From Synergistaceae bacterium (GTDB lineage: Bacteria; Synergistota; Synergistia; Synergistales; Aminobacteriaceae), in the NCBI GenBank assembly GCA_017540085.1, contig JAFYBQ010000001.1, positions 1 through 64,000 of the forward strand: 64,000 nucleotides of DNA. Direction: 5' to 3'. The notes beneath the pieces were generated by a model. That model ran no database searches, was not told where the DNA came from, and was given only the letters and a program-made list of their open reading frames with translations. Position 1 is the first letter of the stretch. The number at the start of each line of letters is the position of its first letter. This document shows positions 1 through 64,000 of this stretch, piece by piece. A program made the translations under genes and the position numbers.

Positions 1-285
1 AACGACCAAGCCATCAAGCCAGATGACAGGATAAACAGCCTCCAGAGGTCTGTCACGCCACTGCTCAACTTCCTCATTGACGACATCAGTAACTTTTGAG
101 ATGAGCGAAGGCGATACATCAACGTGGTACAAGTCCTGTAAAGTAGCCTGAATATCTCTTGTAGTCATGCCCTTTGCGTAGAGTGAGAGGATAGCTTCTT
201 CGAGCATAGCAGATTTAGTGGAGCGTTTAGGAATAATCTGAGGCTCAAAAGTACTGTGCCTGTCTCTGGGAGTGGAAAGTTCAAG
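1..285 (-). mobile_element. IS256-family transposase fragment (N-terminal and C-terminal parts missing)
   Basis: An open reading frame on the minus strand runs off the left edge. It contains the conserved IS256/mutator transposase block: STPRDR, FEPQIIPKR, then MTTRDIQ, VDVSPSLISKVTD and VYPVIWLDGL at the left edge. These correspond to the middle N-terminal portion of an ~400-aa DDE transposase. The frame loses similarity near 285, where inositol-gene sequence begins on the other strand, so the first ~70 residues of the transposase are absent. No terminal inverted repeat or start codon is seen at the junction. Family assignment rests on these motifs. Whether the rest of the element is intact left of the window cannot be seen. 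Confidence 0.85.
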
Positions 286-287
286 GT

Positions 288-758
288 GGGTTCGGCCATG
301 TCGCAACGGAACACGGCTTCAAGCTCTGCTATCATCATCACATGGGAACGGTTGTACAGTTAGCAGAAGAGACCGACAGAATGCTAGCTCACACTGACCC
401 GGAATATGTTTATCTCTGCTATGATACCGGGCATTTCACATTTGCAGGGGAAGACCCGTTAGCCGTCCTCAAAAAGTATGTGGCTCGTGTCGGCCATGTT
501 CATTTGAAGGACATGCGGGCCGATGTTGTTGCGCGGGTTAAGCCGGAAGGGTGGAGCTTCCTAAAGTCCGTTCGCGAGGGAGCGTTCACAGTTCCCGGAG
601 ATGGCTGTGTAGATTTCGACTCGGTCTTCAAGCTGCTGAGTGAAGCAAAATATGAGGGATGGCTACTCGTTGAGGCCGAACAAGACCCCGCAAAGGCGAA
701 TCCTCTTGAGTATGCGATAAAGGCGCGGAAATTTATCCGTGAGCATACCGGGCTTTAA
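288..758 (+). pseudogene. iolE: Truncated inosose (2-keto-myo-inositol) dehydratase IolE, C-terminal half
   Basis: The frame encodes roughly the last 155 residues of an IolE-type xylose-isomerase-fold enzyme. This enzyme dehydrates scyllo-inosose in myo-inositol catabolism. Recognisable blocks are YHHHMGT at 330-350, DTGHFTFAGEDPLAVLKKY, GHVHLKD and GWLLVEAEQDP near the end; intact family members are about 290-300 aa. The frame is open upstream of ATG 342 (GHVATEHG, then FKLCYHHH), so that ATG is internal and the true N-terminus has been replaced by transposase sequence left of about 288. It is followed after 15 nt by iolB. The truncation could be a real IS-mediated deletion or an assembly join at a repeat. 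Confidence 0.85.
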
Positions 759-773
759 CAGGAGGCGGACTCA

Positions 774-1577
774 ATGTACATGCAAAAGGAAGTGAAGCGT
801 GGTTACAATGCCTATCTCACAATGGGCGAGAATGACTGCGCCACAAATATGGATGTCGGACTCCTCGTCATGTCCCCCGGAGATGATTACACGTTCACGG
901 AATCGGAAAAGGAGATTGCGTTAGATTTGCTTGTGGGAAAAGTAACATTCTCATACGGCGGTGAAATAAGCGAGGCAGTCCGCCAAGACACATTCAGGAA
1001 CGCCGCGTATTATCTCTACGTCTGCAAGAGGACAAGCGTAACAGTAAAAGCCCTCGAACCCTCAGAAATTTACGTGCAGAAAACGGACAATGACCGGGAA
1101 TTTCCCGCCCGTCTCTATGCTCCGTCAGACATAATGATTCAGCACGCAGGCGCGAACGGTGAATTACTCGGCTGTATGCAGAGAGAGATTCAGACGTTCT
1201 TTGACTACGAGTCAGCACCCTACAGCAACATGGTACTGGGAGAAGTCCTGAGTTACCCGGGCAAATGGTCAAGCTATCCCCCTCATCATCACCCACAGCC
1301 GGAGGTATATTTCTACCGTTTCGATTATCCGCAGGGATTCGGGGCGGGCTTTGCGAACGGCCAAATTTATCAGACCGGGCATAATGGCTGCCTCGTGATA
1401 AATCATTCGTTTCATTCACAGGCGGCGGCACCGGGCTACGCGATGTGCTACACGTGGGGGATAAGGCACATTCCCGGAAACCCGTGGAGAAAGACTCGCA
1501 TTGATGACCCGGAGCATTCGTGGCTGTGGAAGTCAGACGCGAACGAGCATATATTCAGACCGGAGGAGGTCGAATAA
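774..1577 (+). CDS. iolB: 5-deoxy-glucuronate isomerase IolB
   Basis: This 267-aa protein matches IolB, the cupin isomerase that converts 5-deoxy-D-glucuronate to 2-deoxy-5-keto-D-gluconate in the cytoplasmic myo-inositol pathway. The metal-binding region is visible as [18 protein letters not shown] around residues 164-181 with a later H in INHSFHS, and the C-terminus ends with the typical [18 protein letters not shown]. Length is normal. The start is set by AGGAGG a few bases upstream; ATG 774 and ATG 780 are both possible. It overlaps the iolD start by one base (TAATG), which implies translational coupling within the iol operon. This gene appears intact although both neighbours are damaged. 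Confidence 0.95.
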
Positions 1578-3450
1578 TGGAAACTGTAAGATTAACGATG
1601 GCTCAGGCTCTCGTGAGATTCCTCGAAAATCAGTACGTAACGTATGATGATGTCGAACAGCCTTTTGTGCGCGGGGTATTCATGCTCCCCGGACACGGAA
1701 ATGTTGTAGGACTCGGCCAGGCATTATTGCAGGAAGCCAAACGCCTCAAAGTCTATCAGGGCAAAAACGAACAGGGGCAGGCACATGTAGCAGTAGCATT
1801 CGCCAAGCACATGAAGCGCAAGCAGATTTTTGCGGTAACGTCATCTGTTGGGCTGGGAGCCGCAAACATGATCACAGCCGCCGCAACAGCAACAGCGAAC
1901 AACATACCCGTGCTGATTCTCCCCGGTGATGTTTACGCCTGCCGACAGCCTGACCCCGTACTTCAGCAGATGGAACAGCCCACCGATTTGTCCCTGTCAA
2001 CAAACGACTCATACAGGGCGGTTTGCCGTTACTGGGACAGAATCGCGAGGCCCGAACAGCTCATGAGCGCGATGATTAGCGCGTTCCGTGTGCTGACTGA
2101 CCCTGCCGACACAGGCGCGGTATGTATTGCGCTCCCTCAAGATGTCGAGGGTGAAGCGTATGATTATCCCGTCTCATTTTTCGCCAAAAGAATATGGAGA
2201 ATCGAACGCCGTCCCGCAACTGACATCGCAATTTCGCAGGCCGCTGAAGCGATTCGCACCTCAAAGAAGCCCATGCTTGTATGCGGAGGGGGAGTCAGAT
2301 ATTCAGAGGCTCACGAGGCTTTCAGGGCATTTGCGGAGAAATACGGAATCCCGTTCGGCGAAACTCAGTCAGGAAAAGGCGCAGTATTAACGAAATCGCG
2401 AAAGAAGCTGACCTCATTATAGGAGTCGGCACAAGGTACACGGACTTCACAACGTCATCAAAATGGCTTTTCCGTGATGATGCAAAATTCGTGAACATCA
2501 ACGTGTCAGAGTTTCAGGCGTTCAAGCTCGACGCAATCCCCGTAATCGCGGACGTAAGAGAAGCACTCGTGAAACTTTCAGCGGCTCTTGAAGGCTACAA
2601 GACATCATACGCGGGCGAATTTGAGTCAGCCATATCAAAATGGAACAAGGAATATGACCGCCTCGCCTCGATTGAGTTCAAAGAAGGCTACGTGCCGGAA
2701 GTGAATGACGCTAACGCCTCTTCAGCGTTCAAATTTGCGGAGGACGTAATTTCACACCTGACTCAGACAACAGTGCTTGCGGCGTTCAACAGGATGATTG
2801 CTTCGGGCGACAGCGTTATAGGCGCGTCAGGGTCATTGCCGGGGGACATGCAGAGAATGTGGCGGGCGAGAGGACTCGACACATACAACATGGAGTACGG
2901 ATATTCCTGCATGGGCTACGAGATTTCCGGCGCACTCGGCGTGAAGTTTGCGGTCGGTGAAAATCATGAAGTCTATTCGATGGTCGGGGACGGAGCGTTT
3001 ATCATGCTTCACTCGGAACTGCTTACGGCTGTGCAGGAACACATGAAGATTAACATTGTTGTGTTCGACAATTCGTCATTCGGCTGTATCAACAATCTTC
3101 AGGTAGGGCAGGGGAACGAGACTCTCTGCACCGAGCTTAGATTCCGCAATCCTGAGACGGGAAAGCATGACGGAAAATTTATCTCCGTTGACTTTGCCGG
3201 AATAGGACGCGCATACGGTGCCAAAGCCTACACGATAAGGACAATGGCCGAGCTTGAGAAAGCATTTGACGAGGCGAAAAAGATTGAGGGAGTCCCCGTT
3301 GTGTTCGACATAAAGGTGATGCCAAAATCGATGACAGAGGGCTACGGCTCATGGTGGCGTGTCGGATCTGCTGAAGTCGGCGGAACAGAAGCAAACCGTG
3401 CGGCGTGGGCTAATCACGTTGAGCATGAGCGCAAAGCAAGAAAATATTAG
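1577..3450 (+). pseudogene. iolD: 3D-(3,5/4)-trihydroxycyclohexane-1,2-dione acylhydrolase IolD, frameshifted by internal deletion
   Basis: IolD is a thiamine-diphosphate enzyme that opens the cyclohexane-dione ring in inositol breakdown. The ATG at 1577 reads an N-terminal TPP domain ([43 protein letters not shown]) and the start of the central domain up to [10 protein letters not shown], then goes out of frame and stops at 2422. Homology resumes in another frame at about 2386 ([20 protein letters not shown]) and continues through the TPP-binding domain (MVGDGAFIMLHSELL, FDNSSFGCINNLQ) to the stop at 3450. Family members have about 20 extra residues (the GGIGVTG region) between these points. 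The lesion is therefore an out-of-frame deletion of roughly 55-60 bp at about 2384-2388, not a single-base slip. A sequencing or assembly artefact is the alternative. Confidence 0.85.
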
Positions 3451-3463
3451 AGGAGGAAAAATT

Positions 3464-4477
3464 TTGAGCAAAAAACTTAGAGTAGCGGTAATAGGCGCGG
3501 GGCGTATAGGCAAACTCCACGCGAACAACCTGAAAACGAGAGTCCCCGGTGCAGAGTTTGTAGCGGTGTCAGATGTCTACGAGCCGGCAGCAAAGGAACT
3601 CGCCGAGAATCTCGGAATACCATTCTGCACGAGCGATTACCGCAAAATCATCGCAGATCCGAACATTGACGCGGTATTTATCTGCTCATCAACCGACACC
3701 CACTCGCCAATCTCAATAGAGGCAGCAAGAGCGGGAAAGCACATTTTCTGCGAGAAGCCCATAGATCACGATCTCGACAAAATCCGGGAAGTCCTGAACG
3801 AGGTCAAGAAAGCAGGCGTGAAATATCAGGTCGGATTCAACAGAAGGTTTGACAGGAATTTCAAGCGCGTACATGAGGCGGTGAAATCCGGCGCGCTCGG
3901 TGATGTCCAGATCGTCAAAGTAACAAGCAGAGACCCGGAGGCACCCCCTATCAGCTATGTGAAAGTTTCGGGCGGGATTTTTGTCGACATGACGATTCAC
4001 GATTTCGACATGGTTCGCTATCTTTCAGGCTCAGAAGTCGAAGAGGTCAGCGCGTTCGGTGCATGTCTCGTGAATCCTGAGATCGGCAAAGCGGGCGACG
4101 TTGACACCTGCGTGATCATGCTGAAGTTCGCTAACGGTGCTTTAGGCGTAATCGACAACAGCAGGCAGGCGGTTTACGGCTACGATCAGCGCGTGGAGGT
4201 TTTCGGGTCAAAGGGCTGTATCACGGCAGACAATGAGACTCCGAACAACACGACACTTTACACTGCTGACGGAGTTACGAGCGAGAAGCCGCTATGGTTC
4301 TTCCTTGAACGCTACAACGATGCGTATATCAATGAGGAGTGCGAATTTGTAGAGGCTTGCCTGAATGATAGTGAGACTCCTGTGGGAGCGTTTGACGGAT
4401 TGCAGCCGGTTCTTATTGCGATTGCCGCGAAGGAATCCTGCGAGAAGGGCGGAATCCCCGTAAAGGTCATGAAGTAA
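3464..4477 (+). CDS. iolG: Inositol 2-dehydrogenase, Gfo/Idh/MocA family
   Basis: This 337-aa NAD-dependent oxidoreductase oxidises myo-inositol to scyllo-inosose, the first step of the pathway. The Rossmann motif VIGAGRIGKLHANNL lies near residue 10, the family signature FCEKPIDHDLDKI near residue 92, and the catalytic-region D-H pair in MTIHDFDMVRYLSG near residue 172. The start is TTG 3464, placed by AGGAGG at 3451-3456 seven bases upstream; an upstream in-frame ATG would add residues inside iolD. It is the last gene of the plus-strand iol run and is followed by a terminator. Gfo/Idh/MocA enzymes vary in substrate, but the iol neighbourhood supports inositol. Confidence 0.92.
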   Translation: MSKKLRVAVIGAGRIGKLHANNLKTRVPGAEFVAVSDVYEPAAKELAENLGIPFCTSDYRKIIADPNIDAVFICSSTDTHSPISIEAARAGKHIFCEKPIDHDLDKIREVLNEVKKAGVKYQVGFNRRFDRNFKRVHEAVKSGALGDVQIVKVTSRDPEAPPISYVKVSGGIFVDMTIHDFDMVRYLSGSEVEEVSAFGACLVNPEIGKAGDVDTCVIMLKFANGALGVIDNSRQAVYGYDQRVEVFGSKGCITADNETPNNTTLYTADGVTSEKPLWFFLERYNDAYINEECEFVEACLNDSETPVGAFDGLQPVLIAIAAKESCEKGGIPVKVMK

Positions 4478-4491
4478 CAGAAAATATTTTG

Positions 4492-4526
4492 CAGGCTCCC
4501 GGAACATTGAGAGCCTGTATTTTTTT
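4492..4526. terminator. Intrinsic terminator between convergent iolG and iolC
   Basis: A 7-bp stem (CAGGCTC at 4492-4498, GAGCCTG at 4511-4517) is followed by a run of seven T at 4520-4526. The minus-strand side is also T-rich, so it may act for both genes. Confidence 0.8.
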
Positions 4527-4529
4527 GCC

Positions 4530-5570
4530 CTATACTTTCGCTACCATTTCGCCGAACTCTTTTTTCTCCTTCTCAATGAAAGCGCGTACTTCCTCCGTTG
4601 TCGGGAGATCGTCTGAACAGTTGTTGCTGTGTACCATCATTGACGCTTCAGCAGATCCGAACTCCAAGCAGTCAATCATATCCCAGCCCTGAAAGACTCC
4701 GAACAGGAACGCCGAGCTGTAGCCGTCCCCGCCGCCGAATCCTTTGCGGGCTTTTACGGGGAAAGGCTTTATCGAGAAGTGCTGACCGTCTGAGGTGTAC
4801 GCTGTTGACCCCTTCATGCCGTGCTTTATGACTACGATTTTTGCGCCGCAGCCGAACCAGTAATTTGCGCTCTGAATGTCTGTCATTCCGGGAAGGATTA
4901 ATTTTTCTGTGAGGTCAAATTCTTCACGCGAGCCGAGAATTATATCAGCCTCACGCGCCACCGCCGAATAGTAGATAGAAATTTCGTCATCGCTCTTCCA
5001 GTTGTACGCCCTGTAATCGATGTCAAAAATTATCCGCGTGTTGTTCTTTTTCGCCAGCATCATGGCCTTCAACGCCGCTTCACGCGAGGGACTCTCCGCA
5101 AGAGCAGTGCCGGAAATGAGGAGGGCTTTCCCCTGCCTGATATATTCCTCGTCAATGTCGTCAACACTCAGCTGAAGATCTGCGGCCATGTTCCTGTACA
5201 TCAATATGCGGCTCTCGCTTGACGATAACAGCTCCGTGAATGTCAGCCCGATTTTCTCGCCGTGTTTCGCCCTTGTGATGTGTGAGGTGTCAATTCCGCG
5301 CTCATTGAAATAATCCACAACGAAATCACCAAGCTGATCATCTGAGACTGTCGCGAAAAATCCTGCCTTCATTCCGTGCCGTGTGACTCCGCAGGCTGTG
5401 TTAGCGGGGGAGCCTCCGACAAATTTCTCGAAGTAGTGTACTTTCTTCAGGGGCTTAAATTCTTCCCTGACATGCTCAGAGTATGCCGGGTTGAAATCTA
5501 CAGCTATTCGGCCAAGAAATATGATGTCAAATTTCCTGCCCTCGTCAAAATCCAAATATCTCGTACTCAC
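4530..5570 (-). CDS. iolC: 5-dehydro-2-deoxygluconokinase IolC (PfkB family)
   Basis: This 346-aa sugar kinase phosphorylates 2-deoxy-5-keto-gluconate in the inositol pathway. PfkB features are visible: FLGRIAVDFNPAY near the N-terminus, the substrate-binding FVGGSPANTACGVTRHG at about residues 50-66, and the ATP/anion-hole motif near residue 282. The latter reads GFGGGDGYSSAFLFG instead of the textbook GAGD; the catalytic Asp is kept. The start is GTG 5570 with an AGGAG site ten bases upstream. It converges on iolG, so it is transcribed separately from the other iol genes. It appears intact, unlike iolE and iolD. Confidence 0.93.
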   Translation of the reverse strand: MSTRYLDFDEGRKFDIIFLGRIAVDFNPAYSEHVREEFKPLKKVHYFEKFVGGSPANTACGVTRHGMKAGFFATVSDDQLGDFVVDYFNERGIDTSHITRAKHGEKIGLTFTELLSSSESRILMYRNMAADLQLSVDDIDEEYIRQGKALLISGTALAESPSREAALKAMMLAKKNNTRIIFDIDYRAYNWKSDDEISIYYSAVAREADIILGSREEFDLTEKLILPGMTDIQSANYWFGCGAKIVVIKHGMKGSTAYTSDGQHFSIKPFPVKARKGFGGGDGYSSAFLFGVFQGWDMIDCLEFGSAEASMMVHSNNCSDDLPTTEEVRAFIEKEKKEFGEMVAKV

Positions 5571-5742
5571 GAGGCATCATCTCCTGAATTTTTATATTGT
5601 TGCGGAATAAAATTGGTCTAGCATTCACCAGTGAATTTATCAAACTTTCAGCATAACCGCGCAGGGATTTTTTGATGACAGCAGGCACAATTATTTATCT
5701 TCCTGCTGATGAGATACTGAAACTTTCCGGGGGCAGGCGGTG

Positions 5743-5770
5743 TAATATTGCCTCACCGCAAAGCCGATAT
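5743..5770 (+). promoter_or_regulatory. Sigma-28 (FliA)-type promoter upstream of the fliD-like gene
   Basis: TAATATTG (5743-5750) and GCCGATAT (5763-5770) are separated by 12 bases. They resemble the flagellar sigma-28 boxes TAAAGTTT and GCCGATAA (usual spacer about 11). The site lies 41 bases upstream of ATG 5812, and the gene has a strong AGGAGG Shine-Dalgarno. The rest of the 5571-5811 gap shows no gene. Confidence 0.55.
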
Positions 5771-5811
5771 ATTTTACAGGATAATCTTCACACGACAGGA
5801 GGTTAAATCAC

Positions 5812-8800
5812 ATGGCATCAATGAGCGTGTCAGGAATAGTTTCCGGCATGGACTGGGAGAGCATGATTGACGAGATAATCACAAACGCCAGCAAGCCAGC
5901 ACAGCCGCAAGTAGCAAAGAAAACTGACCTGACCAACAAGAAATCACTCTTTGAGGAAATGAAGACGATGATGAACAGCCTTCAGTCCTCATTGTCGCCG
6001 CTCAAACTGCCGTCAACCTACAAGGCCAAAGAAATCGAAATTGAACGCCTCGACAGCACGAAATCCTACAAGGGAGTATTAACCGCCACAGTAAACGCAG
6101 ACGCGGAAGTAAATGTGTGGGACGTTGAAGTGAAGCAGCTTGCCTCAGCTCAGACGAACCGCTCAAAGCAGATTACAGCCTCGAACCTTAACAGCACATT
6201 AAGCGGGGTAACAGGCTCAACGCTCTACATTGAGGCGGGCGGGCAGAAAATCGGCGTTGAGGTGAAATCATCCGACACGTTAGAGTCTCTCAAGTCCCGG
6301 ATTAACACGACGTTGAAGACGCTCGACAATCCGATTCATGTTACGGCCTCAGTTGTCGACAGCAAATTGATACTCAAGAGCGACTATACCGGCCTGGGAG
6401 CATTCACGGCCAGCGAGACGATAAATTACAGCTCCAACGGCTACAACACGCTGACGGGCTTCACAGTGAGCGATGATACCCGCGAGAACGTCAAAATCAC
6501 AAGCGGCTCAACGACATATACATACGGCACCGATTACGTGATAGCCAACGGCAACGAGATACGATGGAAGAAGTTTGACCAGAGCAAAGAAGTCGCGCTT
6601 GATGACACCGTAACGGTGAAATACACAATGGCCGCTGATGATGTCTACACGAACAAAGGCACATACGGCACAAAGGAAGCGAACACATCAAGCTTCAACG
6701 TAATCGACAACGGGACGATAGCCAGCCGTGTGAAGATTGTTGATGATAATGGCAAGACATACACATACGGCAAGGACTTCAAGATAGTGAACAGCAAAGT
6801 AGTGTGGCTTGAAGAGGAAGAATCCTACACGAATGAGCCTAGCTCCTACACAGTGAGCTACACGAACACGGCGCAGAAGAGTTACACGGCTTCGGGGACA
6901 AAGGCCAGCGCAACATCAACACCAGCCTCCTACACAGTTCAGTACACGGATGATATTCTCCCGTCAACAGCAATCACTTACGGTCGGAATGACGACACAT
7001 ATTCATACATCAAGATAACAGCGGGAAGCATTACGACATTCAGCGGAATGACAGCCCTTGACGGTGTAAGCTCCGTAACATCAAGCGGAAAAACTTACCT
7101 CACGTTTGATGATGACAGTGAGCTGAAAATAAACATTAACGGTACTGATTACGTTTACGGCAGGGATTACGTCATAAGGAAGGGTGCTTCAAGTGATGAA
7201 ATGTTCTTTGTGCCGTATTTCAACTCATCATCAGAAATAAATAATTACCTGACAGCCGCCGGAAAAAACGCGCCGGACGGAGTTCCGATAAGCCCCCGCA
7301 CCGATATTCAGGCGGAAAATCCCGGCACATTCTCATACACACACACGACAACGATCGACAGCACCGACACAGCGTCAATATCAACGCTCCTCAACGACAG
7401 CAGCACCGACACAAGCAATATAGTAATCCTGAAGTCAGACGGGACGCAATACACAGAAGGCACCGACTACCACATATCAAACGGCGAAATAGTATGGACA
7501 TTGCCGAATGACACTACCGACATAACAATGTCTCAGTTTGCCGAGCTTCAGACGAAATACGCCGAGGCTGCCGGGTCTGAGCTTTCTACGGTTACATTGA
7601 TTGACGGGAACGGGGTTCTGCGGACATATGTTGCCCCGGAAGATAACAGCTTGTTCACGATGAGCGCGGGCGGAGTCAATTACGAATACGGAAGGGATTA
7701 CGTTCTCAGGGTTAATGACGCTGGAACAGGCTACCGTTTTGACTGGCTCATAGATGGAAGCGACACGATAGCTGACGCAAATACAACCGTTGCAACATAT
7801 GCTGCCTCAAAGAACATCAGTACATCATCATGGAAGGCAGCTCCGGCGGAAGGCACAGCGTATAATTTCGGCTTCAGCTATAACTACGCCTCAACCCCAT
7901 TAACAGGCACAGTCAACAAGACCGACACGGACAAATCGCTCTCAGGAGCTTTGAGCGGGGCAAGCGTTCCCAGTTCGGCATACGGCACAAGCGCATTGAC
8001 GATTACGGACGGCACAAAGACATACTCATACGGCACGGATTACGTGATAAACTCATCGGGCGTGATAACGTGGCTTGACCAGGCCAGCACGACTCCCGCG
8101 GCATATACAGCGACATACACATTCAGCGGAAATGCATCAAAGACAGTTTCAGGATTGGGAGCTTCAACGACTCTGACAAACGTAACCGGGCTTCCTACGC
8201 TAAACAGTATGGGCGTAAAAACGTTCACGAGCGGCGGACAATATTATGTTGACGAAGCAGAGGGCAAAGCGGCTTTCACTCTCACTGACTCGGACGGAAA
8301 CACATACGAATACGGCAAGGATTTCGCGCTGAGAAGCACATCGCTTACAGGCGGTACATTGCAGCTTGCCTTTTCACACTACAGCAGCTGGCCTTCAGAC
8401 TTCAGCAATCAGGACAAGACAAGGACAATCCCGACAACAGCGAATCTAACGCTGACTTACAACAATTCGGTTTCAGCAACAGTAACATCTTCCGAGACCG
8501 TAGAAGACGCATTAGGCTTCCTCCCGTCAAATTACAGCAAACTTACAATATCAGACACGAGCGGAAATGCTTACACCGAGAGCACAGACTACACTATAGA
8601 CACGTCAACGGGCGCAATAACATGGGCAACTACAACAACAGCCCCGACTCACCCCAATGACGGAGTCGGCTACACTCTCACATACGAGGCATTTGACGCA
8701 ATAACAGCTACAGGCACAACAGACGGCTCATCATCGCAGGAAGTCTCAATCACGGTTGACTCAGGCTACGGGAATTACGGCGGCGACAAACGGAGCTATG

Positions 8801-10848
8801 AGCAGATACTCAGCGACACAGGACTCACAAGCTCTTCAAGCTCTGATGACTGGGCAAAATATTTCACTCTCGAAACGACAGACGGCGCAACAACATATAC
8901 ATACGGCACTGATTACACGATAATACAGGGCAGTGATACCGACAGCAGCACGGGCGAGCATAATGTCATGATTAACTGGCTGAACGTTCCCGCAAACGGT
9001 ACAAGTTTCACGCTCTCATACGGTGGCAACAGCGGGGAAGTCCTCACAACTGACGGCGTTAAACGCTCGGCAACCGACACTATAACCGGCTCACCTCTTG
9101 CCACAGCTTTTGACGGCGGCACGAACACAATCACTTACGCCGGGAAAACTTACTACGAGGGCGTAGACTTTGACATAACGAAAGATGATGACGGCAACGC
9201 GACAGTAACATGGATTTCTGACGATGACGGCGGATATGAATGGTACTATCCCACGTCAAATTCATACTACACAATCACGCACACAGACGACAGCGGCAAC
9301 ACAACAAGCTATAACGCCTACAGGACATCAAGCGCGACTCTCGACATGTCAAAATACGGAATGAAAACGGCGGGAGGCTCAATCAGCGTTCAGTACGGGG
9401 AAGGACTTTCGTACAGGCTTGACGCGGCTGCGGACTCCGAAACAGGCTACACGGGCTATGACGTAATCAAAGGCACTTACGGAATCGACATTACCCCGAC
9501 AACAGGCGGAACATACACATTCAACTGGGTTGCGCCGACTCTGACTTCACGCTCTAATCTCCCCTCATACGGCGAGGAATTGACGGTCTCATACGAATAT
9601 GACGCTAACACGTTTGACTTGAGCGATGACGGGGACGGGGATTTGTTGCAGGCACTGGGCTTCACGAAATCGGACGGCACATATGACGACTACACAGCCG
9701 CAAAGAACGCAATACTCGTGATTGACGGAGAACAGGAAGTAGAGCGCGACTCCAACGACATCGGCGCGGATTACGAGAACGAGCTAATCAAAGGCGTAAC
9801 AATGCACCTCAAAGGACTCGGCGAGGTCTCACTAGACATTTCACAGGACGCGGAAAAAGCCGTAGAGTCGATTCAGACGTTCGTAGACAGCTACAACGAT
9901 CTCATGTCGTGGATGAACACCCGCATGACAGAAAGCCAGCTTGACGAGGACACAAAAGCCACCGTTGACTCAGACGACTTCCGAATGAGATGGGGACTCC
10001 TTCACGGCAATTCCCTTCTCCGAAACACAAAAAGCCAGATGAGGAGTCTTACGTCGCAGAATTTCGCGTTCTCGTTCACTGAGCGCAAAAGCTCCGAGGA
10101 AGTTTACGGCACAATGTCATTCAACGGTCTCCGAACATCGTCAACACTGAGACTCAGAATCGGCACAAAGTATGTTGATGTTACTATTGACCCGTCAGAC
10201 ACGATAGAGACAATCGCAAAAAAAATCAGCGATGACACAAAGGGCGGGCCAATGAACGACATATATTATGACGACAACGGCAACAAGCTCGCGACTCCCC
10301 TCCTGAAGGCATACGCTGAGAATGACAAGCTCGTGATACAGTCAACAAGCAACGACGAAATCACAATGTCAGGCTCCGCGGCAATGAATGCCCTGAAAAT
10401 GAATTACACCTACAAGGGACTCTACCAGATCGGAATCGAGTCAACAGCAACAGATTACGGCAAGAGCGGAGAGCTTGAATTTGACGCAAGCGAGTTCATG
10501 GAGGCGTTAGAGGACAACCCGGACGAAGTGCAGTCCCTCATGATGACGTTTGTGACTCAGTTCGACACGTGGACAAAATCAATGCTCAACAGCTCGTCAA
10601 GCGGTGAGACTTCCGGCACGCTGACCCGCGAAATCGAGAACATTCAGAGCCGTATCGACAGCATTAACGAGTACTTAGAGAAATACCAGGAGAGACTCGA
10701 CCGAATGGAGGAGAATTTACGCACACGCTACGGGAACACCGAGACACAGTTCGCGAAACTCTCACAGCAGGCTAACTCAATCGCGGCCATTCTCAACCAG
10801 CTTAACGGATCAGCCCAGGGCGGCGGATACGGTCAGACAAGCTCATAG
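5812..10848 (+). CDS. fliD: Giant FliD-like flagellar filament cap protein (hook-associated protein 2)
   Basis: This protein has 1678 aa, whereas FliD is usually about 450-700. The N-terminus (MASMSVSGIVSGMDWESMI, then a coiled-coil-like stretch and KLPSTYKAKEIE) is a FliD_N domain at about residues 1-115. The C-terminus from about residue 1329 (VESIQTFVDSYNDLMSWM, LTREIENIQSRIDSINEYLE, then a heptad coiled coil) is FliD_C. FliD caps the growing filament and assists flagellin folding outside the cell; no signal peptide is expected because export is through the flagellar type III apparatus. Between the two domains lie about 1050 residues built from degenerate repeats centred on Y-x-Y-G-x-D-Y-x-I...W, rich in Thr/Ser/Tyr. 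No other flagellar gene lies in the window. The frame is intact over 5 kb, which argues for function. The insert probably forms surface-exposed domains. Confidence 0.85.
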   Translation: MASMSVSGIVSGMDWESMIDEIITNASKPAQPQVAKKTDLTNKKSLFEEMKTMMNSLQSSLSPLKLPSTYKAKEIEIERLDSTKSYKGVLTATVNADAEVNVWDVEVKQLASAQTNRSKQITASNLNSTLSGVTGSTLYIEAGGQKIGVEVKSSDTLESLKSRINTTLKTLDNPIHVTASVVDSKLILKSDYTGLGAFTASETINYSSNGYNTLTGFTVSDDTRENVKITSGSTTYTYGTDYVIANGNEIRWKKFDQSKEVALDDTVTVKYTMAADDVYTNKGTYGTKEANTSSFNVIDNGTIASRVKIVDDNGKTYTYGKDFKIVNSKVVWLEEEESYTNEPSSYTVSYTNTAQKSYTASGTKASATSTPASYTVQYTDDILPSTAITYGRNDDTYSYIKITAGSITTFSGMTALDGVSSVTSSGKTYLTFDDDSELKININGTDYVYGRDYVIRKGASSDEMFFVPYFNSSSEINNYLTAAGKNAPDGVPISPRTDIQAENPGTFSYTHTTTIDSTDTASISTLLNDSSTDTSNIVILKSDGTQYTEGTDYHISNGEIVWTLPNDTTDITMSQFAELQTKYAEAAGSELSTVTLIDGNGVLRTYVAPEDNSLFTMSAGGVNYEYGRDYVLRVNDAGTGYRFDWLIDGSDTIADANTTVATYAASKNISTSSWKAAPAEGTAYNFGFSYNYASTPLTGTVNKTDTDKSLSGALSGASVPSSAYGTSALTITDGTKTYSYGTDYVINSSGVITWLDQASTTPAAYTATYTFSGNASKTVSGLGASTTLTNVTGLPTLNSMGVKTFTSGGQYYVDEAEGKAAFTLTDSDGNTYEYGKDFALRSTSLTGGTLQLAFSHYSSWPSDFSNQDKTRTIPTTANLTLTYNNSVSATVTSSETVEDALGFLPSNYSKLTISDTSGNAYTESTDYTIDTSTGAITWATTTTAPTHPNDGVGYTLTYEAFDAITATGTTDGSSSQEVSITVDSGYGNYGGDKRSYEQILSDTGLTSSSSSDDWAKYFTLETTDGATTYTYGTDYTIIQGSDTDSSTGEHNVMINWLNVPANGTSFTLSYGGNSGEVLTTDGVKRSATDTITGSPLATAFDGGTNTITYAGKTYYEGVDFDITKDDDGNATVTWISDDDGGYEWYYPTSNSYYTITHTDDSGNTTSYNAYRTSSATLDMSKYGMKTAGGSISVQYGEGLSYRLDAAADSETGYTGYDVIKGTYGIDITPTTGGTYTFNWVAPTLTSRSNLPSYGEELTVSYEYDANTFDLSDDGDGDLLQALGFTKSDGTYDDYTAAKNAILVIDGEQEVERDSNDIGADYENELIKGVTMHLKGLGEVSLDISQDAEKAVESIQTFVDSYNDLMSWMNTRMTESQLDEDTKATVDSDDFRMRWGLLHGNSLLRNTKSQMRSLTSQNFAFSFTERKSSEEVYGTMSFNGLRTSSTLRLRIGTKYVDVTIDPSDTIETIAKKISDDTKGGPMNDIYYDDNGNKLATPLLKAYAENDKLVIQSTSNDEITMSGSAAMNALKMNYTYKGLYQIGIESTATDYGKSGELEFDASEFMEALEDNPDEVQSLMMTFVTQFDTWTKSMLNSSSSGETSGTLTREIENIQSRIDSINEYLEKYQERLDRMEENLRTRYGNTETQFAKLSQQANSIAAILNQLNGSAQGGGYGQTSS
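6470..9600 (+). repeat. Degenerate tandem protein repeats inside the FliD-like gene (about 11 units)
   Basis: Units of roughly 75-130 residues recur with the core T-Y-x-Y-G-x-D-Y-x-I followed by a short turn and I-x-W. Examples of the core are TYTYGTDYVIANGNEIRW near residue 235, TYTYGKDFKIVNSKVVW near 317, VNYEYGRDYVL near 624, TYSYGTDYVINSSGVITW near 738, TYEYGKDFAL near 832, TYTYGTDYTI near 1030 and TYYEGVDFDITK near 1112. Units are divergent in sequence and length, so this is an old domain array rather than a recent minisatellite. The fold is not recognised. Confidence 0.8.
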
Positions 10849-10868
10849 GCCGGGCAGTAAAATTCCTG

Positions 10869-10899
10869 CGCTCCCTGAAAAATTCGGGGGGCGTTTTTT
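10869..10899 (+). terminator. Intrinsic terminator after the fliD-like gene
   Basis: The stem CGCTCCC (10869-10875) pairs with GGGGGCG (10887-10893) with one G-T wobble, followed by six T. Confidence 0.75.
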
Positions 10900-10963
10900 G
10901 TTGCCGTCAAAATCTGCTACAATGTTCAGCAAATTTCAATCTAACTTTTCAGGAGTGATATTT

Positions 10964-12418
10964 ATGTTGGCTCTGATTAAGTTAAGCCCGGTGCTTGTTC
11001 TCGGCATTCTTATGCGGCTTGGGCTTGATATTCTTCTGGCGGCTCCTCTCTCGATGGTCTACGCGATCGCAGTCGGAATGATTTTCGCTCACGTCAAATT
11101 TTCCGACCTAATGGACGCGGCAATAGAGAACCTGAAGCGTATTCTGATTGTCTTCCTGATTTTGCAGATGGCCTACGCTGTCGCAACGTGCTTCATGGAG
11201 ACGGGAGTCGCGGCTGAAATAATCACCCTCGCGCTGAATCTCGGAATAACGGCGAAATTAATCCCCGCTGTAGCCCTCATTGTTACGGCGATACTCTCAA
11301 TCGCGACAGGAACATCATGGGGGACATTCGCGGCCTGCGCTCCGATATTCTTATGGCTGAATCACATTGTCGGCGGAAGTGTCATCCTCACAATATCGGC
11401 CATTGCGGGCGGGTCATGCTTCGGGGACAATATCGGCCTCATCTCAGACACTACGGTCGTAAGCTCAAGCCTTCAGGGTGTCGCCATAACTGACAGGGTA
11501 CGGCATCAGGGCGTATGGTCGTTCTTGTGCCTTGTGTGCGGCGTGGCGGCGTTCTACTTTGCGGCGGTAAACATGGGACTTACTGATACTGTAGGGAATC
11601 CGAACGAGGCAATCGCGCAGATTCCGCAGTCAGTATGGGACGCATTATCGGAGAAAAGAGCGGCGGCGGTTACCCTGCTGAAACAGGTTCAGGCGGGCGG
11701 ATTGTCGTGGTACATGGTGCTTCCGTTAGTCGCTGTTCTCATTCTTGCGGGAATGGGCGTAAACACTCTAATTTGTCTGGGCGCGGGGATTCTCGGCTCT
11801 CTGATTTGCGGCTACATTGCCGGGACTGTTACGGACATCATGAAATTTCTTGAGATGGTACAGTCGAGTTTTGCTGACGCAGGAAGCTGGGTTATCGTCA
11901 TGATGTTATGGATTGGTGCGTTCGGCGGAGTAATGCGGAGAATGGACGCTTTCGGGGCAATTGCGGCTCTCGTCATGAAGTGCGTACACAGCGTGAGGCA
12001 GTTAATGTTCGCGAACGGGTTATTATGCCTCGTGGGAAATGCTGCTCTTGCTGACGAAATGGCGCAGATAGTAACAATGTCCCCTATCATCAAAGACCTT
12101 ACCGACAGACACGTGAAGGGCAGCGAAAAGGCCATGTACAAACTTGCGCTGAGGAACGCTACATTTGCTGACGCGATGGGCGTATTCGGCTCTCAGTTAA
12201 TCCCGTGGCACGTATACTTAGCTTTCTTTGTCGGAATCGTTTACGCCGTTTATCCTGTTGCAGAAGGCACCGTAACAATCGCTGATATTATCATGCACAA
12301 CTATTTAGCGTGGATTGCTGTGCTGTCGATGCTGATTCTTACGCTGACAGGGCTTGACAGATTCATTCCTCTTTTCCGTCTTCCTTCCGAACCTGAAGTA
12401 CAACTCGTAAAGGACTAA
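10964..12418 (+). CDS. NhaC-type Na+/H+ antiporter family protein (first tandem copy)
   Basis: This 484-aa protein has about 11-12 predicted membrane segments. The conserved core GTSWGTFAACAPIFLWLNH, AIAGGSCFGDNIGLISDTT and a C-terminal half repeating the pattern fit the NhaC/PF03553 antiporter family, which exchanges protons for Na+ or couples them to organic acids at the cytoplasmic membrane. The start is ATG 10964 after AGGAGT; a longer upstream reading is not supported. It is followed 19 bases later by a close paralogue in the same orientation, most likely co-transcribed. Substrate cannot be fixed from sequence: some family members exchange malate/lactate rather than only H+. Confidence 0.85.
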   Translation: MLALIKLSPVLVLGILMRLGLDILLAAPLSMVYAIAVGMIFAHVKFSDLMDAAIENLKRILIVFLILQMAYAVATCFMETGVAAEIITLALNLGITAKLIPAVALIVTAILSIATGTSWGTFAACAPIFLWLNHIVGGSVILTISAIAGGSCFGDNIGLISDTTVVSSSLQGVAITDRVRHQGVWSFLCLVCGVAAFYFAAVNMGLTDTVGNPNEAIAQIPQSVWDALSEKRAAAVTLLKQVQAGGLSWYMVLPLVAVLILAGMGVNTLICLGAGILGSLICGYIAGTVTDIMKFLEMVQSSFADAGSWVIVMMLWIGAFGGVMRRMDAFGAIAALVMKCVHSVRQLMFANGLLCLVGNAALADEMAQIVTMSPIIKDLTDRHVKGSEKAMYKLALRNATFADAMGVFGSQLIPWHVYLAFFVGIVYAVYPVAEGTVTIADIIMHNYLAWIAVLSMLILTLTGLDRFIPLFRLPSEPEVQLVKD

Positions 12419-12437
12419 CTGCCAGGGAAGTACGTTT

Positions 12438-13904
12438 ATGCTTTCATTGTTGAAACTGAGTCCCGTTATAGTTTTGGGTGTGCTGATGAACTCGGCGATA
12501 GGCCCCGGACTCGATATACTCATCGCCACGCCTCTGGCCATGCTCTACGCGACAGCAATCGCCCTCATCTTTGCCCGCGTCAAACTCTCAGCCGTCATTG
12601 ACTCTGCTGTACAGAATATGAAGGGAGTCGTGCTAGTTTTCCTGATATTGCAGATGGCTTATGCGGTCGCAACATGCTTCATGGAAACGGGAGTAGCCGC
12701 AGAAATCATCACAATAGCTCTTTCACTCGGTGTAACAGCAAAGCTCATAGCCGTAATCGGCCTCATCGTAACCGCAGTACTCTCCGTAGCAACGGGAACA
12801 TCATGGGGAACATTCGCGGCCTGCGCTCCGATATTCTTATGGCTGAATCACATTGTAGGCGGCTCAGTCGTCCTCACAATTTCGGCGATTGCGGGCGGGT
12901 CATGTTTCGGCGACAACATCGGCCTCATTTCAGACACAACGGTAGTCAGCTCGACTCTTCAGGGCGTGTCAATCACCGACAGAGTCCGTCATCAGGGCGT
13001 GTGGTCTCTTCTTTGTCTGGGACTGGGCGCGGCGGCTTTCTACGCGGCGGCTGTGATGATGGGACTTCCTGACACGGCCGGGAATCCTAGTGAAGTAATC
13101 TCTGCGATACCTGACTCAGTGTGGGCGGCTTTGTCGGAGAAGAGACCTGCGGCAGTTACGCTCCTAAGACAGGTTCAGGCCGGGGGATTATCGTGGTACA
13201 TGGTGCTTCCTCTCGCGGCTGTGCTGATACTTGCGGGATCTGGCGTACACACTCTGATATGCCTTTGCGCGGGGATATTCGGATCGCTTTTCTGCGGGCT
13301 TTTCGCCGGGACTGTTACGGATGTCATGAAGTTTATCTCTATGGTTCAGGCGAGCTTCTCTGACGCAGGAAACTGGGTAATCGTGATGGTGCTGTGGATT
13401 GTAGCGTTCGGCGGTGTGATGAGCAGCATGGACGCATTCAGGCCGGCTGCCGGATTAGTCGTAAAGTTTGCGCGCAACGTAAGACAGCTCATGTTCGCGA
13501 ACGGCGTTTTGTGCCTGATAGGGAATTTCGCGCTCGCTAACGATTTTGCGGAGATTGCTACTATCTCGCCTATCATCAAAGATTTGACGGAGAAAAACGT
13601 AAAGGGCAGTCCCGAAGCAATGTACAAACTTGCGCTGAGGAATGCGACTTTTGCCGACGCTATGGCGGTTTACGGCTCGCAGTTAATCCCGTGGCATGTA
13701 TTCATGGCGTACTTCATGGGTATAGTGTATGCCGTCTACCCTGCCGCAGAAGGTACAGTAACAATCATGAATGTAATCACGCATAACTATCTTGCGTGGA
13801 TTGCTGTAGTGTCAATGCTGATATTGACGCTTACGGGGCTTGACAGGTTCATTCCGCTGTTCCGTATTCCCTCTGAGCCTGAAGTCGAGCTGATACGCGA
13901 ATAA
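12438..13904 (+). CDS. NhaC-type Na+/H+ antiporter family protein (second tandem copy)
   Basis: This 488-aa paralogue of the preceding gene has the same membrane topology and the same ISDTT core. The segment around GTSWGTFAACAPIFLWLNH is nearly identical at the DNA level (compare 11308-11400 with 12795-12888), while the ends differ more, for example PGLDILIATPL near the N-terminus. The start is ATG 12438 after an AGGGAAG site. Two adjacent genes in one unit could be separate homomers or could form a heteromer; nothing in the sequence decides this. A terminator follows. Confidence 0.85.
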   Translation: MLSLLKLSPVIVLGVLMNSAIGPGLDILIATPLAMLYATAIALIFARVKLSAVIDSAVQNMKGVVLVFLILQMAYAVATCFMETGVAAEIITIALSLGVTAKLIAVIGLIVTAVLSVATGTSWGTFAACAPIFLWLNHIVGGSVVLTISAIAGGSCFGDNIGLISDTTVVSSTLQGVSITDRVRHQGVWSLLCLGLGAAAFYAAAVMMGLPDTAGNPSEVISAIPDSVWAALSEKRPAAVTLLRQVQAGGLSWYMVLPLAAVLILAGSGVHTLICLCAGIFGSLFCGLFAGTVTDVMKFISMVQASFSDAGNWVIVMVLWIVAFGGVMSSMDAFRPAAGLVVKFARNVRQLMFANGVLCLIGNFALANDFAEIATISPIIKDLTEKNVKGSPEAMYKLALRNATFADAMAVYGSQLIPWHVFMAYFMGIVYAVYPAAEGTVTIMNVITHNYLAWIAVVSMLILTLTGLDRFIPLFRIPSEPEVELIRE

Positions 13905-13937
13905 TCACAGGCAGGAAATATGCTGATATAATTTCGG

Positions 13938-13974
13938 GCAGGGCTGAAAAATTTCGGCTCTGCTTTTTGTTTTT
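13938..13974 (+). terminator. Intrinsic terminator after the NhaC pair
   Basis: Arms GCAGGGCTGA (13938-13947) and TCGGCTCTGC (13954-13963) pair with two wobble pairs and are followed by TTTTTGTTTTT. Confidence 0.75.
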
Positions 13975-14007
13975 CCCGACACAGTAAAATCTACCCCCCT
14001 AAATCCC

Positions 14008-14093
14008 CCCTTCACAGGAGGGACAAGGGACTTTGCGGGGTTCTTGCCTCCCCTGCGTAAGGGGAGGTGCCTGAAAGGCGGAGGGGTCGCCGG
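14008..14093 (+). repeat. GC-rich intergenic repeat, copy A
   Basis: This 86-bp unit starts CCCTTCACAGGAGGGACAAG and ends GGCGGAGGGGTCGCCGG. It contains an internal palindrome (CCTCCCCT/AGGGGAGG type) that can fold. It is repeated in direct orientation at 14105-14190 with a 97-bp period, and a rearranged inverted relative is at 35664-35852. The segment is noncoding. Confidence 0.85.
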
Positions 14094-14104
14094 GGAGCCT
14101 ATCT

Positions 14105-14190
14105 CCCTTCACAGGAGGGACAAGGGACTTTGCGGGATTCTTGCCTCCCTTGCACAAGGGGAGGTGCCTGAAAGGCGGAAGGGTCGCCGG
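14105..14190 (+). repeat. GC-rich intergenic repeat, copy B
   Basis: This is a direct repeat of 14008-14093 with only a handful of substitutions, several of which change both sides of the small palindrome near GCACAAGGGGAGG. Its end lies 46 bases upstream of the trpF start, so it would be within or near the trpF leader. The frame through it that extends trpF upstream is an accident of the repeat. Confidence 0.85.
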
Positions 14191-14236
14191 AGGGGTTGCG
14201 GGAAGTGTCAAGTTATTTGGTGAGGGTGTTAAAGAA

Positions 14237-14860
14237 ATGGTGAAAGTGAAAATCTGCGGCATATGCCACGAGTCAGAAATAGCAATAATGAATGAGCTAG
14301 TCCCGGATTTTGTCGGTTTTGTTTTCGCACGAAAGAGTCGGCATTTTGTCTCCCCTGAACACGCAAGCTACCTCCGCTCGAAACTCAAGCCCGGAATAAA
14401 GTCCGTTGGAGTCTTCACGAATGAGTCGCTTCAGGGCGTGGCCATGTGCGTGGAAACAGCCGGGCTAAGTATGGTACAGCTTCACGGGGACGAGACAGGG
14501 GAATACATTGCGGCACTGCGCGAGTACATACGCTGCCCGATAATGAAAGTCTACAAAGTCGCAAAGCCAATTGACGCGGAGAAGGCGTTATATTCCACCG
14601 CTGATTATGTCATGCTTGACGGGGGCAACGCGGGCGACGGAAAAACTTTCGACTGGTCAATGTTAGGCCGAATGAGGCGGAAATTCTTTCTCTCAGGCGG
14701 TCTCAATCCCGACAACATTCAGCAGGCACTGCTTCTTGACCCTCAGCCCTACGCGCTTAACACAAATTCAGGAGTCGAGGCTCACAGGACAAAGGACTTC
14801 CGCAAAGTCATGAAGTTCATTCAGACGGTAAAGAGCTTCAATAAATCGGGCAGCAGGTAA
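14237..14860 (+). CDS. trpF: Phosphoribosylanthranilate isomerase TrpF
   Basis: This 207-aa (beta/alpha)8 barrel catalyses the Amadori rearrangement of phosphoribosylanthranilate in tryptophan synthesis. The catalytic Cys is in VKICGI near residue 7, and the catalytic Asp is in ADYVMLDGG near residue 130. FLSGGLNPDNI and NSGVE form the phosphate-binding end. The usual VDVSSGVE reads LNTNSGVE here, a change outside the catalytic pair. The start is ATG 14237, just before KVKICG; an upstream in-frame ATG lies inside an intergenic repeat and is rejected. No other trp gene is in the window. The gene is followed two bases later by an EamA transporter. Confidence 0.92.
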   Translation: MVKVKICGICHESEIAIMNELVPDFVGFVFARKSRHFVSPEHASYLRSKLKPGIKSVGVFTNESLQGVAMCVETAGLSMVQLHGDETGEYIAALREYIRCPIMKVYKVAKPIDAEKALYSTADYVMLDGGNAGDGKTFDWSMLGRMRRKFFLSGGLNPDNIQQALLLDPQPYALNTNSGVEAHRTKDFRKVMKFIQTVKSFNKSGSR

Positions 14861-14861
14861 A

Positions 14862-15719
14862 ATGACTCTCATATTCTTAGCCGGGATTCTCTGGGGTACT
14901 ATCGGCGTATTCGTGAAGGGGCTTTCGTCTCTCGGCGCGGGCGGGGAATTGATTGCCTTCCTGCGGATGTTCTTTGCGTTCGTGATAATTCTTGCGGTCT
15001 CTCTCGCCAAACATGGCCGGAGCATAATTTTACGCGACAAAACCGCGCTGGCATGGTGCATTTTGCTGGGACTTGTCAGCAACGGGCTGTTCAACGTCCT
15101 GTACACATCATCAATCAGCATTAACGGAATGGGAGTCGCAAGCGTTCTCCTGTATACCGCTCCTGTATTCACCGCGATTGCGTCCGGGATAATCTTCCGG
15201 GAAAAGTTTTCGGCACTGAAGATATTTGCGCTGGCCGTGAACATTGCCGGGTGTGTCCTGACTGTAACGGGCGGGAATCTCTCGGCGGAGAATGTCAGAA
15301 TGTCCGGGATTCTGGCGGGCATTGGCTCCGGATTTTGCTACGGAATGGCGGCGGTGATAGGACGGCTTGCGGGTGAAAGGACAGACGCATTAACCGTGAG
15401 CGTATACAGCTATTTTTCGGCGTTAATATTTCTCGTGATATTCATGAGGCCGGATATATTGCCCGCATTGAATGACGTGAAAATTTTGGGACTGGGATTT
15501 CTTTACGGGCTTGTTCCCACCGCGCTAGCGTACTTGGTGTATTATAACGCCCTGAAGGTGATACATGATACATCAAAAGTACCCGTGATAGCGTCCGTTG
15601 AACCTGTAACAGCGGTGCTTATTGGGACGATAATATATAATGAGGAAATCGGAGCGGCCAACCTTGCGGGGGTTGCAGTTGTGATGATTTCAATTATTAT
15701 AATGTCAAAGGCAAAATAA
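14862..15719 (+). CDS. EamA/DMT-superfamily permease
   Basis: This 285-aa protein has ten predicted membrane helices in two EamA halves (LAGILWGTIGVFVKG at the start, GIGSGFCYGMAAVIGRL at about residue 150) and the family signature PVIASVEPVTAVLIG near residue 242. DMT permeases export or import amino acids, nucleosides and other small metabolites across the inner membrane. The ATG follows the trpF stop by one base, so translation is probably coupled. Co-transcription with trpF hints at an amino-acid-related substrate, but this is only inference. Confidence 0.9.
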   Translation: MTLIFLAGILWGTIGVFVKGLSSLGAGGELIAFLRMFFAFVIILAVSLAKHGRSIILRDKTALAWCILLGLVSNGLFNVLYTSSISINGMGVASVLLYTAPVFTAIASGIIFREKFSALKIFALAVNIAGCVLTVTGGNLSAENVRMSGILAGIGSGFCYGMAAVIGRLAGERTDALTVSVYSYFSALIFLVIFMRPDILPALNDVKILGLGFLYGLVPTALAYLVYYNALKVIHDTSKVPVIASVEPVTAVLIGTIIYNEEIGAANLAGVAVVMISIIIMSKAK

Positions 15720-15746
15720 ACTTTACACATACAGGTGATAGATAAC

Positions 15747-16436
15747 ATGTCGAAAATTGCAGTGGCAGTACTGAACCGCAAAGGCGGAGTCGGCAAAACA
15801 ACAATAGCGGTGATACTCGCTGAAATAGCCCTTATGAGGCATAACAGAGTCCTTGCAATAGACCTTGACCCCTCAAGAAATTTCACAGACGCACTCGGCT
15901 TCATGAGAAATTATTTCCGCTCCTCCCTGCGCGTGAAAAATACCCTCGATGACTCAGACGCAGAAGCCCCGGAAGATTGGATAGTAATCGACTGCCCCCC
16001 TACAATCAATGACGAGGAGAAGCACGCAATCGATTTCGCCGACATCGTGATAGTTCCCGTAAAGCCGGATTTCTTCTCGCTGACACCGCTGGGAATCCTG
16101 TACTCAGCTGCGGAGAAAAGCAACAAGGAGAAAGCACAGCTCCCCCTCGTGAAAGTCGGCTATGACAGCTCAGTGATGACAAAAGTAACCAATCAGATAA
16201 TTTCCGAGCGTGATTACCCTGTCGCAGAAGATCTGCCGCTTCACAAGCACATCCCCTACAACATAGCTTCCGGGCGCGTCTGGTCAACAGGACTGATTGC
16301 ACGTTCCCGACAGCCCTATGAGCGTCTCTATGACAAGATAGAGAAGGCCGTCGACAAACTCAGGAACGGAATCACCGACATCAATGAGGTATGGACAGAC
16401 AGAAAAGAGGAAGATACAGACGATGCGGATATTTAG
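15747..16436 (+). CDS. ParA/MinD-type P-loop ATPase
   Basis: This 229-aa protein has the deviant Walker A motif RKGGVGKTT at about residues 11-19, Walker A' as AIDLDPSRN and a Walker B-like WIVIDCPPT, typical of ParA ATPases that position chromosomes, plasmids or large protein complexes. The usual DLDPQGN reads DLDPSRN. The start is ATG 15747, with AGGTGA eight bases upstream; a GTG at 15735 overlaps the ribosome binding site. There is no ParB or centromere-like repeat nearby, so chromosome segregation is unlikely. The overlapping downstream gene encodes an acidic repeat protein that is the obvious candidate cargo or adaptor. Confidence 0.9.
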   Translation: MSKIAVAVLNRKGGVGKTTIAVILAEIALMRHNRVLAIDLDPSRNFTDALGFMRNYFRSSLRVKNTLDDSDAEAPEDWIVIDCPPTINDEEKHAIDFADIVIVPVKPDFFSLTPLGILYSAAEKSNKEKAQLPLVKVGYDSSVMTKVTNQIISERDYPVAEDLPLHKHIPYNIASGRVWSTGLIARSRQPYERLYDKIEKAVDKLRNGITDINEVWTDRKEEDTDDADI

Positions 16437-17829
16437 GGGACTGGAGAACATACAAGCCGCAATAGACCGCCACGAGTCCGAATGGCGAAAGGAACAGGGC
16501 GAGGAACTCACCGAAAGACATCCCCGCATAAGCCTTGAGGAAGCCGTAAGGCGCAGGATCGCAGAACAGCCAGTAACAGAGGGAAGCGGGAAATTCTCCG
16601 CAGACAGGTTTTTGGGCGGAAACACAAAGCCCGTGAAGCATGAGCCGGAAGCAGAGAGAATCCCGGAGCCTGAAGCCGTCAGCATTGAGCCGGAAAAGCC
16701 AGAGTCCTCCGTCCGTCATTCATGGCTGTACAATGAGGTCATGAAGGCCGTGAATCATGCCTCAGCGGGAAAGAATGACGCGAAAATCATCGCAGTTTTC
16801 ATCCCCGTTGCCCAAGAAGGAGCAGAGGCCCGCGAAATTCCCAATGATGACGCAGAATTTTCCGGGGACGGCGGAAACGTTCAGGCCGTTGAAATCATCA
16901 GGCACAAGGACGGGAAACACTCACGGCTTTATGACGAGGTTATGAGGGCCGTTAATGACTCGGCGGAGGACGGGCGGAAAATTGTCGCGGTGTTCGTGCC
17001 GTTATTGCAGGACGGGAAAGAGTTTGAGGATCTCCCGGCGGATGAGACCGTAACGCTTTCGGCGGTGAGCGGGGATGCCGTGAAGATTGAGACTGCCCCG
17101 GAGAATGAGCCGGAGTCAGTGCTGGAAGACCTGCCCGCAGTAACAGCCCCTGAAGACGCAGAAATCCCCGCGCTGATACCTGCCGCAATTGAGACAGAGC
17201 CGGAGCCGGAAATCCCAGAAGACATCACCGAGCCTGAGCCGGAAATTTTTGCCCAGCCCGCACCCGAAACAGAGTCAGAGCCAGTCCCGGAAGTGTCAGC
17301 GGAATTTGACCTAATCCCCGAAATGAAAGAGCCTGACCCCGTTGTCATTGAGGCGTTGCAGGAAATTGAAGAGAAACTTGACGGGGAAACGGAAAATCCC
17401 GCCGATGAGTCAGAACCCGCAATCCCTGAGCCGGAAACACTGCCGGAAATCTCAGAGAGTGAGACCGATACGCAAGCCCCCGGAATTTTCCCGGAAGAGT
17501 CAGAGCCGGAAGCGGAAATTGCCCCCCCTGAGCCTGAAACCGAGACAGAATCCCAAGAGCCTGAAACAGAATATGATGATGTGAATGATGTCCTCCAAGA
17601 CGGAGAGCCGATGACGTTCGAGAATATCGAGACTATCGGCAATGATGAGCCGGAGCAGGAAGAAATCACACTACCCGCGGAGCTTGAAGATGATGAAATT
17701 CTTGACGGCGGGGAATTTGACGAGTCTTTGACCGAGATTCACACCGCTGATGATGAGGATGACACGATAATACTTGAGGGCGATGATGACGGCGAAATAG
17801 AATTATTGCCTGACCCCGTGAAACAGTAA
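16423..17829 (+). CDS. Acidic Glu/Pro-rich protein coupled to ParA-like gene, unknown function
   Basis: This 468-aa protein has three parts. A basic/charged N-terminal helix region spans about residues 1-55 (IFRGLENIQAAIDRHESEW). It is followed by two related ~45-residue modules, LYNEVMKAVNHA...KIIAVFIPV near 105 and LYDEVMRAVNDS...KIVAVFVPL near 170. A long disordered tail of PEPE/EPE-type repeats ends in a very acidic stretch (DDEDDTIILEGDDDGE). The ATG at 16423 overlaps the ParA stop by 14 bases. The module pair looks like a small alpha/beta domain, but I do not recognise the family. Adjacent placement suggests it binds or is positioned by the ATPase. Confidence 0.75.
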   Translation: MRIFRGLENIQAAIDRHESEWRKEQGEELTERHPRISLEEAVRRRIAEQPVTEGSGKFSADRFLGGNTKPVKHEPEAERIPEPEAVSIEPEKPESSVRHSWLYNEVMKAVNHASAGKNDAKIIAVFIPVAQEGAEAREIPNDDAEFSGDGGNVQAVEIIRHKDGKHSRLYDEVMRAVNDSAEDGRKIVAVFVPLLQDGKEFEDLPADETVTLSAVSGDAVKIETAPENEPESVLEDLPAVTAPEDAEIPALIPAAIETEPEPEIPEDITEPEPEIFAQPAPETESEPVPEVSAEFDLIPEMKEPDPVVIEALQEIEEKLDGETENPADESEPAIPEPETLPEISESETDTQAPGIFPEESEPEAEIAPPEPETETESQEPETEYDDVNDVLQDGEPMTFENIETIGNDEPEQEEITLPAELEDDEILDGGEFDESLTEIHTADDEDDTIILEGDDDGEIELLPDPVKQ

Positions 17830-17840
17830 ACGACAGCCGC

Positions 17841-17878
17841 GATTCCTCCGTCAATTTCAGGCGGGGGAATCTTTTTTT
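17841..17878 (+). terminator. Intrinsic terminator of the ParA operon, overlapping the rsmA 3' end
   Basis: Arms GATTCCTCCG (17841-17850) and CGGGGGAATC (17862-17871) form a 10-bp stem with one wobble, followed by seven T. The minus-strand rsmA stop at 17857 lies in the loop. Confidence 0.85.
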
Positions 17879-18618
17879 GCCTCCCCGTAAATTTCAAGCC
17901 ATTCACCGCAGGTTAAATCTTCAGCCCTCATTGAGCCGTAATTGAGACAGTCAGCAAACCCCTTCAGGTTGTTGGCCAGAGTCTTGCGCCGATGAGAGAA
18001 TCCCCGGTGCAAAATTTCACTCCACAATGAGTCCCGCGCAAGCCCGAAATTTTCCGTGATGACAATCTCGCACAAGACCGAGTCGACATTCGGAACAGGC
18101 CGGAAGCATTCACGCGAAACATTCCGCACAATCTCAGCATGTCCCATCGCCTGAACCGTAACTCCGAGGGGGTAGCGTTCTTTCGTGTCAGGTGGGGCAG
18201 TCAGCCTCATGGCCGGTTCTTTCTGCAGCATGTACAAGTGATAGCGCAGGCCGGACTCCGCAAAATTCAGAAGCTCCCATATTAGCGGGGTCGTTATGTT
18301 GTAGGGGATATTCGCCGCGACTTTGTTCGGGAAGGGAGTCAGACTCGCGTAATCATATCTCACAGCGTCAGCCCAATGTAACACAAGGCGGGAGTCATTC
18401 CGGGAAATTTCTTCAAGCTCAGGCCGTAATCTTTCGTCAATCTCTACGGCGTGGACGCATTTCACATTCTCAGCAAGAAGAGCGCGAGTCAGGACTCCGT
18501 GCCCCGGCCCGATTTCGAGAATCACATCATCAGGCGACAGGCAAGCACGGCGAATTATGCAGGCCAAAATATTGCGGTCAACAAGAAAATTCTGCCCGTA
18601 ACGCTTTAACGCCCTCAT
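17857..18618 (-). CDS. rsmA: 16S rRNA (adenine1518/1519-N6)-dimethyltransferase RsmA (KsgA)
   Basis: This 253-aa SAM-dependent methyltransferase dimethylates two adenines in 16S rRNA helix 45 during 30S maturation. The N-terminal KRYGQNFLVD is family-typical, the SAM site is LEIGPGHGVLT near residue 35, and the catalytic NIPYNI (family N-[IL]-PY) lies near residue 98. It lacks nothing obvious, although it is slightly shorter than the ~270-aa norm. It overlaps the upstream PAS/GGDEF-like gene by four bases (ATGA), and is the last gene of the minus-strand run starting at 23772. Confidence 0.94.
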   Translation of the reverse strand: MRALKRYGQNFLVDRNILACIIRRACLSPDDVILEIGPGHGVLTRALLAENVKCVHAVEIDERLRPELEEISRNDSRLVLHWADAVRYDYASLTPFPNKVAANIPYNITTPLIWELLNFAESGLRYHLYMLQKEPAMRLTAPPDTKERYPLGVTVQAMGHAEIVRNVSRECFRPVPNVDSVLCEIVITENFGLARDSLWSEILHRGFSHRRKTLANNLKGFADCLNYGSMRAEDLTCGEWLEIYGEAKKDSPA

Positions 18619-19895
18619 GAGTTCCTCGCAAGGACGGTTACATTTCCGCCCGACTCTGTCGCCTCAGACAGTGCAGAATATGCCGCGTCAATCATTTCTT
18701 CCGCGCTCATATATCCCCCGTCAGCAACATCAGCAACTCCCGCCGACAGAACGACATCCTTCCCCCTTGCGCGAATCTCATTCGACATAATCACAGCCGC
18801 CGCCCCGGAACAATGAGACAGTATCATGAAATCGTCATTGTTCCACCGCGCAAAATCCGTTTTCCCGCGCTCCTTCAGGTATCTCTGAGTCGTCCGCACA
18901 AAGCCACGTATAATTCTCTCTGTCGCAGAATATCCGCGGGCATCGTGTATTATCCTGTAATTGTCGACACGCATTATTATGAGACTCAAATGTTCCCCGC
19001 TGTGCATAGCGTCATGTAAATTCCGGGCTATGATATGCTCCATTCCCCTGCGGTTAAGGACTCCGCTTGCCGTATCAGCCGTGAGAAGCCGCCGCAGCTG
19101 CTCATGAGTCCGCCGGAAGTCTGTAACATCCTCAAACGTAAGCAGTACGCACTGAAGGCCGCTCCACTCAATCGGAGTCGCGTGGAGGATTACGCGCCGC
19201 GAGGTGTCAATCTCAGCATCTCCGGGAAGCTCGCTCAAATCCTCGTCAAGATACGGCGAAATGTCGAAAGGGTAAAAGTTTTCCGCCGCTGAAATGTCCG
19301 GCATTGTGCATTCTGCTGACCCTGTGCGCTTCAACAGAATGTGCAGAATGTCGGAATTGTTTTCGGGCGAGATAAGCTCAATGATATTCCGCCCGACAAG
19401 ATCCGCCCTTACGCATGAGGCAAGAAACCTATTCACGGCCATGAATACCCCTTCAGAGTTCACGACACCTGCCCGGAATGGGACTGAGTTCAGGATTTCG
19501 GGGTTGCTGTAGATTACGGGCGCGGCACTAACGGAAGTTTTGCCGGAATCCCCGGACGTTATCCGCAGGACAACTCCGGCGATCCCCTGTCCGTCAATCC
19601 TCAGCGGGGACGCGGAAAGCTCCCAGATTTTTCCGTTGTCGGAAATCTCGATTGCGTTCGTGTCGCCGAGACAGGCCGCCGTCATTGCATCGTGTATTCC
19701 CATGTCTATATCTGTGATTAACGGGGGGTAATTCCTGCCTTCCTCGCACTTGTGGCCGAATAAGCGCGACGCTACAGCCTTGTAGCCGTGTGTCGCGTGT
19801 AACAGTTTGCCCTTTATGTTTATGACACAGCAGAGGAGTCCCGGACATGAATCCAGGACTCCGCCCCAGACGGTCATATTATTCTGAGTAGCCAT
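18615..19895 (-). CDS. PAS-domain protein with degenerate GGDEF domain
   Basis: This 426-aa protein is soluble, with no membrane segment seen. It has two PAS-like sensory regions (about residues 10-115 and 135-265) and a C-terminal diguanylate-cyclase fold beginning at TADTASGVLNRRGMEHI. The active-site signature that should read GG(D/E)EF reads NNDDF (ARWNNDDFMIL), so cyclic-di-GMP synthesis is unlikely; the domain may bind GTP or act as a partner. It overlaps galE by 17 bases and rsmA by four, so it is embedded in a housekeeping operon. The ATG at 19895 is used. What the PAS regions sense is not evident. Confidence 0.8.
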   Translation of the reverse strand: MATQNNMTVWGGVLDSCPGLLCCVINIKGKLLHATHGYKAVASRLFGHKCEEGRNYPPLITDIDMGIHDAMTAACLGDTNAIEISDNGKIWELSASPLRIDGQGIAGVVLRITSGDSGKTSVSAAPVIYSNPEILNSVPFRAGVVNSEGVFMAVNRFLASCVRADLVGRNIIELISPENNSDILHILLKRTGSAECTMPDISAAENFYPFDISPYLDEDLSELPGDAEIDTSRRVILHATPIEWSGLQCVLLTFEDVTDFRRTHEQLRRLLTADTASGVLNRRGMEHIIARNLHDAMHSGEHLSLIIMRVDNYRIIHDARGYSATERIIRGFVRTTQRYLKERGKTDFARWNNDDFMILSHCSGAAAVIMSNEIRARGKDVVLSAGVADVADGGYMSAEEMIDAAYSALSEATESGGNVTVLARNS

Positions 19896-20868
19896 TAGGG
19901 TGGGATTTATGCCATTTCCACGCCGATGCTATTATGTCCTCCATCCGCGTAATTTCCGGCTTCCATTTGAGAATCTCATGAGCCTTTGTGCTGTCGGCCA
20001 CGAGTTTGGCCGGGTCTCCTGCCCTCCTTGCGCCGATTTGGGCGGGAATCGCATGGCCGGTAACTTTCCGCGCCGCCGTAATCATCTCCATAACCGAATA
20101 GCCGTCCCCGCTTCCGAGGTTGAAGATGTCGCTTTCTCCGCCTGACCTGAGATATTCGAGCGCGAGAATATGAGCATGGGCTAAATCTTCCACGTGAATA
20201 TAGTCGCGTATACATGTGCCGTCCTTTGTCGGGTAGTCGTCTCCGTAGACAGTAACATGATCCCTTTTCCCTAACGGCACCTGAAGTATTATCGGGACAA
20301 GGTGCGACTCCGGGTGATGGTCTTCCCCTATTGAGCCGTCATGCCACGCCCCGGCAACGTTGAAATATCGCAGTGATACATAGCGTATGTCATACCGCCG
20401 TGATATCCAAGCCATCATTTTTTCCATAATGCGCTTGCTTTCACCGTAGGGATTCGTGGGTATTGTCGGGTCAGTCTCAAGAATCGGAATCTTTTTCGGC
20501 TCTCCGTAAGTCGCGGCTGTCGATGAAAATATTATCCGCTTTGCGTCATGCCTCTGCATAGCTTCAAGAAGGCTTATCATTCCGCCTACGTTGTTGTTGA
20601 AGTACTTTAGCGGCTTGTCTACGCTCTCCCCGACAAGCGAATACGCGCAGAAATGTATAACGGCCTCTATTTTGTTCTCCGTGAAAATTTTATCGAGGAC
20701 TCCCGCGTTACGTATATCGCCCTCGTAAAACTTTATGCCTTCCGGGATTGACTCCCTGTGGCCTGTTTCGAGATTGTCAACAACAATGACATCCTCCCCG
20801 TGATTAGTGAACGCCCTCACGTTATGCGAGCCGATATAGCCCGCACCCCCGCAGATTAGTACAGACAT
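19879..20868 (-). CDS. galE: UDP-glucose 4-epimerase GalE
   Basis: This 329-aa extended short-chain dehydrogenase interconverts UDP-glucose and UDP-galactose, supplying sugars for surface polysaccharide. The NAD site is VLICGGAGYIGSH at the N-terminus; catalytic Ser/Tyr/Lys are in FSSTAATYG and NPYGESK. The C-terminal half has the nucleotide-sugar motifs DGTCIRDYIHVEDLA and FNLGSGDGYSV. The start is ATG 20868 behind AAGGAGG. A neighbouring GT-C glycosyltransferase in the same operon is consistent with a cell-envelope role. Confidence 0.95.
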   Translation of the reverse strand: MSVLICGGAGYIGSHNVRAFTNHGEDVIVVDNLETGHRESIPEGIKFYEGDIRNAGVLDKIFTENKIEAVIHFCAYSLVGESVDKPLKYFNNNVGGMISLLEAMQRHDAKRIIFSSTAATYGEPKKIPILETDPTIPTNPYGESKRIMEKMMAWISRRYDIRYVSLRYFNVAGAWHDGSIGEDHHPESHLVPIILQVPLGKRDHVTVYGDDYPTKDGTCIRDYIHVEDLAHAHILALEYLRSGGESDIFNLGSGDGYSVMEMITAARKVTGHAIPAQIGARRAGDPAKLVADSTKAHEILKWKPEITRMEDIIASAWKWHKSHPNGYSE

Positions 20869-20882
20869 GAAAATTTCCTCCT

Positions 20883-21611
20883 TTAGTCCCTGTTTGAGTC
20901 TGTGTATGTCGGTGTCCTTATGGGCTGGAATATTACATCTCCCATGTTTACATCGTAGCTTTCTCCGAATGCGTGCTTTCTGCTTGTGCGAATGTCGGCA
21001 GGCTTCCTGACTGCTGACGGCCTCACCTCGTCATATATGCTGCGTCTTTCCGCGCCTTTCGGCCTGCTGAGTCCTTCCTGCATTACCCCGCAGAGCTTCA
21101 TGATTTCCCCTGCTGATGTCCGCGAAAACTCCGGGTAAGACATCCACCAGTCAGAGTCATTCACGCTGAAGAATATTGTCCCGTCCGCCTGAGCCGCTCT
21201 CAGTGATGACGGTATGAGCTTCCCGCCGTTAATGCTCCCTGCTTTGAGCCACGCGAAACTTCCGCCCATCCATGAATCGCCCGCAGGTGAGTCAGTTATT
21301 CCGAGCTTGGGAGAATTTGACCGCAGATATTTCCGGGCTGTGGACATTTTCCCGACAGAGACTCCCGCCCATATATCATTGCCGACTCTCTCAATACGCA
21401 CGGAGCCGGGCCAGTCATTTGGGACATCGGCAAAATATTTCCTCAGTGCGCGAATGTCGGGGGCTGTGTCTCCGTTGAGAGTTATTGCAGAGACTAGCGA
21501 ATAAAGCCCGCCGATTACCCTGTGAATTTCCGGGTCAGGGTCAACACCTGCAAATACGTTCGCGCTTGACAGTAACATGATAATGATTGACGCTGTGAAA
21601 ATTTTACGCAT
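20883..21611 (-). CDS. Secreted protein of unknown function
   Basis: This 242-aa protein has a clear signal peptide (MRKIFTASIIIMLLSSANVFA, cleavage near residue 21). I do not recognise the mature part. It is rich in Ser, Trp and Arg, contains WMGGSFAWLKAG and FFSVNDSDWWMSYP, and ends in a basic, probably unstructured tail. It has a single Cys after the signal region, so a disulfide-based fold is unlikely. It lies 14 bases upstream of galE and 19 downstream of the GT-C glycosyltransferase in the same unit, which points to an envelope role. Confidence 0.75.
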   Translation of the reverse strand: MRKIFTASIIIMLLSSANVFAGVDPDPEIHRVIGGLYSLVSAITLNGDTAPDIRALRKYFADVPNDWPGSVRIERVGNDIWAGVSVGKMSTARKYLRSNSPKLGITDSPAGDSWMGGSFAWLKAGSINGGKLIPSSLRAAQADGTIFFSVNDSDWWMSYPEFSRTSAGEIMKLCGVMQEGLSRPKGAERRSIYDEVRPSAVRKPADIRTSRKHAFGESYDVNMGDVIFQPIRTPTYTDSNRD

Positions 21612-21630
21612 AACAACATACCCTCTCTCT

Positions 21631-23199
21631 TTATTGGTTGCTGAGTAACAGAAGCCCCTGCGACTCGCTTATGTGATATATATTTCCGGGAAGGGGCGTA
21701 TCCGGCTTCAGGTCTGACGGCATAATGAGATATACCCGGCGTTTTCCGTCCCACAATGTTTTGACGGCTGACTTAGGGGCGATATATTTCCGTTCTGCGA
21801 CTCCAGGCGTAAGATCCGCGCTGATTATGCGTGAGTTCCGCAGGGTGTAGAAATACATTGACGGGTGATTGACTCCGTACTGCAATATGACATCATTGCC
21901 CCTTACCATGTCCCGGAGTCTTATCCCTGTATCCCGCGCCGAACATGCCCCGGATGAAAGGCTGAACACTCCCGCAAGAGGCATAAGACATATCAGCGCA
22001 GAGGCTGAGACATTCCGCGCCCATTTCACGGGCTGGCGGGTCTTCGTGTAGTACCATGACGCAAAGAAGAATAACGCCTCAGCCAGCCCCCAAGGGATTA
22101 ATGACATCATAGAAGCGTCAATCACCGGGAAATTGTGAGTCACAAAAGGCAGGAAGAAATACAGCACCGGGACAGAAAAAAGCGTATTGAACATGATACA
22201 GTAGCGCAGAGAATGAAAGCTCCGCTGAGTCAGCCACGTGTCAATCTTCCGTCCCAATAACGCCGACAATGCCGGGACACACGCGCCCATTGACAGAATA
22301 TCGCCCGACAATAACGGAGCAGTCCCAAAAACGAACACCCATACAAGCATAAGAAGGTCATGCGATTTCGGGGCAGGGTACTCACGCGGAAAGACCTCGT
22401 ACACAGCCCGCGCTATAAACCCGTGAAAAGGCACGAACGACACAAACAGGAACATTGCAATCCCCGCAAGCCCGCCGAAAGTGTACGTGTAATTCTGACA
22501 GCGCATGAAGTGTATGATTTCGGGATTAGCGATTACGATTGCGGCGAAATAGAGTCCCGACACGATTAATGTAATGAAGATTCCGCCCGGCCATGTGAAG
22601 AAGTCCCGCATTAAGTCCCAGTCCTCAGAGATTACGCAGTATATCAGCACCGCCAGTAACGGCAGATATAATCCCTCGAACCCACGCGAAATGAACGCAA
22701 GTGCTATAGCCGAGTGGGACATAATCAGCCTGCGTTTGTTTTCCCCTGACATTACGATTCCGGCGAGGGCGATTCCCATTAAGCACGAGTAAAGCGCATG
22801 AGATGATATGAACTGCGAGACGGTGAAGCACAGAGTCATTCCGGCGCAGACACACGCGGCAAGCCATGATTTTCGCACGGGGTCATCAATGTAGGGGCGT
22901 GCGGCTTTTGCTGATGCCCATACCATTCCGAGACCTGACAGCGCAGAAAAGAATCTCACGGCAAACTCGCTCCATCCTATGAGCTTCAGCGCGATTACTG
23001 ACAGCCACCAGTAGCCCATTGTCGCGCCCGACGCTAGAGCCTCCCCGATTTTAGGGACGAAATAATTTCCCCCGGCGGCCATGTGGACGGCTACGGAAGC
23101 ATTCACACCCTCAACAGGATCAATCAGCCCTCGCGAGCCTATCCCCCTGAAGAATATGTAGAACAGAAGAATCCCGAACAGTATAGCGGGCTTTCTCAT
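21631..23199 (-). CDS. GT-C fold (ArnT/PMT-like) membrane glycosyltransferase
   Basis: This 522-aa integral membrane protein has about 11-12 predicted helices and a soluble C-terminal region from about residue 420. The first periplasmic loop carries RGLIDPVEGVNASVAVHM, comparable to the conserved D-x-x-E loop of ArnT/PMT enzymes that take sugars from polyprenyl-phosphate donors. Such enzymes glycosylate lipid A, proteins or glycans on the outer face of the cytoplasmic membrane. The acceptor is unknown. The ATG lies three bases downstream of the isochorismatase-like stop and no good Shine-Dalgarno is visible, so it may rely on translational coupling. Confidence 0.8.
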   Translation of the reverse strand: MRKPAILFGILLFYIFFRGIGSRGLIDPVEGVNASVAVHMAAGGNYFVPKIGEALASGATMGYWWLSVIALKLIGWSEFAVRFFSALSGLGMVWASAKAARPYIDDPVRKSWLAACVCAGMTLCFTVSQFISSHALYSCLMGIALAGIVMSGENKRRLIMSHSAIALAFISRGFEGLYLPLLAVLIYCVISEDWDLMRDFFTWPGGIFITLIVSGLYFAAIVIANPEIIHFMRCQNYTYTFGGLAGIAMFLFVSFVPFHGFIARAVYEVFPREYPAPKSHDLLMLVWVFVFGTAPLLSGDILSMGACVPALSALLGRKIDTWLTQRSFHSLRYCIMFNTLFSVPVLYFFLPFVTHNFPVIDASMMSLIPWGLAEALFFFASWYYTKTRQPVKWARNVSASALICLMPLAGVFSLSSGACSARDTGIRLRDMVRGNDVILQYGVNHPSMYFYTLRNSRIISADLTPGVAERKYIAPKSAVKTLWDGKRRVYLIMPSDLKPDTPLPGNIYHISESQGLLLLSNQ

Positions 23200-23202
23200 C
23201 TG

Positions 23203-23772
23203 CTACTTGAAGAGGGGCAGCAACGCTTTGAACTGAGGAGTGCCTGCCTTCCCTAAAAGCTGGTATATCACCGTTTCAGTTGGGACGACTAAGCACCCAA
23301 TATCCCGCAGTGCCTCAAGAGCGAGCGAATGATTTTCAGGCGAACGACTCCCGCATGAGTCAGCGGCAATTACGACATTAAGGTTATATTTCTCCTGAAG
23401 TCCCAGCGCAGTCCCAAGAACGCAGATATGAGTCTCAATCCCGAACAATATAGCGGTGTCCTTTGTGCCTGACGTGAATCGAAGATTGAGGAAAGCGTCC
23501 CCGAACCCGGGATTATCACAGCAGGAAAATTCTACCTTGTCGATTTTCGGCGAGCCTTCCGGGATTAGGGCTGACAGCTCCGGGACAGTCGCGCCGATTC
23601 CTTTCGGGTATTGCTCCGACAGCATGACAGGGACAGAAAGCTCACGGGCTGAGGTCAGGAGCTTGTTAGAATTTGCGAGTACGTTATCTTTATTGAACAT
23701 GGCCGGGAGGAGTCGTTCCTGAATGTCAATCATAAGCAGGAAAGATGACATAGCCTCTATAGACTTCCGCAA
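23203..23772 (-). CDS. Isochorismatase-family cysteine hydrolase
   Basis: This 189-aa alpha/beta hydrolase has the family's catalytic triad in view: Asp in FLLMIDIQERLLP, Lys in EQYPKGIGATVPEL and Cys in IETHICVLGTALGL with the preceding cis-peptide region. Relatives hydrolyse isochorismate, nicotinamide, ureidoacrylate or act as YcaC-like enzymes; the true substrate is not evident. TTG 23772 has GAGAGG nine bases upstream; ATG 23751 is the alternative but its Shine-Dalgarno would be too close. It is the first gene of the six-gene minus-strand unit ending in rsmA. Confidence 0.85.
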   Translation of the reverse strand: MRKSIEAMSSFLLMIDIQERLLPAMFNKDNVLANSNKLLTSARELSVPVMLSEQYPKGIGATVPELSALIPEGSPKIDKVEFSCCDNPGFGDAFLNLRFTSGTKDTAILFGIETHICVLGTALGLQEKYNLNVVIAADSCGSRSPENHSLALEALRDIGCLVVPTETVIYQLLGKAGTPQFKALLPLFK

Positions 23773-23854
23773 GTGAAACAGCCTCTCAATCTGTGAAAAT
23801 TTTGTGTGAAAATTATTATATACTATGTGAAAAAATGAAAGGGGATTACGGCTT

Positions 23855-24139
23855 ATGAGCGTGAAAAAAGTTACGGCATTCTATCTTGAGGGCTGCCCGT
23901 ATTGCAGGCAGGCTCGCGAGGCGGTGAAGGAATTATGCGGGGGCAATGCGGCGTATTCGTCCGTAAAAATCGACTGGGTAGAAGAGAATCAGCACCCGGA
24001 AATTTCAGCGCAGTATGATTACTACCGTGTGCCGACATTTTTTGTTGACGGCGTGAAAGTGTCAGAAGCGAGGCCGGGCGAAAAGTACGAGGAGTGCCGG
24101 GAGAATGTGAGGCGGGTATTTGAGGCGGCATTAGCGTAA
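23855..24139 (+). CDS. Glutaredoxin-like protein (CPYC active site)
   Basis: This 94-aa thioredoxin-fold protein has the redox motif GCPYCRQ at about residues 14-20 and the conserved cis-Pro segment VPTFFVDG near residue 64. It would act as a small cytoplasmic dithiol carrier or reductant. It is transcribed divergently from the isochorismatase-like gene, with about 80 bases of AT-rich DNA between. The ATG follows AGGGG by nine bases. Confidence 0.88.
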   Translation: MSVKKVTAFYLEGCPYCRQAREAVKELCGGNAAYSSVKIDWVEENQHPEISAQYDYYRVPTFFVDGVKVSEARPGEKYEECRENVRRVFEAALA

Positions 24140-24188
24140 TATTAGCGGTGTGAGAGTCGGAAAAAATGCTAAAATATTCGCAATGATT

Positions 24189-24229
24189 AACCCCTTTGTG
24201 CTGAAAGTGCTTAGGGGTTGAAATTTTTT
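24189..24229 (+). terminator. Hairpin with T run between glutaredoxin and CPA2 antiporter genes
   Basis: AACCCCT (24189-24195) pairs with AGGGGTT (24213-24219); then GAAA and six T follow. It probably ends the glutaredoxin transcript, or could act as an attenuator in the antiporter leader, since it lies only 36 bases before the start. Confidence 0.55.
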
Positions 24230-24264
24230 CGCGGGATGAGCGGACAAGAAAGGAGAGAATAAAA

Positions 24265-25698
24265 TTGTTTGCTCAGTTTGTGGAATATCTGCATGACAGC
24301 TCCCCTGCAAGCATCGCAGTTATTACAGTAGCATTAATGTTAATGTTCGGATTTGCGCTGACGAGAGTCACAAAGCTGCTGAAGCTCCCGAATGTTACGG
24401 CCTACATCATCACGGGAATATTAATCGGCCCTTACTGCCTGAATTTAGTCCCGGAATCCATTGCGGACGCTACAGCGTTTTTGCCTAATGTGGCACTTGC
24501 GTTTATCGCGTTCAGCACCGGGCAGTTTTTCCGGCTGAATGCCCTGCGGGGGAACGGTGCGAAAGTCTTGGTGATTACGGTGCTTGAGTCGTGCGTTGCG
24601 TCTGTGTTCGTGTTCATTGCGGCGTATTGTGTTCTCGGCATGGATCTGGCGTTCTCGGCGGTGATTGCGGCTCTTGCCTCTGCGACTGCTCCGGCCTCCA
24701 CGATGATGACGATACGACAGACGGGGGCGCACGGTGATTTCGTGAATACGTTATTGCAGGTTGTCGCGCTTGATGATGTTGTCGGGCTGATTGCGTACAG
24801 CGTTGCTATATCTGTCGCGCTGGCACTGACTGCTTCAGGGACAGGGGGCGGGGTAGACTTCAGGAGCGTAACTCTTCCCATACTCATGAACATTGCGAGC
24901 GTAATTATAGGGGCGTTTCTGGGAGTCGTAATGAAGATTCTTCTGTCTCACAGGTCAAAGGACAATCGGCTAATTATCTCGGTGGCGATATTGTTCGGTT
25001 TCTGCGGGATATGCGAAATGTTAGGGGTATCGCCTCTGTTAGGGTGTATGCTTATGTCAACGGTGTACATAAACATTACTGATGACGATAAATTATTCAA
25101 GCAGCTAAATTATTTCAGCCCGCCTATATTGCTGCTGTTCTTTGTTCGTTCGGGAGTTTGCTTTGAGCTTGGAGCTTTGGCGGGGGGGACTGGCACGGGC
25201 GGAGTGTCATTGCTCACAATCGGAGTAGTGTATTTCCTCGTGAGGATTGCGGGAAAATATGCCGGGGCTTTCTGCGGCTGTCTCATCACCGGGAAAAATG
25301 CCCTTGTCCGCAACTATCTCGGACTGGCGTTAATCCCTCAGGCAGGAGTCGCCATAGGACTCGCCGAGCTTGGAGCGCGGACTCTCGGAGGGGATACAGG
25401 AAGCGCACTGCGGACGGTCATACTTGCGTCAAGCGTACTGTATGAGCTTATCGGCCCGGCCTGCGCTAAATTGTCGCTGTCCCTCTCGCATTCGTATGAT
25501 GACACGGCAGAGGATGCCCCGAAAATTTCACCGCAGGACGAGGACAGGATAATCATAAACAGCCTCATAGAAAGAATCAGGCAGATACAGAGCGAGCTTC
25601 CTGAACACGCTCAGGCAGTCCCGGCGGAAGTATCGCCCTCAAGCGTTCAGCAGCATACACTAAGGCACATTCACACACACAACAATAACTATCACTAA
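24265..25698 (+). CDS. CPA2-family cation:proton antiporter
   Basis: This 477-aa membrane protein of the KefB/NapA type exchanges Na+ or K+ for protons at the cytoplasmic membrane. Twelve to thirteen helices are predicted; TAYIITGILIGPY near residue 45 and the ion-binding-region ALASATAPAS and VALDDVVGLIAYS (the conserved acidic pair) near residues 137 and 170 are visible. There is no TrkA-N regulatory domain. Instead there is a short cytosolic tail ending in a His-rich run (QQHTLRHIHTHNNNYH). The start is TTG 24265 preceded by AAGGAGAG. Confidence 0.88.
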   Translation: MFAQFVEYLHDSSPASIAVITVALMLMFGFALTRVTKLLKLPNVTAYIITGILIGPYCLNLVPESIADATAFLPNVALAFIAFSTGQFFRLNALRGNGAKVLVITVLESCVASVFVFIAAYCVLGMDLAFSAVIAALASATAPASTMMTIRQTGAHGDFVNTLLQVVALDDVVGLIAYSVAISVALALTASGTGGGVDFRSVTLPILMNIASVIIGAFLGVVMKILLSHRSKDNRLIISVAILFGFCGICEMLGVSPLLGCMLMSTVYINITDDDKLFKQLNYFSPPILLLFFVRSGVCFELGALAGGTGTGGVSLLTIGVVYFLVRIAGKYAGAFCGCLITGKNALVRNYLGLALIPQAGVAIGLAELGARTLGGDTGSALRTVILASSVLYELIGPACAKLSLSLSHSYDDTAEDAPKISPQDEDRIIINSLIERIRQIQSELPEHAQAVPAEVSPSSVQQHTLRHIHTHNNNYH

Positions 25699-25724
25699 AT
25701 CCGGCCATGACACAGAAAAAATAA

Positions 25725-25759
25725 ATGCCCCTCGTGATATTGCGGGGGGTATGTTTTTA
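25725..25759 (+). terminator. Intrinsic terminator after the CPA2 antiporter
   Basis: ATGCCCC (25725-25731) pairs with GGGGTAT (25746-25752), one wobble, followed by a T run. Confidence 0.7.
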
Positions 25760-25836
25760 TTTGCCAAATTGTTTATTGCTGTGATATAAATACTTCACTC
25801 ACATTAATTTTTTCATGAAAGGATTTGATTCATAAT

Positions 25837-27015
25837 ATGAGTATAGCGGTATACTGGGCTGCATTGCAGGATATGATTCTCAAGTCGGGCTTCTTTGGCC
25901 TCACTACCGGGAACATCATCATGATTGTAGTGTCATTCGTCCTTCTCTATCTGGCTATCGGGAAAGGCTTTGAGCCGTTATTGCTTGTGCCGATCGCTTT
26001 CGGCTGTCTTCTTGTGAATCTCCCGCTGTCGGGAATCTGGGACGAGTTCAACGAGACGACCCACACAATAGGCTTCCTGCGCTCGCTGTATTACGGTGCA
26101 GAGTTCGAGATTTACCCGATATTGATATTCTTGGGCATAGGTGCAATGACGGATTTCGCCCCCCTCATCGCGAACCCGATAACATTCCTGCTCGGAGCGG
26201 CGGCGCAGTTCGGCGTTTTCGTGGCGTTCATCGGTGCTAACTGGCTCGGAGATCTCACGGGCGGACTTGTGTCGTTCAACATCAAAGAGGCTGCGAGCAT
26301 TGCGATTATCGGAGGCGCGGACGGCCCTACAAGCATTTATCTCACTGTCATGTTAGGGCAGACTCAGATTCTCGGAGCGGTTGCGGTTGCGGCGTATAGC
26401 TACATGTCATTAGTGCCGATGATTCAGCCTCCTGTGATTTACGCGATGACCAGCAAGAAAGACAGGGGAATCATCATGGGACAGCTCCGCCCGGTCTCAA
26501 AGCGCGAGAAAATTTTGTTCCCGATAATCTGCACGGTTGTTACGGGACTCATCCTCCCCGCGTCAGTGCCTCTTGTGGGCGTTCTCATGTTCGGAAACCT
26601 GCTGAAGGAATGCGGAGTAACAGATCGTCTCAGCAACACGGCGCAGAATGAATTGATGAACATAGTAACAATATTCCTCGCGCTGTCGGTAGGTTCGACA
26701 ATGGCGGCTGACAAGTTCCTGACGGTCGGGACTCTTGCGATTATTGCGCTTGGACTCGTTGCGTTCGCGTTCAGCACGTTCGGCGGACTGCTATTCGGGC
26801 AGATAATGAAAGTTCTTTCCGGCGGGAAAATCAACCCGATGATCGGCGCGGCGGGAGTCAGTGCTGTACCTATGGCGGCGCGTGTCGTTCAGCGTTGTGT
26901 GCAGAAAGAATACCCCGGACATTTCCTGCTCATGCACGCGATGGGGCCGAATGTCGCGGGCGTTATCGGTACGGCTGTGGCGGCGGGCGTAATGCTCACA
27001 CTTCTTTCACGGTAA
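25837..27015 (+). CDS. Na+-pumping decarboxylase beta subunit (OadB/GcdB/MmdB type), orphan
   Basis: This 392-aa membrane subunit is of the type that in sodium-pumping biotin-dependent decarboxylases couples decarboxylation of carboxybiotin to Na+ export. The hallmark IIGGADGPTSIYLT, with the Na+-binding Asp, is near residue 165, and GAAGVSAVPMAARV lies near the C-terminus. Length and topology fit the family. No alpha (carboxyltransferase), gamma/delta or biotin-carrier gene is in the window, so it must work with subunits encoded elsewhere or alone. ATG 25837 is preferred; TTG 25825 is adjacent to the AAAGGA site and too close to it. Confidence 0.88.
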   Translation: MSIAVYWAALQDMILKSGFFGLTTGNIIMIVVSFVLLYLAIGKGFEPLLLVPIAFGCLLVNLPLSGIWDEFNETTHTIGFLRSLYYGAEFEIYPILIFLGIGAMTDFAPLIANPITFLLGAAAQFGVFVAFIGANWLGDLTGGLVSFNIKEAASIAIIGGADGPTSIYLTVMLGQTQILGAVAVAAYSYMSLVPMIQPPVIYAMTSKKDRGIIMGQLRPVSKREKILFPIICTVVTGLILPASVPLVGVLMFGNLLKECGVTDRLSNTAQNELMNIVTIFLALSVGSTMAADKFLTVGTLAIIALGLVAFAFSTFGGLLFGQIMKVLSGGKINPMIGAAGVSAVPMAARVVQRCVQKEYPGHFLLMHAMGPNVAGVIGTAVAAGVMLTLLSR

Positions 27016-27037
27016 AATATTTCATGGAAAATTATTG

Positions 27038-27078
27038 CCGGGTGATTCCTGTGATGAGGGTCGCCCGGTATTTTTTTC
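27038..27078 (+). terminator. Intrinsic terminator after the OadB-like gene
   Basis: CCGGGTGA (27038-27045) pairs with TCGCCCGG (27061-27068), one wobble, followed by TATTTTTTT. Confidence 0.8.
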
Positions 27079-27097
27079 AGGGAAGGAATTAATTTTC

Positions 27098-28033
27098 ATG
27101 AGAAAGATTTTCGCGATTCTTTGTGTGTTTTTCATTACGACTTTGACAGCCTCAGCAGAAAATATTGATGTCAAAATCTCCGTGTCTGGAGTCGGAATTT
27201 CTGAAAACGTTGAGTTTGCGAGATATGACACATGGCCGGAAGCTAGCCTGAAGATGAATGTCTTTGCCCCTGCTGACGGGAAAAAGCACCCCGCTGTTGT
27301 GTTCATTCCCGGCGGCGCGTGGATCGCAGCTCCGAAAGAGTCAGGCTATTATCTGTGCATGAAGCTGGCGGAGAATGGCTTTGTTGCGGCCTCGGTTGAG
27401 TATCGCGTTATAGGTGCAGCCGACTACACCGAAATTATCGCAGACGCAAAAGCCGCTGTGCGTTTCCTCCGGGCGAACGCTGACAAGTTCAACATAGACA
27501 GCGGAAAAATTGCGGCAATGGGACAATCCGCAGGGGGCTATCTCGCGATCATGCTGGGCGTTACGGGTGATGATAAATTTAATTCGGGGGACAATCTCAA
27601 GCAAAGCAGTGAAGTTCAAGCTGTCGTTGACTTTTTCGGGCCGACTGACTTAACGAAAATTGCCAATGATTATTCCGATGAGAAAAAAGCCATCTACTAT
27701 TCGCCGTCAAGTTTCGTGTCGATATTCGCGAACGGTGTCGCAGGCTACAAGAACAGGAAGGGCGGAAGCATTCTCGACACTCCCGGAACAGCGCACGCCT
27801 CGAATCCGCTGAACTACATCAGCAAAAAGACCCCTCCGTTCTTAATCTTTCACGGTGACTCAGACAAGACAGTATCAACAAGCCAGTCAAAAATTTTACA
27901 CGAGGCATTAACCGCAAACGGAATCGACTCAACGCTCTACATCATCAAAGGCGGAGAGCATGACGGAAAATATTTCTATCAGCCTGAAGTCATGAAAATA
28001 ATAACGGACTTCCTTAACCGAGTACTGAAATAA
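27098..28033 (+). CDS. Secreted alpha/beta-hydrolase (esterase/lipase, BD-FAE-like)
   Basis: This 311-aa protein has a signal peptide (MRKIFAILCVFFITTLTASA). The serine-hydrolase features are an oxyanion segment VFIPGGAW (usually HGGxW) near residue 72, the nucleophile elbow AAMGQSAGGY near 149, an acid residue in FHGDSDKTV near 253 and the His in KGGEHDGKYF near 289. This arrangement is typical of exported esterases that deacylate plant polysaccharides or small esters. The start is ATG 27098 behind GGAAGGA. It is flanked by strong terminators on both sides, so it is a single-gene unit. Confidence 0.88.
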   Translation: MRKIFAILCVFFITTLTASAENIDVKISVSGVGISENVEFARYDTWPEASLKMNVFAPADGKKHPAVVFIPGGAWIAAPKESGYYLCMKLAENGFVAASVEYRVIGAADYTEIIADAKAAVRFLRANADKFNIDSGKIAAMGQSAGGYLAIMLGVTGDDKFNSGDNLKQSSEVQAVVDFFGPTDLTKIANDYSDEKKAIYYSPSSFVSIFANGVAGYKNRKGGSILDTPGTAHASNPLNYISKKTPPFLIFHGDSDKTVSTSQSKILHEALTANGIDSTLYIIKGGEHDGKYFYQPEVMKIITDFLNRVLK

Positions 28034-28048
28034 ATTACGGAAAAATAT

Positions 28049-28087
28049 TGTCGGGGGATTCGTGCGGGAGTCCCCCGACAGTTTTTT
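28049..28087 (+). terminator. Strong intrinsic terminator after the secreted esterase
   Basis: A perfect 10-bp stem, TGTCGGGGGA (28049-28058) with TCCCCCGACA (28071-28080), is followed by GTTTTTT. The rest of the gap to 28294 holds only a 19-codon frame and one more hairpin (28254-28283) near the guaA stop. Confidence 0.9.
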
Positions 28088-28294
28088 GTACTGAAGGGAG
28101 AAATTTTTTCCATGTTTCTATGCCAAGCTGAAGATAGTACGGGATTTTCTCTTTATGCTCCCAAAAGGTAAAAATTCGGTGAGGACTGAGGACTTATAGC
28201 GTCTATTTTATTTGTGTCAATTCCTTTGCGTTAATTCGTACTGAATGAATTATGCACAGGCCGACAAAAGAATCAGCCTGTGCGTTAAGGAATG

Positions 28295-29839
28295 CTATTC
28301 CCATTCGATAGTTGCCGGGGGCTTTGATGTTACGTCCATCACAACGCGGTTGATACCGGGCACTTCATTGCAGATTCGCTTTGACACGCGGTCTACAACG
28401 TCATAATCTATCCTGCTCCATTCAGCCGTCATAGCGTCCTGTGAGTGTATCGCCCTAAGCACTACCGCTTCATTGTATGTTCTGCTGTCGCCCATTACCC
28501 CGACAGACTTCACCGGCAACAGCACGCAGAACGCCTGCCAGATTCCCGAATAGAGTCCGGCCTTTTTCAGCTCCTCCCGGAAAATAGCATCCGCTTTCCT
28601 GAGAGTGTCGAGTCTCTCTTTTGTTACAGCACCGAGACACCTCACTGCGAGTCCCGGCCCGGGGAAAGGCTGACGGCTGATTATTTCGTCAGGCATTCCG
28701 ATAATTTTTCCCAGCCTCCTAACCTCGTCTTTGAACAAATCCCGCAGAGGCTCAAGAAGTTTCAGGTTCATTTTTTCGGGAAGCCCGCCGACATTGTGAT
28801 GTGATTTTATGAGGGCTGATCCTTTCTTTGTCCCGCTCTCGATTACATCAGGGTATATTGTTCCCTGCAAAAGCCATTCTGCTCCGTCAATCTTCTTTGC
28901 TTCACCGTCAAAAACTTCAATGAAAAGCCGCCCGATAATCTTTCGCTTCTTCTCCGGGTCTGTAACTCCGTCAAGCTCACGCAAAAATATTTCTGACGCA
29001 TCGACATACTTCACATTGAGGCCGATATTCTCATACTCCTTCATGACGGATTCAGGCTCATTCAGGCGCATTAATCCGTGATTGACGAAAACGCACTGAA
29101 GATTGTCGCCTATTGCCTTGTGGACGAGTGTAGCCGCAACGCTGGAATCGACTCCCCCCGAAAGCCCGCACACTACCTTAGAGTCTCCGACAGTCTCACG
29201 TATCGCCGCTATTGTGCTGTCTACCCAGTTCGACAAATTCCAATCCCCGTGGCATTTGCAGACGGTGAAAGCGAAATTACGCAGGATATAATTCCCGCTC
29301 TCTGTGCTGACGACTTCCGGGTGAAACTGGAGTCCGTAAAAATTCCGTGAGGTGTCCTCAATTGACGCGATTATGCCGGTGTCAGTGAGCGATGTTGCAC
29401 GGAACCCCGGCGGAAGCTCCGCGACATTATCGCCGTGGCTCATGAGTACGCGCCCTGTATCGGGTATATTCTCGCTGAGGATTACGGAGTCGCCCCCGGC
29501 TTTATGGATTTCCGTAACGCCGTATTCACGCACATGGCCGGAGATGACTGTCCCGCCCGTCATTTTCGCGAGCAGTTGCATACCGTAGCAGATACCCATG
29601 ACGGGACAGCCCAGCGAAATAATTTCCGGGGCTATCGTGATTGCGTCAGGGTCATTTACGCTGTCGGGGCCTCCTGAGATGATTATGCCTTTGGGTGAAC
29701 AGGATTTTATTTTCCCGATGTCCGCGTCCCAGTTGAAGATTACGCTGTGTACTTTCATTTCACGTAGCCTTCTTGCTATAAGCTGTGTGAACTGTGAGCC
29801 GCAGTTGATGATGATAATATTCTCGTTGTCTGCCAGCAA
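28295..29839 (-). CDS. guaA: GMP synthase (glutamine-hydrolysing) GuaA
   Basis: This 514-aa enzyme converts XMP to GMP. The N-terminal class I glutamine amidotransferase has its nucleophile in GICYGMQLLAK near residue 82 and catalytic His in FHPEV near residue 173. The ATP-pyrophosphatase domain carries the PP-loop GLSGGVDSSVAA near residue 230, and the C-terminal dimerisation domain ends PPATIEWE. Length is standard. The start is TTG 29839 with GGAGG 9-10 bases upstream. It is divergent from the subtilase gene. Confidence 0.97.
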   Translation of the reverse strand: MLADNENIIIINCGSQFTQLIARRLREMKVHSVIFNWDADIGKIKSCSPKGIIISGGPDSVNDPDAITIAPEIISLGCPVMGICYGMQLLAKMTGGTVISGHVREYGVTEIHKAGGDSVILSENIPDTGRVLMSHGDNVAELPPGFRATSLTDTGIIASIEDTSRNFYGLQFHPEVVSTESGNYILRNFAFTVCKCHGDWNLSNWVDSTIAAIRETVGDSKVVCGLSGGVDSSVAATLVHKAIGDNLQCVFVNHGLMRLNEPESVMKEYENIGLNVKYVDASEIFLRELDGVTDPEKKRKIIGRLFIEVFDGEAKKIDGAEWLLQGTIYPDVIESGTKKGSALIKSHHNVGGLPEKMNLKLLEPLRDLFKDEVRRLGKIIGMPDEIISRQPFPGPGLAVRCLGAVTKERLDTLRKADAIFREELKKAGLYSGIWQAFCVLLPVKSVGVMGDSRTYNEAVVLRAIHSQDAMTAEWSRIDYDVVDRVSKRICNEVPGINRVVMDVTSKPPATIEWE

Positions 29840-29923
29840 AATTATACGCCTCCTTTATTCTGTCAAATTATATACTGTGTTTGCGTGTATAATCACTCTA
29901 TCACAATAAAGGACGTGAATACA

Positions 29924-31405
29924 GTGTACAGAAAAATATTATCCCTCCTGTTCGTGTTAGCATTCGCGCTCTCATCGTCAGCAGAGGAATATACCCCCGG
30001 TGATGTTATTGTCATGCTCAAGCCGTCAGCAAAGGCAGAAATTTCTGCGTCATCGCTCCGTCTTGAAGCCTCAGAATTTGCCGGGACATTCAGCGCGTCA
30101 GTGAAGGAATTTTACCCGGCATTGTCCGAAAACGGCGGCGGCTCGTTCATGATGATTCACTCCGACAGCATGGACGCTGAAGCATTGTCGGCCATTCTCC
30201 GCGAAAATCCCGGTGTTGCGGCCGTGTCCCCGAACTACAAAATACATGCCGCAGTTGCCCCGAATGACACATCATACGGCGAATGCTGGGGGATGGAAAC
30301 TATCAGGGCTAATTACGCCTGGGACATTACGCAGGGCGGGGATGATGTCTATGTTGCCATAATCGACTCAGGCATCGACTACACTAACCCGGACTTGTCC
30401 GCCAATGTCGCTTCAGATATGGGCTATAACACTGTCGGAGGCTCTGAGACAAACGGAATGGACGACTACGGACACGGGACTCATGTCGCAGGGACAATAG
30501 GGGCTGTCGGGAATAATAATCTCGGAGTCGCCGGCCTGAATTGGAGCGTCAGAATGATACCCGTGAAAGCCCTCGACAACACCGGGAGCGGGACATTCAG
30601 CACCGTGATAAACGCAATGAATTATGTTACGAATCTCATCAATCAGGGAATGAATATCAGGGCGGTGAATCTTTCGCTTGAGACTTACCTGAAACTTGAG
30701 CCGAATCATGATAATTTTGTCGGGTTTCCGCTGTGGCGTGCGTTCAAGATCATGGACGACACGAACAAGGCAGTAATAGTTGTAGCCGCAGGCAATTACA
30801 GCGAGACAGTCGGAGAGCCTAGCAGCCACGCGCACGGCCTTGTGCCGGGAGCAGGGTACTATGTATATCCCGCGTCATTCACGGGCTTGGACAACATGAT
30901 TTCAGTCTCAGCACTTAACCGCAATACCGAGACAGGCGCGACATTTATGGCATCATTCAGCAACGACGGAGCGGACATATCAGCACCGGGAGTCGACATC
31001 CTAAGCACATGGCTTCAAAGCTCATCGGCAAACATGACAGCGGAAGGTGTGAGTCTCAGGTCAGCGCAGGGGACATCAATGGCGGCTCCTCATGTTGCGG
31101 GGGCGGCGGCTCTGATTGCGTCATATATCCCGGTCCGGGCGACGGCCTATCAGATTAAGCAGGCACTTCTGATAGGGGACGAGCTGAATGTTTATGCCTC
31201 ATTGAATTACGCTGATGCCAATTTCGAGAATCTCGCCTCACAAGGTACGGAGGGACGCTCCTATGACGATTACAGGGCATATGATGAGACGGATTACAGC
31301 ACTCCTTCAGAGAGAACAAGCTCATCCGGGGGCTGTTCGGGACTCTCTGCGGGAATCGCGGGGCTTGCGCTTGTGTTCATGCTTGCGCGGAAGAGAATAA
31401 ACTGA
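29924..31405 (+). CDS. Secreted subtilisin-family (S8) protease with Synergist-CTERM-like anchor
   Basis: This 493-aa protein has a signal peptide (VYRKILSLLFVLAFALSSSA), a propeptide-like region with the inhibitor-type start YTPGDVIVMLKPS, then the S8 catalytic domain. Asp is in VAIIDSGIDYTN near residue 147, His in YGHGTHVAGTIG near 187 and Ser in GTSMAAPHVAGAAAL near 384. The tail SSGGCSGLSAGIAGLALVF followed by ARKRIN has the SGGC, hydrophobic, basic layout of a Synergistota sorting signal, implying surface anchoring after processing. GTG 29924 is chosen because AAAGGA lies ten bases upstream. A TATAAT box is at 29888-29893. Confidence 0.92.
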   Translation: MYRKILSLLFVLAFALSSSAEEYTPGDVIVMLKPSAKAEISASSLRLEASEFAGTFSASVKEFYPALSENGGGSFMMIHSDSMDAEALSAILRENPGVAAVSPNYKIHAAVAPNDTSYGECWGMETIRANYAWDITQGGDDVYVAIIDSGIDYTNPDLSANVASDMGYNTVGGSETNGMDDYGHGTHVAGTIGAVGNNNLGVAGLNWSVRMIPVKALDNTGSGTFSTVINAMNYVTNLINQGMNIRAVNLSLETYLKLEPNHDNFVGFPLWRAFKIMDDTNKAVIVVAAGNYSETVGEPSSHAHGLVPGAGYYVYPASFTGLDNMISVSALNRNTETGATFMASFSNDGADISAPGVDILSTWLQSSSANMTAEGVSLRSAQGTSMAAPHVAGAAALIASYIPVRATAYQIKQALLIGDELNVYASLNYADANFENLASQGTEGRSYDDYRAYDETDYSTPSERTSSSGGCSGLSAGIAGLALVFMLARKRIN

Positions 31406-31411
31406 TACAAT
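31383..31411 (+). promoter_or_regulatory. Sigma-70-type promoter for tRNA-Thr, inside the subtilase 3' end
   Basis: TTGCGC (31383-31388) and TACAAT (31406-31411) are spaced by exactly 17 bases. The predicted start near 31418 is about ten bases before the tRNA. The boxes overlap the last codons and stop of the protease gene. Confidence 0.65.
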
Positions 31412-31428
31412 ACTGCGCTGTGATACGG

Positions 31429-31500
31429 GCCGGTGTGGCTCAGAGGTAGAGCAGCGCACTCGTAATGCGCAGGTCAACAGTTCGAATCTGTTCACCGGCT
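31429..31500 (+). tRNA. tRNA-Thr (anticodon CGT)
   Basis: The full cloverleaf is visible: acceptor GCCGGTG/CACCGGC, D-arm GCTCAGAGGTAGAGC, anticodon stem GCGCA/TGCGC around CTCGTAA, and the T-arm with GTTCGAATC. The anticodon CGT reads ACG (Thr). The CCA end is not encoded, so it must be added by CCA-adding enzyme. A terminator follows, so it is a single-tRNA unit. Confidence 0.95.
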
Positions 31501-31507
31501 TTCGCAA

Positions 31508-31539
31508 AGATCCGTCAGAAAATGGCGGGTCTTTTTTTT
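31508..31539 (+). terminator. Intrinsic terminator after tRNA-Thr
   Basis: AGATCCG (31508-31514) pairs with CGGGTCT (31526-31532), followed by eight T. Confidence 0.85.
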
Positions 31540-31610
31540 GTGTGTGTGCATTATGACGTAATTCACGGTGCTATAATATGCAAACTCCTAGTAGAAAGAA
31601 GGAATTACCA

Positions 31611-33971
31611 TTGCGTAAAATTTTGTGGCTCGCGTGTGTCCTGTCATTGGCGGCAATCCCTGCACATGCGGAGCTGTCAGCATTGGAGCGCGGAAGCACG
31701 GCAGGACGAATCATCTACAGCGTTTCGGATAGTGCTTATCTCACTAAGGACGGAAGCGTGATAACGGAGGAAGCTATATCCGGCCTAAGCTCTGCGGATT
31801 ACGGCAAAACGGGACTCATTGCTGACGGAAATTCGCGGCTGATCCTGCGCTACAAGTCAGACACTCCCGGCGCTGTGGAGTTCAGCGTATCACCGGCTCT
31901 TTCAGGCGCAAGGCTTGAGACTCTCGCGTCAAGGCAGGAAATTACATCAGCGTTATCACTCGCAAGCACGTCAGACGGGTATCAGGCTTCAGCGGTGTTA
32001 ATCGCCCCGGAGACATGGCCGTCATCAATCACTTATCCCAGCGGAAATTTCACAGTAACAGCAACATTTACGCCTTCAAACGGAAGCGCAGCAACTGAGT
32101 CAATGACTCTCACTCTCAAAGCTCCGTCAGTCGTGCTGATTCACGGCGCGTTCGGGGACAATGAGAGGATGTTCGGCTATGCGACAGGCTCAAACACAGG
32201 TGTGTGGCGCAAGCTCGAAAACGCCGGACTCACTGTGGCAAGCTGGAATTATGACGGCACAAAGTCCCCGAAGGCTTTAATCTCAAGCAACACGAACGGA
32301 CTCGCGCAGATCATCTCAGACACTCTCAACAAACTTAACGCAGACGGATACGAAGCGACAAGAGTAGACCTCGTTACGCACAGCACAGGCGGATTGATGG
32401 CGCGTCAGTATCTCCGCAATGACACAGACACGGGCAACAAGACAGCTAACTCATACGGACTCGGAACAGTACGCAGAGTCGTAACAATAGCTTCTCCCAA
32501 TCTCGGAACGCCTATAGGGTCATACCTTGCGGGGAATTTTTCGAGTCTCCCGTCATCGTGGCAGAACTGGCAGGCTAAATCATGGTGGGAAGGCACCGGC
32601 TACAATCTCATAAAGGGACTCGCGCTGCGTAATTATGATGTTGACGAGGCAATGAAGGATTTCTCGTTAGGAAGCTCATATCTTGCGGGGCTTGGGTATC
32701 CCGGGATTCCGTTCCATTCGATTTACGGCAAAATAAAATCGGACGACGCGAAAATCAGCAAACTTTTTGACGACGTTGTAACAGGCAACATAAAGGGTCT
32801 CAGTGAAATTGACTGGCTTCCTGAACAGCTCGTCAGTCAGCTCACATCATCAAAACTTGCTCTCATAAGCGGCGTGCTCAAAAGCCTGTCAGATGATATA
32901 CGCTTCAAGGAATTACTCGGCGCGTTCTTCGGCGATGATGATTATGATCTCGTTGTTTCAGAGACAAGCGCAAAGGACAAATTCCCCGCGAACGCCGTAA
33001 CATCATTCACTGGAATCGGAACTCACAATCACGTAATGATTGCCCGGCAGGATGACGTAGGCGACAGAGTATTGGCACTCCTCAGAGGCGGCACGGACAA
33101 CTTCATGATTAACACGGCTTCGGCGGCTGAATATGACGCGGCATTTGATACTGTTGCGGACTCATTCGGCGAATATCTCAGGGCAAGCGCAGAAAATGAC
33201 TTGAGCGAATATATTGACTCAACTATGACTCTTGAGACTTCAGCCCCGAAAGATGAATACATGGGCGAGGACGACGGAACAGAACCGACGACTCAGAGCG
33301 TGAAACTTTCGGGCAAATCGGCCTCAGCATTCAGCGAAGATATTTATGTTGTTCTTGATGACGGTTACGGTGCGACAAAATTTTTCGTCATGAATCCGAC
33401 AAACAGAGGCTCATTTGACGTAGATATTTGGGCAGACAAAGAAACAAAGGGACTCTATCAGATATATTACTTCACCGTTCAGAATGGCAAGCTCAAAATT
33501 TCTCCGGTTCAGACAGTCGCATACGTTCCGAAATTCAGCAGCAGCGCAACGCCCGTAGTGTACTGGTCATCAGCAGAGAACATTTACGCCCATGAAGGCG
33601 AGGAAGTTTTTGCGGGACTTATGGTTAATGCTGAAGGAAAGAATTACGACATCTCCGCGACTGCTCTCGGTGTTGCGGCGTACATAGTATCAGACCCCAG
33701 CATAGCGGAAATCACAAGCTACGGACAAATTAAGGCACTAAAAGAAGGCACAACGAAAATCACGGCAACTGCTTACGGGCAGACAGCGAGCGTGAATTTC
33801 ATCGTGAAGTCCTCAGCGTCAGAAGAAGACACGACAAAGGATCTCACAGTTACGGGCGGAGGCGGAAGCGGAAATGTCATTGCAGGCTCAGGCACAAGCG
33901 GAGGATGCAATACGGGACTCGGAGCGTTAATCCTGCTGTCAGCAATTTCACTTTTCGCGAAAAAACGTTAA
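31611..33971 (+). CDS. Secreted lipase-like alpha/beta-hydrolase with Ig-like domain and Synergist-CTERM anchor
   Basis: This 786-aa protein has a signal peptide (LRKILWLACVLSLAAIPAHA). A beta-rich N-terminal region is followed by an alpha/beta-hydrolase core starting at VVLIHGAFGDNERMFGY (about residue 175), with the nucleophile elbow in LVTHSTGGLMARQY near 257 and ASPNLGTPIG near 300, as in lipases and PGAP1-like esterases. A second beta region includes a Big2-like module (SDPSIAEITSYGQIKAL). The tail GTSGGCNTGLGALILLSAI then FAKKR is the clearest Synergist-CTERM-type signal in the window. The start is TTG 31611 after AAGAAGGAA; a TATAAT is at 31572-31577. The substrate is unknown. Confidence 0.87.
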   Translation: MRKILWLACVLSLAAIPAHAELSALERGSTAGRIIYSVSDSAYLTKDGSVITEEAISGLSSADYGKTGLIADGNSRLILRYKSDTPGAVEFSVSPALSGARLETLASRQEITSALSLASTSDGYQASAVLIAPETWPSSITYPSGNFTVTATFTPSNGSAATESMTLTLKAPSVVLIHGAFGDNERMFGYATGSNTGVWRKLENAGLTVASWNYDGTKSPKALISSNTNGLAQIISDTLNKLNADGYEATRVDLVTHSTGGLMARQYLRNDTDTGNKTANSYGLGTVRRVVTIASPNLGTPIGSYLAGNFSSLPSSWQNWQAKSWWEGTGYNLIKGLALRNYDVDEAMKDFSLGSSYLAGLGYPGIPFHSIYGKIKSDDAKISKLFDDVVTGNIKGLSEIDWLPEQLVSQLTSSKLALISGVLKSLSDDIRFKELLGAFFGDDDYDLVVSETSAKDKFPANAVTSFTGIGTHNHVMIARQDDVGDRVLALLRGGTDNFMINTASAAEYDAAFDTVADSFGEYLRASAENDLSEYIDSTMTLETSAPKDEYMGEDDGTEPTTQSVKLSGKSASAFSEDIYVVLDDGYGATKFFVMNPTNRGSFDVDIWADKETKGLYQIYYFTVQNGKLKISPVQTVAYVPKFSSSATPVVYWSSAENIYAHEGEEVFAGLMVNAEGKNYDISATALGVAAYIVSDPSIAEITSYGQIKALKEGTTKITATAYGQTASVNFIVKSSASEEDTTKDLTVTGGGGSGNVIAGSGTSGGCNTGLGALILLSAISLFAKKR

Positions 33972-33992
33972 GCCACAAAAAACGCAACAAAA

Positions 33993-34031
33993 AATCCCGG
34001 AATCGATTTCGACTCCGGGATTTTCTTTCTT
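33993..34031 (+). terminator. Intrinsic terminator after the lipase-like gene
   Basis: A perfect 9-bp stem AATCCCGGA (33993-34001) with TCCGGGATT (34014-34022) is followed by TTCTTTCTT. Confidence 0.8.
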
Positions 34032-34042
34032 CCGTAACAATT

Positions 34043-34327
34043 TTAGACCCCGCACCCGCCTCCGCAGCTCGCACAGCTTCCCGAACAGCCGCCGCCGAAT
34101 CGCCACGAATTAATCACAGGCACAAATATATCAAGTATCGCCTGAACATCGTCAGAAACCCCGTCAGTTTCCTCCAGCAACAAATTTTCCATGACCGTCT
34201 CTTTCGTGTCGTACCCGTCAAGAATCGCCTGCACTATGTCCCGGAGATATACGCTTTTTGCCAGGCACACAGGGGTGTCAGCAGGAGCGCGGCTCCAGTC
34301 TACACGCTCTGAAATAATTTCCTCCAT
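34043..34327 (-). CDS. Small Cys-rich-tail protein, unknown function
   Basis: This 94-aa protein starts at ATG 34327, which has GGAGG seven bases upstream; an upstream in-frame start is less likely. Residues about 15-75 form a predicted helical domain (VCLAKSVYLRDIVQAILDGY, then DDVQAILDIFVPVINSW). The C-terminus is GGGCSGSCASCGGGC, four Cys spaced 4, 3 and 4 residues apart. Such a tail could bind a metal or be a modification site, and its Gly/Cys composition recalls ribosomally made peptide precursors, but no maturation enzyme gene is adjacent. I do not recognise the family. Confidence 0.7.
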   Translation of the reverse strand: MEEIISERVDWSRAPADTPVCLAKSVYLRDIVQAILDGYDTKETVMENLLLEETDGVSDDVQAILDIFVPVINSWRFGGGCSGSCASCGGGCGV

Positions 34328-34340
34328 TATTCCGCCTCCG

Positions 34341-34380
34341 TAAAATAAAGCCCGCAAGACCCGTGATTGAGTCCTGCGGG
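34341..34380 (-). terminator. Intrinsic terminator downstream of icd
   Basis: CCCGCAAGAC (34351-34360) and GTCCTGCGGG (34371-34380) pair over nine of ten positions. On the minus strand the stem is followed by CTTTATTTTA. Confidence 0.7.
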
Positions 34381-34412
34381 ATTAATGTCAATTATACAGC
34401 GTGAATCAAGCC

Positions 34413-35612
34413 TTACAGTTTCGCCGCGATTGCCTGAATGAACTGCTTGCTGTCAACTACCTGCGGAACGACTCCCTCGCAGAGGCCGGACAAGTCTTTT
34501 GTCATGACTCCGCCCTCGATTGTCGAGATTGTAGCCTTTTCGAGTTTGTCGGCAAAGAGTACAAGCTCTCCGTTGTTGTCAAGCTCTCCGCGTTTCCTGA
34601 GTGCGCCGCTCCACGCGAAAATTGTCGCAACGGGGTTCGTTGATGTCATTTTGCCCTCGTCGCGGTATCTGTAGTAGTGTTTCGTTACAGTGCCGTGCGC
34701 CGCCTCGTACTCGAAATTCCCATCAGGCGAAACAAGTACGCTCGTCATCATCGCCAATGACCCGAAAGCCGTTGAAACCATGTCGGACATTACATCGCCG
34801 TCATAGTTCTTGCACGCCCATATGAAGCCGCCCTCGCTCCTCATGACTCTTGCTACTGCGTCATCAATCAGCGTGTAGAAGTATGTGATTCCTGCCTTGC
34901 GGAATTTCTCGGCGTATTCCTTCTCGAAAATGTCCTGGAAAATCAGCTTGAATGTCTGATCGTACTGCTTTGAGATTGTGTCCTTTGAGGAGAACCAGAG
35001 ATCCTGCTTTGTCGAGAGCGCATACTCAAAGCACGAACGTGCGAATGACATTATTGACGTGTCTTTGTTGTACATTGCCTGCAAAACGCCGGGGCACTCG
35101 TAATCGTACACTGTCTCGCGGAACTGTGCGCCGTTTTTGCCAGTGAAAAGCAATTCAGCTTTGCCCGGTTCCGGGACTCTGTACTCTGTTCCCCTGTAGA
35201 CATCGCCATACGCATGACGGGCTATCGTGATGGGCTTCTTCCAGTTTTTGACGACGGGCTTAATGCAGCTCGTGAGGATGGGAGCGCGGAACACTGTGCC
35301 GTCAAGCACCGCACGTATTGTGCCGTTGGGCGACTTCCACATCTCGTGGAGGTTGTATTCTTCAACGCGCTGTTTGTTCGGGGTAATTGTCGCACACTTG
35401 ACTCCGACATGGTGCTTCTTGATTGCCTCAGCGGCTGCCCATGTTACTTTGTCGCCGGTCTTGTCTCTCTCAGGCAGTCCCAGATCGTAATATTCCATGT
35501 TCAAGTCAACGAACGGCAGAAGGAGGTCATCTTTGATTATCTGCCACAGTACGCGGGTCATTTCGTCGCCGTCCATCTCTACGATGGGATTTGCCATTTT
35601 GATTTTTGCCAT
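34413..35612 (-). CDS. icd: NADP-dependent isocitrate dehydrogenase (eukaryote-like subfamily)
   Basis: This 399-aa enzyme oxidatively decarboxylates isocitrate to 2-oxoglutarate. The start KMANPIVEMDGDEMTRVLW, substrate-binding WKSPNGTIRAVLDGTVFRAP near residue 92 and metal/NADP region LIDDAVARVMRSEGGFIWACK near 250, with AAHGTVTKHY near 308, match the homodimeric NADP enzyme group shared with eukaryotes rather than E. coli-type Icd. It lies downstream of the aconitase-family gene on the same strand, separated by a GC-rich repeat block, so the pair can supply 2-oxoglutarate for glutamate synthesis. Confidence 0.95.
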   Translation of the reverse strand: MAKIKMANPIVEMDGDEMTRVLWQIIKDDLLLPFVDLNMEYYDLGLPERDKTGDKVTWAAAEAIKKHHVGVKCATITPNKQRVEEYNLHEMWKSPNGTIRAVLDGTVFRAPILTSCIKPVVKNWKKPITIARHAYGDVYRGTEYRVPEPGKAELLFTGKNGAQFRETVYDYECPGVLQAMYNKDTSIMSFARSCFEYALSTKQDLWFSSKDTISKQYDQTFKLIFQDIFEKEYAEKFRKAGITYFYTLIDDAVARVMRSEGGFIWACKNYDGDVMSDMVSTAFGSLAMMTSVLVSPDGNFEYEAAHGTVTKHYYRYRDEGKMTSTNPVATIFAWSGALRKRGELDNNGELVLFADKLEKATISTIEGGVMTKDLSGLCEGVVPQVVDSKQFIQAIAAKL

Positions 35613-35663
35613 TGTTGAAATCGAATCTCCCTTCAGAAATTATTGCTGTGTTGCGTTATTATG

Positions 35664-35852
35664 TTCTCGCCTTATGCAGGGTTGCGCCCACTGCCCTCGC
35701 CTTTCGCAGGGTTGCGACCCCTCCCTGCCCTCCCCTTGCGCAGGGTGGCGACCCCTCCCTGCCCTCCCCTTACGCAGGGGAGGCAAGAACACGGGCGAGT
35801 CTCTCGTCCCCCCTGCAAAGGGGGTAGCCCTGCCAAGGGGGGAAACAGGGGG
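35664..35852. repeat. GC-rich intergenic repeat cluster between aconitase-family gene and icd
   Basis: Short direct repeats with a 34-bp period are visible (35713-35746 and 35747-35780 differ at only a few positions; a 30-bp partial unit precedes them). From 35747 the sequence matches the reverse complement of the 86-bp element at 14008-14190, including the palindrome CCCCTTACGCAGGGG, but with an internal segment missing. The block lies between two co-oriented genes and may affect read-through from the aconitase-family gene into icd. Confidence 0.8.
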
Positions 35853-35859
35853 GTGTGTC

Positions 35860-38133
35860 TTATTTCTTTCTGTTGCGGTTGAAGTTGATGAGACATCCGG
35901 CCTTTACGATCGTTCTTTCGTTGTCGGTCATCGGCTGAATGTAAAGCTCCGCTTCTGTTACCTTGCCGCCTTTGATGATGTATGCTTTGATGCTTTCGAG
36001 CTTGTTGTCATCGAGAGCCTTGCGGATTCCGGGAACGTAGACATAATCGCCGACCTCGAAATCAGGCTGCCCCTTCAGGTGGAACGGAATCATTCCCCAG
36101 TTCATGCAGTTGGAGCGGTAACGCTTTGTGGCGTATTCCTGCGTGATGTTGGCGAGCGCACCCAATACCCTCTGGCATGAGGCTGCCTGCTCACGCGCTG
36201 AACCGTCGCCGGGCTTGTTGGCGTAAATCGTTGAGCCGAACTCGATTGTCATCGGGTCTGCGTTCTCTTGGCCGGGTATCGTCTTGATTGCCGCGTAAAC
36301 TTCTGCCATGTCGCCGTGAGCCGGGCTGACTCCCTTCAGTCGCTCATACTCGATTTTCTGTACTGCCTTTGCTTTTCTGACATATTCAGGGTCTCTGCGT
36401 GAGAGCGTGAACTCAGCAAGGCCGAGCGGGTTCGACCTGAATGATGATGTCTCGCCTGACGGTATAAGCTCGTCCGTTGTCGTAACCTCGTCAAGAATCT
36501 TTGACACAACGCGCAGAAGGATATTGTCGGCTAATTCTTCCTGCTCCGGCCAGTCTTTGATGTTCGGCCCGAAACGAATCGGCGACTCAAGATTGGCTTT
36601 CCCGAATCCCCAGTAGACGCGGGACTTGTACGCCTTGTCGTCATAGTGGTACGCGGGAATGTCGCCCCAGCAGTCGAGATCCTCGGCTGAGGTGAGTTTT
36701 CCGCCGTTGGCCGCTGTTGCCGCGATTGAACGTGCGTCCATGAGTGCAACTGCTGACATTTGACCGTTTCCGGGCTTTGAGCCTTCGCGGTTCGGGAAGT
36801 TTCTCGTTGTGTGGCGGATTGAGAGTGCATTGTTTGCGGGAGTGTCTCCTGCTCCGAAGCAAGGCCCGCAGAAAGCTGTACGGATGATTGCGCCTGCGTC
36901 CATGAGGTCAGCAAGGAAGCCTTTGCGGTCAAGGTCAACAAATACGGGCTGTGATGACGGGTAAACGCTCAAATAGAACTCATCAAATCCGCATGTCTTG
37001 CCCTTCAGAGCGTGGGCGGCCTCGACAACGTTGGTGTAGTTTCCTCCCGCACAGCCTCCGATTACACCCTGCTGAACGTATAATTTTCCGTCCGGCGTAA
37101 TCTTGTCCATAAGCGTGAAATGCGCCCTGCCTCCGGCGACTTTCTCGGCTCTCTTCTCTGTGTCGGCGAGGATGTCCTTCATGTTCGCGTAAAATTCTGC
37201 GATTGTGTAGGCGTTTGACGGGTGGAAAGGAAGTGCGATCATCGGCTTTATTGATGAGAGGTCAATTTCCACGCAGCCGTCATAGTACGCGACATCGGCA
37301 GGGTTAAGCTCCTTGTAGTCTCCCTCGCGGCCATGTTCGGCGAGAAACGCTTTCGTGTCGTCGTCAGTCTTCCACACGGACGAAAGGCACGTTGTCTCAG
37401 TCGTCATTACGTCAACGCCGTTGCGGTAATCTGTCGTCATTGTGGCAACGCCGGGGCCGACAAATTCCATGACCTTGTTCTTTACGTAGCCCTTCTCAAA
37501 CACTGCTTTGACGATTGCCAGCGCTATATCATGCGGGCCGACATAGGGAGCGGGCTTGCCCTTCATGTAGATTGCGACGACTCCGGGGTAGGCGACATCA
37601 TATGTATCCTGCAAAAGCTGTTTGACGAGTTCGCCGCCGCCCTCGCCGATTGCCATTGTGCCTAACGCGCCGTAGCGTGTGTGAGAGTCTGAGCCGAGAA
37701 TCATTTTCCCGCACCCCGCGAACATCTCGCGCATGAACTGATGAATGACTGCGATATGCGGAGGGACATAGATTCCGCCGTACTTCTTCGCCGCGCTGAG
37801 GCCGAAATAGTGATCGTCATCGTTGATTGTTCCGCCGACAGCGCACAGCGAGTTGTGGCAGTTAGTCATGACATAGGGAAGCGGGAATTTCGTCATCCCT
37901 GAAGCGCGAGCCGTCTGAATGATTCCGACAAACGTAATATCATGGCTGGCCATCGAGTCGAACTTAATCCGCAGGTGTTCCATGTCGCCGGATGTGTTGT
38001 GCGACTTCATTATTCCGTAAGCGATTGTGCCTTTCTTGGCCTCGGCCTTGTTGTATTTGTTCGCGGCCTGGCTCTCAGGCAAAATCTTTTCGCCGTTGAT
38101 GAGGTAAACGCCTTCATCGTAAAGTTTGATCAT
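35860..38133 (-). CDS. Aconitase-family hydratase (YbhJ-like)
   Basis: This 757-aa member of the aconitase superfamily carries [4Fe-4S] ligand Cys residues in [13 protein letters not shown] and in [12 protein letters not shown]. The swivel domain lies at the C-terminus ([13 protein letters not shown]). Length and the N-terminal pattern ([20 protein letters not shown]) resemble the YbhJ-type hydratases rather than AcnA or AcnB. Next to an isocitrate dehydrogenase it most plausibly converts citrate to isocitrate, but the paralogous family includes enzymes of unknown substrate. The start is ATG 38133 with a GAGGGGG site upstream; a minus-strand TATAAT-type box is near 38253-38258. Confidence 0.87.
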
Positions 38134-38334
38134 CTTGTGAGATTACCCCCTCTTGAGATTTTCAGGGCAAGCATAAATGTATCAATATACAAGATGTACT
38201 TGATGTTACGCCTGCGAAATTATTTTGTGAGTTAGTGAATTTTTGTACACAAATTATAACACGGAGGCCGGAATAAAAATCTCCGTATGATTAATGATGA
38301 TTGGGCGGAAAATTTTTGTACCCCGCACAAGATT

Positions 38335-38363
38335 TTGACATGATGACAAAAAAATGATAATTT
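38335..38363 (+). promoter_or_regulatory. Sigma-70-type promoter for the partner-switching locus
   Basis: A consensus TTGACA at 38335-38340 is followed 17 bases later by TAATTT (38358-38363), overlapping a GATAAT alternative at 38356. The strong AGGAGG Shine-Dalgarno and ATG 38409 follow. The sequence from 38134 to 38334 shows no gene. Confidence 0.6.
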
Positions 38364-38408
38364 CTCCAGCGAATAATAATCCCGATTTTAACAGGAGGAA
38401 AAATTCAT

Positions 38409-38705
38409 ATGGAACTCACGAAAGAAGCAAAGGGTTCAGCCCTTAACATCGCGCTTGACGGGAGACTCGACACGACCACAGCCCCGCAGCTTGAAGCGGA
38501 AATCTCCGGCGGCCTCGAAGGAATCACAGACCTGACAATCGACATGGCCAAGCTCGTCTACGTGTCATCAGCAGGACTCCGCGTTCTGCTCAAAGCTCAG
38601 AAGATCATGAACAAGCAGGGAAAAATGACCGTCAAGAACGCCAGCCAGGAGATAAAAGAAATCTTCGAGGTAACCGGCTTTGACGAACTCCTCAACATCG
38701 AGTAA
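38409..38705 (+). CDS. STAS-domain anti-sigma factor antagonist (RsbV/SpoIIAA-like)
   Basis: This 98-aa single STAS domain has the phosphorylatable Ser in KLVYVSSAGLRVLLKAQK at about residue 57 and the typical end IFEVTGFDELLNIE. In partner switching, the unphosphorylated form binds an RsbW-type kinase and frees its target; SpoIIE-type phosphatases restore it. All three partner types are encoded within 7 kb downstream (phosphatases at 41432 and 43455, kinase at 45068). It is the first gene of the run and has its own promoter at 38335. Confidence 0.95.
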   Translation: MELTKEAKGSALNIALDGRLDTTTAPQLEAEISGGLEGITDLTIDMAKLVYVSSAGLRVLLKAQKIMNKQGKMTVKNASQEIKEIFEVTGFDELLNIE

Positions 38706-38707
38706 GA

Positions 38708-39637
38708 ATGCTTGACTTCCAGCCGATAGCACCCGGCTTAAAGTTGCTGGCGGATTCCTATACGTTCAAATACGGCGGGGGATCCTGCCAGCATTCTTTT
38801 GTGTCATCATGGACGCTCAGACACAAATACGGGGACTCATTCTGCGAGCATGAAGGCTATCTCTACACTCTGCGCGCTAAACTCTGCACGGAAAATGAGA
38901 GGATATATCTTTTCCCTTACGGCCCGCGTGAAAGCGATGAGGCAATGAGGCACGTTATACAGAATGTTATTGATGACGCTCACAGCCATAACGCACGGGC
39001 GAAATTCCAGACTCTAACGCAAAGCGCAAGGGACATAATCACGAGGCTTTTTCCCGGAAGATTCACGCAGGAATACAGCCGCGACTGGTCGGAATATATC
39101 TACGACTCTCAGAGCATCGCTACATATTCGGGCGCAAAGATGGCCTACAAGCGCAGGGACTTCCAGAGATTCGGGCGTGATTACGCAGGAAGAGTCGAAA
39201 CTGTCATGATGACTCCCGCGAATATCCCGGCGGTTCGTGATTTCCAGGCTCAATGGCTGAAGGCTAAAATTGACGGCAGCAATGACCCTGCGGAAAAAGC
39301 TCAGGTTTCAGGCGAGGACGTTGGGATTCAAGTTGCGTTTGATGACTGGTCTATGCTGGGTTTGACGGGAATCGTGATTCTCATTGACGGTGATGTGAAG
39401 GGATATGCTTACGGCGCAAAGCTCTCTGATGATTACATTGACGAGATAAACGAGAACTGCGACCACAGAATACCGAATATTTACCCGTTCGCAAAGCATG
39501 AATTTTCGCGTCTCTGCTGCAATGGGATAAAGTATATCAACTTTGAGGAGGATACAGGCTCTGAGACTCTGAGGTCAGCAAAGAATCACTACAAGCCCGC
39601 ATTCCTTATTGACAAATATATTCTCTGCGAAAAATGA
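38708..39637 (+). CDS. DUF2156 protein (phosphatidylglycerol lysyltransferase C-terminal-like)
   Basis: This 309-aa soluble protein fits DUF2156, a double GNAT-fold family related to the catalytic part of MprF aminoacyl-lipid synthases and to FemX-type aminoacyltransferases. Visible blocks include FVSSWTLRHKYGDSFCEHEGYLYTL near the start and GYAYGAKLSDDYIDEINENC, FAKHEFSRLCC and NFEEDTGSETLRSAKNHYKPA near the C-terminus. Stand-alone family members lack the MprF membrane flippase. It starts two bases after the STAS gene and overlaps the next gene by four. This tight coupling suggests that the stress pathway controls or uses this transferase. The acyl donor is unknown. Confidence 0.82.
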   Translation: MLDFQPIAPGLKLLADSYTFKYGGGSCQHSFVSSWTLRHKYGDSFCEHEGYLYTLRAKLCTENERIYLFPYGPRESDEAMRHVIQNVIDDAHSHNARAKFQTLTQSARDIITRLFPGRFTQEYSRDWSEYIYDSQSIATYSGAKMAYKRRDFQRFGRDYAGRVETVMMTPANIPAVRDFQAQWLKAKIDGSNDPAEKAQVSGEDVGIQVAFDDWSMLGLTGIVILIDGDVKGYAYGAKLSDDYIDEINENCDHRIPNIYPFAKHEFSRLCCNGIKYINFEEDTGSETLRSAKNHYKPAFLIDKYILCEK

Positions 39638-40554
39638 ACAGATTAGAAGCAAATATTTCATTATTTTTCATAACGTTTTTTGCGTCAGTGCAGTATGTAT
39701 TTCTGATATGGATTCCTGATTCCGTTCCTCATTTTGCGTTTTTGTGCATAACGAATCTTATCGGATTCATAATGTCGCTGGCTTTCTTTGTCGGTGAATT
39801 GTTCCGTCTTGACACTCAGCAGGTTAAGAACAGCATGATACTTTCAGCACAGTTAATAGCCTTCAATCTTTTCCTGCTTATGGGCGTATCGGGACTCGGT
39901 GCTTCACTGACGAACGCAGTACTGTCAACGAATTTCATTTTCATTGCGGTGATAATGTTCTTTGAGTACAAACAGATTCCCGACAAGGGGACATTTTTCG
40001 GAGTATCAGCGGTGTTCATCGGGCTTATGCTCATGAGCGAGGCGGGAATATCGGACTTCATGAACAAAAGCGTGATTTACCTCACAGCCTCAAATGTCGC
40101 GTTTGCTTTCTACATTGTGAGCGTTGGCAGGTACTCTTCATCCTCTAACCCGTCAATTATCGCAATGGGCCAGATGTTTTTCTGCTTTGTCTTCAGCCTC
40201 ATATTGTGGATTGCTGAAGTGATTTTGAGGGGAGTACCTTTCACGCTTCCTTTGAACCCGGAATTTTGGGGCAGCGTGTTTTACATCAGCTTCTTCATAC
40301 GCGGTATTTACGGAATCATTCAGGTATACGCGCAAAGATACATTTCACCGCTGAACACGTCATTGATATTCTCAACGGAGATCATTATGACAATGGCAGT
40401 TTCTCCGATATTATCGGAATTTCTCGGAACTCCGCCGGAAGTCATAACAGTGCCGAAAATCATCGGTGGCGTTGCTATTGTTCTCGGCATATTGATGACT
40501 GAGCCGAAATTTTTCGGTGCGTTAAGGAGGTTATTGCGTTGCGGGAAAAATTGA
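39634..40554 (+). CDS. EamA/DMT-superfamily permease in the partner-switching locus
   Basis: This 306-aa protein has about ten predicted helices; each half begins with a characteristic amphipathic pair (ANISLFFITFFASVQYVFLI and YLTASNVAFAFYIVSVG), and the C-terminal half ends with GGVAIVLGILM. The substrate is unknown. The ATGA overlap with the DUF2156 gene suggests joint function. One possibility is that it supplies or removes the metabolite handled by the DUF2156 protein; that is inference. It overlaps the next gene by 16 bases. Confidence 0.83.
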   Translation: MNRLEANISLFFITFFASVQYVFLIWIPDSVPHFAFLCITNLIGFIMSLAFFVGELFRLDTQQVKNSMILSAQLIAFNLFLLMGVSGLGASLTNAVLSTNFIFIAVIMFFEYKQIPDKGTFFGVSAVFIGLMLMSEAGISDFMNKSVIYLTASNVAFAFYIVSVGRYSSSSNPSIIAMGQMFFCFVFSLILWIAEVILRGVPFTLPLNPEFWGSVFYISFFIRGIYGIIQVYAQRYISPLNTSLIFSTEIIMTMAVSPILSEFLGTPPEVITVPKIIGGVAIVLGILMTEPKFFGALRRLLRCGKN

Positions 40555-41420
40555 AGCTGATATTTCTTTGTACGCTCGCATATTTCGTGATTGGCGCTCC
40601 CATTCAGATGACGAATATACTTCCTTCATTCGCGGGAATCAAAAACTTTCTGCCGTTCACGTTAGGGCTGTTCTTTGGTGCTTACGGTGTGGCGGGCTGC
40701 GTAATCGGGTGCATTGTCTCGGCGTTTTTCGTGAACCCGTCAATCTCTGATGTGATTCGTGAATGTTCCTGCGTAATCGTAACGGGACTCGGAATGTTTT
40801 ACGGCTGGCATTTCCTCAAAAAGTCCGGGCGAATCTCCTTCAAGACATGGCCGGATTATTCGCGCTATATTCTGCTGCTTGTGATTCTGAGCCTCTTTTC
40901 AGGGGTCATATACTCACCTTCAGGACTCGCCGTCAGTGTTCAGGCAGGACTCGCATATTTTCTCACGGGGCTTTTTATCGGAGTGCCTGTAAATATTCTG
41001 TTCTCATCACTTCTCTATATTGAGCCGGTAATGCCTCGCGGAAAAATCTTGTCATATGACGCTGAATTTTGCCTTTTGCCGAGTGCCGAATCACTTGAGG
41101 GAGCGAACGAGATTCTTGAAATGTCAGCAATGAAACGCGGCGTAAACATAAAACGAGTGCTTGAGATTCAGAGCTGCATAGAAGAGCTTGCAATACGAAT
41201 CCAAAACGCACAGCCTGACGCAAGAATTTCTGTCTCTGTAATATTCGGGGACGCAATATCAGCGAGACTCCATTACATCGGGGAAAAATATAACCCCTTC
41301 CACATTAGCAAAAACGAGGACGAAATAGACATAATGAGCCTCAAAATCATAAAGCACCGTGCAATCCGCGCCTCATTCAGCTACAGCGGAGGGGAAAACA
41401 CTGTACATGCAGTAGTGTAG
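40539..41420 (+). CDS. Membrane protein with degenerate HATPase (anti-sigma kinase-like) C-terminus
   Basis: This 293-aa protein has five to six predicted helices in residues 1-165, resembling small sensor/transport-like membrane modules (FLPFTLGLFFGAYGVAGCVIG). A cytosolic C-terminal region (about 175-293) resembles an RsbW/HATPase_c fold: EIQSCIEELAIRIQNA aligns with the kinase N-box EE-x-x-x-N-I, but the Mg-binding Asn is Arg, and IGEKYNPF replaces DNGxPFNP, losing the Asp. It is probably a non-catalytic membrane-tethered relative that could bind STAS proteins. The start is TTG 40539 behind AGGAGG at eight bases. The assignment of the tail is by pattern only. Confidence 0.65.
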   Translation: MREKLKLIFLCTLAYFVIGAPIQMTNILPSFAGIKNFLPFTLGLFFGAYGVAGCVIGCIVSAFFVNPSISDVIRECSCVIVTGLGMFYGWHFLKKSGRISFKTWPDYSRYILLLVILSLFSGVIYSPSGLAVSVQAGLAYFLTGLFIGVPVNILFSSLLYIEPVMPRGKILSYDAEFCLLPSAESLEGANEILEMSAMKRGVNIKRVLEIQSCIEELAIRIQNAQPDARISVSVIFGDAISARLHYIGEKYNPFHISKNEDEIDIMSLKIIKHRAIRASFSYSGGENTVHAVV

Positions 41421-41431
41421 GAGGATTTATC

Positions 41432-43453
41432 ATGCGTAAGTCAACAATCAAAAAGAAAGTGCGCGCTGTTGTTCTGTATATCTCCGTAACAGCGTTAATC
41501 ATAATGGGTGCTGTCGGCATTCTCGGAATGAGTCATATAAAGGATGACAGCGAACTAGCATTGATTCGCCAGATGGAGCAGAATCTGAGAAACATAACAG
41601 ACAGCCAGTCAGATTTAGCGGAGTCGGAGCTGGGTAAATATGCCGGATATGTTCAGAATTTCGCGGACTTCATTCACGGGCTTTATGTCAGTCCTGATTA
41701 TTATCTGCCTCATGAAGTTATGCCGCCGAAAATCGAGAACAGCGGAATACTTGCCATGCAGAGAGTCTTAGACCCAAGCGCAGACATTAACGCCCTCAAA
41801 TCTGAGATCAGCCTTCTGGGAAATCTCCGGCAGATCTGGGATCCCATCATAACCGCAAACAGTGATGTTATCACGTCAATTTACGCCGGAACAAAAACGG
41901 GCGCGATGATTGCATACGACAAAAATTCGTTTAACGCAGTCCCCAAAAACACAGCAGAAGCCTATTATGATTTTCACGATTCTGAATGGTACAAAAATGG
42001 CCAGGAAAAAGGAAAAGTATTCTTCACTGATGTATATTCAGACGCTTACAACATGGGAATGATGATAACCTGCGCCGCTCCGTTTTATGATGCTTCCGGG
42101 AATTTCGCCGGAGTTGTCGCAATGGACATGCTGATTTCGGATTTGTACCGGGCAATCATTGAGCTTGATTTCGGCCATGAGGACGCATATGCTTTTCTCT
42201 TTGACAGGAAAGGGGATCTGATTACGCCTCCTTCAGACGGCAAGAAACAGTACACGTATCACCCTGAAGACATATCATCACTTACAGCATACGAAATTGT
42301 GTCGGGTAAAACTGGAGTCTCATTGTCCGACAGCGGAGTCTATTACGCATACACGCCGATAGAAATAACGGGCTGGAAATTCTGCGTCAGAATCCCTCAG
42401 AGCGTCATACTTGCGCCTGTCCGCGATGTGAACGAGCGCGTCATTTTCACTATCCTGTCATTTCTCGGTGCGTTCGTGATAGTCGTTGTGCTTGCGGTCA
42501 TTGCCTCGCGTAAATTCTCGCATAAGCTGACAGAGCCGATAATCGCCCTTGAAGATGACGTGCATAAAATCTCAGGCGGAAATCTCGATTACCGCGCCGA
42601 AATCAGAACGAATGACGAAATCGGAGACCTCGCAAAATCCTTCAACGACATGGCCGCGTCCCTCAAAGACTACGTGAAGAACCTCGCCGCCGTAACAGCC
42701 GAGAAAGAACGAATCGGGGCAGAGCTGAACATAGCGACACAGATTCAGGCCGACATGCTTCCCCGTATATTCCCGCCGTTCCCGGAGCGCAAAGAGTTCG
42801 ACATTTACGCCACAATGAACCCGGCCAAAGAAGTCGGCGGTGATTTCTATGATTTCTTCCTTGTTGATGACGATCATTTAGCTATGGTCATGGCTGACGT
42901 TTCCGGGAAGGGAGTCCCCGCGGCGTTATTCATGGTGATAGCAAAGACGCTCATCAAGAACCGCGCACAGATGGGCGGCACTCCTTCAGAAATTCTTGCT
43001 GACGTGAACAATCAATTATGCGAGGGGAACGAGGCTGAATTGTTCGTTACTGTGTGGCTTGGCATTCTCGAAATATCAACCGGCCATGTTTCAGCGTCAA
43101 ACGCAGGCCACGAATACCCCGCTATATATCGTCCGGGCGAGGGCTATACGCTCTTCAGGACAAAACAGAGTCCCGCCGTTGCCACAATGGAAGGTATACG
43201 CTTCAAGCCCAGCGAGTTCACATTGAATCCGGGCGATGATTTGTACCTTTACACGGACGGAGTAGCGGAGGCGACAAATTCACATGATGAGCTTTACGGG
43301 ACAGACAGAATGATTGACGCGCTGAATCACACTGACGGGATGACGGTTGAAGAAATTTTGCGGACAATGAAGAAATCCGTCGATGATTTCACCGGGGACG
43401 CTCCGCAGTTTGACGACATCACAATGCTGTCCCTGAAGTATTACGGAAAATAA
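41432..43453 (+). CDS. Receptor-type SpoIIE/RsbU phosphatase with Cache domain
   Basis: This 673-aa protein contains an N-terminal membrane segment, an extracytoplasmic double-Cache-type sensor (about 40-330; WYKNGQEKGKVFFTDVYSD and GVVAMDMLISDLYRAI), a second membrane segment near 340-360, a HAMP linker, and a PP2C-type SpoIIE phosphatase from about 430. Metal-binding Asp residues are in GGDFYDFF, MADVSGKGVPAALF and FDDITMLSL. It would sense an external ligand and dephosphorylate the STAS protein encoded at 38409. The start is ATG 41432 with AGGAGG. The phosphatase half is a close paralogue of the next gene. Confidence 0.93.
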   Translation: MRKSTIKKKVRAVVLYISVTALIIMGAVGILGMSHIKDDSELALIRQMEQNLRNITDSQSDLAESELGKYAGYVQNFADFIHGLYVSPDYYLPHEVMPPKIENSGILAMQRVLDPSADINALKSEISLLGNLRQIWDPIITANSDVITSIYAGTKTGAMIAYDKNSFNAVPKNTAEAYYDFHDSEWYKNGQEKGKVFFTDVYSDAYNMGMMITCAAPFYDASGNFAGVVAMDMLISDLYRAIIELDFGHEDAYAFLFDRKGDLITPPSDGKKQYTYHPEDISSLTAYEIVSGKTGVSLSDSGVYYAYTPIEITGWKFCVRIPQSVILAPVRDVNERVIFTILSFLGAFVIVVVLAVIASRKFSHKLTEPIIALEDDVHKISGGNLDYRAEIRTNDEIGDLAKSFNDMAASLKDYVKNLAAVTAEKERIGAELNIATQIQADMLPRIFPPFPERKEFDIYATMNPAKEVGGDFYDFFLVDDDHLAMVMADVSGKGVPAALFMVIAKTLIKNRAQMGGTPSEILADVNNQLCEGNEAELFVTVWLGILEISTGHVSASNAGHEYPAIYRPGEGYTLFRTKQSPAVATMEGIRFKPSEFTLNPGDDLYLYTDGVAEATNSHDELYGTDRMIDALNHTDGMTVEEILRTMKKSVDDFTGDAPQFDDITMLSLKYYGK

Positions 43454-43454
43454 A

Positions 43455-45071
43455 ATGATGAGGAATAATATTGCCGTACAGATTGTAGCCGTATTCGTCT
43501 GCGTAATCGCGCTTCTTGCGGTTTTCGTGTGCGTAACGGGCTACACTCAGTTCACGCTGTCAGTGTCGACACAGTACGAGGATTGCGCCTACAACACCGC
43601 CCGGACAGCCGCGACAATGATTCCCCCTGAGCTTTTTACGGGAGAGTCCGCCGGGGCTGATTACAGTATGCGCTTCAGAATGCTCAATGACGAATGGGAA
43701 CGCCTCGCAAACACTCAGGACGCTACATTCATTTACCTTATACGCCCGGACAAGACAGACTACAATCACATAGAGTTTTTCCTCAGCATAATGAACAGCT
43801 CCGCGAATTACGAGCGTTACCCAAGCGGCTACGTTCGCAAGACAACGAATGACGAATACCGCCAAGCCTACAGAGAAATCTGCGAGAACGGAAAGCAGAA
43901 GGCAACAATTTTCCGCGACAAGGGCGACAGTGAGACAGGGCATCACATCACCGTAATGATTCCCGTGAAGACAGGGAAATCCGGGACTGTCGACTGGATT
44001 CTATGCGTACAGCGTCAGATGGAGCGGCTGAACTTTTACCGAAAATCCTACGTCAGGCATGTAGCATTCGGGGCGGCTGTCATTCTCGGATTCATTCTCG
44101 TGGTTTACGGGGTGTACCTTGGGCGTGCGCTGATTGTCCCGCTGAGGAAAATTGCGGCGGAGGCTGTGAGATTCGCGGGCGAGCATACAGAGCCGGAGTC
44201 CCCTCTCGGACATGACATAACATCACAGAACGAAATCGGGAAGTTAGCGCGGACTGTTGACGCTATGGAGTCGCAGGTTCTCACCTACATAGACAGCATA
44301 ACCCAAATCACAAAGGAGAAGGAACAAATCAAAGCCGAACTCAATATAGCCGCGCAGATTCAATTGAGTATGCTCCCGCGTGAGTTTCCGCAGAAAAAAG
44401 AGTTTGAGATTTTCGCGACAATGACTCCCGCAAAGGAGGTCGGCGGAGATTTCTACGACTTCTTCATGATTGACGGGAATCACATCGCGCTTGTTATGGC
44501 TGACGTGTCAGGGAAGGGAATCCCGGCGGCTTTGTTCATGGCAATATCGAAAGCGTTAATCAGGACACGGGCGCAAATGGGCGGGACTCCCTCTGAAATT
44601 CTCGCGGACGTGAACAGCCAGCTTTGCGAAAGGAACGAGGCCGAATTATTCGTTACGGTGTGGCTTGGGATTCTCGACATCTCAACGGGTCATGTTACTG
44701 CCTCCAATGCCGGCCATGAATACCCCGCAATCTACCGCCCGAATGAAGGCTATACACTCTTCAGGACGAAACAGAGTCCGGCAGTCGCTACGATGGAGGG
44801 ACTCAGGTTCAGAGGCTCGGAATTTACGCTCAATCCCGGCGATATTCTTTACATTTACACGGACGGAGTCGCCGAGGCCACGAACATTAGCGGGGAGCTT
44901 TACGGCACTGAAAGAATGATTGACGCGCTGAATCATACTGAGGGAATGACGGCTGAAGATATTTTGCGGACTCTGAAGAAGTCTGTTGACGATTTCACCG
45001 GAGACGCACCGCAGTTTGATGATATAACAATGCTCGCGCTGAAATATTACGGAAGGGGAGAAAACATTTGA
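43455..45071 (+). CDS. Second receptor-type SpoIIE/RsbU phosphatase
   Basis: This 538-aa protein has two membrane segments (about 8-30 and 195-220) enclosing a smaller extracytoplasmic sensor of about 165 residues that does not look like the double Cache of its neighbour. A HAMP-like linker and a SpoIIE PP2C domain from about 285 follow, with GGDFYDFFMIDG, MADVSGKGIPAALF and FDDITMLAL. The C-terminal 250 residues are nearly identical in protein to the preceding gene but differ at many synonymous sites. Different sensors on the same output domain imply that two signals feed one switch. It starts one base after the preceding stop. Confidence 0.92.
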   Translation: MMRNNIAVQIVAVFVCVIALLAVFVCVTGYTQFTLSVSTQYEDCAYNTARTAATMIPPELFTGESAGADYSMRFRMLNDEWERLANTQDATFIYLIRPDKTDYNHIEFFLSIMNSSANYERYPSGYVRKTTNDEYRQAYREICENGKQKATIFRDKGDSETGHHITVMIPVKTGKSGTVDWILCVQRQMERLNFYRKSYVRHVAFGAAVILGFILVVYGVYLGRALIVPLRKIAAEAVRFAGEHTEPESPLGHDITSQNEIGKLARTVDAMESQVLTYIDSITQITKEKEQIKAELNIAAQIQLSMLPREFPQKKEFEIFATMTPAKEVGGDFYDFFMIDGNHIALVMADVSGKGIPAALFMAISKALIRTRAQMGGTPSEILADVNSQLCERNEAELFVTVWLGILDISTGHVTASNAGHEYPAIYRPNEGYTLFRTKQSPAVATMEGLRFRGSEFTLNPGDILYIYTDGVAEATNISGELYGTERMIDALNHTEGMTAEDILRTLKKSVDDFTGDAPQFDDITMLALKYYGRGENI

Positions 45072-45466
45072 AGGAACTTACCACAGAGGCCAGCGTTGCG
45101 AAACTTGATGAAGTGATTGATTTCATTGACGCATTTCTTGAAGAGCATGAATGCCCGATGAAGACAATGACTCAAATCAACGTTGCCGCAGAGGAAATTT
45201 TCGTGAACATCGCGCACTATTCCGGCTCGGAGAAGGCTACAATCACCGTCAGCAAATCCGATGGCATGGCCGAGATCACATTCACCGACAACGGGCGGCC
45301 ATATAACCCGCTCGAAAAGCCTGACCCCGATATAACATTGCCCGCAGAGGAACGCGACATAGGCGGATTGGGTATATTTATCGTCAAAAAGACAATGGAC
45401 AGCGTTAGCTACGACTGCCGGGACGGGTGCAATATTTTCACCATGCGGAAAAGGATTGAGGCTTGA
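45068..45466 (+). CDS. RsbW-like serine kinase / anti-sigma factor
   Basis: This 132-aa stand-alone HATPase_c protein has an intact ATP site: N-box VAAEEIFVNIAHY near residue 46, FTDNGRPYNPLEKPD near 76, and GGLGIFIVKKTMDSVSY near 99. This family phosphorylates STAS antagonists and sequesters a sigma factor or other target. No sigma factor gene is next to it, so its target is not evident. TTG 45068 overlaps the phosphatase stop by four bases, and its own stop overlaps the next start by one. Confidence 0.93.
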   Translation: MKELTTEASVAKLDEVIDFIDAFLEEHECPMKTMTQINVAAEEIFVNIAHYSGSEKATITVSKSDGMAEITFTDNGRPYNPLEKPDPDITLPAEERDIGGLGIFIVKKTMDSVSYDCRDGCNIFTMRKRIEA

Positions 45467-46383
45467 TGTTTATCGGGCGCGACATTGAATTATCACAGCT
45501 AGAGGAAGCATATTCGGCGGACGGCTGCAAAATTTTCGCTGTTTACGGGGCGAGGGGAGTCGGTAAAACGACTCTCATTGAGGAATTTTGCCGGGACAAG
45601 AACGCCATAATATACTCTCCTGTTTTCGGGGACGGAAAAGCCAACCTCACGCACTTTTCGGGGATTGTCCTGCGTCATTTCGGGGACATGAGTCATCCTG
45701 CGTTCCAGTACTGGGAAGACGTGCTTAAATACATTGCCGGGAAAAATCAGCGTATTGTGATTGTTGTTGACAGTGCTGACCTTTTCGCGGCGAAATTCCC
45801 CGTAGTCATGAAAGTTTTTGCGAGGGCTGTTGACTCAGTATTCAGGGACAGGAACATACTGCTGATATTTTCATTAGTGAATCTCACCGGGCTTAGAGCT
45901 GCCGGAATGTATGACCGTGCGACAATAATACATCTCGGAAAATTCCTGACAGAGAAAAATATAGAGAGCCTAAAGCGCGAGGAAATGAAGCGGACTGTCA
46001 TAGGCGGGGCGAAATTCGTCCAAGTTTCAGCCGACAGCGTTATACTCCGCGAGGGTGAGACTAACAGCGAGATGTACAAGATAATTTCAGGGCGGGCGGT
46101 GTGCGACATCAATCACGATACGGATGAAGAATATCTGCTTGGGAGTCTCAATGAGGGAAAAACTTTCGGCGAATATTCCCTGCTGACTGACAGCCCCGGA
46201 ATTTACACCGTTACGGCCTACAGTGATATGCTCCTGCTGAAGATAAGCCGCGATGATTTCGAGGGCTTCATACAGATGAACGCGGCTAACTCCGTCAACA
46301 TCATGCGGAATATGTCGGCCATGATGAAGATGATGAAGGTCAATATCGACATGCTGAACGGTGAATTACATCCCAAAGAGTAA
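45466..46383 (+). CDS. P-loop ATPase fused to a cyclic-nucleotide-binding-like domain
   Basis: This 305-aa protein has a P-loop YGARGVGKTTLIEEF near residue 25 and a Walker B-like IVIVVDSADLFA near 103. The domain is a shortened AAA/STAND-like ATPase (the IGRDIELSQLEEAY start is typical of ATPases of that clade). A cNMP/Crp-like beta-roll spans about 185-285 (VILREGETNSEMYKIISGRA, GKTFGEYSLLTDSPG). The phosphate-binding Arg expected after the cassette (PRxA) is absent, so classical cAMP binding is doubtful. There is no DNA-binding helix-turn-helix. It is the last gene of the locus. ATG 45466 overlaps the RsbW stop. Confidence 0.8.
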   Translation: MFIGRDIELSQLEEAYSADGCKIFAVYGARGVGKTTLIEEFCRDKNAIIYSPVFGDGKANLTHFSGIVLRHFGDMSHPAFQYWEDVLKYIAGKNQRIVIVVDSADLFAAKFPVVMKVFARAVDSVFRDRNILLIFSLVNLTGLRAAGMYDRATIIHLGKFLTEKNIESLKREEMKRTVIGGAKFVQVSADSVILREGETNSEMYKIISGRAVCDINHDTDEEYLLGSLNEGKTFGEYSLLTDSPGIYTVTAYSDMLLLKISRDDFEGFIQMNAANSVNIMRNMSAMMKMMKVNIDMLNGELHPKE

Positions 46384-46397
46384 CAAACAACAAAAAA

Positions 46398-46433
46398 TCC
46401 CCCCTGCCGTTTCTGACAAGGGGGAAAAATTTT
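46398..46433. terminator. Bidirectional intrinsic terminator between the signalling locus and secF
   Basis: A C-rich arm at about 46399-46404 pairs with GGGGG at 46420-46424. AAAAATTTT follows on the plus strand, and a T6 run follows the stem on the minus strand, so the convergent units probably share it. Confidence 0.75.
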
Positions 46434-46443
46434 GTCCGTTAAG

Positions 46444-47298
46444 TTATTTCTTCCTTCCCTGCCATTCACAGAGAAGCCCCGTTGCAACCATCATAGAACT
46501 CCACGTGCCTGCAATCATTCCGACTAACATAGCGTAGCTGAACGCCATTAACACCGGCCCGCCCCAGACGCAAAGAGCGATGACCGGGAATAGTGTCGTA
46601 AGTGTCGTGTTGATTGTACGCGCCAATGTCTGATTCAGCGACTTGTTGACGAGGTTCACGATGCCCTCGCGGGATAATGTCCCCCAGTTTTCGCGCACTC
46701 GGTCAAGAATTATGATCGTGTTGTTCAGCGAGTATCCCACAATCGTAAGTATCGCCGCAATGAATGACGAGCCTATTTCCATTTGGGTAACGCTGAAGAA
46801 TCCCAGCGCGATAATCACATCATGCACGAGAGGCACAACGCTGACCACAGCAAAACGGAACTGGAAACGCAGCGTAATGTATATCAGTATGGCGGCAAGC
46901 GCAATTGTTACGCCTATGACAGCCTGACGGCGCAATTCTCCTCCGACAACGGGGCCGACTTTCTCAAAGCCTGTAACCTTCATGTCGGGATATTTTGCGG
47001 TCAAAGCCTTAACGACAGACTCGCGGCTCTCTTCTGTGTCCTCGTTCGTGCGGATGATGATTCCCTTCTCGCCGAAATTCTGAATCATCGCACCTTTTGC
47101 CACGATTGACGAAATGACATTGCGAACCTCGGCAATATCCGGGCGCGTGTCGAACTCTGTCTGAATTACGTTGCCCCCCGTGAAATCGATTCCGAGATTG
47201 AGTCCCTTTGTGAAGAGTAATACGAGACTGGCGATAACAAGCACAAGGCTGACAGTGAGGGCAAATTTGCGGTGCTTCATGAAGTCAATATTTCTCAT
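46444..47298 (-). CDS. secF: Protein translocase subunit SecF
   Basis: This 284-aa RND-type accessory subunit of the Sec translocon has six membrane helices. LGIDFTGGNVIQTEF forms the first extracytoplasmic segment and helix 4/5 carry SSFIAAILTIVGYSLNNTIIILDRVREN, the region used in proton-driven pulling of exported proteins. Its ATG overlaps the secD stop by four bases (ATGA). Length is normal. Confidence 0.96.
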   Translation of the reverse strand: MRNIDFMKHRKFALTVSLVLVIASLVLLFTKGLNLGIDFTGGNVIQTEFDTRPDIAEVRNVISSIVAKGAMIQNFGEKGIIIRTNEDTEESRESVVKALTAKYPDMKVTGFEKVGPVVGGELRRQAVIGVTIALAAILIYITLRFQFRFAVVSVVPLVHDVIIALGFFSVTQMEIGSSFIAAILTIVGYSLNNTIIILDRVRENWGTLSREGIVNLVNKSLNQTLARTINTTLTTLFPVIALCVWGGPVLMAFSYAMLVGMIAGTWSSMMVATGLLCEWQGRKK

Positions 47299-48683
47299 TT
47301 CCTCACGATCTCCTTTCCGCGCTTTACGAACAACTGCAATATAGCCCGCGTTACGACAATGTTAGCGAAAACGCTCGCCACAAGTCCAACCGACAGCGTT
47401 ACGCCAAATCCGCGCACAGAGCCTGACCCGAAATAAAACAGCACCAGCGCCGCAATCAGTGTCGTGATGTTGGAGTCAAGAATCGTAACAAGTGCTTTGC
47501 GGAATCCTGCGTCAAGAGCCGCCATAGGAGTTTTGCCCGTCTTCTGCTCTTCCTTCACGCGCTCATATATCAGCACATTTCCGTCAACAGCCATTCCCAA
47601 TGTCAGAATGATTCCCGCGATGCCCGGCAATGTCAGAGTCGCATTGAACGCAATCAATCCCGCGAAAATTAACAGCACCGTAACAGCAAGCGCGAAATCT
47701 GCGGCGAGTCCCCGGAACTGGTAGTATATCAGCATGAACACAAGCACCATTCCCGCACCGAACAAGCCCGCTTCAAGTCCCTGCCTCACGCTGTCAGCTC
47801 CCAGGCTCGGCCCTACTGACCTGTTCTCGGCAATCTCGACAGCCACAGGGAGCGCACCTGCCTTCAGCATTATCGCGAGTCTTCCGGCCTCCTCAGAGCT
47901 GAAACGCCCGGTAATCTGAGCATTTCCCCCGGCGATTCTGTCCTGCACAACGGGAGCGGAGATTACAACGTCATCAAGCACAATGGCGAGCTGTTTGCCG
48001 ACAAGTTTGGCGGTTGCGTCCTCAAAGAGTTTTGCGCCCTCGCTGTTGAACTCAATCGACACTCCGAGACGGCCGAGGCTGTCCGGGTTGACTTGGGCAT
48101 TCACTAAATCTTTTCCCGACAAAAGCACAGGGCCGAGAAGGTAATATCTTCCGGCTTCCTCAGCAGGTGCTACGATTGAGCCGGGTACGTCATTCACTCT
48201 TGCCTGAAAATCTGCACTTGCTGTGCTTAACTGGTCTATTGCCTTCTGCCATCTCTCCTGAGCCTGAACGAACTGAATATCACTGTCGTAATTGCTCCTA
48301 ATCGGTGCGGGAGGAGGAGTCCCCGTTGAGTCTATGACCTCGCGGAAATCCATTTGTGCCGTGCGTCCGATAAGCTCAAGTGCCGCGGCGGGATCCTGTA
48401 TTCCGGGAAGGTCAACTATTATGCGGTCGCTTCCTGATTTCTGTATGATAGGCTCTGCGACTCCGTACTGGTCAATACGATTCCTCAATACGGCAAGTAA
48501 TCTGTCTATGCTGTCATCGCCGAGGGGATTTTCGGGTGTTCCTTTTGCCTGTAGGACAATGTGCGCGCCCCCCCGCAGGTCGAGTCCCAAGTTAAGCCCG
48601 TCCCGGCTGAAGTACGCGAAACATGCCGCCCCCGCAACTACAATCAGCACAAGCCAGAGGCGTAATCTGTCGGTGCGGTTCAT
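47295..48683 (-). CDS. secD: Protein translocase subunit SecD
   Basis: This 462-aa partner of SecF has an N-terminal helix, a large extracytoplasmic P1 region (GLNLGLDLRGGAHIVLQAKG; IIVDLPGIQDPAAALELIGRTA) and five C-terminal helices with LPGIAGIILTLGMAVDGNVLIYERVKEE. The length fits the shorter SecD forms of many anaerobes. The start overlaps the yajC stop by one base (TAATG). Confidence 0.96.
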   Translation of the reverse strand: MNRTDRLRLWLVLIVVAGAACFAYFSRDGLNLGLDLRGGAHIVLQAKGTPENPLGDDSIDRLLAVLRNRIDQYGVAEPIIQKSGSDRIIVDLPGIQDPAAALELIGRTAQMDFREVIDSTGTPPPAPIRSNYDSDIQFVQAQERWQKAIDQLSTASADFQARVNDVPGSIVAPAEEAGRYYLLGPVLLSGKDLVNAQVNPDSLGRLGVSIEFNSEGAKLFEDATAKLVGKQLAIVLDDVVISAPVVQDRIAGGNAQITGRFSSEEAGRLAIMLKAGALPVAVEIAENRSVGPSLGADSVRQGLEAGLFGAGMVLVFMLIYYQFRGLAADFALAVTVLLIFAGLIAFNATLTLPGIAGIILTLGMAVDGNVLIYERVKEEQKTGKTPMAALDAGFRKALVTILDSNITTLIAALVLFYFGSGSVRGFGVTLSVGLVASVFANIVVTRAILQLFVKRGKEIVRK

Positions 48684-49066
48684 TAAGAGGCTGCCTCCGT
48701 TTTCGCTGTGCTGACTGCGCGTTTGCCCTGTACGGCTGATTTCAGGATTGTTACGCGGACTCCCTCGGCTATCTCAATCTGGAACGAGTCATCACGAACT
48801 TCACGAACAGTCCCGTAGAAGCCGCCGATTGTGATTATCTGATCTCCGCGGGCTATGCTGTCTATCATGTTTTTCTGCTGCTTGTCGCGTTTCTTCTGAG
48901 GCCGGATAATGAAGAAGTAGAATATCAGCACGAATATTGCGAGCGGGAATAACATACCCATCAATCCGCCCTGCTGCGCTGCTCCTCCTTCTGCACCGCC
49001 AGCCCCCCCGCCTGTTGAAGGCGCACTGCCTCCGCAGGGGTTTACTGCTGTTGTTGATTCTGCCAT
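48683..49066 (-). CDS. yajC: Preprotein translocase subunit YajC
   Basis: This 127-aa protein has one membrane helix (GMLFPLAIFVLIFYFFIIRPQKKRDK) and the conserved soluble region IARGDQIITIGGFYGTVREV. A Gly/Ala-rich N-terminal tail precedes the helix. yajC-secD-secF is the standard gene order; a GGAGG site lies 12 bases upstream of the ATG. Confidence 0.95.
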   Translation of the reverse strand: MAESTTAVNPCGGSAPSTGGGAGGAEGGAAQQGGLMGMLFPLAIFVLIFYFFIIRPQKKRDKQQKNMIDSIARGDQIITIGGFYGTVREVRDDSFQIEIAEGVRVTILKSAVQGKRAVSTAKTEAAS

Positions 49067-49090
49067 GTCGATAAAATTACCTCCAAAAAA

Positions 49091-49513
49091 TTATTTCCTG
49101 TGCCACGCTACTGCTTCAATCTCAATTTTCACGCCCTTGGGCAAATCCTTCACCGCAACGAATGACCGCGCCGGGGCATTGTTCGGGAAATACTCAGCGT
49201 AGACAGCATTGACTTCCGCAAAGTCTGCGATGTCCGCCGCAAATACAGTAGTCTTCACAACGTCCGTGAGCCTGTACCCGGCCGCCTCAACAATTGCCTT
49301 CAGGTTTTCGAGCGAGCGTCTCGCCTGAAGTGAGACTGTCCCGGGGATTTCGCCTGTTGACGGGTCAACGGGGATCTGCCCTGAGACGTAGAGAAATTCT
49401 CCGGCCTGAATTGCCTGCGAGTATGGGCCGATTGCCGCGGGGGCTTTGTCGGTTGAAATTTTGCGCCGTAATACTACCTGTTCGAGAATTGAGTCGGGGT
49501 CTACAAATGCCAT
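49091..49513 (-). CDS. RidA-family enamine/imine deaminase
   Basis: This 140-aa protein is about 14 residues longer at the N-terminus than most RidA proteins; the family start corresponds to LRRKISTDKAPAAIGPYSQAI at residue 15. No alternative start codon lies close to that point, so the extension (MAFVDPDSILEQVV) appears real. The catalytic Arg is in NNAPARSFVAVKDLPKG, followed by the usual VEIEAVAW-type strand (IEIEAVAWHRK). RidA proteins remove reactive 2-aminoacrylate from PLP enzymes. It begins ten bases after eno. Confidence 0.93.
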   Translation of the reverse strand: MAFVDPDSILEQVVLRRKISTDKAPAAIGPYSQAIQAGEFLYVSGQIPVDPSTGEIPGTVSLQARRSLENLKAIVEAAGYRLTDVVKTTVFAADIADFAEVNAVYAEYFPNNAPARSFVAVKDLPKGVKIEIEAVAWHRK

Positions 49514-49522
49514 GATGATACC

Positions 49523-50854
<1,332 letters not shown>

Positions 50855-50984
50855 CTAATTATAATTGGCAACCGAAAAAATGAAAACGGTTTTTCACGGG
50901 GCTGATATATAATTTGCCTGTCCCTAGTGCATATTCCATGCGGGCGAGTCTGTATCATCAATAACATTTCAGTAGCGTGATTTC

Positions 50985-51231
50985 ATGAGAAAGTTTTTGC
51001 CGGCTTTGCTGACCGTTATATTTTCAGCGGGCGTTTCATTTGCCGGAGTCCTCAATGTAGGAATACTAACCCAGCTCAATACGACAAGATCTGTCGTCAA
51101 AGCGGGCTGATGTCGTTTTCTGCTTCAGGGTCTACAAATGGGACGGGAGTCAGCCAGACTTGCCTGAAGGAATCATAGTGTCAGATTCCTATTTTGACTG
51201 GACGAAATATTTGCACATACGCAAGAAATAA
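50985..51231 (+). pseudogene. Remnant of a secreted protein gene, internally deleted
   Basis: ATG 50985 encodes a good signal peptide (MRKFLPALLTVIFSAGVSFA) and about 20 more residues (GVLNVGILTQLNTTRS), then stops at 51110. A second frame from about 51109 to 51231 encodes FRVYKWDGSQPDLPEGIIVS, then DSYFDWTKYLHIRKK and a stop. Together these look like the two ends of an exported protein gene whose middle was lost. The opening GVLNVGILTQL recalls periplasmic solute-binding proteins, but too little remains for assignment. The flanking DNA from 50816 to 50984 shows only AT-rich promoter-like sequence (a TATAAT near 50926 and the eno leader) and no gene. Confidence 0.6.
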
Positions 51232-51247
51232 CATGACGGGAAAATTT

Positions 51248-51287
51248 TTGCGGCCGGAGAATTTTACCCTCTGACCGCAATTTTTTC
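51248..51287. terminator. Intrinsic terminator between the pseudogene and the flavoprotein gene
   Basis: TTGCGG (51248-51253) pairs with CCGCAA (51275-51280), followed by TTTTTT. The minus-strand side is also followed by AAATTTT-type sequence. Confidence 0.6.
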
Positions 51288-51293
51288 TGACTG

Positions 51294-53288
51294 CTACATC
51301 TTTTCGAGAGCCTTCACCGCAAGGCCAACAGCGTCCCCCCTCGTAATATCGCCTTCAGGGAGCGCGAAATCTTCCCCGGTCAATTCCTTCACACGCGCCG
51401 TGATATTCGCTCTGTCGTCAGCCGTCATAATGTCATCGGCACCGAACCGCCCTTTGTCTTTTCCCTCTGAGATTCTTTTTGCGACTTCGGGATTATCGAG
51501 TGAAAATGTTATGTCATAGCCGACATCATACGACACCATATCGGGATAACCTTTCGGGGAAAGCAGCCTGTAAAGGTTAGCGAGCTGAATATCAGCGTAG
51601 TGCCTGCTTCCCGGCTGAACGTCAGAATACATGCACAGCGAGAGATTCACGCCCGACTTCAGAAGCGCGGACTGTACATGAATGGCCTTCACGCTGCGGG
51701 GCTGTATGTTCTTCTTCACAGCAACTGCCGCCAATGCTCCCGCCGCCTGTCCCGTCATCATGGTAATAGGCTGAAGCCTCAAAGCACCCGAAACAAGCCG
51801 GGACATCGATAAATTTTTCTCCGCGAAAATAAGCCCGTCAACATTCCGCGAAATCAAAATATTCATAGGCACCTGAAAATTTCCGTGCGGCCTGTGCTGT
51901 TCGATGTGTATCTGCTTTTCGCCCAAGTCTGACTCCATGTCCGCGTCAATGTCTGTGTGATGAAGATCGAGATGATAGCAGCCGATTGCTATTGCGTCTT
52001 GAAACTCGTGATTATTCCCGCCGTCCTTGTAGCTTAATGAGTTCTCGAAAAGCTCGCGTGAAGTCAGCGTATTCTCAGCGACTCCCCTGCGGGACTCCCT
52101 GACGTAAGGCACAGGAGGAAGATGACGCGCTATAACCTGCCACTCCTCCGGGAGAGACTTTGCGGCCTCTTGAAGTTCGCCGTATTCGTTCTCGTCAACT
52201 GACCATGACTCGCCCAGTTCGTTCTGAATGTAGTAAATGAAGTGTAATGTCTTGATTAATGCGTCGCGTTCGAGTCGTGAGCGCAAATTTCTGTCCTCAA
52301 GATATGAGACCGGGAGGCCGTAAAATTCGCCGAGTTTCTGCTGACCGGGGAAATCATTGCCCCAGTTGACCGAGCATTTTGTGATGTTCGGCCAGTTCAC
52401 CGGGTTAGCGTCAAAATTTCCGGGCGCGAATGAGTCAGGAAGCCCCCTGTAAACATTGTGAGTTATGAAATCCACAGGGAGCTTTACGGGATATTGCCCT
52501 TTGAACGTGAAGCCGTCTTTTGTTACGTAATTCTCGTAGTTGACTCTGGCCGCGTCGTAGCCGGGAAGGGGTGATTTCGGCCTGAGATGATCCGGGACTC
52601 CGCCGGGGTATTTTCGGATTACGGCTGTCCATGTGATGTCCTGAATCATAGCGCGGGGATTTATGGCGGGTGTGATGGAATTTCCCGCTCTGTAGTCTGC
52701 GCCTGCGAGGGGAAGAATGTCGCCGTATTCTGTCGCGTCAATGATAATCTTGCAGGTGATATTCTTCATGCCCTGCGGCGTTCTGATGATTGCGCTGTTG
52801 ACACGGGGAAGCCCGCTGAGGTCGTTTCCGCTGACGGAGATAACCTGCTCTTTTCCGACTGCGACAATTTCGGAGTTATATATGATGTCGGGAGCGTCCT
52901 CGCCGCGTGCCATTTCCTGAAGTATTCTGCGCCCTATGTGAGGCTCAAAGGCTAAATTTCTCGGATCCCAGTAGCTTGTTCCGATGGATTTTCCGCGAGC
53001 CGAATAATATTCCTCAACGCGTGAAATGAAGTCGGCGTAAATTCCGCTCTGCTGTGCTGAAAGGTCATCCATGTTCGAGACTCCCGCCGCTATCGCCTGC
53101 CCGCCTAACATCCCGGACGGCTCAACTACAAGAACATCGGTTCCCATTGAGGCCGCCTGAATTGCCGCGGAGATTCCTCCCGTGCCTGCTCCGGCTATGA
53201 TTATGTCGTAGTTGTCTTTGAGGTCAAGCGCGTTTGCCGGTGAAAGAGTGAGCGAGAATATCAGAATGAGAAAGGTTAATCGCTTCAT
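51294..53288 (-). CDS. Secreted FAD-dependent oxidoreductase (PF12831 type)
   Basis: This 664-aa protein has a signal peptide (MKRLTFLILIFSLTLSPANA). The FAD-binding Rossmann start is DIIIAGAGTGGISAAIQAAS, then VEPSGMLGGQAIAAG, as in the large FAD-dependent oxidoreductase group often found next to glycan enzymes. The C-terminal ~70 residues end in DITRGDAVGLAVKALEKM, resembling part of an S-layer-homology-type module, so the enzyme may be retained at the surface. ATG 53288 with AGGAGG is chosen over a start 66 bases upstream. It overlaps nothing but lies 62 bases from the deacetylase stop on the same strand. The substrate is unknown. Confidence 0.82.
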   Translation of the reverse strand: MKRLTFLILIFSLTLSPANALDLKDNYDIIIAGAGTGGISAAIQAASMGTDVLVVEPSGMLGGQAIAAGVSNMDDLSAQQSGIYADFISRVEEYYSARGKSIGTSYWDPRNLAFEPHIGRRILQEMARGEDAPDIIYNSEIVAVGKEQVISVSGNDLSGLPRVNSAIIRTPQGMKNITCKIIIDATEYGDILPLAGADYRAGNSITPAINPRAMIQDITWTAVIRKYPGGVPDHLRPKSPLPGYDAARVNYENYVTKDGFTFKGQYPVKLPVDFITHNVYRGLPDSFAPGNFDANPVNWPNITKCSVNWGNDFPGQQKLGEFYGLPVSYLEDRNLRSRLERDALIKTLHFIYYIQNELGESWSVDENEYGELQEAAKSLPEEWQVIARHLPPVPYVRESRRGVAENTLTSRELFENSLSYKDGGNNHEFQDAIAIGCYHLDLHHTDIDADMESDLGEKQIHIEQHRPHGNFQVPMNILISRNVDGLIFAEKNLSMSRLVSGALRLQPITMMTGQAAGALAAVAVKKNIQPRSVKAIHVQSALLKSGVNLSLCMYSDVQPGSRHYADIQLANLYRLLSPKGYPDMVSYDVGYDITFSLDNPEVAKRISEGKDKGRFGADDIMTADDRANITARVKELTGEDFALPEGDITRGDAVGLAVKALEKM

Positions 53289-53350
53289 GAAATTGTCCTC
53301 CTGTTTGTGATTTACGCCATGGATTTTATCAGAAACGCAAGAATAATATC

Positions 53351-54292
53351 TCACGGCTTCCCGGTAAAGCGGCTCTTTCTCCCGGTGCCGTCAGTGCCAA
53401 ATTTCTTGTCAAGCGCGTAATCGTCCCCCGGCCGGGAAAAATATCCGTCTCTCACCGTCTCAGGCTCTCCCATCGTTAGCAGTTCGCCCGCTTTCACGAA
53501 CGTATAGCCGTCAGCCTCAAGAATATTCACGGTCTCGCGCAATAAATTCACCGTTCCTTTAGGGACTAAGTTCGCGTGAAAAAGGAGAATGCTCCCCGGC
53601 TTTGTCATGGCCGCGACTTTTTTCGCGTTACGTTTTGCCCGCCTCATGTCGGAATTGTCGCCTGACTCGGCGGCTACATCCCATTGAATCACACGGAGGC
53701 CAAGCCCCGCGATTACCTTCAATGCCCGTTGATTATTCCTGCCGTAGGGAAGCCTGAAGAGTGTCGGCACAACGGGAATATCATCAACGCCGGACTCCTC
53801 GCGCAGTAATTCGTACTGAGCCTGAGTCCAAAGAATTTGAGCCTTCAAGCCTTCCTCCGACAATAACGCGCAGTTTCCGTGACTCCAGTTGTGATTGCCT
53901 ATCTCGAATAATTTTCCCTCCTTCATGATTTCTTTCACACGCCGGGAATGAGTCCTCATCCATTTTCCGCCCATGAAGAGAGTCGCGGGGATTCCTTTCT
54001 CGCGCAGGAAGCCCAATGCGGCCATGTCGCACCCTGCTGTTGACGTGTCAAGCTCGCACATGTCGAACGTAATCGCAACAGCCTTCACGCCTTCAGGGAG
54101 TCTCACGCGGCGTATGACTCCCTCGTCATGACTCAGCTGTGATAATTCGTGCATGGGCGATAATCTTTCGGGGGGGTTGCTGTTGTTCGGAACTGCCCGG
54201 CGGAAATCGGCACTTGTGATTCTCCAGTCATCATTTGCTGAAGCTGTTACAGTCATCAGGCACAGGGACAATAATATTAACGCTCTCTTCAT
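53351..54292 (-). CDS. Secreted polysaccharide deacetylase (NodB-like)
   Basis: This 313-aa protein has a signal peptide (MKRALILLSLCLMTVTASA). NodB motifs are present: AITFDMCELDTSTAG (motif 1; the usual TFDDG is altered to TFDMCE but the first Asp is kept), EIGNHNWSHGN (His-x3-His metal site), FRLPYGRNN (motif 3) and ILLFHANLV (motif 5). It would remove acyl groups from peptidoglycan or an exopolysaccharide. The altered motif 1 lacks the second Asp used as metal ligand in classical members, so activity is not certain. The start is ATG 54292 behind AAAGGAGG. Confidence 0.83.
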   Translation of the reverse strand: MKRALILLSLCLMTVTASANDDWRITSADFRRAVPNNSNPPERLSPMHELSQLSHDEGVIRRVRLPEGVKAVAITFDMCELDTSTAGCDMAALGFLREKGIPATLFMGGKWMRTHSRRVKEIMKEGKLFEIGNHNWSHGNCALLSEEGLKAQILWTQAQYELLREESGVDDIPVVPTLFRLPYGRNNQRALKVIAGLGLRVIQWDVAAESGDNSDMRRAKRNAKKVAAMTKPGSILLFHANLVPKGTVNLLRETVNILEADGYTFVKAGELLTMGEPETVRDGYFSRPGDDYALDKKFGTDGTGRKSRFTGKP

Positions 54293-54366
54293 TTCGGGAA
54301 TGCCTCCTTTGAAGTATAATCATTCTCAATCACAATCCATAATAATTTACACGAGGTGAAGACATT

Positions 54367-56157
54367 ATGCCAATGCCCGGTGCTCAGGAAATAAGGAAGC
54401 CATTGCTTGAGGCGTTCAGGGGGGAGGCTCCCCGGTCTTTCGTAATCGGTGAAATCCTTGAGCTTATTGCGGAGTATTTCAGCATAAATCTTAACGACCT
54501 TTCATCGAGCGACAAAAGTATACTCAGGAGCGGAATCAACGAGGCAATATCAGACCTAAAGAGACATAAATATATCTATAACCCTTCAGGAAGCACCTAC
54601 ATGATAACGAATGCCGGAAGAGAAATTCTTGAAGACAACCCCGGAATTATCACCGATGAATATCTGAAAGCGCACAGGAAAAAGCCAATAACAAAGGCTG
54701 TTGAAGCCCCTGAAATTATGCCGTCTTCTGTTAATGCGCCTGATATGCCCGGAGATTTGCCGCTGCCTGTTCTTGACACCGATACGGAGATTATGCCCGC
54801 TGTTGACGCTGACACAGCCCCGGAAGAATTGCCTGCTGTTGACGCTGATACACTCCCGGAAGAATTACCCGCCGTTGACCCTGATACACTCCCGGAGGAT
54901 TCGCCCGCCGTTGACCCTGATACACTCCCGGAAGAATTGCCTGCTGTTGACCCTGACACACTCCCGGAGGAATTGCCCCCTGTTGACCCTGACACACTCC
55001 CGGAGGATTTACCTGCTGTTGACGCTGAGACAGTCCCGGAGGAATTGCCCCCTGTTGACCCTGACACACTCCCGGAGGATTCGCCTGCTGTTGAGCCTGA
55101 GACACTCCCGGAAGAATTGCCTGCCGTTGACCCTGACACACTCCCGGAAGAATTGCCCGCTGTTGACGCTGATACACTCAGGGAGGAATTGCCCGCTGTT
55201 GACGCTGATACACTCCCGGAGGAATTGCCTGCCGTTGACCCTGACACACTCCCGGAAGATTCGCCTGCTGTTGAACCTGATACAGTCCCGGAAGATTTAC
55301 CTGCTGTTGAACCTGATACAGTCCCGGAGGAATTGCCCCCCGTTGAACCTGATACAGTCCCGGAAGATTCGCCCGTTATCGATACGCCCGAACCTGAAGC
55401 GAATATTGAGACATGGCCGGAACAGTCCCAAGAAACAGAAGAACATACCCCGGACATTATGCCTGATGAGCCGGAAGAAATTTTAGACACGGAAGAAGTG
55501 CAGACTGACACAATGCCAGAAGATTTATTATCACCAGTACCAGAAGAAGCACACGATGATATTGCCCTCACTGAAACAGAGACAGCACCAGCCCCGGAGC
55601 CTGAGCCGGAAGAATCCCCGTATGACCCCGGACTAATTGCCGCGGCCATGTCATCAGACAGCATTGACGACGTTATAGCCCGCCACAATTCCGAGCTTGC
55701 AGAAAGCCTCCTCATGAAAGTAGCCGGACTCCCGTCAGACCGTTTCGAGATGCTTGTGATTGACCTGCTGTCGAAAATGGGATATTTCGCCTTCCAGACA
55801 GCACGCTACACCACAGAGTCAGCCGGAAGCGACCTCATTCACGGCGTAATCCTCGACAACAAGACCGGCGCGAACATCTACATACAGGCCCGCAAGCTCT
55901 CACCTGGAAGGACTGTAGGGAAAGCCGACATTCAGGAATTTATTGACGAGCTTTCAGACAAGGGCGGGAAGGGAATTTTTGCCACAACCGCTAATTTCTC
56001 CGAGAACGCCAAAATCCTGGCCAATGACGAAAGACTCATGCTCATTGACGGTAACCGCCTCGCGAATCTCATGATAGCTAACAATTTCTGCGTGAATATC
56101 GAGAAAGTCTACGAGATTAAAGCCATTGACGCGGAGTCATTCAGCGAATACGAATGA
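54367..56157 (+). CDS. Mrr-like protein with 12-aa tandem repeat linker and altered nuclease site
   Basis: This 596-aa protein has an N-terminal winged-helix Mrr_N domain at about 1-100 (EIRKPLLEAFRGEAPRSFVI, YMITNAGREIL). Sixteen 12-residue repeats at about 144-335 are followed by more acidic Pro/Glu-rich sequence to about 420 and a C-terminal Mrr-type domain at about 450-590 (FEMLVIDLLSKMGYFAFQ, IQEFIDELSDKGGKGIFATT, LMLIDGNRLANLMI). In active Mrr enzymes the core reads G-x-D-G and Q-A-K; here those positions read LIHGVI and YIQARKL, so the catalytic Asp and Lys are both replaced. It may bind methylated DNA without cutting, or act as a scaffold. The start is ATG 54367 after GAGGTGA. It overlaps rimO by four bases. 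Confidence 0.82.
   Translation: MPMPGAQEIRKPLLEAFRGEAPRSFVIGEILELIAEYFSINLNDLSSSDKSILRSGINEAISDLKRHKYIYNPSGSTYMITNAGREILEDNPGIITDEYLKAHRKKPITKAVEAPEIMPSSVNAPDMPGDLPLPVLDTDTEIMPAVDADTAPEELPAVDADTLPEELPAVDPDTLPEDSPAVDPDTLPEELPAVDPDTLPEELPPVDPDTLPEDLPAVDAETVPEELPPVDPDTLPEDSPAVEPETLPEELPAVDPDTLPEELPAVDADTLREELPAVDADTLPEELPAVDPDTLPEDSPAVEPDTVPEDLPAVEPDTVPEELPPVEPDTVPEDSPVIDTPEPEANIETWPEQSQETEEHTPDIMPDEPEEILDTEEVQTDTMPEDLLSPVPEEAHDDIALTETETAPAPEPEPEESPYDPGLIAAAMSSDSIDDVIARHNSELAESLLMKVAGLPSDRFEMLVIDLLSKMGYFAFQTARYTTESAGSDLIHGVILDNKTGANIYIQARKLSPGRTVGKADIQEFIDELSDKGGKGIFATTANFSENAKILANDERLMLIDGNRLANLMIANNFCVNIEKVYEIKAIDAESFSEYE
54796..55371 (+). repeat. 36-bp coding minisatellite, 16 units
   Basis: Sixteen in-frame 36-bp units encode variants of PAVDPDTLPEEL (Ala/Pro, Asp/Glu and EEL/EDS/EDL alternatives). 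The total is 576 bp with no interruption. Units differ at synonymous and some replacement sites, so copy number has been stable long enough to diverge. Such arrays are prone to length change by slippage and to assembly collapse. Confidence 0.95.
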
Positions 56158-57440
56158 GAATATATCTGCTCACTATGGGCTGTGCGAAAAACACCGCCGA
56201 CTCCGAACACCTGAAGGCCGTCCTAGAATCTTGCGGCCATTCCGTAACAGATGACATTGATTCCTCAGAGTGCGCGGTCATCAACACATGCGGATTCATT
56301 CAAGACGCTGTGAAGGAAAACATTGACGCGATATTAGACCTTGAAGCCCTCAAGAATGACGGAAAGATTAAGACTCTCATTGTGGCTGGGTGTCTCGTCA
56401 ACCGCTACGAGAAAGAATTACGGCAGGAATTTTCCGGAACTGTTGACTTTTTCGCCCGCTCTGAAGAGTGGAGCAAGATTGCTGAATTTCTCGGAGGCCG
56501 GGCAGAATCGAACTGTCCCCCCGTGCCTGTCAGCAAGAATTATTACTCCCGTTACCTGAAAATCTCCGAGGGCTGCAATACTTTGTGTTCATACTGCGCT
56601 ATACCGATGATACGCGGAAGGTTACGCAGTGTACCGTTGGAGCGCGTTGTTGATGAGGCTGTAATTATGTGCGCGGCAGGTGCTAGGGAACTTTGCCTTG
56701 TCGGGCAGGATTTGACGGTTTACGGGCAGGATTTTGCTTACGGGACTAACTTGCAGACACTAATACGCGCCCTGAATGACGCTGTTCCGGCGGGGACATG
56801 GATACGGTTACTGTACCTTCACCCTAACAGAGTCAGCGAGGCATTAATTGATTTCCTCATGACACAGGACAAAGTATTACACTATCTCGACATACCCATT
56901 CAGCACTCAGACCCGCGAATATTATCCCTCATGAATCGGCCATGCCCTGAAGGACACATGCACAGGATTTTCACGTATATACGCGAGCTTGATCCGTTAT
57001 TTTCCCTCCGCACAACAATAATGACGGGCTTCCCCGGTGAGACGGCTGAAAGTTTTGGCGGACTGATGGACTTTGTGAGCGAGATTGAGTTTGACCGACT
57101 CGGAGCGTTCATATATTCCCCTGAAGAAGGCACAAAGGCCGCGAGTTTTCCCGGAAGAGTCCCAAAGAAGACCGCTGAGTCCCGTTATAACAGGCTAATG
57201 AATCTTCAGGCGGAAATCTCACAGGAGCGCGGGGAATTATTCATAGGGCAAAAACTTGATGTGATGATTGAGGAAATCGACACTGAGTCGGGCGAAATCT
57301 GGGGAAGGTCATACCGCGATGCGCCGGAAGTTGACGGACTCGTTTGCGCTGAGGGCGTGAGGGGCGTTAAGGCAGGAGATATTATCCGTGCGGAAATTCA
57401 CGACTGCGCGGATAATGATTTATTCGGGAAGGTGATATAA
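56154..57440 (+). CDS. rimO: Ribosomal protein S12 (Asp89) methylthiotransferase RimO
   Basis: This 428-aa radical-SAM enzyme adds a methylthio group to an Asp of ribosomal protein S12. The N-terminal MTTase domain has Cys in LTMGCAKNTADSEH, INTCGFIQDA and VAGCLVNRY; the radical-SAM cluster is GCNTLCSYCAIPMIRGR near residue 137; a TRAM domain forms the C-terminus. The ATG overlaps the Mrr-like stop (ATGA), so the two are translationally coupled, and the next gene begins directly after its stop. Confidence 0.96.
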   Translation: MRIYLLTMGCAKNTADSEHLKAVLESCGHSVTDDIDSSECAVINTCGFIQDAVKENIDAILDLEALKNDGKIKTLIVAGCLVNRYEKELRQEFSGTVDFFARSEEWSKIAEFLGGRAESNCPPVPVSKNYYSRYLKISEGCNTLCSYCAIPMIRGRLRSVPLERVVDEAVIMCAAGARELCLVGQDLTVYGQDFAYGTNLQTLIRALNDAVPAGTWIRLLYLHPNRVSEALIDFLMTQDKVLHYLDIPIQHSDPRILSLMNRPCPEGHMHRIFTYIRELDPLFSLRTTIMTGFPGETAESFGGLMDFVSEIEFDRLGAFIYSPEEGTKAASFPGRVPKKTAESRYNRLMNLQAEISQERGELFIGQKLDVMIEEIDTESGEIWGRSYRDAPEVDGLVCAEGVRGVKAGDIIRAEIHDCADNDLFGKVI

Positions 57441-58616
57441 ATGCTTACGATAAATTTATCGGGAAGGATTGACGCGGAAAACGCCGGAATCGCTGAGAAA
57501 GAAATTTCTTCACAGCTCGCGAAATTTCCGGGTGAGACTCCCATTTTTGACGCTCAGAATCTCAGCTACATATCAAGCGCGGGCCTCCGTACTCTTCTGA
57601 AGTTCCGCAAACTTTTCGGCGTGAAACTCAGCGTGATTAATGCCTCCGATGATGTCTATAACATTTTCGAGGTTACCGGCTTCACCGAGCTGTTCAGCGT
57701 CCGCAAAAAGCTCCGCGAAATTTCCGTTGAAGGCTGTCCCGTGATAGGCGAGGGACATTTTTCCGTAGTCTACAGGCTTGACTCTGATACAGTCGCAAAA
57801 GTGTTCAGCAAATTTCCGACAACGCTTGACGCAATCGAGGCCGGGCAGAAGTCAGCGCGTGAGGCATTCATACGCGGCATTCCCACGGCGATAACATACG
57901 ATGTTGTGAGGGCGGGCGAATATTACGGAGCTGTCTACGAAATGGCCGGGGCTGAGACGTTAGCGGAGGCAGTCAGAAAGAATCCCTCACGGCTTGACGA
58001 ACTCAGCGAGAAGGCCGGAAGAGTCCTGCGTGAGATTCACCGCGCTGAATTTGAGCCGGGGACTTTCCCTGACGCTGTAGAAATTTGGCGGAATGCTGCT
58101 GAAACTATCTACGAGCATGAAGCAATTTCCCTCGCTGAACGGGATATGCTCAACGCGATTTTTGACCGCATACCAGTCCGCAACACGTTCATACACAACG
58201 ACTATCACCCGAAAAATATTATGCTTCAGGGCGATGAGTTAATGCTGATTGACATTGCCGAGTCCGCGCTGGGTTACCCTGCGGTTGATTTTGCCTCGCT
58301 GTATTTCCTAGCGGTTGACGTTGCGCCCATGATGAAACGCGCAGGAATATCTTTGACGGACATAATCGGACTCCCTGATGACATGGCTATGGGATTCTGG
58401 AACGGAGTCCTGCGGGGGTATTTCGGGACAGATGATGACGCTAAACTTCAGGAATACACGCGGGCTTTCGGGGATTATTCCGTGATACGGGCGGTTACGT
58501 CTATGGCAAGGCGCGTTAATGAGCCTAATTTTGCACGGGTAAAAATGGGAATGTCTCCTTTCATTGAGAGGATACCGAAAGTTTTTGACAGCCTCAAGCC
58601 GATAGAAGGGATTTGA
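57441..58616 (+). CDS. STAS domain fused to an aminoglycoside-phosphotransferase-like kinase
   Basis: This 391-aa protein has an N-terminal STAS domain at about 1-100, with the switch Ser in NLSYISSAGLRTLLKFRK and the end IFEVTGFTELFSV, very similar in layout to the stand-alone STAS protein at 38409. A kinase domain of the APH/TIGR02172-like group follows from about 105: GEGHFSVVYRLDSDTVAKVF (nucleotide loop with Lys), FIHNDYHPKNIML (catalytic loop H-N-D, near residue 253) and LIDIAESALGYPAVDFA (metal-binding Asp). Substrate is unknown and could be a protein or small molecule. It starts immediately after the rimO stop, and pgpA follows four bases later. Confidence 0.88.
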   Translation: MLTINLSGRIDAENAGIAEKEISSQLAKFPGETPIFDAQNLSYISSAGLRTLLKFRKLFGVKLSVINASDDVYNIFEVTGFTELFSVRKKLREISVEGCPVIGEGHFSVVYRLDSDTVAKVFSKFPTTLDAIEAGQKSAREAFIRGIPTAITYDVVRAGEYYGAVYEMAGAETLAEAVRKNPSRLDELSEKAGRVLREIHRAEFEPGTFPDAVEIWRNAAETIYEHEAISLAERDMLNAIFDRIPVRNTFIHNDYHPKNIMLQGDELMLIDIAESALGYPAVDFASLYFLAVDVAPMMKRAGISLTDIIGLPDDMAMGFWNGVLRGYFGTDDDAKLQEYTRAFGDYSVIRAVTSMARRVNEPNFARVKMGMSPFIERIPKVFDSLKPIEGI

Positions 58617-58620
58617 TATT

Positions 58621-59094
58621 ATGAGCATGAAAAATTATCCGTGGTATGTATGGATTGCGAGCGTTTTCGGGCTGGGCTTCATTCCGTCAGGTATGCCCGG
58701 CACTGTCAGTTCTGCGTTTGCCTGCGCCGTGAGAGTTTTTGCTGACGTTCCTTTGTGGGCAATAATCGCAGTCTCAGCAATAGGAGTCTACGTTACGGGG
58801 AAATCAGAGACATACTTCAACAAGAAAGATCCGAGCTTCCTGAATATCGATGAGCTTCCCGGAATGTGGCTGACTATATACGCACTTCCGCAGGGCTTCA
58901 TCATACCGGGCTTTTTCCTTTTCCGGCTGATAGACATTCTCAAGCCCTGGCCGGTCTGCGCGATGGAGAAACTTCCGGGGGGCTGGGGAATAATGGCGGA
59001 TGACATTCTCGGCGGCATTCTCGGAAACGTAATACTTCAGGGCTTCAACGCATATTTTTACCATGCGGGATGGATTTATGCGCTCATAAATTAG
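58621..59094 (+). CDS. pgpA: Phosphatidylglycerophosphatase A-like protein
   Basis: This 157-aa membrane protein has four predicted helices. PgpA motifs are SVFGLGFIPSGMPGTVSSA near the start, LNIDELPGMWLTIY near residue 75 and the C-terminal DDILGGILGN. PgpA dephosphorylates phosphatidylglycerol phosphate in phospholipid synthesis. It is co-oriented and nearly contiguous with rimO and the STAS-kinase gene, and a terminator follows. Confidence 0.92.
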   Translation: MSMKNYPWYVWIASVFGLGFIPSGMPGTVSSAFACAVRVFADVPLWAIIAVSAIGVYVTGKSETYFNKKDPSFLNIDELPGMWLTIYALPQGFIIPGFFLFRLIDILKPWPVCAMEKLPGGWGIMADDILGGILGNVILQGFNAYFYHAGWIYALIN

Positions 59095-59134
59095 TACTGC
59101 CCTAAAAATTTCGTGATATAATCTGACCAGTTAG

Positions 59135-59166
59135 CACCCTTTCTTTTGGGGAGAGGGTGTTTTTTT
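59135..59166 (+). terminator. Intrinsic terminator after pgpA
   Basis: CACCCT (59135-59140) pairs with AGGGTG (59154-59159), followed by seven T. An extended -10-like TGATATAAT at 59114-59122 lies just before it. Confidence 0.75.
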
Positions 59167-59168
59167 GT

Positions 59169-59199
59169 TTGACAGATCACCCCTCCTCTGTTGTAAAAT
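59169..59199 (+). promoter_or_regulatory. Promoter of the two-gene membrane cassette
   Basis: A perfect TTGACA (59169-59174) follows the pgpA terminator. TGTAAA lies 17 bases on (59192-59197), overlapping TAAAAT at spacing 19. The AGGAGG ribosome site of the next gene is at about 59216. Confidence 0.5.
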
Positions 59200-59230
59200 A
59201 TCCGAAAATCATTATAGGAGGCGGGTTTTC

Positions 59231-59584
59231 ATGGACGCACAAGTAGGAAATGAAATCGAAAGAATCATGACGGAACTCAAAAATGACGCACCCGACTTAG
59301 TGGGGATAGGTTATGCCGGAGGAATACTCGCCGGGGGAATGGCTGCGGGAGTCGGAGTTCTTGGAGTTCTTGCTGCTGCTCCCCTTGCGCTGGTGGGGTG
59401 GGGCGGTTATGCTCTCGCAAAGAAACGCAAAAAAGCTCGTATGCTGTCCGCTCTGAACGTTGCAATCGAGAAACTCTACGCTATACAGGAACGACTCAAG
59501 GATAACGCAGAACATTTCCGAGAAGAATTAGGAGCGTTGACTTCACTTGTTGAGAAACTGAAAACGAAAAGAAGCCAGATTTAA
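59231..59584 (+). CDS. Small Gly-rich membrane protein, unknown function (cassette gene 1)
   Basis: This 117-aa protein has a short acidic N-terminal helix, then a long Gly/Ala-rich hydrophobic hairpin at about 25-60 (GIGYAGGILAGGMAAGVGVL, then APLALVGWGGYALA). KKRKKAR caps it, and a C-terminal amphipathic helix follows (LYAIQERLKDNAEHFREEL). The glycine-zipper look resembles small membrane-inserting proteins. I do not recognise the family. ATG 59231 has AGGAGG upstream. Its stop overlaps the next start by one base, so the two proteins are probably made together. Confidence 0.7.
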   Translation: MDAQVGNEIERIMTELKNDAPDLVGIGYAGGILAGGMAAGVGVLGVLAAAPLALVGWGGYALAKKRKKARMLSALNVAIEKLYAIQERLKDNAEHFREELGALTSLVEKLKTKRSQI

Positions 59585-60945
59585 TGTTCAGCAAACAAAT
59601 CAAGGCCGTGAAACATATTCAGAACATGGCCGGAGAAACTGAAGCTATACATGATGAAATTGACAGGGGCATCGAGGACTTGAAGAGGTCTTTGATGTCC
59701 CTTGATGCATTTGATGAGGGAGAATATCAATCAGCCTTAGAGCATGAGAGAAATATTCCGCGCAAAGCAATACCGCTCGAAAGAAAATCATTCACCGAAA
59801 TTTCACGCGAGGCAGAACAGAGCATACAGCATAACGTAACACTAAATGACATTCTCACACGCGAAGACAAAGAAGAAGTGAACGCACGAATCGCCCGACA
59901 TATTGAGGAGTTCAACAGGGAGTATTCTCTTGATGGATGGGATTATGCGATTGCAGGCACTTGCGGACTTGTCGCGGGAATGCTTGATATTTTGTGCGTG
60001 AAATCCCCCGTAAGATCTACAGCAACGAATTTCAACACACCTCTTGACGGCATATTTAACCGTGCTGTTCAGGAAGCCTTCAACAGAATATTGCCCCCCG
60101 ATTTGAGTCATAAACTGAGTGAAAGTTTCAGGATTGGTTCAGCTGATACAAGCATGAAGGGAAGACTCTCATCATTTTCCGGCAAGTTAAGCCCCTATAA
60201 TCACCGCTTGAAGGAACTATCACATGACCCCATACTCGGCTTTTTCTTTGGAGTCTATGACATGATGAATAATTCCTGCACAATCATAGACAACGGAAAA
60301 ATTACAACGTATAAATCTCTACAGCCCAATGATTTTGGGGAAAATATATTTTACGCTGTAGGGAGAATATTCGGTCATCTTGCGTCAGACATTAACGCCC
60401 CGTCAGCATCAGGCAACAGGGGAATGGGACTTCCTGCTCCGTTCATGGGATTACTGTCAATGCTACGAGGGGTAAATATCAATGGTGAAAGTGTCGGGTC
60501 AAACATTGAGTATATGTACCTCAGCGGCTATGACATGAGGCAATTCACAGTCTCATCTGTACCAGTGGCAATAATGGAGATTCTTTTGCGTGCCTTATGG
60601 GTGATTAAGGGAGTGAGCATTGAAGGTAAAAATTTCTGGCAGGCATTATCTCAGACATTGCCGGGGAAATTGCATAAGAAATTCCGTATCATGATGGCAG
60701 CTTCATACGGGGTATTATGCGCGTTTAACGCCGGAAAAATTTACGTAACGCACAATATACTTGATGTAAATTATGCTGCGTGGATGGGGTTAATCTGGAA
60801 TGGATTTCACGCTCTGAAATGGGCATTGCTGGATAAACATTTCATGCTGTGGAAGAGTCTTGAGCGTAAAGAATTAGCACGTCTCGAAAATACAGTGAAC
60901 GAACTCGATAAACTCGAACATGACGCAGAACTTCTGCCCATATAG
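59584..60945 (+). CDS. Large protein of unknown function (cassette gene 2)
   Basis: This 453-aa protein has a charged helical N-terminus (about 1-115), a hydrophobic segment near 120-137 (DYAIAGTCGLVAGMLDIL), a central soluble part and further hydrophobic stretches (PVAIMEILLRALWVIKG near 336; GLIWNGFHALKWALL near 405). The C-terminus is coiled-coil-like (ERKELARLENTVNELDKLEH). No catalytic motif is evident. Codon use looks more AT-rich than in the neighbouring cinA and rimO. It sits, with the small gene before it, between pgpA and cinA in a block that is otherwise housekeeping, with its own promoter, which suggests an acquired cassette. Confidence 0.7.
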   Translation: MFSKQIKAVKHIQNMAGETEAIHDEIDRGIEDLKRSLMSLDAFDEGEYQSALEHERNIPRKAIPLERKSFTEISREAEQSIQHNVTLNDILTREDKEEVNARIARHIEEFNREYSLDGWDYAIAGTCGLVAGMLDILCVKSPVRSTATNFNTPLDGIFNRAVQEAFNRILPPDLSHKLSESFRIGSADTSMKGRLSSFSGKLSPYNHRLKELSHDPILGFFFGVYDMMNNSCTIIDNGKITTYKSLQPNDFGENIFYAVGRIFGHLASDINAPSASGNRGMGLPAPFMGLLSMLRGVNINGESVGSNIEYMYLSGYDMRQFTVSSVPVAIMEILLRALWVIKGVSIEGKNFWQALSQTLPGKLHKKFRIMMAASYGVLCAFNAGKIYVTHNILDVNYAAWMGLIWNGFHALKWALLDKHFMLWKSLERKELARLENTVNELDKLEHDAELLPI

Positions 60946-60964
60946 CAAAACTCACAGCCCCATG

Positions 60965-60973
60965 TGCTAGAAT
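60965..60973 (+). promoter_or_regulatory. Extended -10 promoter candidate for cinA
   Basis: TGCTAGAAT fits an extended -10 (TGnTATAAT with one mismatch). It lies 32 bases before ATG 61006. No good -35 is seen. Confidence 0.35.
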
Positions 60974-61005
60974 CCTTCAATCCCAACAAAAAAGGAATTG
61001 AGACA

Positions 61006-62217
61006 ATGAAAAGCGCGGTATTAGCGGCAATAGGCGATGAGTTATTGAGCGGTGCGAGGCTTGAGAGAAACGCTCACTTCATGGCCGGGAAGTTTCACGA
61101 AAAAGGGATAGAAGTTAAGCGCATAGAAATAATTTCGGACGAGGAAGACGAGATCATTTCCCTTCTGTCGCGCTGGGCCGGGAAAACTGACATCCTCATA
61201 ATTTCCGGGGGACTAGGGCCGACTCATGACGACAAGACACGGCAGGCAGTCGCAAAATATTTACATTGCGGACTCAAAGCAGACGACTCAGCGTATGACC
61301 GTGTATTAGCCCGCGTGAAGGGAGATTCACGGCGTTACGCATACACCGAGAGCGTGAGAGACCCGCAGGCCATGATCCCAGAGTCAGCCGAGACAGTCTA
61401 CAACCCCGCCGGATTCGCGCTGGGCATGAAGTTTACGCGGGACGGCACAAAGGTTATAGCCTTGCCGGGAGTCCCGTTTGAGTATGAAGCGATGATTCGG
61501 CAGGAACTTCCCGAAATTTTCACGCATGACGAAAAGCGCACGGCCTCAGTGATAATTCTTGACACTCCCGAAATGATGATAGCAGGAAAAATCCCGGAAG
61601 TCATAAATCATACTGGGCTTCACGTATCAATATTGCCTGCGTTCCCTCAAGTCGAGCTGATTATACGCGGTGAGCCTGACACAGTAGCATGGGCTGAAAC
61701 TTTCACCCGCTCAAAATTTGAGGGACTCGTTCTGCCGGAAGGGTCTCGTTCTCTTGCTGACGGTGTATTGATTGAGGCGCGGAAAAAGGGCGTTCACATT
61801 GCCTGCGCTGAGTCGTGTACGGGCGGGCTTGTGGGAGGAGCATTAACGGAGATTGCCGGAAGCTCTGATGTGTTTTACGGGTCAGCGGTAACATACAGCA
61901 ACGAGTCAAAGTGCGAAATTTTGTGTGTGAAAGCTGAGACCCTCGCGAAATTCGGGGCAGTCAGCGGTGAATGCGCGTGTGAGATGGCAGAGGGGGCGCG
62001 GAGGATTTACGGAGCAGATTACGCGGTGAGCATCACGGGAATCGCCGGGCCTGACGGAGGGACAGACTCCAAGCCTGTAGGGACTGTGTATTTTGGCGTG
62101 GCCGGGGGTAACGGGACTCGCTCTGAGATGAGACACCTGCCGGGAAAACGTGAGGAAGTAAGGATGAGGGCGGTACGTTTTGCGCTTTCTGAACTGTGGA
62201 AGGAAATCCGAAAATAA
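61006..62217 (+). CDS. cinA: CinA-family protein (molybdopterin-binding-like plus NMN amidohydrolase domains)
   Basis: This 403-aa protein has an N-terminal COG1058 domain (AAIGDELLSGARLERNAHF; ISGGLGPTHDDKTRQAVAKY), linked to ADP-ribose/NAD-derivative hydrolysis in the family. A C-terminal CinA domain from about 250 has the deamidase region ACAESCTGGLVGGALTEIAG and the SITGIAGPDGGTDSKPVGTVY signature. The protein recycles pyridine nucleotides. cinA directly upstream of recA is a widespread order. ATG 61006 has AAGGA at nine bases; the upstream in-frame codons precede the conserved start. Confidence 0.94.
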   Translation: MKSAVLAAIGDELLSGARLERNAHFMAGKFHEKGIEVKRIEIISDEEDEIISLLSRWAGKTDILIISGGLGPTHDDKTRQAVAKYLHCGLKADDSAYDRVLARVKGDSRRYAYTESVRDPQAMIPESAETVYNPAGFALGMKFTRDGTKVIALPGVPFEYEAMIRQELPEIFTHDEKRTASVIILDTPEMMIAGKIPEVINHTGLHVSILPAFPQVELIIRGEPDTVAWAETFTRSKFEGLVLPEGSRSLADGVLIEARKKGVHIACAESCTGGLVGGALTEIAGSSDVFYGSAVTYSNESKCEILCVKAETLAKFGAVSGECACEMAEGARRIYGADYAVSITGIAGPDGGTDSKPVGTVYFGVAGGNGTRSEMRHLPGKREEVRMRAVRFALSELWKEIRK

Positions 62218-62284
62218 TCCGCGTCAAAATGCTGTATACTTATCCGGCAAAATCTCACACAAGAAAATCAAAGGAGTGATTATC

Positions 62285-63457
62285 CTGGCGAAAGCAGCAA
62301 AGAAGACAGGCCAGTCAACCCGCGAGCAGGTGCTTGAGGACGCAATCGGCGACATTCGCGGCAAGTTCGGAGACGGCGCGATAATGAAACTCGGAGACAC
62401 CGCAAAAAAATCCGTTGAGGTCATATCAAGCGGGGTGCTTCCTCTCGATGTAGCGTTAGGCATCGGCGGCTACCCTAAAGGCAGAATCGTGGAGATATTC
62501 GGCCCTGAAGGTTCGGGAAAAACTACTATAGCATTGTGCGCGGTTGCAGAGGCTCAGAAAGCGGGAGGGATTGCGGCGTTCATTGACGCGGAACACGCGC
62601 TTGACCCAAGACTCGCGAAAACTCTAGGCGTTGACATCGAAAATTTGTACCTTGCCCAGCCCGACAGCGGAGAGCAGGCACTCTACATTCTGGATCAGAT
62701 GGTCAGAACCGGTGCGGTTGATGTTGTTGTTGTGGACTCTGTCGCGGCACTCACTCCGCAGGCTGAGATTGACGGCAGAATAGGCGAGAGCCAGATGGGA
62801 CTTCAGGCGCGGTTAATGTCGTACTCACTCCGGCGGCTTGCCTCGATAATCGCGAAAACTAACTGCATTGTGATATTCATAAACCAGCTCAGAGCGTTAA
62901 TATCGACAGGCTACGGGCAGGGGCCGACAGAGACAACTACAGGAGGGCGCGCACTGAAATTTTATGCCTCAGTCCGTCTTGAAGTCCGCAGAGGAAAGAA
63001 GCTCGAAAAAAGTGATGTTACTATTGGCCATGAGCTATATTTGAAGGTCGTCAAGAACAAACTTGCCCCCCCTTTCAGGACAGCACATGCGAGTCTGATT
63101 TACGGGAAGGGGATTCCTGTCGGTGTTGCTGTTGTCGACATGGCTATAGATTACGGGGTAATAGGCCGCAAAGGGTCATGGGTTACGTACAAGGGCGAGA
63201 CACTCGGACAGGGAAAGGAAGCCGTAGCAAAATTCCTCGCTGAGAATCCCGCGCTGCAGGACGAAATAATGAAGGGCATAATGCTCAAAGCCGGAGAGGG
63301 AATCGGATTCATTCCAGAGGCCGGAGAAGTCATGCGTACAGATGACGATGACGCGGCGATGGCTGAGGAAAAGAAATCCCCAGAAGACCCCGCCGCTGAA
63401 GGCGATGATGCTATTCTTGACATTGCTGACGGAGAGTCAGACTCCGAAAACGAATAA
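62285..63457 (+). CDS. recA: Recombinase RecA, apparent CTG start
   Basis: This 390-aa protein (with a long acidic tail) drives strand exchange and SOS signalling. Walker A GPEGSGKTT is near residue 75, VVVVDSVAAL (Walker B) near 150 and FINQLRAL near 200. The L2 loop reads ISTGYGQGPTETTTGG where E. coli has KIGVMFGNPETTTGG, so it is longer and lacks the usual Phe. The only well-placed start is CTG 62285, eight bases after AAGGAG (62271-62276); the in-frame GTG 62276 overlaps that site, and no ATG or TTG lies nearby. No SOS box is visible in the 60 bases upstream. The tail (DDDDAAMAEE... SDSENE) is strongly acidic. Confidence 0.95.
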   Translation: MAKAAKKTGQSTREQVLEDAIGDIRGKFGDGAIMKLGDTAKKSVEVISSGVLPLDVALGIGGYPKGRIVEIFGPEGSGKTTIALCAVAEAQKAGGIAAFIDAEHALDPRLAKTLGVDIENLYLAQPDSGEQALYILDQMVRTGAVDVVVVDSVAALTPQAEIDGRIGESQMGLQARLMSYSLRRLASIIAKTNCIVIFINQLRALISTGYGQGPTETTTGGRALKFYASVRLEVRRGKKLEKSDVTIGHELYLKVVKNKLAPPFRTAHASLIYGKGIPVGVAVVDMAIDYGVIGRKGSWVTYKGETLGQGKEAVAKFLAENPALQDEIMKGIMLKAGEGIGFIPEAGEVMRTDDDDAAMAEEKKSPEDPAAEGDDAILDIADGESDSENE

Positions 63458-63470
63458 GCGCACAAAAAGA

Positions 63471-63508
63471 CCTCCCGCAAAACTCAAACGGGAGGCCGAT
63501 TTTTTTTT
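63471..63508. terminator. Bidirectional intrinsic terminator between recA and the PTS gene
   Basis: A perfect 7-bp stem CCTCCCG (63471-63477) with CGGGAGG (63489-63495) is followed by nine T on the plus strand and TCTTTTTG on the minus strand. Confidence 0.85.
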
Positions 63509-63514
63509 CACACG

Positions 63515-64000
63515 TTACTTGCTGAGAGCTTCCCCGCGTTTCACGTCCTTCCCGAACTCGGCGAACTCGATTAGCTTTCCTTCCTCTACAGGCTCAGTGA
63601 TGACTATCATTGTTTGAGGAGAATAGCCCGCATTTTTCAGAACGTCCAAATCAACGCGCACAACAGGCTCTCCCGCTTTAACGTCATCGCCTTCCTTCTT
63701 CAGCAAGGTGAAGCCCTGCCCCTTCAAGTTCACTGTGTCGACTCCAATGTGAATCAATAGCCCGGTTCCGTCCGGCATTCTCATTCCGAAAGCGTGAGCC
63801 GTCGGGAAAATCATCTCTATAGTTCCGTTGACGGGAGCGCAGATTACGCCGTCTGAAGGCTCAATTGCTACAGTCTGTCCCATTGTCTGCTGTGAAAACA
63901 TTGCGTCTTTCATTTCGTCAGGCCCGATAAATTTTCCATTAGCAAGCGCGACAATCACATTATCCGGCACAGATGGAATCACTTCCGGCCCGTGTAATTC
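63515..64000 (-). CDS. PTS glucose-type EIIA domain, open at the right window edge
   Basis: The visible 161 codons encode an EIIA-Glc (PF00358) domain: TVAIEPSDGVICAPVNGTI, then AHAFGMRMPDG and LIHIGVDTVNLKGQGF with the phosphorylated His in the HIGVDTV motif, and TLLKKEGDDVKAGEPVV. EIIA passes phosphate from HPr to the sugar permease and regulates other transporters. GTG 63982 could be a start, but the frame stays open to base 64000 (ELHGPE...), so this may be the C-terminal domain of a larger EIIBCA permease. The gene is convergent with recA. Confidence 0.85.
   Translation of the reverse strand, partial: ELHGPEVIPSVPDNVIVALANGKFIGPDEMKDAMFSQQTMGQTVAIEPSDGVICAPVNGTIEMIFPTAHAFGMRMPDGTGLLIHIGVDTVNLKGQGFTLLKKEGDDVKAGEPVVRVDLDVLKNAGYSPQTMIVITEPVEEGKLIEFAEFGKDVKRGEALSK

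Follow-up and report, generated by a model that had tools for sequence, protein, structure and literature searches.

We identified a giant flagellar filament cap protein, FliD, in the window, that is, the whole stretch of 64,000 nucleotides from a Synergistaceae bacterium that was analyzed, and found that its enlargement is an array of one repeated domain in the FliD head, set between real FliD ends. We put a probability of roughly 0.6 on the reading that the protein is a functional cap whose head would carry a closed loop of Ig-like beads and use it as an adhesin at the tip and/or a variable surface. The gene, its upstream signals, and the parts that identify it as fliD are as follows:

5743..5770, + strand: predicted sigma-28 (FliA)-type promoter, TAAT (5743-5746), N16, GCCGATAT (5763-5770)
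5797..5802, + strand: Shine-Dalgarno AGGAGG, read from the sequence and kept as CAGGAGGTT in orthologs
5812..10848, + strand: fliD, giant filament cap protein of 1,678 aa, from the intact ORF and its Pfam ends
5842..6153, + strand: FliD_N (PF02465, E 5.5e-16), residues 11-114, where the D0/D1 legs begin, with the first half of D2
9700..10143, + strand: first stretch of FliD_C (PF07195), residues 1297-1444
10402..10761, + strand: second stretch of FliD_C, C-terminal helices of D1/D0, from the profile match and the helices in an ortholog model

The clear FliD_N and FliD_C ends reported in an earlier note, made from the sequence alone, both passed the curated Pfam cut-offs and in the right order, with 59.4 bits against 24.8 for FliD_N and 95.8 against 25.4 for FliD_C (E 3.5e-27 over its two stretches), and the NCBIfam FliD models matched the same two ends of the protein. 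A further domain (residues 1421-1521, about 100 aa) splits FliD_C in two. The frame described as intact over 5 kb held, with 1,678 codons read without a break and the frame also open in the genus's 25 other complete orthologs, and so did the two- to three-fold excess over the usual size: the protein is about 3.4 times as long as the 481-503-aa FliDs of the order and 2-2.5 times as long as the 655-838-aa ones. For the fold check, a complete ortholog of 1,099 aa (L095) was modeled in place of the window protein. The model (mean pLDDT 76) showed a beta-rich middle flanked on either side by long helices, and its best Foldseek matches in PDB were the FliD caps 6sih, 9gsx, and 9gnz at a probability of 1.00 (E 5.5e-14 for 6sih_A), the matched caps being those of Campylobacter, Salmonella, and E. 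coli. With the model matching solved FliD caps in this way, the ends did not align better to non-flagellar proteins, an outcome that had been considered beforehand.

We scored the promoter motif TAAT-N16-NCCGATAA over 120 bp upstream of the gene, with shuffled upstream regions as the control. At least 10 of 11 points were reached in 23 of the 26 orthologs, at nearly equal spacing to the gene, and in 0.08% of the shuffled regions. The fliD gene stands alone, since its neighbors are metabolic or transport genes, with sugar and inositol-type genes upstream and two NhaC-type antiporters downstream. The two antiporter genes lie in tandem directly 3' of fliD (10898-12418 and 12438-13904) and are similar to each other; NhaC-type genes adjoin fliD in many relatives, and the genes upstream of it are not conserved. 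A search of the genome, which is 99.8% complete, did not recover a second FliD_C, and its flagellar genes include four flagellin genes and those for an FlgL-like protein, FliA, FliG, and FliS, so that a full flagellar system and sigma-28-type control accompany FliD, as befits a filament cap. Judged by its sequence and genomic setting, the window protein is the genome's only FliD and probably a functional one.

The flagellin ORFs of the genome measured 927 aa (L143, contig C9), 846 aa (L144, C25), 1184 aa (L145, C17), and about 569-593 aa (L141, C30), and large flagellins are general in Synergistota. The FlgL-like hook-filament junction protein (L146, near position 39229 of contig C26) lacks the FliD repeat and, at 1,250 aa, is several times the usual size.

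We searched for repeats with a profile built from 14 distant orthologs, leaving out the window protein and its close kin to avoid circularity. The profile found ten repeats, with E values between 2e-4 and 5e-14 for a database of 1,000 sequences, and it matched nothing in 500 shuffles of the array, which rules out chance or composition as the source of the repeats. The units, with the counterparts of repeats 1-3, 5, 7, and 10 among the 25 other orthologs, are the following:

6475..6648, + strand: repeat 1, residues 222-279, by repeat profile; conserved base unit with a counterpart in 24/25 orthologs, always first
6715..6885, + strand: repeat 2, residues 302-358, by repeat profile; conserved base unit in 21/25, always second
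7108..7362, + strand: repeat 3, residues 433-517, by repeat profile; variable, counterpart in 4/25
7405..7584, + strand: repeat 4, residues 532-591, by repeat profile
7639..7824, + strand: repeat 5, residues 610-671, by repeat profile; counterpart in 19/25
7984..8142, + strand: repeat 6, residues 725-777, by repeat profile
8260..8484, + strand: repeat 7, residues 817-891, by repeat profile; variable, counterpart in 4/25
8527..8709, + strand: repeat 8, residues 906-966, by repeat profile
8848..9045, + strand: repeat 9, residues 1013-1078, by repeat profile
9112..9306, + strand: repeat 10, residues 1101-1165, by repeat profile; conserved base unit in 25/25, always last
9415..9615, + strand: degenerate eleventh repeat, about residues 1202-1268, E 0.3

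The count of about 11 degenerate repeats given in the earlier note is fair, since the eleventh is present but degenerate. The repeat stretch of about 1050 residues claimed there was right in describing a large array, but its span had to be corrected to residues ~222-1165, or to 1268 with the degenerate unit. The repeat was not found in other proteins of the same genome. As read from the sequence, the array architecture is well supported.

Alignment with a repeat-less relative of 496 aa (L003) located the array within FliD and revealed a second, smaller insertion:

6184..6426, + strand: Flagellin_IN-like domain, residues 125-205, probably D3 (PF07196 at 19.9 bits, short of its 22.7-bit cut-off; repeat-less relatives aligned)
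6397..9603, + strand: whole insertion, residues ~196-1264, by alignment with L003
10072..10374, + strand: smaller insertion within the D1 bundle, about 100 aa long (residues 1421-1521), by alignment, with a weak Flagellin_IN/ubiquitin-like signal

The entry point of the array falls between the adjacent residues 207|208 of L003, corresponding to window residues 195 and 1265, and every repeat series, be it a single unit or the full array, enters the FliD head at this same point. The domain bearing the loop is probably D3, which Pseudomonas FliD carries as an insertion in a loop of D2 (PMC8533109). The array leaves and re-enters the head through a single loop, so the beads would form a closed loop with no free arm, a feature absent from the earlier note, provided that the host domain folds as it does in relatives. 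The D1-part insertion of about 100 aa is common to most Synergistota FliDs longer than 650 aa, and in the window protein its place resembles that of C. jejuni D4 (PMC7316729). In two relatives from a different family, a single copy of the repeat (residues 620-677 of L068 and 744-805 of L174) sits in this D1-side insertion instead of the head loop, so the repeat domain has entered FliD at two places.

A Pfam search of the whole protein returned no model covering the repeat, and DUF4815 was absent among the matches. Single repeats (40 searched) gave weak matches to DUF4815 (15/40 at E up to 1, best 1e-4), to PHROG 807, annotated as "major tail protein with Ig-like domain" (16/40, best 1e-6), to PHROG 877 (31/40), and, in Pfam, to the Sgo0707_N2 adhesin domain (8/40 at E up to 1, best 0.0013). 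Against PDB, the best match of the repeat profile was the phage phi812 DUF4815 protein 9euf (E 4.7e-4), with an alignment running through a Y-x-x-G-x-D-F...I-x-W...P-x-x-G core. DUF4815 (ORF65 of phi812, a baseplate protein) and PHROG 807 share with the repeat the core Y-x-x-G-x-D-(Y/F)...I-x-W...P-x-x-G-x-x-Y-x-V-x-Y, but these are phage proteins without a tandem array and their scores are weak (best 1e-4 and 1e-6, respectively). The N2 domain of Sgo0707, from Streptococcus gordonii, was matched weakly over most of the repeat and did not reach significance (PDB 4igb, E 0.12), and Sgo0707 is a wall-anchored Gram-positive adhesin, unlike a flagellar cap. The repeat therefore resembles, weakly, the Ig-like domains of phage tails and adhesins, and no Pfam model describes it.

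Structure prediction had been proposed as a check; AlphaFold2 on residues 197-1308 gave a beta-rich model with strands throughout (mean pLDDT 81, pTM 0.42). Foldseek of the whole array gave weak matches, many of them to Ig arrays (titin, PrgB, DSCAM) and also to Sgo0707, with no confident match (TM near 0.06); the whole-array comparison was uninformative because a chain of beads is aligned rigidly. From the weak sequence matches and the model with pTM 0.42, an Ig-like sandwich is the likeliest candidate for the fold of the repeat. A scan of viral contigs with the FliD end and a tblastn of the array against 50,697 phage records both found nothing, and a phage origin of the array was set aside.

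We identified the repeat in 95 of 188 Synergistota genomes. Among the FliDs retrieved from the phylum, those of 481-503 aa had no repeat, those of 655-792 aa had 1-2, and those of 838-1,087 aa had three or four, and two Synergistaceae MAGs (L105 and L107) encoded FliDs of 977 and 1,058 aa with three to four repeats; the sample names of these two resemble those of termite-gut sets. The close relatives of the window protein came from ruminant-gut Synergistaceae MAGs (goat, sheep, deer, reindeer), some labeled Fretibacterium, and the 26 complete FliDs of this genus ranged from 1,066 to 2,113 aa with 4-13 repeats, their length tracking repeat number (r = 0.97). The comparison across Synergistota thus set the ruminant-gut genus apart as exceptional. 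The suspicion that the repeat might be a widespread known FliD domain was borne out in part, since 1-4 copies occur at the same site in many other Synergistota FliDs, and failed in that Pfam holds no model of it. On a tree of the conserved ends, the state of at least five repeats needs two changes, versus about 20 with shuffled labels. By the distribution of 0, 1-2, 3-4, and 4-13 units, the domain is an old one in Synergistota whose multiplication took place in the window protein's family. An assembly artefact was ruled out because the same architecture recurs in 25 other complete, independent orthologs from MAGs produced by several groups; odd short ones were contig-end cuts or chimeric, as in L038 and L084, where argininosuccinate synthase is joined to a FliD end.

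The large cap might also be a mechanical adaptation to large flagellins (849-1,184 aa), making room for a thick filament or sealing it, and the same genome does encode large flagellins (927, 846, and 1184 aa) together with the 1,250-aa FlgL-like protein. However, flagellins of 756-1,006 aa are found in members of the order whose FliD measures 481-503 aa, so large flagellins can do without a giant FliD, and giant flagellins occur in many phyla (PMC6248924). A link of the giant cap to large flagellins is unlikely, and the mechanical explanation as a whole appears very improbable to us.

Across orthologs, repeats 1, 2, and the last keep a constant position relative to the ends of the array, and the middle units come and go, for example repeats 3 and 7. 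In a closed loop, conserved units at the array ends would make a conserved base with a changing tip. Only 2 of 218 repeats had their best match in their own protein, which rules out recent tandem duplication and indicates old units, with losses and gains that involve whole blocks. The dN of the array was above that of the ends in all 12 species pairs (ratio 1.05 to 6, mostly 2-6), dS was similar where unsaturated, and the dN/dS of the array came to about 0.2-0.3 in the two pairs of lowest divergence. The array therefore evolves faster than the ends yet stays under purifying selection, and its faster evolution may reflect relaxed constraint and not selection for change.

This pattern bears on the idea of neutral growth, in which the FliD head is dispensable and functionless beads piled up in a tolerant loop. 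Capping in Pseudomonas does not need the head domains (PMC8533109), one tolerant site is used phylum-wide, and copy number changes often, all of which this idea would explain. Yet every genus ortholog keeps at least 4 units in open frames of 3.2-6.3 kb, the base units recur in 21-25 of the 25 orthologs, nonsynonymous change is purged, and a 181-kDa export substrate is costly; because the units are conserved, neutral growth fits poorly, and we hold it to be quite doubtful.

The array may instead be a variable shield or decoy and not an adhesin, with changing units altering the tip antigens or the receptors of phages and predators. Middle units gained and lost between close species and an array dN several times that of the ends agree with such a role, as does the composition of the array, which is acidic (pI 4.1) and whose 28% S+T could be glycosylated. 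The array is also Tyr-rich and lacks cysteine. Against a pure shield, the array dN/dS is well below 1, there was no recent duplication (2/218, as above), and a handful of cap subunits per filament would leave thousands of flagellins exposed. We consider a shield without adhesion rather unlikely, albeit less so than neutral growth.

The reading that we prefer remains a functional cap with a bead-bearing head. Expression of FliD would depend on the flagellar sigma factor and its export on the flagellum, and its helical ends (D0/D1) would serve, like those of every FliD, as cap legs, which fold flagellin as it joins the filament. In the outer head, probably D3, one loop would have taken up a chain of Ig-like beta domains, the chain having grown to 4-13 units in the ruminant-gut genus and to ten in the window protein. 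Each subunit, presumably one of five, would then display a closed bead loop with conserved units at the base and exchangeable ones at the tip. An Ig domain is about 4 nm long, and at this length per domain the loop could reach at most about 20 nm. The filament tip would gain a contact surface, whether an adhesin (to mucus, feed particles, protists, or epithelium), a variable surface altering what phages, antibodies, or grazers see, or both. A large head insertion should be tolerable because capping is the work of D0/D1 and the D2-D3 head of Pseudomonas FliD is dispensable and exchangeable, even for the larger Helicobacter head (PMC8533109). The D4 domain of C. jejuni FliD lies away from the cap cavity (PMC12221982) and is proposed to bind heparin (PMC7316729), and P. 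aeruginosa FliD is given as a mucin adhesin (Arora et al. 1998, as cited in PMC8533109). We favor a tip adhesin or variable surface because of the conserved base, the changing tip, and the Ig-like relatives in adhesins and phage tails, and, with 4-13 domains among close relatives, the flagellar tip probably presents a surface for contact or shielding that changes fast. Adhesion or evasion of host recognition, as suggested in the earlier note, is plausible. The more specific proposal of a modular adhesin, made of five closed loops of Ig-like beads that have a conserved base and an interchangeable tip, change by gain and loss of whole domains, and set host or substrate specificity through their bead composition, is possible at somewhat less than even odds.

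The FliD (HAP2) of E. coli, Salmonella, and Pseudomonas has in common with the window protein the conserved ends, the helical legs, the head between them, the sigma-28-type promoter, and the single genomic copy, but measures about 470 aa against 1,678 aa, the difference including about 1,070 extra residues in the head. Extra domains are likewise inserted in the FliDs of C. jejuni (D4) and H. pylori (D4-D5), where they number one or two, whereas the window protein has ten or eleven of one kind in one head loop; no sequence relation of the window insertions to these extra domains was detected. Giant flagellins (>1,000 aa) have been described in many phyla, Synergistetes included, in a paper that does not mention FliD (PMC6248924). 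There, as in the window FliD, the outer domains of a flagellar axial protein are enlarged, but flagellin is present in thousands of copies, whereas each filament tip has one cap complex. We found no FliD of such size or with an array of repeated domains in the searched literature. Extra FliD head domains are thus already known and the tenfold array is new as far as the searched literature shows; the window FliD is an extreme variant of a known trend.

The occurrence of 0, 1-2, 3-4, and 4-13 units at one site, on closely similar cap legs, amounts to a natural experiment on the purpose of the FliD head, and it indicates that an exported protein can grow a closed-loop array fixed at its two ends. 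Filament tips could display large surfaces of modular build, which would be to the cap what tip adhesins are to pili, and the hosts of such caps are abundant but uncultured gut bacteria.

Two further observations were made among the relatives. In one genome (G087), FliD (L162) is apparently split over two frames, through a frameshift or a sequencing error. The roe deer MAG RGIG4915 contains two different FliD genes, encoding proteins of 1,138 aa (L104) and 1,066 aa (L106), which represent either a duplicated cap or a mixed bin.
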